A stretch of 28,999 nucleotides of DNA from a virus. The translations under genes and the position numbers were made by a program. Where the stretch lies: positions 1 to 28,999 of IMG/VR virus record IMGVR_UViG_3300037132_000365; one strand, written 5' to 3'. Under the pieces are notes generated by a model. That model saw nothing but the letters and a program-made list of their open reading frames with translations, was not told the origin of the DNA and ran no database searches. This document shows, one piece after another, positions 1 through 28,999 of this stretch; within the stretch, counting starts at the first letter, position 1; every line of letters begins with the position of its first letter.

Positions 1-192
1 TTCAGTGTCATATTGACTTATCTTATAATATTCAAAAACATTTAAATCTACTATTAAATTAAGACTATCTGTTTCCTTCAATTCACTCACATTTTTTAGA
101 AATGGCTTGTTTAATAAAGCATCCTGAGAGAACAAATATTTTTGATTAATAATAAAAAGCAGAAAGAACAATGCGTATTTTGCAAATTTCAT
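1..192 (-). CDS. Exported protein, N-terminal part only (runs off the window)
   Basis: An open frame of 64 codons starts at an ATG whose first base is 192 and continues past the window edge. It begins MKFAKYALFFLLF, a short basic start followed by a hydrophobic stretch to about residue 17, with a plausible signal-peptidase site near residues 22-23 (FSQD). The protein is therefore probably secreted or periplasmic. Its start lies one base after the stop of the HNH endonuclease gene, so the two are probably co-transcribed. Too little is visible to assign a family. The AT-rich codon use resembles the HNH gene rather than the phage core genes, so this may be chromosome or cargo. Confidence 0.6.
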   Translation of the reverse strand, partial: MKFAKYALFFLLFIINQKYLFSQDALLNKPFLKNVSELKETDSLNLIVDLNVFEYYKISQYDTE

Positions 193-193
193 A

Positions 194-919
194 TTAATCC
201 ATGCTATTTGAATTAATTAATGATTCCATAACAGGTTTATTCCCTCTTCGTGAATTGCAGTGCAGACAAGAAGTAATTAAATTATCATAAGAATTATCCC
301 CCCCTTTTGAAACTGGTTGCAAATGATCTAAAGTTGCAGAAAAACGTGTCAATTGTTTACTACAATATTTACATTGATAACTGTCCCTTTCAAATACTTT
401 TAAACGATTTTCGATAATGTTGTAATAATCCAGTTCTTTTTTCTCAACAATTTCTTTTATAGAGTTGTCTTTACTCTGTTTTAATAATTCCTGACAAATC
501 GGTATTTCATCTGGTAAAAATACTTTGTATAAAGTCCCCTCTCGATTTGTATCTCCTGCCTTTAGAATAACATTTTTAGTCTCAAGACCCAGTAAGACAT
601 TTTGAATTGTATTATAACTTAGGCTCGCAGATTGACCACTACTAGAAATAATAACATTTTTTGATAAACCACGAACACTAACACGAATATATTGTTGACC
701 TGATTTTAAAACTGAATTCCTAAACAAATTCCAATATATTGCTGATTCATAAGGTAAAAGATTAGGCTGTAAATAATCCACAATTGCACTGATAATTGAA
801 GGTATTTCAAGAGCATCGAAATTATTGATAAATATTTCATCTTGTTCTGTACCTATCTCCGATTCTAATTCTTCAAGTATTCTTTTTATTTCATTTATTT
901 TTTCGGTTTTACTATTCAT
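194..919 (-). CDS. HNH endonuclease with N-terminal winged-helix-like region
   Basis: A protein of about 241 aa. The C-terminal 50 residues form a classic HNH nuclease: a CxxC pair (CKYC), the LDHLQPVSKGG segment carrying the metal-binding and catalytic His, then NLITSC and CxxCN, so both zinc knuckles are intact. Residues of roughly 55-140 (SAIYWNLFRNS to LYKVFLP) look like a winged-helix DNA-binding region of the kind found in replication or transcription regulators; this is inferred from pattern. The frame could extend to a GTG at 928, but that codon sits inside AGGTGATTTGT, an SD 6-7 nt before the ATG at 919, so 919 is preferred. It may act as a homing-type or defence nuclease. It has its own promoter and seems to lead a two-gene unit. 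Confidence 0.8.
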   Translation of the reverse strand: MNSKTEKINEIKRILEELESEIGTEQDEIFINNFDALEIPSIISAIVDYLQPNLLPYESAIYWNLFRNSVLKSGQQYIRVSVRGLSKNVIISSSGQSASLSYNTIQNVLLGLETKNVILKAGDTNREGTLYKVFLPDEIPICQELLKQSKDNSIKEIVEKKELDYYNIIENRLKVFERDSYQCKYCSKQLTRFSATLDHLQPVSKGGDNSYDNLITSCLHCNSRRGNKPVMESLINSNSMD

Positions 920-1003
920 ACAAATCACCTAAGTGGATTATTAAGTATTAGCTAACTATTGGAACGGCATAGTACATATTTTAGCCACTCCTACACATAA
1001 ATT

Positions 1004-1032
1004 AATATAAACTTACCTGATATTCCTGTAAA
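1004..1032 (-). promoter_or_regulatory. Sigma-70-like promoter for the HNH gene
   Basis: On the minus strand TTTACA (1032-1027) and TATATT (1009-1004) are separated by 17 bp. The predicted start lies about 80 nt before the ATG at 919. Confidence 0.5.
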
Positions 1033-1197
1033 CTTCAATCCTTAATCTATAAAAAAGTCTAATAAAACTCGAATATCAATGTTTTCGACTATGTTTTACA
1101 AATGGCGAGGTGTAGGGCGTGGCGACAGCCGGAGCCGAACAAGTTTAACAGATTTAGTTGTTTATTCTTAACATCAATCTCATTTAGCATTAAAAAT

Positions 1198-1216
1198 GCC
1201 CTCGTAAAAAGAGGGC
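1198..1216. terminator. Short hairpin between divergent genes
   Basis: GCCCTC and GAGGGC form a 6-bp stem with a 7-nt loop. On the minus strand it is followed by ATTTTTAAT, so it could be a weak terminator for leftward transcription. Confidence 0.4.
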
Positions 1217-1253
1217 AAATTAAGTAGGGGAATTACTAAAAACTTGTGGAATA

Positions 1254-1282
1254 TTGAAGATTTATCTATTTTACTTTAAATA
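1254..1282 (+). promoter_or_regulatory. Possible promoter for the membrane-anchored protein gene
   Basis: TTGAAG and TAAATA with a 17-bp spacer, about 120 nt before the ATG at 1410. The match is modest in very AT-rich DNA. Confidence 0.25.
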
Positions 1283-1409
1283 AATTGAATTAATAATTTT
1301 GGTTGGAATAAGTAGAAGAAAGAAAGTACAAACAAAAGCCATCCGATGATAACAAAGGAAATACTAAATTAAATATCGCAATTTGTAGGACATTTAGGAG
1401 AATAATCTT

Positions 1410-2048
1410 ATGCGATCCATGACAAATAAAGGCAATAAAAATAGTACAGAGAAAACTCTAAATAAAAGTGCCATAATTATCTCAATTCTCGCATTAATTA
1501 TTTCCAGCATTGCTGCTTATTATAGTTTTCGGCAAACCGAAATTGCCCAAGATACTGCAATAAAACAATTGAGGGCATATCTCATTTTTAAAACCCAAGG
1601 ATTTGGATTCCCTGCAATAAACACCCCTCCCTTCGCTATGAAATTTGGTATTATTAATCACGGACAAACTCCTGCAAGAATGGTTCAAATTGATGGGCAA
1701 ATAGAAAGGCTGCATTTCCCATTACCAGATAATTTTAAACCTAAATATTTGGGGATTAGTAACTTTATACAAAATACGACCGTTTTCCCTGGCGAAAACC
1801 CTTCATATATCGGCGGCATTTCTTCGATAAGTCCTTCCATAATTAAAGAGCTCTCCGAAATTAAAGCCACGAAGGATACATCTCGAATTTACTTGTTTGC
1901 GAGAATTACTTATTTGGACTGCTATAACATCACCCGCCATACCTTTTTGTGTCAGTATATAGAGCCCGAATCCGTTGTATATGATCTCAAAGGATATTTG
2001 TCTGGACAAAGTTGGGTTTATTATAAGATTTATAATGATATTGACTGA
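1410..2048 (+). CDS. Membrane-anchored protein of unknown function
   Basis: A 212-aa protein with one clear hydrophobic helix at about residues 23-42 (SAIIISILALIISSIAAYYS), preceded by a basic N-terminus, so it is probably anchored in the inner membrane. The remaining 165 residues look like a beta-rich soluble domain (segments such as FGIINHGQTPARMVQIDG and YLFARITYLDCYN). AGGAG lies 9 nt before the ATG; a second ATG three codons later is possible. This is the only plus-strand gene on the left side and has AT-rich, GAA-rich codons unlike the phage core, which suggests cargo or host DNA. I do not recognise a family. Superinfection exclusion is conceivable for a phage-borne membrane protein, but nothing in the sequence shows it. 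Confidence 0.65.
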   Translation: MRSMTNKGNKNSTEKTLNKSAIIISILALIISSIAAYYSFRQTEIAQDTAIKQLRAYLIFKTQGFGFPAINTPPFAMKFGIINHGQTPARMVQIDGQIERLHFPLPDNFKPKYLGISNFIQNTTVFPGENPSYIGGISSISPSIIKELSEIKATKDTSRIYLFARITYLDCYNITRHTFLCQYIEPESVVYDLKGYLSGQSWVYYKIYNDID

Positions 2049-2084
2049 TATAATTAGAGAAAAATATTCTTGACATTAACAATT

Positions 2085-2108
2085 AAAAAACCCCTGATTT
2101 TACAGGGG
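2085..2108 (-). terminator. Strong intrinsic terminator
   Basis: Read leftward, CAGGGG's complement CCCCTG pairs with CAGGGG across a 6-nt loop and is followed by TTTTTT. It closes the DUF6876-like/HTH operon and also faces the end of the plus-strand gene that stops at 2048. Confidence 0.85.
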
Positions 2109-2122
2109 TGTGAATTGATATG
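2107..2122. repeat. Dispersed repeat, copy A (GGTGTGAATTGATATG)
   Basis: The same 16 bases occur at 4265-4280, and a shorter variant (GGTGTTATGATATG) at 6060-6073. All three copies lie in gaps between left-side accessory units. No function can be assigned. Confidence 0.6.
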
Positions 2123-2164
2123 GTTAAATGATCAGTCGTATCTTAGTGAGGCTCTGAGGCATGT

Positions 2165-2491
2165 TTACGCCTTTACATTCAGTACCTTTGGAAACCATTT
2201 CTTAGCGTCGTCGTCCCAAATGATAAAAAGCGAATTATATTTTTTAACAGCATTAAGTTCCCCACGTTTGACAGCATCATAAGTTCCCTGCCGTGAGCAT
2301 TTCTTTAATTTCATAAAATCCCTTACCCAAATTTCGCTCTTGTCTTTTGGTTTGAGTGTGAAAGTGTCGGCTATTAAGATCACTTGTTTTCCTATGTTTT
2401 TTGTCTCCTCTAATTTAGTCAGTGGCTTACGCTTTGTCAAGTTCTTCATGTTAGCTTTCCCCTTATTGTCGATTTCTTTTACTTCTGGCAT
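2165..2491 (-). CDS. Small helix-turn-helix protein, excisionase-like
   Basis: A 108-aa basic protein. The first 50 residues are lysine-rich and probably flexible. Residues of about 54-103 (IWVRDFMKLKKCSRQGTYDAV to IIWDDDAKKWF) follow the winged-HTH pattern of MerR/excisionase-type domains: an HTH whose recognition helix is followed by a short hairpin ending in a D-x-K-W segment. It starts one base after the stop of the DUF6876-like gene, so translation is probably coupled. Such proteins bind DNA as excisionases or small regulators. The position at the far end from the integrase is unusual for a directionality factor, so a regulatory role is equally possible. Family assignment rests on pattern only. 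Confidence 0.6.
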   Translation of the reverse strand: MPEVKEIDNKGKANMKNLTKRKPLTKLEETKNIGKQVILIADTFTLKPKDKSEIWVRDFMKLKKCSRQGTYDAVKRGELNAVKKYNSLFIIWDDDAKKWFPKVLNVKA

Positions 2492-2492
2492 G

Positions 2493-2921
2493 TTAATACT
2501 CGCTCGGTAAAAATAATTTCCAGTTATTATTCTCGAAACACAAATAAGCCCTGAGCGTTTTCGTACAGTCAGTGAACTGGATTTTCTGAGTGATTAAAGT
2601 TTTCTCTGGTTCGTTATTCCGTCCGCCGTCATGTACCCTGAATATTGCCGACTCGTCTTGTTTGACAAATAAATCAATAAAAAAAATGTTACTGTCAGTC
2701 GATACCATGAGCTTATCTATTTTTGGAATGTAGCTCGACACGACGTCGATAAACCACTCGCATTTTAAAGTCTGAGCCATTCTGTCGATTCCCTCTGAGA
2801 ATATGAGTCTCTTAAGAAAGCCATAAGTCCAGCCGTCAATATTGCCGTGTGCGTTCGGGTCTTTATATTCAGCTAGTCTAAGATTTTTATTTGGGGTTAA
2901 TTTTACTGTGCCTGTCTCCAT
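2493..2921 (-). CDS. DUF6876-like phage protein
   Basis: A 142-aa protein matching what I recall of the DUF6876 pattern: a helical first half ending in a CEWFIDVVSSY segment, where the family has an aromatic-hydrophobic helix before a predicted beta sheet, then a C-terminal stretch ITQKIQFTD followed by a terminal LPSEY. The function of the family is unknown; members are found on phages and plasmids. The start at 2921 is supported by ACGGAG shortly upstream and by the leader shared with five other units. It is first in a two-gene operon with the HTH protein, behind its own phage-type promoter. Confidence 0.7.
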   Translation of the reverse strand: METGTVKLTPNKNLRLAEYKDPNAHGNIDGWTYGFLKRLIFSEGIDRMAQTLKCEWFIDVVSSYIPKIDKLMVSTDSNIFFIDLFVKQDESAIFRVHDGGRNNEPEKTLITQKIQFTDCTKTLRAYLCFENNNWKLFLPSEY

Positions 2922-2966
2922 TTTTGTCTCCGTTGTAATGTTAAAGTTTATTTTATTGTCTCTGTT

Positions 2967-2995
2967 AATCTATATAAAGCTATACAAGTTGTCAA
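2967..2995 (-). promoter_or_regulatory. Phage promoter cassette, copy 1
   Basis: TTGACA (2995-2990), 17 bp, TAGATT (2972-2967) on the minus strand. The -35 lies in CTTGACAACTTGTATAG, a degenerate copy of the palindrome CTTGACANNNTGTCAAG. Downstream come AACAGAGACA and a leader with ACTTTAACAT and ACAACGGAG before the ATG at 2921. The other copies are at 4182, 5574, 5944, 19047 and 19776. Confidence 0.8.
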
Positions 2996-3007
2996 GATGT
3001 ATATAAA

Positions 3008-3265
3008 TTATTTATTAGGCTCGTCCCACATATCGAACGCTGCCATAAAAGGAATGTCAACAAATACTTTACTGTACCAGCTCTGACCTTTTACGTCTGA
3101 TCTGTACTGTGAATAATGGACACCTCTCAGCCTGAGATAAGAGAGGACTGCCGCCCTTTGGATTTCGTTATCAGGTAAAAACTGTAAGTCTGTTTCGTGT
3201 TTTGCAAACTGATCTTCTCTTAAGTTGAATTTCTGTGTTAGCATGGTTTTTAAATTCTCGCTCAT
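3008..3265 (-). CDS. Small hypothetical protein, partner of the DUF7192-like gene
   Basis: An 85-aa protein. The open frame extends further upstream, but the ATG at 3265 is preferred: its A is also the last base of the upstream TAA (TAATG overlap) and AGAGG lies at a suitable distance. It is predicted mostly helical (FNLREDQFAKHETDLQFLPD, then EIQRAAVLSYLRLRG), with an aromatic C-terminal part. It has no recognisable motif and no membrane segment. Tight coupling to the 290-aa protein upstream suggests that the two work together. No function is assigned. Confidence 0.65.
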   Translation of the reverse strand: MSENLKTMLTQKFNLREDQFAKHETDLQFLPDNEIQRAAVLSYLRLRGVHYSQYRSDVKGQSWYSKVFVDIPFMAAFDMWDEPNK

Positions 3266-4137
3266 TATGCTGCCTCTTCGAATGTAATGTATTCTGATAA
3301 AATATTTTTCCACTGGCTCTGAGTCATAGCGTAACTTTCGTGCGTTAATGAAATGCCAGGCTCTACCGGACAGTCAACTATACTTCCATAACCTCCCGAG
3401 GCTGTAACATTCAAAGCAGTACGAGCCGCTTCTGGCAGTCTCTCAAGCCAGCGAAAGTAAAGGCGTCTGTAAAAAGCTATATGACCCACGACAAAAGCCA
3501 ACTTGTCAAAGTCTAACATTTGATCGGCTTCTTTAATCGTAACGTAACAGTCATGCTCTTGACCGTTGCATGCGTTACCAGCGCAAACTATGATCTCTGT
3601 TGAATATCCAGACAACTCTAACATTTCTACGGCTTGGGCTATGTTAGCACCTCTCTTGAGATATTCTTCTGACGTCCTCATGGCTGAACTCGCTACGTTT
3701 GCGAATATTCTGACAACACCTTTCGAGCCTTTAGATTCAGTCTCTGTGATCTCCTCGCTTAACCAATATTCAGGAGCTCCCTCGAGGAAAGTAGCTACGT
3801 CAAAGAACTGACCAGCGTCAGCGAACTGATACTCAGGCTTAAATATTTTTGAATAACTTGCGTGAATGTCGTTATACATTTCTCTCATTTTTTCGGAAGT
3901 TTTGGGACAGCCTAACCTGACTTTCTCCTGAGCCTGTTCAAATGTAATCCCTCCAAAAAATTTATTGTTATCGCTGCGGCTTGCGTGACTGTGTCCCCAA
4001 TATGGAGCTGCTTCTGCGTAAATGTAAGTAAGGAACTCCTCGAGTGAATTATATCTATAATCTTTTTTTACTGTCAAGGTAGCTTTTGCGCCAGTGGTCG
4101 GAATGTAACTGTAATGTCTTTTTCTTGAGTAACTCAT
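3265..4137 (-). CDS. Phage protein resembling DUF7192
   Basis: A 290-aa soluble protein. Its centre (PEYWLSEEI, then RIFANVASSAMRTSEEYLKRGANIAQAVEMLELSGYSTEIIV) resembles a phage family I remember as DUF7192, which tends to occur near MoxR/CobS-type AAA+ ATPases, as it does here. That central part reads as an alternating beta/alpha fold, and a Cys-containing segment (CAGNACNGQEHDC) follows. The start at 4137 has GGAG 6 nt upstream and the shared phage leader. It has its own promoter and the 85-aa protein overlaps its stop. A joint role with the ATPase, for example remodelling a phage or host complex, is inferred from context alone. Confidence 0.55.
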   Translation of the reverse strand: MSYSRKRHYSYIPTTGAKATLTVKKDYRYNSLEEFLTYIYAEAAPYWGHSHASRSDNNKFFGGITFEQAQEKVRLGCPKTSEKMREMYNDIHASYSKIFKPEYQFADAGQFFDVATFLEGAPEYWLSEEITETESKGSKGVVRIFANVASSAMRTSEEYLKRGANIAQAVEMLELSGYSTEIIVCAGNACNGQEHDCYVTIKEADQMLDFDKLAFVVGHIAFYRRLYFRWLERLPEAARTALNVTASGGYGSIVDCPVEPGISLTHESYAMTQSQWKNILSEYITFEEAA

Positions 4138-4181
4138 TTTAGTCTCCGTTGTAAATAATGTTAAATTTTAATGTCTCTGTT

Positions 4182-4210
4182 AATCTATACGACACTTGAC
4201 AAAATGTCAA
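4182..4210 (-). promoter_or_regulatory. Phage promoter cassette, copy 2
   Basis: TTGACA (4210-4205), 17 bp, TAGATT (4187-4182). Here the candidate operator is a perfect palindrome, CTTGACATTTTGTCAAG, covering the -35. Upstream, TTTAGTAGCCC is shared with the copy at 5574. The leader contains TTTAACATT and ACAACGGAG. Confidence 0.85.
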
Positions 4211-4264
4211 GGGCTACTAAATATATATTTTATAAACATGCTCTTTAAACCCTCGCATTACTCA

Positions 4265-4280
4265 GGTGTGAATTGATATG
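4265..4280. repeat. Dispersed repeat, copy B
   Basis: Identical to the 16 bases at 2107-2122. It lies between the terminator of the AAA+ ATPase gene and the promoter of the DUF7192-like gene. Confidence 0.6.
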
Positions 4281-4322
4281 ACCTCGGTGGTGTTCGTGCT
4301 GAGGCGGGTCTGGAACGGCATT

Positions 4323-4344
4323 AAAAAAGGGCTCTCGTGAGCCC
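4323..4344 (-). terminator. Intrinsic terminator of the AAA+ ATPase gene
   Basis: GGGCTC and GAGCCC form a stem with a 4-nt loop, followed on the minus strand by TTTTTT. It lies about 25 nt past the stop codon. Confidence 0.85.
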
Positions 4345-4368
4345 TTAGACATTAACTAACGGAACTAA

Positions 4369-5523
4369 TTATGATATTTTATTTACTGTTGACTGATCAC
4401 AACCTTTATACAAAACTTCTTCCAGCATTTCAGCTATTGAGTCGCCCTCTGATAGCAGGTCAGCCGCTTGCATTATTGTACGAGTCGTTACCATAATATT
4501 TGTGAGATTGCATGCGTTAATTTTTTCTCTTTTCTCCATAAGGATTTTATAAGCTCTGCGGCCATACTCACCGTACTGAGCTTCAACCAAGCCCTGAACT
4601 AAATTCCAGTCAGTGTCCATTTTTACGTAAACGTAACGATTTTTACTCGCTGCGTCCTGAGCTGATCTGCCGACGTACTGTCTATTTGCTCCGTCGCCTA
4701 TCGTGTTAGCACACGCTACGATTCTAAAATTTTCATGCTTCTGTACCATTCCGCAAGGAAAACTACAAAGCTCATTTGAGGTTGCGCTATTCAGTGCCAG
4801 CATTACGTTAGCGTTTCCAGCGTCACTCTCGTCGTTGCAATACAGACCGCCAAACGCAAACGCTTTATATAAAAGGCTCTCGACATAATTTCCGTTGGCG
4901 TCCATAAAGCCCATAAGATCTGACTTCGTAGTCTGTGATGTTACTGACTGGCAGTAATAAGGCAGATTAAGAGCTTTAGCGACCTGACTGGCTACGTGTG
5001 TTTTGCCTGAACCGCTCTCTCCCCATATCCATAAATTTAAGCCCTTATTAACATGTCTCAAAATTCTCTCGAAGCGTTCGTGAGTTAAACCCACGTTTAT
5101 TTTTTCGCCGTTGACAGTTTTGACTTCAACCTCTCTCGGCAGTGTTAACTTTTTGATAGCTTCGTCGATCTGCTTAGCGATCATGTCCTTTGTGGCGTCG
5201 TTATTTCTGAACTGTTTGAGCTGATCTGCAATAAGTTCTAAAACTCTGATCTCGTCTAAGTCTGACGGTGTCGATTCGAGGTGTCCCTGAATTGCTTGAG
5301 CGATTAGCTCAGCCAAGTTTTCTCCAACGTTTGCTTTTTTAGCTGAGGCTTCTGTTACAACCTGATCGGGAAGGAAGCCCTGACAGATTAAATTTACTAA
5401 CGAAGATTTAGATAAGTTAAGAACCCAAGCTCCCTGATTTCCTTTTGCTCTTGCAAGTTTTCTCAGTTCGCTTACGGTCATTGAAGTTAATTCTGTGGCT
5501 GTGTAATTTGTCTCTGTTGTCAT
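4369..5523 (-). CDS. MoxR/AAA_5-type AAA+ ATPase with N-terminal SAP/Rho-N-like domain
   Basis: A 384-aa protein. Residues 10-46 (SMTVSELRKLARAKG and onward) look like a SAP or Rho-N helix pair, which would bind nucleic acid. A linker of about 100 residues leads to an AAA+ module: Walker A GESGSGKT at 168-175, Walker B GGLYCNDE at 225-232 and a sensor-1 ACANT near 271-275. The layout fits the MoxR/CobS group, ATPases that remodel protein complexes, usually with a partner. No von Willebrand-type partner is present; the adjacent DUF7192-like protein is the obvious candidate. The ATG at 5523 is chosen over one at 5550 because GGAG lies 6 nt before it and the shared leader leads straight to it. 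Confidence 0.85.
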   Translation of the reverse strand: MTTETNYTATELTSMTVSELRKLARAKGNQGAWVLNLSKSSLVNLICQGFLPDQVVTEASAKKANVGENLAELIAQAIQGHLESTPSDLDEIRVLELIADQLKQFRNNDATKDMIAKQIDEAIKKLTLPREVEVKTVNGEKINVGLTHERFERILRHVNKGLNLWIWGESGSGKTHVASQVAKALNLPYYCQSVTSQTTKSDLMGFMDANGNYVESLLYKAFAFGGLYCNDESDAGNANVMLALNSATSNELCSFPCGMVQKHENFRIVACANTIGDGANRQYVGRSAQDAASKNRYVYVKMDTDWNLVQGLVEAQYGEYGRRAYKILMEKREKINACNLTNIMVTTRTIMQAADLLSEGDSIAEMLEEVLYKGCDQSTVNKIS

Positions 5524-5573
5524 TTTGAACTCCGTTAATTTGAATGTCAATGTTAAATTTTAATGTCTGTGTT

Positions 5574-5602
5574 AACTTACTAAGTGCTTGTCAATTTGTC
5601 AA
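5574..5602 (-). promoter_or_regulatory. Phage promoter cassette, copy 3
   Basis: TTGACA (5602-5597), 17 bp, TAAGTT (5579-5574). The candidate operator is CTTGACAAATTGACAAG, one mismatch from a perfect palindrome. Upstream it shares TTTAGTAGCCC with copy 2. Confidence 0.8.
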
Positions 5603-5621
5603 GGGCTACTAAAAATAAATA

Positions 5622-5900
5622 TTAAAGATTTTCGCAAAATTTAGCTGTTAGCTCAGCATGTTTTACGAAGATTGCCAGACATGAACCGTTGCTCTGAAAA
5701 TTACCACAAGTCTGACCGTCCCAATTCTTAAAGCCAAGAGCTGTAAATTTAGATTGTAACTCAGTATTATTTTGCCAGGTAACGTTACAATTGAATATTC
5801 TCCATGCGCCTTTTTCAGAGGAATTATAAAAATATTTAACGCTTGCTGTGATTCCGTTTTCTTTTAAGAAGGCTGCCATTTTCTGATTTTCAATTCTCAT
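5622..5900 (-). CDS. Small hypothetical phage protein (92 aa)
   Basis: A 92-aa protein with an N-terminal helix (NQKMAAFLKENGI) followed by a predicted compact alpha/beta domain (SVKYFYNS, GAWRIFNCNVTW, FTALGFKNWDGQ, SCLAIFVKH). I have an impression of similar small proteins on phages and plasmids, but I know no named family or function. AGGAAC precedes the ATG and a phage-type promoter lies about 45 nt upstream, so it is transcribed alone. No terminator is visible before the next promoter, so readthrough into the AAA+ ATPase gene is possible. Confidence 0.65.
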   Translation of the reverse strand: MRIENQKMAAFLKENGITASVKYFYNSSEKGAWRIFNCNVTWQNNTELQSKFTALGFKNWDGQTCGNFQSNGSCLAIFVKHAELTAKFCENL

Positions 5901-5943
5901 TTCATTTGTTCCTGTTAGTTAAATAATTTGTTCTGTCTCTGTT

Positions 5944-5972
5944 AATCTATAAAGAGCTATACAATTTGTCAA
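5944..5972 (-). promoter_or_regulatory. Phage promoter cassette, copy 4
   Basis: TTGACA (5972-5967), 17 bp, TAGATT (5949-5944). The operator region reads CTTGACAAATTGTATAG, with the same second half (TGTATAG) as copies 1 and 6. The leader is shorter than in the other copies. Confidence 0.8.
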
Positions 5973-6059
5973 GGTATATTACTTAAATATTTAATTTATT
6001 ACTGCGGTTTTAACGCCTCTGTGAGCGCTTATAACGCATGTCGAGGTAATTAGATAAGG

Positions 6060-6073
6060 GGTGTTATGATATG
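6060..6073. repeat. Dispersed repeat, copy C (shorter variant)
   Basis: GGTGTTATGATATG, related to copies A and B by loss of a few bases in the middle. Confidence 0.4.
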
Positions 6074-6148
6074 TTTATTTAACTGAGCTTACTGGGGCTT
6101 TCTATGTTAGAACGTCAGGTCTTAGATCGCCTTAACGCTCTTACGCAT

Positions 6149-6175
6149 AAAAAAGCCGGAGGTTTTAAGTCCGGC
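6149..6175 (-). terminator. Intrinsic terminator of the lipoprotein gene
   Basis: GCCGGA and TCCGGC form the stem; TTTTTT follows on the minus strand. It lies about 75 nt past the stop codon. Confidence 0.85.
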
Positions 6176-6247
6176 AAATCTTGATGATGTTTAAATATTT
6201 AGGACAAGCGAATTGCTTCGCCTATCCTAATTACTTTAATGTTTGAT

Positions 6248-7159
6248 TTAAGTATTTGGATGTAATTTCAGATAGTTATTAAATATCTGTTCTATTTTCC
6301 CCTTGTCACCAGGAGCAGTATAAACTTCTAAGGGTCTCCTACCACCTGTTTCAAAATCCAACGCTTGATAGTAAAAAGATTTATTGAATTCTTCTAAAGA
6401 TTTTGCATTAAACCAATGATACACAGGAAAGGCTTCTACCACTTGATTGCAAATATCAATTACATCTTGAACCTTACCCTTGATCTCACCTTTGTTAATC
6501 CGCTGTATATTATTTATGATAAAATCCTCTAAATCAAAATTTGAAGAACTGATAGCTTTCATATTGAAATTCACCATCTCACTAAAATATTCCTTTGGGA
6601 AATTGGCACCTTTCAAAAGCTTAAGACAATATTTAGCTCCATTAGGATTAAGATTAGAAATATTGCCAAAGAGTGCCTTTGTTGCCAATTCAGTTTCGGT
6701 ACTAAGACCTTTTGTTGGAATATCGCTATCTAAAATATTTTGTTTATTATACATTTTTGTAAAAGCCTCTGTCATTTCAATAATTTGATCCGGTTTCCCT
6801 TGTCCCATTAATAAATATTTGGCATCATCATCTACCGGTCTAATTTTAACCCCGGCAGCATGAAAACCAATATTTTTGTTGTCATTATTAAACGTAAATT
6901 GAGCAATAAACATTTTGTCTCTTAAAAGATTACTAGGTTTATAATAGCCAGTAAACTGAACATACTTCTCTCCCCTGTCCGTTGATTTTTCTTCCCAATT
7001 TGTTTTTTCAAATTCGAAATGATTGTTAAATAACTTTTCAAGTGTAATGGAAGGGTATTGAGAAGGGGAGAATTCTTTAACCTTATTAACATTACTCGAA
7101 CAGCCACAAAAAGTAAACAAGAAAAGAAGGATCAAAGTAGAAGCTATTTTTGCCTGCAT
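6248..7159 (-). CDS. Putative lipoprotein, phage cargo
   Basis: A 303-aa protein with a lipoprotein-type signal: a hydrophobic segment (STLILLFLFTF) ending in FCGC at about 17-20, the last Cys being the probable lipidated residue. The first 60 mature residues (QYPSITLEKLFNNHFEFEKTN... with YVQFTGYYK) follow a pattern seen in many uncharacterised exported proteins: a short helix, a conserved Trp and a 'V.F.G' strand. The remainder is helical and of unknown function. It has its own promoter and terminator, reads AT-rich, and sits just past the end of the head genes, as expected for a lysogenic-conversion gene. CGGAG lies 6 nt before the ATG at 7159. Confidence 0.75.
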   Translation of the reverse strand: MQAKIASTLILLFLFTFCGCSSNVNKVKEFSPSQYPSITLEKLFNNHFEFEKTNWEEKSTDRGEKYVQFTGYYKPSNLLRDKMFIAQFTFNNDNKNIGFHAAGVKIRPVDDDAKYLLMGQGKPDQIIEMTEAFTKMYNKQNILDSDIPTKGLSTETELATKALFGNISNLNPNGAKYCLKLLKGANFPKEYFSEMVNFNMKAISSSNFDLEDFIINNIQRINKGEIKGKVQDVIDICNQVVEAFPVYHWFNAKSLEEFNKSFYYQALDFETGGRRPLEVYTAPGDKGKIEQIFNNYLKLHPNT

Positions 7160-7229
7160 ATTGAACTCCGATATAGTTAAGTAAAAAACATTTAAATTGC
7201 AAAGAAATCTGTTTCAATTTCTAGAATAA

Positions 7230-7258
7230 AAAATATACTTTAAATAATAAAGTGTCAA
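7230..7258 (-). promoter_or_regulatory. Sigma-70-like promoter of the lipoprotein gene
   Basis: TTGACA (7258-7253), 17 bp, TATTTT (7235-7230), with an overlapping TATATT. It lacks the shared phage leader and the operator-like second half-site, so it is probably active in the lysogen independently of the phage circuit. Confidence 0.65.
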
Positions 7259-7307
7259 GAAATAGTTAAAAGTTAGAATGAATGACTATTATTATTCCTA
7301 CGAATTT

Positions 7308-8252
7308 TTACGGTACAATTCTTAACTCATACCATTTCTCATAAGTCATACTCGGAATAAGCTGCTTACTGATGTTATCCTTTCTCATTTCAGGTTCAAA
7401 ACCTTCGATCTGCTGCTGTATAGTACAACGGCATTGTATATCCTCCTCGGGTATGCCAGACATTCCAGGAGCTTCGGTAGTTCCTCCACTTGGAAAGTGA
7501 AACATTCCATCCTCGTCTGATTCCTGTCCATCCATTTCAGCGTGATCGTCTCTCGTAGAGTCGTCGAGTGTTGCAACCCAAACACGCTTAAGTGTCAGAC
7601 CTAATGCGTCGGCTGCTGTTTCAGCCGTTCCCATAGCGTCCAGCTTTCCTAACTGTACGACTCTGTGTCCCTCTGTTTGTGAAATTAACAGGCTTTTATT
7701 AGTAGTGATTTTAGTTTTCTTTTCAATCTTCTTGGCTATGTCTAAATAAGACGAGCCTTTTATAAACCCTTGAGTGAGCTCGCCACGTATTTGAGATAAG
7801 TATTTAATAGCATGATCTGACTGCCTGTCAGTCCACTTGATATGATCTAAGGGATTCAATACTGACGCTTTGATGTCAGAGGCTCTCAGTAAACCAAAGC
7901 CTAACCTGACTCCGAGTGTAGACTCCATTGAGTAAGCATTAAAATAATAATTATACTCGTAGAGGTCTTTAATTGCGTCGGTAGTGATTGTTATTACCTC
8001 TCCATTTATGCCCTTGATAATATCAGCTAACTGTTTCTCCATGTTAGCGAGTCTATGAAATTTCTGCATTTCAGAATATTTTATATTCTCTCCATAGGTC
8101 GCAAACATATTGGCGATCTCTGCCTTAATATCCTTGAGCCCTTGTTTATAAGAGCTCAGGATATTTCTTTGATAATTACTCAAGAGCTGATCAGAGCCTT
8201 TCTGCCCTTTAGACATAAGCTCTGACATACGCTTGTTGCTTATCTTAGGCAT
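7308..8252 (-). CDS. MuF/SPP1 gp7-like head morphogenesis protein
   Basis: A 314-aa minor head protein. Its C-terminal half has the MuF signature: VWVATLDDSTRDDHAEMDGQ at about 224-243, a Pro-Gly-containing segment, then DIQCRC at about 271-276, where the family has the NCRC-type end. The N-terminal 130 residues are helical. In SPP1-like phages the equivalent protein sits next to the portal and enters the procapsid, helping genome ejection. The ATG overlaps the portal stop (TAATG). No capsid or scaffold gene follows, which is where one would expect it. Confidence 0.85.
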   Translation of the reverse strand: MPKISNKRMSELMSKGQKGSDQLLSNYQRNILSSYKQGLKDIKAEIANMFATYGENIKYSEMQKFHRLANMEKQLADIIKGINGEVITITTDAIKDLYEYNYYFNAYSMESTLGVRLGFGLLRASDIKASVLNPLDHIKWTDRQSDHAIKYLSQIRGELTQGFIKGSSYLDIAKKIEKKTKITTNKSLLISQTEGHRVVQLGKLDAMGTAETAADALGLTLKRVWVATLDDSTRDDHAEMDGQESDEDGMFHFPSGGTTEAPGMSGIPEEDIQCRCTIQQQIEGFEPEMRKDNISKQLIPSMTYEKWYELRIVP

Positions 8253-9730
8253 TATTCACTCACCTGTGCGTCGTCGCCAGCCTTGCCAGATTTAGGTTTT
8301 TCAGTGAAAGGACTGGCGTCCGGATTTTTACTCGAGTCAATATTCGGACTGTTCCAAAGATTAGCTGTGTTAGCTTTCTCGTCCTCTTGCATTTCCTCGA
8401 GAGCTGCGTCCGGGTCGTCAACGAAGGACAGTAAACTTAAACGCATTCTCTCAGGGATAAGCCCTTTAAGTTTAACAGTGGTATCAGCTTCGCTCGACAT
8501 TTCAATCGGAAGATTACGAGTAAACTGAAAGCCCATAAGTTCGTTATCAAATGCAACGCCTTTTTTAGTCCATGCCGTTTCGAGTATTTGAAACATATAT
8601 CTCAAGCCTCTGATAAATTTGCGCTCTTTTGTGATCGTATTATTTTCAGGTGCTAACAGCTTCCATTTACGAGACTCACCCGACTGACCTGAGCCTGAAA
8701 ACTTTTCGTCTGACATATCAACGGTTTTTGCAAACTTGTATATGTTAGCATTCAAGACTTGCTCGTGGTGTGTAATGAAAGCCACTACTCCGCTTAAGTC
8801 CTTCGTTAAATACTTAGCGTCTGTTCCCTCGGGGAAACATAAAGCCCCGGTCTGTCTAAACTTTTTCATATCCTCGGGAGTAGGCTCTGCTCCATAGTAA
8901 GCGAGGTATGCTAAACGAAATTCCTCAGTTTCGTTTTGTTCGTCAGATAAATTCCTATCATAGGCGTCGATAAGTTCCTCGACCTTCTCGAAGTCACCCT
9001 GCTCAGTATCGTTGTTCTGGAATTTAACCAGTGGCACTACGTCAAACATGTGAGGGCGTGGATTTGCTTCGGTTGTCGGAATGTCGTCGTCCAGTATAAA
9101 TTTACCAACGTCCGTATAAGACTTGTAAAAAGTCACGTTAGTATTATCATACCATTCCAGTTTAATCACTTCCCTGCTAACACCGAGTACGTCCTCGATC
9201 ATTGTATAAAAACAAAAGGCGTACTGTAATTCCTCGAGAGTTGTATCAAATATAAAAACACTTTCCCAGGGTTTTATATTCATAGCTCTTTCTTTACCCT
9301 TTTTGTCGATATACATTAACCTAGCTCCATAGCCGCATATCGCTGCGAACCTTGCAGTCGTAGAGTCTAAGTCCTCAATATTATTTCTGATTTTGAATGA
9401 CTCAAGCGTGTCGGAGACGTTTTGAGGTATGTCTGTATCGTCTCTCGTCTCGTACATATATGTTATCGGGTGTCCGGTAAAATATCCGACGTTGTTATCT
9501 ATGATCACTCCCCTAAAATCATTCGGAATTTTAGAATTTATTTTGAGAGGGTCGTCAAATACTCTTTCCAATATCGGCACTTCGCCTTTGTAGCGATTAT
9601 AAAGCTGTTCCATTTTTATACGCCTTGTGCTTGTTAGCAGTAACAAGTCAGTAATGATCTTGCTCATTATGTCAGCGTCATTACTCTCGGCGTGTAACTG
9701 TATTAAGTCTATGATCTGAGCCGAGGTCAT
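8252..9730 (-). CDS. Portal protein, SPP1 gp6-like
   Basis: A 492-aa portal of the SPP1 type, close to the usual length. Characteristic pieces are the N-terminal YNRYKGEVPILER region, the NNVGYFTGHPITY segment, and central strands with DVVPLVKFQNND followed by a helix of the stem/crown type (EKVEELIDAYDRNLSDEQNE). The C-terminal 60 residues are acidic and low-complexity, as common in these portals. Twelve copies would form the DNA entry channel and dock the terminase. Its ATG overlaps the stop of the 123-aa gene (TAATG). It lies between the terminase and MuF genes in the normal head-gene order. Confidence 0.9.
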   Translation of the reverse strand: MTSAQIIDLIQLHAESNDADIMSKIITDLLLLTSTRRIKMEQLYNRYKGEVPILERVFDDPLKINSKIPNDFRGVIIDNNVGYFTGHPITYMYETRDDTDIPQNVSDTLESFKIRNNIEDLDSTTARFAAICGYGARLMYIDKKGKERAMNIKPWESVFIFDTTLEELQYAFCFYTMIEDVLGVSREVIKLEWYDNTNVTFYKSYTDVGKFILDDDIPTTEANPRPHMFDVVPLVKFQNNDTEQGDFEKVEELIDAYDRNLSDEQNETEEFRLAYLAYYGAEPTPEDMKKFRQTGALCFPEGTDAKYLTKDLSGVVAFITHHEQVLNANIYKFAKTVDMSDEKFSGSGQSGESRKWKLLAPENNTITKERKFIRGLRYMFQILETAWTKKGVAFDNELMGFQFTRNLPIEMSSEADTTVKLKGLIPERMRLSLLSFVDDPDAALEEMQEDEKANTANLWNSPNIDSSKNPDASPFTEKPKSGKAGDDAQVSE

Positions 9731-10101
9731 TAGTTAGCCTCGCTTGTTTCAACAGGAGCTATCAGGCTTAAATAGCTTTCTACGACTGCATTCAGCTTAT
9801 GGAGTATTTGAGTTTCCTCTGCCGAAATATTATCCTGTGCTAACACGCTATTGATCTCGTTTAGGATATTAGCGTATGCCTCAGCTTCACCCTTTGTGCC
9901 TGATTTAGCGGTCGCCAGTAGAGCTTCGTAAGTTTCTTTAAGACTTGCTATCGAGTCGTTAAAGGTGGCTGTGAGGTCATGGTTCTGCTGTTCAATAGAT
10001 TGACAAAGTAATGTAAACAAAGCGTCTGATAGGGCTGCAATCGTCTCAGGCGTAGCGTCTGGGATCTGTTTAGTTAATAGTTCTGTGATCTGTTCTTTCA
10101 A
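9730..10101 (-). CDS. Hypothetical helical protein between terminase and portal
   Basis: A 123-aa, acidic, almost entirely helical protein, without Cys beyond one residue and without a membrane segment. It starts at TTG: no ATG exists in the N-terminal region, and AAGGAG is placed 8 nt before that TTG (10101), which decides the start. The gene overlaps the portal by one base and lies 32 bp from the terminase large-subunit stop. Small proteins in this slot are sometimes head-assembly accessories; that is a guess from position. No family is recognised. Confidence 0.65.
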   Translation of the reverse strand: MKEQITELLTKQIPDATPETIAALSDALFTLLCQSIEQQNHDLTATFNDSIASLKETYEALLATAKSGTKGEAEAYANILNEINSVLAQDNISAEETQILHKLNAVVESYLSLIAPVETSEAN

Positions 10102-10133
10102 AGTGCCTTCTCCTTATATGAAATTATTAAAAA

Positions 10134-11660
10134 TTAGTGCGGTCTCGTTCCCGCCGTTATCATTTTCTTCTCGAGTGTTACTTCTGCTAACATGGTCGCC
10201 ACATCTGCGGCGTCGTCATGTTTGTTGGTCCCAAATTTTACGTAGCCGAATAGCTGACGCATAAAAAGATCGTAGTCAGAGCCAGGAGCGTAATCGTCTT
10301 TTGATCTGAACACGAAATACTCCTTAATCATTCCCGACTTCATTAAAATTCTTGTTTCTTTATTCTGGCTGGTAGCTTTCCACGTTATCGTACATGGTGT
10401 TAACCCCTTGCATAATTTCTGAATATTTTTAGCGAATGATTTTCCCCCTGCGTTACTTTCGATCTGCATACGATTACATTCAGTGTCAATTATTTGCTGT
10501 GCTACTCGTGGCTCAGTTACTTCAATAGGGTCTTGAGTAAATACTACATCAGTAACGTATACCTTCCCTCCGATCATTCTCCCGATTATGCTGCCAAGAA
10601 AGTCAAGTCCTTCGTCGGCTGTGTCAGTAGTTCCGACAGTAGCGTCACAAATAATCTTCCCCTTGAGAGCTCCGTTCTCATATCTTCTGAGCTCTGACAT
10701 TCTGAAATACTTAAGATCAAGCTCAGGAAACAGCGAGCCTTTAGACTCAACCGGATTCTGCATAAACTCCGCTTCCCAAATAAACGAGTCTGTGATTCTT
10801 TTGAGCTCGTGATATTCTCTTGTGGATTTTATCTCGTCGCAAAAGGACTCACCGTTTTTATCCAGAGCCGGTACTACTACTTGCACCCAAAAGTTAACAT
10901 ACAGCGAAGGGTCGAGTAAGAAGTTCTCGAGTGATACGACTTTATCGTTTTCCTCGATACGTCCGATTATATCTTTTTTCGACCACCTTGTAGCGATCTG
11001 AATTTCAGGACAATTTTTCTCCATACGTGATTTATGCGTCGAAGTATACCACTGCCATTTTTTCTCGAGTACATTTTCAGACATACCCTCGTCAATGTTT
11101 TTAACAGGGTCGTCCAATATTGCAATTCCGTCGCAACCTTTACCAGTTACAGAGCCACCGACTCCGGCGCAAAAGTAACTCGATTGTTTTGCCTCAGTTA
11201 CAGCCCAATCAGCGACCTGCGATTTATCGCTCTTAAGTTTCATATGAGGGAATACCTCAAGGTAGTCAGGGAGCTGAATAATCGTACGAACGTCATAGCT
11301 GAATTTCATAGCCAAGCTATCTCCGTAAGCATTACGCATTATGGATTTTTCAGAGTGCTTGCCTAAGTACCACGCACAAAACAAACTAACGATATACGAC
11401 TTACCAGCTCTTGGAGGCAAGGATAAAGTTAGCTTTGTAATTAGTCCGGCTTCAATCATTTGAAGTGCTTTAGCGATCTCCCTCAAGTGAGGTTTCCTGA
11501 CTGTAAAAAAGTCATAGTCCATATAAACGCAAAAGGTGTAAAACTCGTCCCTTGCCCTTAAGACAGTTCTCCGCTTCTGGATAAATAACAAACGTGTTAT
11601 TTTATCCGCTTCTAAGAGCGAACGAGTCCCCGACATGGATTCATATATATTAGCAGTCAT
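10134..11660 (-). CDS. terL: Terminase large subunit
   Basis: A 508-aa DNA-packaging motor. The N-terminal ATPase has a Walker A-like LPPRAGKSY (81-89) and a Walker B ILDDP (181-185), followed by a coupling segment with IATRWSK (222-228). The C-terminal RNase H-like nuclease shows Asp at about 339 (CDATVG), Glu at about 401 (IESNAGG) and Asp at about 482-483 (KHDDAADV), so all three metal-binding acids seem present. It would translocate DNA into the procapsid and cut the concatemer. The gene overlaps the small subunit by 11 nt. The order small subunit, large subunit, portal, MuF is standard. Confidence 0.93.
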   Translation of the reverse strand: MTANIYESMSGTRSLLEADKITRLLFIQKRRTVLRARDEFYTFCVYMDYDFFTVRKPHLREIAKALQMIEAGLITKLTLSLPPRAGKSYIVSLFCAWYLGKHSEKSIMRNAYGDSLAMKFSYDVRTIIQLPDYLEVFPHMKLKSDKSQVADWAVTEAKQSSYFCAGVGGSVTGKGCDGIAILDDPVKNIDEGMSENVLEKKWQWYTSTHKSRMEKNCPEIQIATRWSKKDIIGRIEENDKVVSLENFLLDPSLYVNFWVQVVVPALDKNGESFCDEIKSTREYHELKRITDSFIWEAEFMQNPVESKGSLFPELDLKYFRMSELRRYENGALKGKIICDATVGTTDTADEGLDFLGSIIGRMIGGKVYVTDVVFTQDPIEVTEPRVAQQIIDTECNRMQIESNAGGKSFAKNIQKLCKGLTPCTITWKATSQNKETRILMKSGMIKEYFVFRSKDDYAPGSDYDLFMRQLFGYVKFGTNKHDDAADVATMLAEVTLEKKMITAGTRPH

Positions 11661-12204
11661 TCGAGCCCTGAGAGTCCTCTATTAGCTTTATGCTACTATC
11701 AGGGTCAAGAGTAAGGGCGTCGATTTCCACTCCTCGTTTAAGTTTAGCATATTCGGCGTCAAGTTCCTCTGCCGTCATAGCTCTCACCTTGCTTTCAAAA
11801 GAAGCTGCTATGTTAACGTCCTTGACTTCTCTCCATTCTTTCGGGCGTCTGTTTTGTAGCCAGAATTTTATTGCTAGTACATCAGGCGGAATTTCCTTTT
11901 TAGTTTCCTTAATGGATTTTACAGAGGGACTACCTTCTGACGTGTTAGCATTGTACTCGATAGTTCTCTCGGTAAATTTATATCCGAGAGCTCTCCTTAA
12001 AAGTGCGTTTTCGACCTGAATATCAACAGGAGCTTTGCCGTCCTTTAATGCCTCAGAAAACTCAGGATACTTTTTGACATACTGATAAAGAGTCTCGGCA
12101 GATATACCGAGGTTTTCAGCTATTTGCTCATCTGACAAACCTTGTCTCGCATATCCTTGAGCTAACAGTGGAAAGTCACTATTATATTTTGAAGGACGTC
12201 CCAT
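11650..12204 (-). CDS. terS: Terminase small subunit
   Basis: A 184-aa protein. It begins MGRPSKYNSDF, and an HTH (GLSDEQIAENLGISAETLYQYVKKYPEF) at about residues 22-50 gives the DNA-recognition domain typical of small terminases. A middle part (PPDVLAIKFWLQNRRPKEWREV) is the common oligomerisation/linker signature of this group, and the C-terminal tail is acidic. It should recognise the packaging site and load the large subunit. The ATG immediately follows the TAA of the ParB-like gene. Whether packaging is cos- or pac-type cannot be told from this protein. Confidence 0.88.
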   Translation of the reverse strand: MGRPSKYNSDFPLLAQGYARQGLSDEQIAENLGISAETLYQYVKKYPEFSEALKDGKAPVDIQVENALLRRALGYKFTERTIEYNANTSEGSPSVKSIKETKKEIPPDVLAIKFWLQNRRPKEWREVKDVNIAASFESKVRAMTAEELDAEYAKLKRGVEIDALTLDPDSSIKLIEDSQGSNDC

Positions 12205-13128
12205 TTATTTTAAGCTCTCAACCGGAATGTTTAACGCCTCAGTGATTGCAAACTCTAAACATTTAGCAGGGTTATTATATCCGAGTAACGACTGACAGCG
12301 ATCTTGCCACTCTTTCCAAGCGTCATTCGTATTTGAGTCAACTCTTACACTGATACGTTTATTAAAACCTTCTCCTCCATTGGTCTCAAGGTTATAATAT
12401 TCAGCAACGATCTCGCACATTTTTAATACTATACCGGAAGCACTTCTGACATTTTCATTTTTCAAGGTTGTCTGAATTACTTTACGAAAGGTCTCAAAGT
12501 ATTGCATATCAATAACTTGGATAGTAGCGTCATTCTCTATTGCCTTAATAACATTGTCAAAAGTCTTTTTCTGATCTGGAAAGAATAGCATGTGAATATT
12601 CTGATAGTCAAAGTCTACTCCGATCTCGTCGATTTTCACTTTAGCGTCCAGTTTCAGATCTTCTTCAAATATTCCTGACTCGAGTTTAGACTCAAGGCTA
12701 CTCATGCCCTCGTATATTTCTTTTAATAACTGAGTATCACTGTGACCACTTAAAGCGTTGTGTGCTAATTGTTTAGCCTTAACCTGATCTGCTGATAAGT
12801 TCTCCTCAATAACCAGTACATAAATGTAAAGTACGCCAACCGATCTGCAAGCCCTTATCCTATGGTGTCCCGATATGATAGGGAGCTCATTATGGTCGTT
12901 AGGTAAAGCGCATAAAGGCATAGATTCCATACGCTTATCCTTCTTAATATTTTCAGACAGTCTCTCGAAGCGTTTAATAGGCATTACCTGAGCATTTTTA
13001 TCTTGCTCCCTTAAACAGTCGATATGCACTTTATAAACAGCTATACCATTTCCGAGGTCTAATACTCTCTCGATTGATTTTTCATTAACGACAGGCTCTT
13101 TTTTAATCTTTGCCACTTTGTTCTCCAT
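12205..13128 (-). CDS. ParB/Srx-fold protein (phage ParB-like)
   Basis: A 307-aa protein. The N-terminal 130 residues carry the ParB-fold core, notably ELPIISGHHRIRACRSVGV (81-99), equivalent to the GxRR-type phosphate/CTP-binding loop of ParB, followed by LAHNALSGHSDTQLL. The C-terminal part is unlike chromosomal ParB: after a long helical region it ends with a short segment (RISVRVDSNTNDAWKEW) that may be an RHH- or wHTH-like DNA-binding domain. Phage proteins of this kind are commonly next to terminases and DNA methyltransferases, as here. It could be a nuclease, a CTPase clamp or a specificity factor for DNA modification; the sequence does not decide. The gene overlaps the methyltransferase by 26 nt. 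Confidence 0.8.
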   Translation of the reverse strand: MENKVAKIKKEPVVNEKSIERVLDLGNGIAVYKVHIDCLREQDKNAQVMPIKRFERLSENIKKDKRMESMPLCALPNDHNELPIISGHHRIRACRSVGVLYIYVLVIEENLSADQVKAKQLAHNALSGHSDTQLLKEIYEGMSSLESKLESGIFEEDLKLDAKVKIDEIGVDFDYQNIHMLFFPDQKKTFDNVIKAIENDATIQVIDMQYFETFRKVIQTTLKNENVRSASGIVLKMCEIVAEYYNLETNGGEGFNKRISVRVDSNTNDAWKEWQDRCQSLLGYNNPAKCLEFAITEALNIPVESLK

Positions 13129-14530
13129 AAGGTTTGTTTGAATGTTCTGTTAAGTAAATATTTACGCAGTCCTGATACGTCCTGTCATAAAAGTCATGTC
13201 TGTAAACGATTTTATAAGTGTCGTTAGGTAATTTCTCCCGACTGACTATATCGAGGATGCCACTGTTTAATCTGTTTTTGCGGTACTTACTAAGACAGGT
13301 TGTTTTTAATCCACTGAGAGTGAATATCCGGTTACGATTTCCCAATATTCCGCTTGAAAATAAGAATGACCTGAACTCCTTGCAAGTTATAGCCATCATC
13401 ATTAAGCGGTTAACGTGAGGATATTGCTTAAGATATACGCCAAAGCCGAATACCTCGAACACGTCCTCCGTAACTAATCTTCTTAAATCAGAGGCGTGAA
13501 GTCCTATTGTTCTAAATACTTTACCGTCGATTAGCATTAACAGATATGTTTCTGCTTTTGTATTTCCTAACCTGTGAGCAAATAAGTCACGATAGTACAG
13601 ACCGACTTCTTTAACAGTCCGTATAAAAGTGATCTTACTGTCAGGTAGAATTATATCATCCTCATTCATTACTGGAAGTTTCGAGGGCTTAATTGCGACG
13701 TCTTTTTTTAAGATCACTACCTTGCGCTGTTTGTATTCAGAGAGCCAGCTAATATTATTTATCGCCAGCGTTTCAAATTTGTTTTTGCTCTTTTCAACGA
13801 CGCATAAAAGGTTTTCGGGAGGAAGCATTTTCTCAACCTGATAGCTCGTAATAAATATTGGCGTGTTAACACTCTTAGCCTGTTCGATCATTTGCTCGAA
13901 AAAATCCTTGTGAACAAACTGCTCTATTCCAGAGACGAAGCCCGTCAGCTCCTCAGCCTTGTTAAACATTTTTTCATATCCGCCAGAGTAGACAGGGGGA
14001 TTAAGTACGACGACGCCACACTCCTCTTTAATCGTTTGCCACATGTCGAGAATTTCATAATTCAGACCAGCGTATACAATTTTAATTTTAGTGAGCTTAG
14101 TGGAAAGTACCTTGAGATAATTGTCCCAATTTTCCATAAGGTCGTCAAAGATCACTGCCGTATATAATTTGTTCTCGTCGAGCTGCTGAGTTTTGATTAG
14201 TAATAGTAAATGAGCTGCTTTTTCGCAGTCATTATCATACTTACGATTTATTTCCGCTCTCATGTCGTCGGATATTGGTAGTGTGTCGATAGGTGTGTCT
14301 GAATATAAATACCCGAGTATACTGGAAAACAGTGATATGTCAGACGAGTAAATTTCCGAAGGCTTAAACCCTGCTTCGATAGCGCACTTGACCATACCAA
14401 ACTGACCGACTGCCGGAATAGTAACTCTTTTATGTCCCTGAGCCTTAAGATGTTTAAGGACGTCCGTTAAATATTTCCGGTGTTCGGATATAACAGAGCC
14501 TAAAAATATTTTGTCTAACTGCTGAATCAT
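13103..14530 (-). CDS. Putative DNA adenine methyltransferase with a possible Mom/GNAT-like C-terminal half
   Basis: A 475-aa protein. The N-terminal half is a class I methyltransferase fold: VTIPAVGQFG (36-45) in the place of the SAM-binding loop, an acidic SSDIS (62-66), and VVLNPPVYSGGY (174-185), a DPPY/NPPY-type catalytic motif of N6-adenine methylases. It resembles the phage group annotated as putative antirestriction adenine methyltransferases. From about residue 300 a second domain follows (LYYRDLFAHRLGN, DGKVFRTIGLHASDLRR, FEVFGFGV, RLMMMAITCKEF, TTCLSKYRKN, IVSRE, YRHDFYDRTYQ). I suspect a GNAT fold related to Mu Mom, which modifies adenine further; this is an inference. It heads the late block, with AAGGAG 8 nt before the ATG. 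Confidence 0.7.
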   Translation of the reverse strand: MIQQLDKIFLGSVISEHRKYLTDVLKHLKAQGHKRVTIPAVGQFGMVKCAIEAGFKPSEIYSSDISLFSSILGYLYSDTPIDTLPISDDMRAEINRKYDNDCEKAAHLLLLIKTQQLDENKLYTAVIFDDLMENWDNYLKVLSTKLTKIKIVYAGLNYEILDMWQTIKEECGVVVLNPPVYSGGYEKMFNKAEELTGFVSGIEQFVHKDFFEQMIEQAKSVNTPIFITSYQVEKMLPPENLLCVVEKSKNKFETLAINNISWLSEYKQRKVVILKKDVAIKPSKLPVMNEDDIILPDSKITFIRTVKEVGLYYRDLFAHRLGNTKAETYLLMLIDGKVFRTIGLHASDLRRLVTEDVFEVFGFGVYLKQYPHVNRLMMMAITCKEFRSFLFSSGILGNRNRIFTLSGLKTTCLSKYRKNRLNSGILDIVSREKLPNDTYKIVYRHDFYDRTYQDCVNIYLTEHSNKPYGEQSGKD

Positions 14531-14550
14531 TGGCCTTTCTCCTTAATAGC

Positions 14551-14586
14551 AAAAGAGGCGACTCGTGTTAACTTGTCACCTCTTTT
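14551..14586. terminator. Long hairpin between the tRNA and the late genes
   Basis: AAAAGAGG-T/G-GAC pairs with GTC-CCTCTTTT over about 11 bp around a 12-nt loop, ending in TTTT on both strands. It could terminate a tRNA transcript, act as an attenuator for the late block, or be a processing site that frees the tRNA. Confidence 0.6.
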
Positions 14587-14603
14587 ATATATTTTGTAAT
14601 GTG

Positions 14604-14675
14604 CTGCGTGATTAGGAGTCGAACCCAAGTTTCCCCCTTGAGAAAGAGAGCGTCCTAACTTTAGACGACCACGCA
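14604..14675 (-). tRNA. tRNA-Glu (anticodon CTC)
   Basis: A 72-nt cloverleaf was folded by hand. The acceptor TGCGTGG pairs with TCACGCA (7 bp, one G-T), the D stem is GTCT/GGAC, the anticodon stem TCTCT/GGGGG (five pairs, three G-T), the loop TTCTCAA gives anticodon CTC with T33 and A37, the variable loop is 4 nt, and the T arm TTGGG-TTCGACT-CCTAA is standard. The discriminator is G, as usual for Glu, and CCA is not encoded. The weak anticodon stem and an extra base before it are unusual but tolerable. It reads GAG, a codon common in the phage genes. Confidence 0.8.
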
Positions 14676-14726
14676 ATATTAAGAACGATTACGAGGTCAA
14701 ATGTATCGGATTGATTAGCCGTTGTC

Positions 14727-14746
14727 CTCCTTAAAATCATAAGGAG
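14727..14746. other. Short hairpin upstream of the tRNA
   Basis: CTCCTTA and TAAGGAG form a 7-bp stem with a 6-nt loop. It lies 50 nt before the tRNA on the minus strand, in a region that must hold the late promoter. No sigma-70 promoter with a clear -35/-10 pair was found there; a weak candidate is TTGACC followed 16 bp later by TATTGC at 14674-14701. Confidence 0.35.
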
Positions 14747-14860
14747 TTGACTGATGGGCGTAATTTTTTTTATTTATTAAAATATAAAGTGATTGCGAAG
14801 GCTGAGATTTGGTTTAACTGAAAGTGCTAAAACAACATATTAAATAAAATCCTATTGGAC

Positions 14861-14900
14861 AAAAAAAATCCAGCTCACTGAGTTTAACAGTAAACTGGAT
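14861..14900 (-). terminator. Intrinsic terminator of the restriction-modification gene
   Basis: ATCCAG and CTGGAT form an outer stem that encloses a second hairpin (AGTTTA/TAAACT), followed on the minus strand by a run of eight T. It separates the enzyme gene from the tRNA and late genes. Confidence 0.8.
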
Positions 14901-14945
14901 ATTTATTTCTAAAGAATAAAAGAATTATTAAAACACTAAGTTCTC

Positions 14946-17297
14946 TTATAATTTATTGTGCAAATTGTCCCTAAAAAACTTAATAATGGAGAACGCACTT
15001 GTTTGATGAGTAAGTTCTGCCATTTTTTCAAAGTCAGGAACACCTTTTGAAATAATTGGTGCAATTAAAATTGTTTTTTTAATTCGAGCTTTGCCAAATT
15101 TACGAGCATAAACATATCTCCATCTCTCGCGACTTAATAAGTAAGCTAAATAATAGAAAGCATCAGTTGGAATTTTAAACTCTTTTTTAGGTGTCAATAT
15201 TGCAACTTTATAAAAAGCATAAAAAGGAAATTCTTGGACAAAACTTGAGCAGACACTTCCATCCGTTGCTACCGTTATGGCGGGAGCGTTATATATATTA
15301 CTTGAGGCTTTCCAGTTGGTTACCCCATTCATAAATTCACTGGTAGTTACAATTGGGAAATTACCATCTTCCAAATCTTCAATTTCCTCTTTCCCACCTA
15401 ACTTAACATTGAAATATTCCGAAATATCAATTTCACCTAATTTTATTCCGTCAAGAGAAACCTGAGTATTATCTGTGAACAATGCTGAATTAAGTTTAAG
15501 TGATTTTATGATTGAAATTTTATCGCCAAGAATTTTATTACCGCATGCAATATAGAACGAGGCTTGTTTACGAACACTTATCTCAAAACCTTGAACAAAT
15601 TCAAAATCTGAGTGTTTTGCATTTGCAATATAATTTTCTGGAGCCCATTCTTCTGAATCTTTATCAATAATAGGAAATGCTGTTAATTCTGGAATTGCTT
15701 TTTTAGATTCAAAGGCTTCTAATATTGTGGGAATCTGATTGCCCTCTCTTTCTACTCTATTGTTCTTTTTAAGTTTATGACCATCATTAAATATCCTTGC
15801 CATAAAAACTTTTTTATTATTATGAGGCAACCCTTTCTGGATCATTAGTATAGCTGTATTGTATGTTGCGTAAGGTTGAAAGACGTCGGCAGGCAAGGTC
15901 GCTACAAAATATAAAGTATTATTTTTAAGTATATTTTGATGCCATAAACTTGTATTTACAAGTAATGAGTATGGCACAATTGCGGCAAGAATACCTCTTT
16001 TTTTAATGCTACTTAAAGCTCTGTCAAGAAAATCTGTAGTAGGTGTATCTGTTTTCTTTTTGTGAGGGAAAGGCGGATTCATTAAAACAAAATCAACCTC
16101 TTCATTAGGATATTTTAAATTTACAAAACAATTGTCTTTTATTACGCCGCTTTTCCCATCTCCTCTTAGTATCATGTTTGTAATACATAATGCTGCTGTA
16201 GATGGTTCGGATTCAATTCCGAATAAATTATCCTTAATAATCTGTATAGCTTCGTCATAAGGTCTTTTACTTTTCTTCACCATCACATTTAATGCACCAA
16301 TTAAAAAACCTCCTGTACCACAAGCTGGGTCAAATACTTTATCTGAAGGAGCAATATTAAGAATCTCGCACATAAAAGCTATTACATGTCTTGGTGTAAA
16401 ATATTGTCCAATTGTATTGCCGCCCGTGAACCTAAAAAAAGTTTCGTATAATTGACCTAAATAATCGTGTTCTTGAATAAAAGAGTGGATATTTAATTTG
16501 GTAAGTATATCTACTATTTCCCAGGCTCTTTCAGCCAGGATACTATTCTCTGCATCTACGCTTAGACTATTTTGCAAATGTGGTTTACCAGCATTGCTTA
16601 AGGCTTGCTTAGAATTACCATTGATTTGAGTAAGGACAACGTCTTTATTGACAGACACATCCCCCAACCATAGTGCTAACATGAAGGTAGCTATATAAGT
16701 CGGACGATATTCGTCCTTTATTTTACATTCTCTTAAAATTTCATTCAGTCTATTTGCTTGTTGTGCCAACACACTTGCACTTGGTTTTTCGGGGTGAACT
16801 TCTGTTAGTTTTTTTGATGCCAGTATTTTTTCAGTTTGAACGGGTGAGGGTATCCAATCAATTGGTTCTCCATTTAATGTCAGCTCGATCCATTTATTTT
16901 TTATTTTTCTTTTTACTGATACTGCGCAGACCTCTTTTTCTCCACCGGCAACTCCAACGGTAATAACGTCATGCCCTTGTTCGATACATGCTTCTCCATA
17001 ATGGATTGCATCTGCAATAGCTTCTTTGATTTGCGATGCAGATTTTTTAGTCTCTACAATTAAAATTGGTTTTTGACCAAGAGAAGAATTTACCAGTAAA
17101 AAATCAGGGTAACCATCTCCCTTTTTTTTAGTTTTAGATTTTCCCTTAAATATTACTTGAAGGTGTTCATAATTTTTATATTCATTTTCTTCTAAACATT
17201 GACCACTTTTGTATAAAGTATCTATATTCCATCCTCTAAATGTGAGTAAATCCTTAGCCACCTGTCTCGCCCTTTGCTCAGTTAATTTCCTTGCCAT
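14946..17297 (-). CDS. Single-chain restriction-modification enzyme, type IIG-like (nuclease, N6-methylase and specificity domain)
   Basis: A 783-aa protein with three parts. Residues 1-130 resemble the type I R-subunit N-terminal nuclease, with a PD-(D/E)xK site: GYPDFLL (Asp 65) and IVETKK (Glu 82, Lys 84). Residues of about 180-470 are an HsdM-like N6-adenine methylase: FTPRHVIAFM, then DPACGTGGFL (323-332) for SAM binding and NPPF (407-410) for catalysis. From about 600 a single HsdS-like target-recognition domain appears (LGGKEEIEDLEDGNFPIVTTSEF, NAPAITVATDGS). One polypeptide could thus methylate and cut. GAGGAAC precedes the ATG at 17297. Promoter, palindrome and terminator make it a self-contained cassette, AT-rich relative to the phage core, so probably acquired defence cargo. 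Confidence 0.88.
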   Translation of the reverse strand: MARKLTEQRARQVAKDLLTFRGWNIDTLYKSGQCLEENEYKNYEHLQVIFKGKSKTKKKGDGYPDFLLVNSSLGQKPILIVETKKSASQIKEAIADAIHYGEACIEQGHDVITVGVAGGEKEVCAVSVKRKIKNKWIELTLNGEPIDWIPSPVQTEKILASKKLTEVHPEKPSASVLAQQANRLNEILRECKIKDEYRPTYIATFMLALWLGDVSVNKDVVLTQINGNSKQALSNAGKPHLQNSLSVDAENSILAERAWEIVDILTKLNIHSFIQEHDYLGQLYETFFRFTGGNTIGQYFTPRHVIAFMCEILNIAPSDKVFDPACGTGGFLIGALNVMVKKSKRPYDEAIQIIKDNLFGIESEPSTAALCITNMILRGDGKSGVIKDNCFVNLKYPNEEVDFVLMNPPFPHKKKTDTPTTDFLDRALSSIKKRGILAAIVPYSLLVNTSLWHQNILKNNTLYFVATLPADVFQPYATYNTAILMIQKGLPHNNKKVFMARIFNDGHKLKKNNRVEREGNQIPTILEAFESKKAIPELTAFPIIDKDSEEWAPENYIANAKHSDFEFVQGFEISVRKQASFYIACGNKILGDKISIIKSLKLNSALFTDNTQVSLDGIKLGEIDISEYFNVKLGGKEEIEDLEDGNFPIVTTSEFMNGVTNWKASSNIYNAPAITVATDGSVCSSFVQEFPFYAFYKVAILTPKKEFKIPTDAFYYLAYLLSRERWRYVYARKFGKARIKKTILIAPIISKGVPDFEKMAELTHQTSAFSIIKFFRDNLHNKL

Positions 17298-17346
17298 TTG
17301 TTCCTCGGTATCGTTTTAAGGTTTTTTTTGAATTGTAAATTAACTC

Positions 17347-17376
17347 ATATAATTTGAATAAAAAATTTTTATTCAA
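17347..17376 (-). promoter_or_regulatory. Promoter of the restriction-modification gene
   Basis: TTGAAT (17376-17371) and TTATAT (17352-17347) with an 18-bp spacer on the minus strand. The -35 and the spacer lie inside a perfect palindrome. Confidence 0.5.
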
Positions 17377-17378
17377 AT
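17352..17378. repeat. Perfect 13-bp inverted repeat (operator candidate)
   Basis: ATTTGAATAAAAA is followed by one base and its exact reverse complement TTTTTATTCAAAT. As DNA it overlaps the promoter of the enzyme gene and could be a repressor site that delays restriction. In RNA it would be only a weak A-U hairpin. Confidence 0.7.
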
Positions 17379-17424
17379 AAATAAACTAATCTCTGAGTTT
17401 ATTATAGCTCTGGGAAGAAATTTA

Positions 17425-17787
17425 TTATTCGACATTTTCCACTGTAACAACTCGACCCATTACGTCCAAATAGAATACTTGATTCATTAGTATTTTTTGG
17501 TTGAGTCCGTAAGCCGTCCAGTATTCATGCTGAACTTCATAATGCATGTACCAATTTGGAATATATTTAACTTTACTCCATCCTTCGCTCTCATAGCTTT
17601 TCCAGTCATGTAAATTATTTTTTAAATAATCCTGAACTTGGGTGACTGAGCCGTCTAGCCTGTTCTCAACAATGCCATTGGATTTTAGTAGACCGTCAAA
17701 AGAATGGTATTTAATGTAGTAACCTGCACCGAACCCAAAGAAGAATAATGAATAAACGAACACAATTAGACCCATAACCTTTTTCAT
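17425..17787 (-). CDS. Small membrane-anchored or exported protein
   Basis: A 120-aa protein. Residues 5-25 (MGLIVFVYSLFFFGFGAGYYI) form one hydrophobic helix, an uncleaved anchor or signal peptide. The rest (VQDYLKNNLHDWKSYESEGWSKV, then YEVQHEYWTAYG, then VFYLDVMGRVVTV) follows a pattern common in small exported proteins, where a helix with an L-H-D-x-x-S-Y-E motif precedes a small beta domain. No function is known. GGCGG lies before the ATG at 17787. It has its own promoter and may be expressed in the lysogen. The 127-bp gap to the enzyme gene holds that gene's promoter, so the two are not an operon. Confidence 0.65.
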   Translation of the reverse strand: MKKVMGLIVFVYSLFFFGFGAGYYIKYHSFDGLLKSNGIVENRLDGSVTQVQDYLKNNLHDWKSYESEGWSKVKYIPNWYMHYEVQHEYWTAYGLNQKILMNQVFYLDVMGRVVTVENVE

Positions 17788-17813
17788 GCCGCCGCCTTTC
17801 GATTATTGTTTGA

Positions 17814-17842
17814 AAAATAATTGAATTTTCAAATATATTCAA
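17814..17842 (-). promoter_or_regulatory. Promoter of the small exported protein gene
   Basis: TTGAAT (17842-17837), 17 bp, TATTTT (17819-17814). The interval contains inverted repeats of the TTGAA/TTCAA kind, similar in type to the palindrome before the restriction-modification gene. A plus-strand promoter overlaps it. Confidence 0.5.
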
Positions 17843-17941
17843 GAAGAAAAATAAAAATATGTGGAGTGTCTGGGGTTGCACTCCTAAACATTCCCTGCTT
17901 AAAAGCTCCACTCGTAGGGCGGGAAAGGAATCTCGATTGAG

Positions 17942-18008
17942 AAACACCGAGGGCAACTACCAGAGGCAATTACCCTGAGAGTAAGCCACCCGAGAGCGAC
18001 TTACCGAG
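17942..18008 (+). repeat. Degenerate tandem repeat, 14-15 nt units ending in GAG
   Basis: The units are at 17952-17965 (GGCAACTACCAGAG), 17966-17979 (GCAATTACCCTGAG), 17980-17994 (AGTAAGCCACCCGAG) and 17995-18008 (AGCGACTTACCGAG), with a partial unit at 17942-17951. The period is not a multiple of three, so this is not a protein repeat. It could be iterons for a DNA-binding protein or part of a structured RNA. Confidence 0.55.
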
Positions 18009-18186
18009 AAGGTGTTACAAATTTCAAGATTCCCCTTTTCTTTCGAGCGTTCTTTCGATTCCCATTTCGGTCGCTTTTCCCTTGTAGTAGAGCAGAATCA
18101 GAGAGTCCTTATAATTTAGACGAACTCCACGAGGGACAACATAGTGAAAGCTAACACCGTAAAGCTCCTTAAAAAAGTAAGGACAT

Positions 18187-18225
18187 AAAAAAGTCCGGCT
18201 CAAGGATTCCAACCTTAAACCGGAC
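18187..18225 (-). terminator. Strong terminator of the DUF488/DUF3846 operon
   Basis: GTCCGG...AAGG pairs with CCTT...CCGGAC, an imperfect 13-bp stem with a 7-nt loop, followed on the minus strand by TTTTTT. On the plus strand the same stem is followed by ATTTATT, so weak two-way action is possible. Confidence 0.85.
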
Positions 18226-18251
18226 ATTTATTCTACGGAGTTACAGAAATT

Positions 18252-18530
18252 TTATTGTATCAGATTATCGTCGCAGATTAGAACGTCTCCGACCAGAACC
18301 GTAGTTATGTTAGCACGAGAGCCCTGATAAAGAGCAGTGGCGTTATTATTAACTACTAAGTTTAACAGCTTGCCGTCCTCATTACAGACGAGCGACCTTC
18401 GTGGCGAGAGCATTGTAATCTCGATATAACCTCCAACGTATCTCTGCATTTCCTTAAGTGAGAATGCCTTGCCGTTTTCAGGCTCGACGTTTGTTATTTC
18501 TCCATTGGCTTTATACAGTTGTGAGGTCAT
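18252..18530 (-). CDS. DUF3846-like protein
   Basis: A 92-aa protein with the DUF3846 pattern: a short N-terminal strand region, FSLKEMQRYVGGYIEI (about 23-38), then a Cys-Asn-Glu-Asp-Gly-Lys segment where most members have NE.GK, followed by N-x-x-A and a final IVGD-like strand (VLVGDVLICD). The family is widespread on phages and mobile elements and its role is unknown. The ATG overlaps the TGA of the DUF488 gene (ATGA), so the two are translationally coupled. A strong terminator follows its stop. Confidence 0.8.
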   Translation of the reverse strand: MTSQLYKANGEITNVEPENGKAFSLKEMQRYVGGYIEITMLSPRRSLVCNEDGKLLNLVVNNNATALYQGSRANITTVLVGDVLICDDNLIQ

Positions 18531-19000
18531 ATTGACTCACCAAATAAATTGAGAGGCTGAGGAGTATAAGAGTCATGCTCAGGCTTCCAGCCAAAGGCTT
18601 TGATCACCCCTTTATTGTCAGGGTAGCCAAACTCATTTATTCTAACATTTCCCTTGAGGTTTTCCATAAGCCAGCGAGCCAAATAATGACGGTGGCAGTC
18701 GTCTGTTACTTTTTCATAACAGCATAGGGCTATATCTTTTCCCTCACTGGCGATCTCCCAAGTGGCTACGAGGTCATTAGCGTTAAGGTCATTGAGGATT
18801 GTTTTATATTCGGCATAGAAGCCCTCGACAGTGCCGCCGCATTTGCGAGCGTTAAGCATATTACCGGAAGGTGCCACTCGTTTATCAGAATAAACAGGAC
18901 TCCACCGAGGAGCAAAGCGGGCGATTCCGACTGGAAAGATATTATTTGTTGTTACCTTTTTGAGGTTGCCGAAATAGGAAGTATAAATTTTTATAGGCAT
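18527..19000 (-). CDS. DUF488 family protein
   Basis: A 157-aa protein matching DUF488: it starts with a KIYTSYFGNL strand, has ARFAPRW (27-33), a YAEYKTILNDL helix region, and an ALCCYEK segment followed by DDCHRHYLARWL. The Cys-Tyr-Glu and Cys-His-Arg pieces are the family's hallmark and look intact, so a conserved active or metal site is plausible. The biochemical role is not established. It is the first gene of a two-gene operon behind a variant of the phage promoter cassette. ACGGAC stands where the other copies have the ACGGAG ribosome-binding site, so initiation may be weaker. Confidence 0.82.
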   Translation of the reverse strand: MPIKIYTSYFGNLKKVTTNNIFPVGIARFAPRWSPVYSDKRVAPSGNMLNARKCGGTVEGFYAEYKTILNDLNANDLVATWEIASEGKDIALCCYEKVTDDCHRHYLARWLMENLKGNVRINEFGYPDNKGVIKAFGWKPEHDSYTPQPLNLFGESI

Positions 19001-19046
19001 TTTGTGTCCGTTGTATTTAGTTAAAGTTTATTTTACTGTCAGACTT

Positions 19047-19075
19047 AATATAATCCCTGCTTGACAGTTAAGCAA
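19047..19075 (-). promoter_or_regulatory. Phage promoter cassette, copy 5 (divergent)
   Basis: TTGCTT (19075-19070), 17 bp, TATATT (19052-19047). Here the second half-site TGTCAAG is canonical and the first is CTTGCTT. The leader keeps ACTTTAAC and ACAACGGA. The better -10 and poorer -35 suggest different strength or control. Confidence 0.7.
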
Positions 19076-19083
19076 GGAAATAA

Positions 19084-19500
19084 TTATAATATATCATAGT
19101 TTTTTACGCATTCCAGAACTGCCTCAAGCGATATTGAAGGGTAAATATCATATTTAAGATTTCCGTTGTAAGTGTCCACGCTGGTAAGCATAAAGACAGA
19201 CTCGTCAGACGAGTAGTTTACTTCGGGCTGCATTCCTTCGTCAATAGCTTTCAGATATTCCTCGTGGATAGAGTCAGGGTGTATATATTCAACCCCGAAA
19301 CCGACCAGCCCCATAAACTCGTCGAGGTTTTCATTATCCAGTGAGCTCATATCCGCTCTGATCGCTAAGCCCAATTTTTCAGAATATAAGAGCTGATATT
19401 CAAAAAGTGATACTGAGCGGTTGCAGTCAGCACCCTGAAAACCGCACTCAGCCAAGACGCTTTCCTGTTCTTCGGTTAATTGTGGTGTTAGCATTAACAT
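19084..19500 (-). CDS. Acidic hypothetical protein
   Basis: About 138 aa and strongly acidic (pI clearly low from the D/E count). ATGs lie at 19500 and 19494; AGGTG shortly before 19500 supports the first, while the second gives the TAATG overlap common in this phage. The frame continues upstream into the zinc-finger gene but that extension is not needed. Pieces such as LTEEQESVLAECGFQGADCNRS and YDIYPSISLEAVLECVKNYDIL are predicted helical; no family is recognised. Small acidic phage proteins sometimes act as inhibitors of host DNA-binding enzymes, but here that is speculation. Confidence 0.6.
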   Translation of the reverse strand: MLMLTPQLTEEQESVLAECGFQGADCNRSVSLFEYQLLYSEKLGLAIRADMSSLDNENLDEFMGLVGFGVEYIHPDSIHEEYLKAIDEGMQPEVNYSSDESVFMLTSVDTYNGNLKYDIYPSISLEAVLECVKNYDIL

Positions 19501-19733
19501 TTTACACCTGTACCCTCGCATTTAACGCACTGGTATTCTATACCATCGTCTTGAAAAGGATTAGTATTGTAACCGTCACCCTCGCATAAGTCGCATATAT
19601 CCTCGAGCAAGGATTTTAGTTCTGTGATCTCGTCGATAAGTTCTAATTGAGTAGCTCTGTCAGAAGTTTTGGCTAAAAGCATTTCGAGAATGTCGATCTC
19701 TCCCTGCCGTTGTTCTGTTTTTGTTAAGGTCAT
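19494..19733 (-). CDS. Small protein with a DnaJ-type zinc finger
   Basis: A 79-aa protein. The N-terminal 45 residues form an amphipathic helix or coiled coil (LTKTEQRQGEIDILEMLL, then ELIDEITELKSLLEDI). The C-terminus carries CDLCEGDG and CVKCEGTG, two CxxCxGxG motifs spaced as in the DnaJ Cys-rich domain and in small phage and plasmid zinc-finger proteins. It should bind one zinc ion. There is no J domain, so it is not a full chaperone; protein-protein or nucleic-acid contact is likelier. GGAG precedes the ATG, which is reached from a phage-type promoter about 45 nt upstream, and the acidic protein gene overlaps its end. Confidence 0.75.
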   Translation of the reverse strand: MTLTKTEQRQGEIDILEMLLAKTSDRATQLELIDEITELKSLLEDICDLCEGDGYNTNPFQDDGIEYQCVKCEGTGVKC

Positions 19734-19775
19734 TTCGTTCTCCGTTAAGTGTTAAAGTGTTTTACTGTCTCTGTT

Positions 19776-19804
19776 AATCTATAATATGCTATACAGATTG
19801 TCAA
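19776..19804 (-). promoter_or_regulatory. Phage promoter cassette, copy 6
   Basis: TTGACA (19804-19799), 17 bp, TAGATT (19781-19776), with the TGTATAG half-site and the leader AACAGAGACA, CTTTAACA, AACGGAG. It starts just after the early operon's terminator. Confidence 0.8.
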
Positions 19805-19828
19805 GTAAGCCATAGAATATATTAAAAT

Positions 19829-19858
19829 AAAAATACCCTCCCGATTACTCTGAGAGGG
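19829..19858 (-). terminator. Terminator of the early operon
   Basis: CCCTC and GAGGG form the stem on the minus strand, followed by TATTTTTATTTT. It lies just past the 70-aa gene that ends the early operon. Confidence 0.75.
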
Positions 19859-19867
19859 CTCGAAACA

Positions 19868-20080
19868 CTACTCGTCTTTTTGCAGTGTTAACATATCCTC
19901 CTTAAACCAACCTCCAATGAGGTCATAATTCCTATGGTGAACCGGCTGAGTAAATTTTACTTTAACCGGAAAGGGCTCTTTGGAATTTATTTCAGTAACC
20001 ACACCCGAGCGTTCCCATAATGCTTTAACAAGTCCCTTGTGAATTTTGGTTTTTACTTTGTCGCCTTTTTTGAATATCAT
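19868..20080 (-). CDS. Small SH3-like/KOW-type protein
   Basis: A 70-aa, beta-rich protein: FKKGDKVKTKI, SGVVTEI and PVKVKFT suggest a small SH3-like barrel, and the final GGWFKEDMLTL is typical of small phage barrel proteins that bind nucleic acid or protein. Function unknown. The ATG overlaps the TGA of the preceding gene (ATGA). It is the last gene of the early operon. Confidence 0.6.
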   Translation of the reverse strand: MIFKKGDKVKTKIHKGLVKALWERSGVVTEINSKEPFPVKVKFTQPVHHRNYDLIGGWFKEDMLTLQKDE

Positions 20081-20331
20081 TTTACTACCATTTCCTTTTT
20101 ATATTTTTTCTGCAAGTCATAAACGATTGTCTGGATATGCTTCTCGCTTAAGAAGTATTTCTCAGCCAGTAAGTAGCGGGCTTTCTCAGTGGGAGTATTC
20201 TCTTGTTGTGTTAGCTTACGATAATCCTGTCTAATATGATAGTCCCTGACAGCTATATCATTAATTAAATTATGTTTAGTAAGGACGTCCAGAATTTCTC
20301 CGGCGACTTCGATCATTTTTTCACTGAGCAT
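20077..20331 (-). CDS. Small helical protein, possibly HTH
   Basis: An 84-aa, almost all-helical protein. ARYLLAEKYFLSEKHIQTIVYDL (about 52-74) could be a helix-turn-helix, as in sigma-like or replication regulators, but the turn is not diagnostic. GAGGAGG stands 5 nt before the ATG at 20331, the strongest ribosome-binding site in this region, so it is probably made in quantity. It overlaps the NinG-like gene by 11 nt and the next gene by 4 nt. Confidence 0.6.
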   Translation of the reverse strand: MLSEKMIEVAGEILDVLTKHNLINDIAVRDYHIRQDYRKLTQQENTPTEKARYLLAEKYFLSEKHIQTIVYDLQKKYKKEMVVK

Positions 20332-20836
20332 TTTTCCTCCTCAAGTTGTTAAGTATATTGGTTAGCAGTTTTTTCTTTTCCGTAAGGTCAACTGCTACCG
20401 ACGTACTCCTCTTGAGTATTAGTCTCTGCCAGCGTTCCTGTCCTATATAATTTATTATCTTGTCTGAGTATTCCCTGCTAATTACAGGGTCGTTTGAATG
20501 CACTCCGTTTGTATGCTCTTTGAAAGCAGTGAGCACTATTCCATTATCCAGATCGTACCTCAAGTTATAGTTTGGCTTGTGTACGATATGGTGACTTGAG
20601 AGTCCAATCAGATTGCCGCTTTTGCCTGAAATTTCTCCAGGAGTTCCGCTCAACTCTGACTTGTATCCAACTTTTTCTTTAATAATAAGAGACCAAAGCT
20701 CGTCACATTCTTTTTTCAGTTTTTTACCGTTTGGTTTTAGTGCGGTTATCTTTCTCGTTTTTCCTTTGAGTCTGTCCTCCTTTCTCAGTATATGTGGAAA
20801 TAAGTTCTTTTTAATTTTGAGAGAACGTGCTAACAT
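20321..20836 (-). CDS. NinG/Rap-like HNH protein lacking the zinc cysteines
   Basis: About 171 aa. The central part (LSSHHIVHKPNYNLRYDLDNGIVLTAFKEH, about 80-109, as parts) matches the HNH-type core of lambda NinG (Rap), a recombination factor: the HH pair, N-x-R-x-D-x-x-N and the later His are kept. The Cys pairs that hold zinc in NinG and most HNH proteins are absent, as is the CxxC before them (YKSELSG). Either zinc is not needed or nuclease activity is lost. The basic N-terminus suits DNA binding. The ATG at 20836 is chosen over a TTG three bases upstream because it makes the TGATG overlap with the mini-ORF. Confidence 0.65.
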   Translation of the reverse strand: MLARSLKIKKNLFPHILRKEDRLKGKTRKITALKPNGKKLKKECDELWSLIIKEKVGYKSELSGTPGEISGKSGNLIGLSSHHIVHKPNYNLRYDLDNGIVLTAFKEHTNGVHSNDPVISREYSDKIINYIGQERWQRLILKRSTSVAVDLTEKKKLLTNILNNLRRKNAQ

Positions 20837-20904
20837 CAAAAACCCCCGCTTGCTTCGTGATGTGCGGCGTTAATTATACTCTGCGTCATATTATAGTCAG
20901 ACAT
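20836..20904 (-). CDS. Mini-ORF of 22 codons in the early operon
   Basis: ATG at 20904 to TGA at 20838-20836 encodes 22 residues (MSDYNMTQ... ending SGGF). GGAGGGAA directly precedes its ATG, it overlaps the upstream 58-aa gene by 8 nt, and its TGA overlaps the ATG of the NinG-like gene. The downstream gene has only a poor ribosome-binding site of its own, so this ORF may serve as a leader that couples translation, or encode a real microprotein. Confidence 0.5.
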   Translation of the reverse strand: MSDYNMTQSIINAAHHEASGGF

Positions 20905-21073
20905 TTCCCTCCTGCTTTATTTGTTTAATAATATATTTATCAGTCCTCTGAAAGTCATTCAACTGTTTTGCAAGGTCTCCGGCTTTCCAAGCTGTTAACT
21001 TCGGAGGAGTGGTTTTCACCACTGCTCCTGTTTGCTTGTTAATTATGTTGTACTTATCGTCATTTGAGCTCAT
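20897..21073 (-). CDS. Small hypothetical protein (58 aa)
   Basis: ATG at 21073, TGA at 20899-20897. The start overlaps the upstream stop (ATGA) and GAGAGG lies 8 nt ahead. The protein is basic, with a short N-terminal strand region (KYNIINKQTGAVVKTTPPKL) and a C-terminal helix (AWKAGDLAKQLNDF, then YIIKQIKQEG). No family is recognised. Its place in an unbroken chain of overlapping genes argues that it is real. Confidence 0.6.
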   Translation of the reverse strand: MSSNDDKYNIINKQTGAVVKTTPPKLTAWKAGDLAKQLNDFQRTDKYIIKQIKQEGNV

Positions 21074-21459
21074 ACTGAATGCCTCTCAAGGTGTCTCTCT
21101 ATGCCGTCCAATAACAGAAGATCATTAACTGTCAGAGTTTCTGTATTTCCTTTGAGTGCCGTATATGCTGCTGTTAGCAGTGCGTGAGAGCTGTCGAGAT
21201 TGAGTTCTATATCCTTAAAGTGAGTATTCAGCATTTTGTCACGCTGGTCGTTAATCCACTTGTGAATAGCTCTGATTTTTAGGTCTGTGTGAAATAAAGC
21301 AGTCTTGGCTTTTTTTCTCCATATCATATAATCGCCTGTTTCTATTTTTTGCATATTAGAGTCAAGTCGGCAAGGGTCGCCGAGCTGCATTTCCATTTTG
21401 AGGCGGGCTTCTGTTAAAATTTCTATTTCGTCCTGAGCTGCTTTAATTGAACCGAACAT
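21070..21459 (-). CDS. Hypothetical helical protein
   Basis: A 129-aa protein, predicted helical throughout. The N-terminal 25 residues (SIKAAQDEIEILTEARLKMEMQL) look like a coiled coil, and the middle (YMIWRKKAKTALFHTDLKIRAIHKWINDQ) is basic and amphipathic. There is no motif for an enzyme and no membrane segment. AGGAG stands about 10 nt before the ATG. It lies between SSB and the 58-aa gene in the replication part of the early operon, so a role around replication is possible but not shown. Confidence 0.6.
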   Translation of the reverse strand: MFGSIKAAQDEIEILTEARLKMEMQLGDPCRLDSNMQKIETGDYMIWRKKAKTALFHTDLKIRAIHKWINDQRDKMLNTHFKDIELNLDSSHALLTAAYTALKGNTETLTVNDLLLLDGIERHLERHSV

Positions 21460-21501
21460 ATGTACTGGTCTCCTGTTGTAAAATTTGTGTTAAGGTGTTT
21501 G

Positions 21502-21915
21502 TTAAAAAGGTAAATCTTCGTTGTCGTCTGATTCTGGCTGAGCTGAGTCCTCGCTTGAATAGCTGTTCCCAGTGTCGGGGCTACCATTAGCAGTAAAAGG
21601 AATAATAGTTTCAGCGAGAATGTCTACGCTTAATTTCTTTACGCCGTTTTTGTCAGTGTACTCTTTTTTCGTAGTACGTCCGTCGACATAAACCTTAGTA
21701 CCCTTCTTAAGCATGTCAACCATTTTTTCTGAGAGCTTGAACGCTACTACGTTATGCCAAGTAGTTTCATTCACCCAATTACCTGATTTGTCTTTATAGC
21801 CGCTTGTAGTGGCCACTCCGAAGGTTGTAACTGAGAGGTTGTTAGTAGTGGTTCGGGTTGTGGCGTCCTTGCCTAAGTTCCCGATTATCATTTGCTTGTT
21901 TAATGAAAATGCCAT
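21502..21915 (-). CDS. ssb: Single-stranded DNA-binding protein
   Basis: A 137-aa OB-fold SSB. It shows the usual opening (MIIGNLGKDATTR), the central NETTWHNVVAF strand, KLSEKMVDMLKKGTKVYVDGR, and a short Ser/Asp-rich linker ending in DNEDLPF, the acidic tip that recruits replication and repair proteins. The length is slightly short for a bacterial SSB but normal for phage versions. It should coat single strands during phage replication and work with the annealing protein of the same operon. AAGGAG precedes the ATG. Confidence 0.93.
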   Translation of the reverse strand: MAFSLNKQMIIGNLGKDATTRTTTNNLSVTTFGVATTSGYKDKSGNWVNETTWHNVVAFKLSEKMVDMLKKGTKVYVDGRTTKKEYTDKNGVKKLSVDILAETIIPFTANGSPDTGNSYSSEDSAQPESDDNEDLPF

Positions 21916-21929
21916 ATTGCAGAGCTCCT

Positions 21930-22598
21930 TTATATTTGATTATAGTAATGAAGTGGTATAATGTCAGCGAATACGCCGATATTTTCCACGTAGGTATTAA
22001 ATAAACTTTCTTCTTCTTCCTTGAATATTCCCTCTCGAAAACATTTTGCAATTACGAGGGTTTTCTTAGCGTCTGACAGTGTCGTTAATTGAGCCCGCTT
22101 GAGTCTGTTGTCAGACCGGAGACGTACTTTGATAGCTTCTTTTTCCTGATCTATGAAACGATACCTCTCTGCGGCTTGCTCTCTCTCGATCTCCTGACTG
22201 GCTGCCAGTTCCACGTATTTCGTCTCGTCCGGTGTTAGCATGAATTTAGGAGCTAAAGCCCTAAGAGTGCGACCTTTCTGAATTAAGTTATCGACTTGTT
22301 TTCTGACTCTGATCTCGATTTCAAAAAGTCCATAAGTGTCAGTGCCTTGCTTAATCCAGTCATTCCAGTCGATACGGTTAAAAACACTCGCTCTCGTAAC
22401 TGCCTCGAGGCGTATTAAAAATATTTTCTTAGTCCAGTTATTGAGTAGCATTTGCTCATACCAGCCCTTAATTGTTTGCAGTGAAATATCTATCATTTTC
22501 GTTGCTCCCATTTTTAAGCAGTGAGCATGTACGTATAAAAACTCAAGCTCTGTCTGATCGTAATAAGGTTTCAATTCTCCCTTCACGAAGTCAGGCAT
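21930..22598 (-). CDS. Hypothetical early protein between SSB and the replication initiator
   Basis: About 222 aa if started at the ATG at 22598, four bases after the initiator's stop. An ATG at 22700 would add 34 residues, but it overlaps the initiator by 98 nt and lacks a ribosome-binding site, so it is less likely. The protein is rich in helices, with Trp-containing pieces (GWYEQMLLNNWTKK, FNRIDWNDWI) and a charged coiled-coil-like middle (ASQEIEREQAAERYRFIDQEKEAIK). In many phages this slot next to the initiator holds a helicase loader, but no AAA+ motifs are present here. No family is recognised. Confidence 0.6.
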   Translation of the reverse strand: MPDFVKGELKPYYDQTELEFLYVHAHCLKMGATKMIDISLQTIKGWYEQMLLNNWTKKIFLIRLEAVTRASVFNRIDWNDWIKQGTDTYGLFEIEIRVRKQVDNLIQKGRTLRALAPKFMLTPDETKYVELAASQEIEREQAAERYRFIDQEKEAIKVRLRSDNRLKRAQLTTLSDAKKTLVIAKCFREGIFKEEEESLFNTYVENIGVFADIIPLHYYNQI

Positions 22599-22602
22599 TT
22601 TC

Positions 22603-23346
22603 TCAATCTTCGGAGTATAAAGAGCTAATTTGTTCCCTGTATTCTGTTTCGAGAATGCTTCCTTTAGCTGGCTTTTTACTAAACTGCCGATTTGTTCCAT
22701 TTGCTTTTTTATCCATGTTTAATTTTAGTTGATCAAATTTTGCTCTGAGTTTGTCAGTGCTTAAAATATTATTCTGCCAGAATGCATCTGACTGACACCA
22801 GTCAATAACTCTGGCGACGTCAGCAGGGCTTTTCTTGTCGACTCTGATTAGCATGTCAATAGATTTGCACCATGTCTGATAATTAGGCTCTCTGTGGTCT
22901 GGGCTTCTCTCCTGGATTTTTTCAAAGAGCCTCTGAGTTAACACGTATTCGATTGACTCCTCCGAGAAGTCTTTAGGCTGTTTGGCGATCTGATTAGTGT
23001 TCTCAGATGTGTTATAACTATCGTAATTACATATCGTTATGCGCCCTATTTTCTGTTCTAAATCATAAGTGATCATTCCCTGTTCGACCAGCATTTTAAG
23101 AAAGCTACTCACCTTCGAGTTACTTTTCCAATTCCACCTTGATAAGAGAAAACGATTAGCTGCCACGAGTTGACCTCTACCCCATTCTACATGCCTGTCG
23201 TTTATAATTGCTTTCGTCGTTCCTTCCTTATACCTTGCAGTGGCGAGTAAATCTATCCAAGCCTCAGCTCTGGAAAACTCTCTCTTTTCTTTCCATAAAG
23301 CGTGATCAAATAACTTTCTGTATACCTTGATAAATCCCTCGTCCAT
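22603..23346 (-). CDS. Phage replication initiator (O/DnaD-like)
   Basis: About 247 aa. The N-terminus is the winged-helix domain of phage replication organisers: FIKVYRKLFDHALWKE, EAWIDLLATARY, WGRGQLVAANRFLLSRWNW, then FLKMLVEQGMI and a strand ITICNYDSY. The C-terminal part (SPDHREPNYQTWCKSIDMLIR, then VIDWCQSDAFWQNNILST) is the conserved tail that probably binds the helicase or loader. It should recognise the phage origin and start replication. The ATG at 23346 is preferred over a TTG seven codons upstream, since it follows the previous TAA by two bases. Confidence 0.85.
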   Translation of the reverse strand: MDEGFIKVYRKLFDHALWKEKREFSRAEAWIDLLATARYKEGTTKAIINDRHVEWGRGQLVAANRFLLSRWNWKSNSKVSSFLKMLVEQGMITYDLEQKIGRITICNYDSYNTSENTNQIAKQPKDFSEESIEYVLTQRLFEKIQERSPDHREPNYQTWCKSIDMLIRVDKKSPADVARVIDWCQSDAFWQNNILSTDKLRAKFDQLKLNMDKKANGTNRQFSKKPAKGSILETEYREQISSLYSED

Positions 23347-23348
23347 TG

Positions 23349-23720
23349 TTAGCTCACCACTGACCAATAAGCGGTTTTCTTTTTCGTGATCGGGTCGGTC
23401 GCTTCTTTCTCAAAGCGTATACGCATTGAGCCTAAAAGACGCCCTCTGCGGTCAGGGATTAAGTGTCGGGGTATATTTGTGTACTCGCTTATCATTCGGT
23501 CGTTAGCTGTCCCCAAAATGCGTAAGGCTTGCAATACAATAAGTGTTTGTGACTTCCTTTGATTAGCCGGAAACTCAAAATTTGCAAGTGCACTCAGGTG
23601 ATCAAATTTAGGCACTGAGATTGTTTTTGTGTCAGTCAAAGGGTCGAATAATGGAGTCCCTGCGGTTTCTCCTCTCTCCTGAATTAACTGAGCTAGTCGT
23701 GGATTATATTTCATGTTCAA
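23349..23720 (-). CDS. Small winged-helix-like protein
   Basis: A 123-aa protein. The C-terminal half (TLIVLQALRILGTANDRMISEYTNIPRHLIPDRRGRLL, cut here for length into TLIVLQALRIL and ISEYTNIPRHLIPDRRGRLL) has the layout of a winged helix in which a recognition helix precedes an 'R.G.L' strand, and it ends in a hairpin (KKKTAYWSVV). The start is TTG at 23720: GGAG lies 8 nt before it, whereas it would be 14 nt from the ATG two codons on. It might assist initiation or recombination, being between the annealing protein and the initiator. Confidence 0.6.
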   Translation of the reverse strand: MNMKYNPRLAQLIQERGETAGTPLFDPLTDTKTISVPKFDHLSALANFEFPANQRKSQTLIVLQALRILGTANDRMISEYTNIPRHLIPDRRGRLLGSMRIRFEKEATDPITKKKTAYWSVVS

Positions 23721-23741
23721 TTTCTGATCTCCGATATTAAA

Positions 23742-23761
23742 GCGGCTCAGTTAAGAGCCGC
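23742..23761 (-). terminator. Strong hairpin inside the early operon (possible attenuator)
   Basis: GCGGCTC and GAGCCGC form a 7-bp GC-rich stem with a 6-nt loop. On the minus strand it is followed by TTTAATAT, a poor U tract. It lies just after the annealing-protein stop and may reduce expression of the downstream genes or protect the upstream mRNA. Confidence 0.5.
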
Positions 23762-23774
23762 CGCAAGTTGAAAA

Positions 23775-24917
23775 TTATGGTTTTATGTTTTTGACTTTAG
23801 GGACATATTTATTCAGGCCGATTTTCTTGAGCTTGGCGACTAAATAATCAAAGTACCAATACCTCTGAATGTCGTCTTTAACTTCTGCGATTAGTGCCTC
23901 GCATGATGTAATGTCACGTTCGAAGGTTTCAGTAGTCAGAGCGTCTATAACCATTTTGAGAATGTCGGCTTTAGGCTTGGCAGGCAAGTCCTCATTTTTA
24001 GGAGTGATCACTTCTTTTCCGCCTACCTTAAGAAGTATATCCTCGATAAGTTTTCTCTTGGCTGTAAAGTTAGCTTTGAGCCTCTCTGCCTGTTTTTTAT
24101 CAGTGGCAGTTACCTTGTTAAATAATATTCTAAGGTCATTAAGCAGAGTAACAGCTTCAAGCTCTTTCAGGATTGACTCGTCACCAGTCGGTTTGTTAGC
24201 GGTTGGTATTTTCTCGGGAGCTTTCTCTTTTTTAGGCTCGGGTTTAATCCCTGTTTTATTTTTCAGACTGGCTAAAGTAATTGACGGAGCGTTTGGACTG
24301 TCAGGAGCTGGCGAACCTTCGTCATAAAAAGGAAGTGAGTCGATATGTCTCCACTGAAATTCTCCGGTTTTATTTCTGCCCTGTTTATCTCTCCAAACTT
24401 TTACGCCGAATTTCTTAACCCAATTCTGAGACCAGCGAGGCTGCCAGCATTCCTTACCGATTCCTAAGTCTTTGCAGTTTCTAACGAGTGAGTCAGATTT
24501 TGCTCCTTCGTATACGGTAGCGATTGACATTTTAGAATTATTTTCATGGTATTGCATTTCGCCGATTGCTCTCGAGACAAAACAGCCTCTTATATATAGA
24601 GAGCCGTCAAACATGTACGTACCGTCTTTTTCTACTACTCTGTTTTCAATCAAAGCCCACTGACCGACGCCGAGTGATCGGTTAAGTCTCTCTCTGACAA
24701 AAATATGAGGTAAATATATAAGACCGTCAGGGCGTATGTTTACGTCGTCCTCGTTTATCGTAGCCAGGAGTTTCTCTGACTCTGCTGGCGTTAACACGAG
24801 TGAGCTCGCATTTTGATACTGCTGCATAATCATAGCAGATAAATTTTTGTCAATCTCGACCGGAGTTTTTATATTTTCTTCTATGATAGTGATTGCCTGA
24901 CTTGTTTCGTTATTCAT
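23775..24917 (-). CDS. MGM101/Rad52-type single-strand annealing protein
   Basis: A 380-aa protein. Residues of about 55-200 match the Mgm101-like annealing proteins of phages: YLPHIFVRERLNRSLGVG (68-85), WALIENRVV, MFDGSLYIRGCFVSRAIGEMQY, MSIATVYEGAKSDSLVRNCKDLGIG (130-154 in parts) and CWQPRW (157-162). Family members bind single strands and pair complementary DNA, the recombinase role played by Red-beta. The C-terminal 180 residues (a Pro/Lys-rich linker, then helices) are an extra region of unknown use, perhaps for SSB contact. The ATG at 24917 overlaps the upstream gene by 8 nt. It works within an early set with SSB and Gp157-like protein. Confidence 0.85.
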   Translation of the reverse strand: MNNETSQAITIIEENIKTPVEIDKNLSAMIMQQYQNASSLVLTPAESEKLLATINEDDVNIRPDGLIYLPHIFVRERLNRSLGVGQWALIENRVVEKDGTYMFDGSLYIRGCFVSRAIGEMQYHENNSKMSIATVYEGAKSDSLVRNCKDLGIGKECWQPRWSQNWVKKFGVKVWRDKQGRNKTGEFQWRHIDSLPFYDEGSPAPDSPNAPSITLASLKNKTGIKPEPKKEKAPEKIPTANKPTGDESILKELEAVTLLNDLRILFNKVTATDKKQAERLKANFTAKRKLIEDILLKVGGKEVITPKNEDLPAKPKADILKMVIDALTTETFERDITSCEALIAEVKDDIQRYWYFDYLVAKLKKIGLNKYVPKVKNIKP

Positions 24918-25551
24918 TTGAAGCCTCTATTTTAATAGTGTCTAATTTTTTTAGTCCTAAGAGCTGAGTATTGAATTTTGTTTCCTTGCCTACCCCTCTG
25001 ACCTGTTCTCCCTGATCAATAGCGGCGTTTATCTTTGTACTGTCTAACATTTCCACTCCTTTTGCAGAGTGAGTATTGAGGAAGGTTCTTAACACTCCAC
25101 GTTTAGCGTGAATGTTAGTAAACTCCTCTATTGACATTTCCATAGTGACGACTACTTTTCTAAATTTGTCCTCGATTAAATTGTCGTCTATAACAGTGAT
25201 CTCTTTTGATATGTCTTTGATCTTTACGACGTTACCAGCTAATACCTGACTTGCATATCCCTCAGCACTTCCAAAGGCTCTGACAGCTCTCGCAAGCCAT
25301 ACCTTGAAGCCCTTAAGATCTGATTCAATAACAGAGCGGTGATTTTTAGCAGAGAGCTCAAATTCCTTTAAGGTCTCGATTTTCTTTTCTTTCTCTCTGA
25401 TATAGTAGCCGATATTATCTACCTTGCCTACTATCGCTTTCTCTGCGATTGCGAGCTGTTCCTCAATCTCTTGAGTAATTTCGCCCTCGTTGATTTTTAT
25501 TAGCTCGAGGATATTCTCGAACTCATTTCCAAGTTGCATTAAATTTGCCAT
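24910..25551 (-). CDS. Siphovirus Gp157-like protein
   Basis: A 213-aa protein whose N-terminal 100 residues are a long coiled coil. The layout (a helix with EGEITQEIEEQLAIAEKA, then KVDNIGYYIREKEKKIETLKEFE) is that of the Gp157 family first described in Streptococcus phages, which lies beside annealing proteins and exonucleases. The C-terminal half (VVKIKDISKEITVID, KVVVTMEMSIEEF, KINAAIDQGEQVRGVG) is mixed. Its role is not settled; resistance to phage was reported for the founding member in my memory. Its leader contains the ACTTTAACAT and ACAACGGAG elements of the promoter cassette but no promoter core. Confidence 0.75.
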   Translation of the reverse strand: MANLMQLGNEFENILELIKINEGEITQEIEEQLAIAEKAIVGKVDNIGYYIREKEKKIETLKEFELSAKNHRSVIESDLKGFKVWLARAVRAFGSAEGYASQVLAGNVVKIKDISKEITVIDDNLIEDKFRKVVVTMEMSIEEFTNIHAKRGVLRTFLNTHSAKGVEMLDSTKINAAIDQGEQVRGVGKETKFNTQLLGLKKLDTIKIEASNE

Positions 25552-25601
25552 TTGTCTATCTTTCCTCTGTCGTTACTCCGTTGTAATGACAATGTTAAAG
25601 T

Positions 25602-25630
25602 GGGCGGAATTTGTCACTCCGCCCTTTTTT
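25602..25630 (+). terminator. Plus-strand-oriented intrinsic terminator in the early operon
   Basis: GGGCGGA and TCCGCCC form a 7-bp GC stem with a 9-nt loop, followed on the plus strand by TTTTTT. It faces opposite to the operon, just before the Gp157-like gene. For the operon mRNA it is a strong hairpin preceded by AAAAAA. Confidence 0.75.
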
Positions 25631-25820
25631 ATTGTATACCTTTTAGTAAGGCTTTAGTGTTATTTAGTCTCGTTTCCAATTCCCCTCTTGAATTAAGGCT
25701 CATGTATAAGAATTTCGAGCGTCTGTCATATCTCCTTTTGTAATGCGCCTGTGTTAGCTTGAGAGCCACACCATTAAGAAGAAAACAAGCTGCGATTAGA
25801 ATGATATTAGGGTCTGTCAT
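25629..25820 (-). CDS. Small membrane protein
   Basis: A 63-aa protein with one hydrophobic segment at about residues 5-21 (NIILIAACFLLNGVALKL) followed by a very basic stretch (HYKRRYDRRSK) and a charged helix. The positive residues after the segment suggest that the C-terminus is cytoplasmic. It overlaps the upstream gene by 4 nt (ATGA). No family is recognised. The stop abuts the plus-strand terminator stem. Confidence 0.6.
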   Translation of the reverse strand: MTDPNIILIAACFLLNGVALKLTQAHYKRRYDRRSKFLYMSLNSRGELETRLNNTKALLKGIQ

Positions 25821-26152
25821 TTTGGTACTCCGTTGTTTTTGATTGTCATAAATAATTCCTTCCCTGTCATTCCCCCAATTGGCTGAGCCTCGTGTCTACG
25901 CTCGTCCTGATATACTTGAATGTCAGATAACTTAAATCTATAAACCTTAACCCCTCCGACGTTTTCAGTGAGAGCTTGAATAAGACCGTTGTCAGCTTTT
26001 GATTTCAGGGTCTCGACTCCCATATGTAAAAGAGTAGCAGTTTTAGAAAGTGAAAATTCTCTGATCTGATCTTCCGCCTCTTTCCCGAGGGCTTTCATTA
26101 ACAGACTTTTAACGTCACGTAATTCGTTCAATATAATCTCGTTCTGCGTCAA
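25817..26152 (-). CDS. Small HTH (excisionase/MerR-like) protein
   Basis: A 111-aa protein. A helical N-terminus (NELRDVKSLLMKAL) leads to an HTH at about residues 33-75: FSLSKTATLLHMGVETLKSKADNGLIQ, then VYRFKLSDIQVYQDER, the arrangement of the HTH_17/excisionase group, where the second helix picks the site and a short wing follows. It may be an excisionase or an early regulator; its place in the early operon close to the immunity region would suit either. It overlaps both neighbours by 4 nt. Confidence 0.65.
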   Translation of the reverse strand: MTQNEIILNELRDVKSLLMKALGKEAEDQIREFSLSKTATLLHMGVETLKSKADNGLIQALTENVGGVKVYRFKLSDIQVYQDERRHEAQPIGGMTGKELFMTIKNNGVPK

Positions 26153-26496
26153 GCTATTGCTCCGAGAATATCATTTCCTAAACGAATGTAAGCGTCAAAG
26201 GGCTTTCTATCATGTATTGTTTTGCAGATAAGCAGTAACTTATCAACTGGCGGAAATTTAGGCTGATGTCTATTGGTATAACTTCTTATCGTTGACTCAC
26301 CGATTCCGGTCAGGTCTGCGAGTTCCTCATATACCTCATATATTTCAGGTATTTCGACCTCTGCACTCCTTCGATCTCCATAGCTTTGAATAGCTGAGTG
26401 AAGGGAAACTGAAATAAATCTCAAGCTGACTCCTGTGTTTTTCTGATTCTCGTTCGATTCTATGTCGATTCTATGCTGATTCTGATTGCTTGTCAT
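26149..26496 (-). CDS. HTH protein of the early operon (CII-like position)
   Basis: About 115 aa. ATG at 26496 with AGGTG 6 nt ahead decides the start over a GTG at 26505, which lies inside that site. The first 50 residues are polar; residues of about 58-85 (YEELADLTGIGESTIRSYTNRHQPKF) form a helix-turn-helix of the XRE/Cro type, followed by LLLICKTIHDRKPFDAYIRL. It could be a second early regulator, in the slot where lambdoid phages carry CII, but no similarity to CII is claimed. Confidence 0.65.
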   Translation of the reverse strand: MTSNQNQHRIDIESNENQKNTGVSLRFISVSLHSAIQSYGDRRSAEVEIPEIYEVYEELADLTGIGESTIRSYTNRHQPKFPPVDKLLLICKTIHDRKPFDAYIRLGNDILGAIA

Positions 26497-26525
26497 AATT
26501 GACACCTATATTTTTAATTAGTTCT

Positions 26526-26750
26526 TTATTTATTTAGATACTTTGAGAGACCTTGAAAGCTCGACTCGAGTGATCTAAGGCTCTTTATGGAAATGAAGCC
26601 AGAACGTAAGTAGCTGTGAACGGTTGAAAAAGGGATATTTGCTCTTTCAGACAGTTCTCGAGGAGTAGTCCTGGAATCAGTTAAAAAGCCCGAGAGGTTA
26701 ATTTTCACTCTGTTGAGGTGCTTTTTTGGAGATATTGTGTTCGTGGTCAT
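26526..26750 (-). CDS. Cro-like repressor
   Basis: A 74-aa protein with an HTH at about 26-55 (RTTPRELSERANIPFSTVHSYLRSG). It is the first gene of the early operon, divergent from the repressor, which is the Cro position. No Shine-Dalgarno site is visible in the AT-rich leader before its ATG, so translation may rely on an unstructured leader. It probably binds the operators in the intergenic region and shuts off the repressor promoter, as Cro does. Confidence 0.72.
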   Translation of the reverse strand: MTTNTISPKKHLNRVKINLSGFLTDSRTTPRELSERANIPFSTVHSYLRSGFISIKSLRSLESSFQGLSKYLNK

Positions 26751-26782
26751 AATAAATATGTATTTGTAATTAAGATTCTGTA

Positions 26783-26811
26783 AACATAAAGGAAAAACTT
26801 AGAGAAGTCAA
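26783..26811 (-). promoter_or_regulatory. Early promoter
   Basis: TTGACT (26811-26806), 17 bp, TATGTT (26788-26783) on the minus strand, about 33 nt before the Cro-like ATG. An ATTAGAT-like repeat overlaps the -35 side (AGAGATAT). Confidence 0.75.
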
Positions 26812-26828
26812 GAGATATTATGAATAAA

Positions 26829-26879
26829 ATTAGATATATTTATACTTTATTAGATATTTTTGTGTTTTTAATCTCTAAT
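26829..26879. promoter_or_regulatory. Immunity operators and probable repressor promoter
   Basis: ATTAGATAT occurs at 26829-26837 and 26849-26857 as direct repeats 20 bp apart, and ATCTCTAAT (an inverted near-copy) at 26871-26879. TATACT at 26841-26846 is a good -10 for rightward transcription of the repressor, with only TTATGA at the -35, as expected for an activator- or repressor-tuned promoter. The spacing of two helical turns suits dimer binding. Confidence 0.55.
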
Positions 26880-26895
26880 AATCAATGTAATTTTA

Positions 26896-26925
26896 GGTCG
26901 GAGCATTTCCCTAAAGGGTCGGAGC
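26896..26925 (+). repeat. GGTCGGAGC direct repeat in the repressor leader
   Basis: GGTCGGAGC at 26896-26904 and 26917-26925, 21 bp apart, with CCCTAAAGGG between. The second copy is close to the repressor start and contains GGAG, so it may influence translation. Confidence 0.45.
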
Positions 26926-26935
26926 GGAAGGAATT

Positions 26936-27610
26936 ATGTTAAATAACAATACAAAAGAGGTAACTGTAATGGAATGGAGAGAGTTTTTAGACCAGCTCTT
27001 AAAAGATTTCAGAACCACGACCTACGAGGTCGAAAAAGAACACGGAATAAGTTCGGCTATCTTATCTTATATAAAGACAGGTAAAACAGCTAAACCGTCA
27101 CAGAATACTATACGAAGGTTAGAAACAGCTTTCTCGATTGAGATTGACGACTCAAACCCCACCGACATACGATACACGAAACTCGAACCGATAAGGCTAC
27201 CTACACACAAACAAAAGACAGAAGTCTCATTACTCGAGTTTCCAATTTTTCATATCATACCAACAAAAGGAGAGTTGAGTAATTTGAACCTGAGCACATT
27301 TCCAGAGGTGACTTATTTTAACTACGATAGGCAAGCTGGCTGTTTCGCTTATCATATTTCAGAACCCTGCTGGCTGGACGGCTGGCTTAAAAGAGGCGAC
27401 ATATTACTCGCCGATTATAATGAACCCTTAAATGATGGTGACATTTGCATAGCTCAATTAGTTGACGGCAAAGTCCTTGTAAGGCGTTACCAAAAAATAC
27501 AGGAAGGAATTATATTATTAACGGCTGGCGAAGGTGAGGCTCTGATCTCTCTTACGCCTCCCGAGCTTAAGAGCATTGTGAGAATAGTAAGAATATATAA
27601 AACAGTATAA
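26936..27610 (+). CDS. CI/LexA-fold phage repressor with altered catalytic dyad
   Basis: A 224-aa protein. Residues of about 14-66 form an HTH (EWREFLDQLLKD, then SSAILSYIKTGKT), and 100-224 an S24-peptidase-type dimer domain: FAYHISEPCWLDGW...RGDILLAD, GDICIAQL, VLVRRYQK. Aligned with LexA/CI, the catalytic Ser of G-D-S-M becomes Cys 145 (EPCW) and the Lys becomes Arg 183 (LVRRY), so self-cleavage is doubtful. The start may be 26936 (GGAAGGA close by) or the Met at codon 12 (AGAGGT 7 nt ahead). It should hold the lysogenic state by binding the divergent operators. Confidence 0.82.
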   Translation: MLNNNTKEVTVMEWREFLDQLLKDFRTTTYEVEKEHGISSAILSYIKTGKTAKPSQNTIRRLETAFSIEIDDSNPTDIRYTKLEPIRLPTHKQKTEVSLLEFPIFHIIPTKGELSNLNLSTFPEVTYFNYDRQAGCFAYHISEPCWLDGWLKRGDILLADYNEPLNDGDICIAQLVDGKVLVRRYQKIQEGIILLTAGEGEALISLTPPELKSIVRIVRIYKTV

Positions 27611-27623
27611 CAGGAGTCCAGAC

Positions 27624-27842
27624 ATGCTTAAATATAAAAAGGTAGACAGATCAAAGGTAAGTATCTTATATAGAGAGCTTGCTCAGGTTAACCACGAAAT
27701 AAACGACACCTTTGAAACACCGTCGGCTATTTTACCCGAGCTAAATAAAACCTTCAAACTTGAAGGATTAGATTTGAGAGAGGATTTTATAATTATGAAT
27801 ATCGCCTTACAGAAAGGTATAATTAAATTCTCGGCTAACTAA
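27624..27842 (+). CDS. Small hypothetical protein between repressor and integrase
   Basis: A 72-aa protein with AGGAG before the ATG, 13 bp after the repressor stop. It is predicted helical (SILYRELAQVNHEINDTF, then LDLREDFIIMNIALQKGI) and has no motif. Its TAA overlaps the integrase ATG (TAATG), so it is co-translated with the integrase and, from the layout, probably transcribed with the repressor. No family is recognised. Confidence 0.65.
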   Translation: MLKYKKVDRSKVSILYRELAQVNHEINDTFETPSAILPELNKTFKLEGLDLREDFIIMNIALQKGIIKFSAN

Positions 27843-28999
27843 TGTCAAGACTGGTTTACGATAAGGGCTCTTTTATTCATATGAAATATTATGATAAGTC
27901 AGAGCCCGACCCTAAGAAAAGGAATAAGCAGTTTTCTACTCAAATTCCGAACGATAAAAAAGGTAAGAAACTTGCTCAGGCTTACCAGCGTCGCTTCGAC
28001 GCTGGTTTGCTCGAGAAAGATATTTTACACCTCCGAGGTGTTAACACCAAACGGACTACTTTATTTTTCTCCGAGGCGTTCGCTAATTTTATAATTGAGA
28101 AACAGAAAGCAGTTAATAAACCTCTGACGCATAGTTCTGAGCTGGCGTATATTCAGACTCGTGATTTATTCCTCGGCTTTGCCGGAGACAGACCACTGAG
28201 CGAATATAATCAGAGACATTATCTCGAGTTTGTCAGTTACCTTGATAAGCGCACTTTTAAGGCTACTAAGAGCACCGCAGAGGGATTCGTACATACTTAC
28301 CGTAATATGTCAAAGGCGACTATTGCAAAACATACGAGACAGCTTAAAGCTCTCTTTAGTTATTTTTTTAAGCACGTCAATCATTTAGAGCATTTTATAA
28401 TTGAAGCGAGGACTCCCCCGAAAGGACACCCTGTCTCAATCCCTCCCGAGGCTATTAAAAAGATCATTGTCGAAAGTAAAAGGCGAGCCGACTTTCCACA
28501 CCAGGCTTTTTTTATCCGCTTCGCATTACTAACAGGAGCGAGAGCTTCGAGCGTGTTAGCTCAGACATGGGATAAAATTTATTTTAATAGTGGCTATCTG
28601 GAAATATACAACGTCAAGACAAAACACTATTACCCTTTCCCTCTCCACGACGAACTACTTTTAATGTTAAAGGAATTACAGGGCGAGGGAGTTACAAAAA
28701 TAGGGCGACTGTTTCCTCAGTATTCGACTGAAAGGTCTACTCCTATTTTCTGGATAAGGTTAATTAACAGGCTCGTCGAGACAAAGGACGAGGATAGACG
28801 CATAGATCATAAATATACTTTCCACCAGCTTCGCAAAACATTTGCAACGTGGATAGCGAACTCCGGCACTGGTACTGACAAGCTGCAAGTTCTTTTAGAT
28901 CACTCGAGCTCTGAGGTGACAAAAGAATTTTATACGGAAAACAATATGAAGATATTTAAGGGGATTGTCGAAAAGGTGCAATTTGGGGGGCAGGGATAG
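27842..28999 (+). CDS. int: Tyrosine integrase
   Basis: A 385-aa tyrosine recombinase, full length, with its stop at the last base of the window. The N-terminal part carries an AP2-like arm-binding region (about 1-60) and a SAM-like core-binding domain (about 75-185). The catalytic residues are Arg 234 (TGARASS), Lys 259 or 261, His 328 and Arg 331 (HQLRKTF), His 354 (LLDHSS) and Tyr 364 (EFYT). It should integrate and excise the phage at an attachment site, probably just past the window end. Overlaps the 72-aa gene. Confidence 0.93.
   Translation: MSRLVYDKGSFIHMKYYDKSEPDPKKRNKQFSTQIPNDKKGKKLAQAYQRRFDAGLLEKDILHLRGVNTKRTTLFFSEAFANFIIEKQKAVNKPLTHSSELAYIQTRDLFLGFAGDRPLSEYNQRHYLEFVSYLDKRTFKATKSTAEGFVHTYRNMSKATIAKHTRQLKALFSYFFKHVNHLEHFIIEARTPPKGHPVSIPPEAIKKIIVESKRRADFPHQAFFIRFALLTGARASSVLAQTWDKIYFNSGYLEIYNVKTKHYYPFPLHDELLLMLKELQGEGVTKIGRLFPQYSTERSTPIFWIRLINRLVETKDEDRRIDHKYTFHQLRKTFATWIANSGTGTDKLQVLLDHSSSEVTKEFYTENNMKIFKGIVEKVQFGGQG

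Follow-up and report, generated by a model that had tools for sequence, protein, structure and literature searches.

A tRNA gene is linked to the genes of a fused Dam-like/GNAT-fold enzyme and a ParB-like protein in a 28,999-nt stretch of viral DNA (IMG/VR record IMGVR_UViG_3300037132_000365, referred to here as the window) and in most of its relatives. We propose, with a probability of about 0.6, that this cassette performs tRNA-dependent DNA modification, in which the GNAT half would move an amino acid from a dedicated aminoacyl-tRNA to an adenine that the Dam-like half flips out.

In the window, the fused protein (475 aa; PHROG 7858) is encoded at positions 13103..14530 on the minus strand, and its gene overlaps by 26 nt the gene of the ParB-like protein (307 aa, with an IISGHHR motif; 12205..13128, minus strand; PHROG 7405). 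Both open reading frames coincide exactly with those of a preliminary description of this DNA. They are followed on the same strand by the genes of the terminase small subunit (TerS, 11650..12204; phrog_309) and large subunit (TerL, 10134..11660; phrog_38), which are frequent but not obligatory neighbors of the cassette. Upstream lies a tRNA gene (14603..14675, minus strand), and beyond it a gene for a single-chain restriction-modification protein of 783 aa (14946-17297, minus strand); a terminator-like hairpin, identified by pattern match only, lies between the two (14868..14900, minus strand). The 783-aa protein matched N6_Mtase, Methylase_S, and, weakly, HSDR_N, which agrees with the earlier statement that the phage carries its own restriction enzyme; its N-terminus weakly resembles HSDR_N/VRR nucleases, so that the protein could be of Type IIG or Type I-like. 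The window also encodes an integrase that runs to its end (27842-28999, plus strand), a repressor/UmuD-like protein (26936-27610, plus strand), a Mu Gam-like end-protection protein (24910-25551, minus strand), a DnaD-like helicase loader (22603-23367), and an AAA ATPase-like protein matching phrog_249, a family labeled as porphyrin biosynthesis (4369-5550, minus strand). With its integrase and repressor/UmuD-like protein, the phage looks temperate.

A Pfam scan of the 475-aa protein assigned residues 9–194 to PF22555 (DAM-like-phage1) with an E-value of 1.2e-31, well above the cut-off, and the Dam-like Rossmann methyltransferase domain as a whole occupies approximately residues 9–262 (13745..14506, minus strand). 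In the model of the whole protein (pLDDT 88.3, pTM 0.76), residues 6–262 matched the folds of E. coli Dam, T4Dam, and DpnM (Z 12-13; 13.1 for E. coli Dam). The domain shares motif I-like (IPAVGQFGM) and motif IV-like sequences with these enzymes, and its motif IV (NPPVY, residues 177–181) corresponds to the catalytic (D/N)PPY motif; thus, the NPPY-type methylase half named in the preliminary description is borne out. The window enzyme differs from Dam, T4Dam, and DpnM in its fusion to a GNAT domain and in its very low sequence identity to them. Both PF22555 and PF22559, the family of the second half, were present in 51/51 aligned homologs. These two families, together with PHROG 7858 and 7405, are the home families of the two proteins, and their entries give no function and do not mention a tRNA. 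A search of the sequences of solved structures with the 475-aa protein returned no match, and a single-sequence search of viral contigs with the same protein found one relative only. When PF22559 was searched in bacterial genomes by phylum, few copies were found, all of them in long open frames of the size of the fused protein. One relative (L094, 3577-5949) encodes a fused enzyme of 790 aa with a LAGLIDADG-type insert, possibly an intein, and in FP_Brigit an S-adenosylmethionine synthetase gene (4981-6159) lies upstream of the cassette, separated from it by a few genes.

In 11 of 55 relatives, among them Jeon, Clawz, and some of the Arg-type phages, the NPP sequence was replaced by APP, FPP, SVP, SLP, SPP, or others, but the conserved GNAT residues were kept in them. 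Methylation is therefore unlikely to be the shared function of the family. Judging from these sequences, the shared activity more probably resides in the GNAT half, and the Dam-like half is more likely to serve as a DNA-binding, base-flipping scaffold, which may still methylate in members that retain NPP, such as the window enzyme. These losses also bear on an alternative in which the enzyme is a conventional N6-adenine methyltransferase, its GNAT-fold domain is accessory, and the tRNA aids translation or marks an attachment site. The window enzyme retains both the NPPVY motif and the Dam fold, and phages often carry tRNAs, but many of the linked tRNAs lack U33 or a 7-nt anticodon loop (see below), and an attachment-site role was rejected because the window integrase gene (27842-28999) lies 13 kb from the tRNA. 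We consider this alternative improbable.

The second half of the protein, described initially as a Mom/GNAT-like domain, has a GNAT fold. PF22559 (GNAT-phage-like) matched residues 298–463 (13142..13639, minus strand) with an E-value of 3.6e-11, again well above the cut-off, and the C-terminal domain modeled alone gave a pLDDT of 90.8 and a pTM of 0.86. The fold search with this model, a check that had been suggested in the preliminary description, ranked Mu Mom first (PDB 8bv8; Z 9.6, rmsd 3.6 across 141 residues), in a tie with ordinary GNATs, which scored 9.3 or less. Because these ordinary GNATs score within 1 Z of Mu Mom, Mom is not set apart by the fold. The sequence segments cited in the preliminary description are present, but the Mom-type part of the initial assignment was not upheld by sequence comparison. 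The Mom profile PF25680 matched Mu Mom itself, but the window protein matched PF22555 and PF22559 only in the Pfam scan, and a direct BLAST comparison with Mu Mom gave no match. An hhalign comparison with Mom gave a probability of 39% over 73 columns, with an E-value of 0.0003 for a single comparison made without a control GNAT family. The invariants of the Mom alignment (HY, ELxR, S-x-A-D, G, and Y-x-A-x-N) differ from those of the fused family, in which the near-invariant residues are YYR, H319, D335, G343, R375-L376, T410, G424, and Y443. In other words, Mu Mom and the window enzyme have the GNAT fold in common but belong to different families by profile and conserved residues, and Mom has no Dam-like fusion and Mu has no linked tRNA. 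The GNAT half also resembles the C-terminus of phage proteins labeled as amidoligases: phrog_2443 matched Jeon gp68 (L110, residues 306–417) with an E-value of 2.2e-07, and the amidoligase-labeled BFVD entry A0A8S5SJK3 matched the whole window model with a Foldseek E-value of 1.8e-20. The sole candidate record for this lead was an unrelated protein.

The canonical acyl-CoA motif A (R/Q-x-x-G-x-G/A) was found in 0/55 sequences of the family by motif scan. This fits the expectation for a donor other than CoA; motif A is also missing from some true GNAT-fold transferases. The result bears directly on a Mom-like alternative, in which the GNAT half would acylate adenine N6 from acyl-CoA and the tRNA would be an unrelated passenger. 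Mom is a known modifier of adenine N6; according to a published description, it takes an acyl group, for example glycyl, from acyl-CoA and places it at that position (PMC7824862), with methylcarbamoyl-adenine as the product (PMC8281217). Mu Mom was also the top structural match, and Mom genes are likewise paired with ParB-like genes and with annotated methylase genes. However, both the canonical CoA motif and a match to the Mom profile are lacking, and the tRNA is linked to the enzyme across highly diverged phages, is degenerate, and co-varies with the enzyme, as described below. We therefore regard the Mom-like alternative as unlikely, but as the least unlikely of the four alternatives considered here.

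The label of the 307-aa protein rests on matches to PHROG ParB-like families with E-values of 1e-8 or weaker; Pfam ParB_N was not reached, and NCBIfam parB_part was below its cut-off. When viral contigs were searched with this protein, 80 loci were found; wherever the contig reached far enough, the fused gene almost always lay immediately upstream, and the two genes adjoined in 14/14 prophage or metagenome-assembled loci found with the fused protein. They overlap in most relatives. The pairing of the enzyme with this protein is thus near-obligate among the relatives, and the earlier reading of it as a ParB-like partner is probable. The order enzyme-ParB-TerS-TerL is also found in Faecalibacterium phage FP_Brigit (Lys-type tRNA) and Microbacterium phage ValentiniPuff (Arg-like clade; TerS is annotated there as hypothetical), but two others, Mycobacterium phage Jeon (Gly-type tRNA) and Gordonia phage Clawz, keep the order tRNA-enzyme-ParB with the terminase located elsewhere, indicating that the constant partner is ParB and not the terminase. 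The suggestion, made from the adjacency of the terminase, that DNA is modified just before packaging was accordingly rejected as a necessary feature of the system. The combination of a methylase-like half, a GNAT-fold half, and a ParB-like partner makes a DNA-modifying role likely.

The preliminary parts list, consisting of the enzyme and the ParB-like protein, overlooked the tRNA gene at 14603-14675 on the minus strand. This is the one tRNA found in the window by ARAGORN, a tRNA-Glu with the anticodon CUC, located 72 nt upstream of the fused gene and on the same strand. It folds into a cloverleaf that scored 37.5 bits with Rfam RF00005 (gathering threshold, 29) and gave an E-value of 4.8e-08 with our covariance model R1, which was trained partly on that tRNA. 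Its D-loop lacks GG, its acceptor stem starts with U1-A72, and CCA is not encoded. In the sister genome, the nearest relative of the window, a tRNA-like gene occupies the corresponding position. With ARAGORN alone, 26/62 non-redundant loci yielded a tRNA no more than 300 nt upstream of the fused gene. A first covariance model built from 39 upstream tRNAs found degenerate tRNAs in most of the remaining loci, and three more (L107, L087, and L064) were added by a second model; since the first was trained on upstream tRNAs, only the loci missed by ARAGORN count as independent finds. Altogether, a tRNA or degenerate tRNA on the same strand was present within 300 nt upstream in 45/60 non-redundant loci and within 3.3 kb in 53/60, and was absent from 7/60, one of which had only 255 nt of upstream sequence. 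Across 849 kb on both strands, the only other model matches below an E-value of 0.02 were ordinary tRNAs in three loci (L103, L073, and L086). L103 provides an internal control, having a normal tRNA array plus one degenerate Gly tRNA at the cassette. ValentiniPuff served as a blind check: its fused gene begins at base 10 of a linear genome, and the tRNA turned up at the far end, with an E-value of 1.9e-12. Two or three degenerate tRNAs occur in tandem upstream of the fused gene in four loci (L083, L086, L088, and L038).

The position of the tRNA, which often heads a block that includes the terminase genes, could also be explained if the tRNA-like element were a cis signal for the late block, such as an RNA-processing or pac site. 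In contrast to this explanation, the tRNA remains with the enzyme in phages whose terminase is located elsewhere (Jeon and Clawz), and no tRNA was found at the corresponding place in four phages that have window-related terminases but no cassette. Because isotype features and discriminator bases are also preserved, we consider a cis signal very improbable, and the least probable of the alternatives.

The isotype of the tRNA, labeled according to the anticodon as we read it, follows the tree of the enzyme: 18 changes were required, compared with 34.8 when the labels were shuffled, and 0/200 shuffles gave a number as low. The tree forms Lys, Gly, Arg, and Glu-like blocks, whose deep joins are uncertain because of long branches, and the clade of the window is mixed (Glu, Gln, UUA, and other). 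Discriminator bases were preserved within the large isotype classes, with U73 in 14/14 Gly tRNAs and A73 in 26/27 Lys tRNAs. The helices have been kept by compensatory change, with 98.3% of cells paired and a covariation of 0.978 against 0.237 for shuffled data in an alignment fitted to the structure. Across isotypes, the acceptor stem mostly starts with C1-G72, C2-G71, and G3-C70, with C1-G72 in 48/61 distinct sequences. Meanwhile, features of ordinary tRNAs are often missing. With the anticodon loops taken from the tRNA alignment (that of the window separately), the loop was not 7 nt in 6/63 tRNAs and U33 was missing in 19/57 of the others, together 25/63. The D-loop GG occurred in 27/61 cassette tRNAs, compared with 22/23 tRNAs of phage T5 and 7/7 ordinary tRNAs of the same loci. 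A bulged base in the T-stem was apparent by eye in the Lys class, and two Glu-type scaffolds (L105 and L040) have UUA, complementary to a stop codon, as their anticodon. Since U33 is kept in 38/57 seven-base loops, many of these tRNAs could still decode.

A linked tRNA would also fit an enzyme directed at tRNA, and GNAT toxins acetylate aminoacyl-tRNAs (PMC9177977, PMC9241777). The GNAT half might thus act on RNA in the same manner, with the linked tRNA as its target, a decoy, or a resistant replacement. However, both the Dam-fold fusion and the near-obligate ParB-like partner point to DNA, the CoA motif is absent, and a replacement tRNA should keep its decoding features, which many of these have lost. 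We judge this alternative to be unlikely, somewhat more so than the Mom-like one.

Mom loci themselves provide a further comparison. The Mom-family genes of Arthrobacter phages Wyborn and Sonny and Microbacterium phage Antuna have a ParB-like gene nearby, and in all three a tRNA-Gly-like gene is located at the 3' side of the Mom gene, on the opposite strand in Antuna. Those of Wyborn (L176, 4544-4617) and Sonny (L169, 841-914) are unannotated and overlap the 3' end of the Mom gene. Neither Mu mom nor any of the further Mom loci inspected showed a linked tRNA; a host tRNA-Gly could be the supplier there. Together with the glycyl-derived modification described for Mom, the tRNA-Gly-like genes of the three actinophages are suggestive, but not proof, of a link between Mom and the tRNA system.

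FemX/MurM, L/F-transferase, and similar transferases have a GNAT-like fold and use an aminoacyl-tRNA as the donor, as we propose for the window enzyme, but they act on cell-wall precursors or proteins, whereas the proposed target here is DNA. In Staphylococcus aureus, dedicated tRNA-Gly species without G18G19 serve the FemX-type cell-wall enzymes (PMC4052509). We found no account of tRNA-dependent DNA modification in the open-licence literature.

An aminoacyl-tRNA donor is suggested by the linked tRNA, whose presence upstream shifts the likely donor from acyl-CoA to aminoacyl-tRNA. The proposed system would comprise a dedicated tRNA, the fused Dam-like/GNAT enzyme, and the ParB-like partner. 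A host aminoacyl-tRNA synthetase would charge the cassette tRNA, and the charged tRNA would be diverted from the ribosome because it often lacks features for decoding. The Dam-like half would bind DNA and flip out an adenine, and the GNAT half would transfer the amino acid from the aminoacyl-tRNA to the base, most likely to the N6 amine of adenine. The ParB-like protein would be indispensable to this, perhaps through a role in DNA loading or targeting. A base decorated with an amino acid would result, of the Glu type here and of the Lys, Gly, Arg, or another type in relatives, and it would probably give resistance to restriction; antirestriction is a plausible purpose of the predicted modification.

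More broadly, we see roughly even odds that phages have a widespread class of systems that place amino acids on DNA bases via a dedicated, often non-decoding tRNA, in which the amino acid would vary by lineage (Lys, Glu, Gly, Arg, and others) and could be deduced from the genome, and of which Mom would be a glycine-using functional relative. DNA modification by GNAT-fold enzymes is already known; if Mom does not depend on a tRNA, the cassette would be categorically new. If our proposal is true, tRNAs would supply a pathway of DNA modification, the linked tRNA would allow the modified base to be predicted, a group of odd phage tRNAs would gain a function, and a donor would be suggested for Mom.
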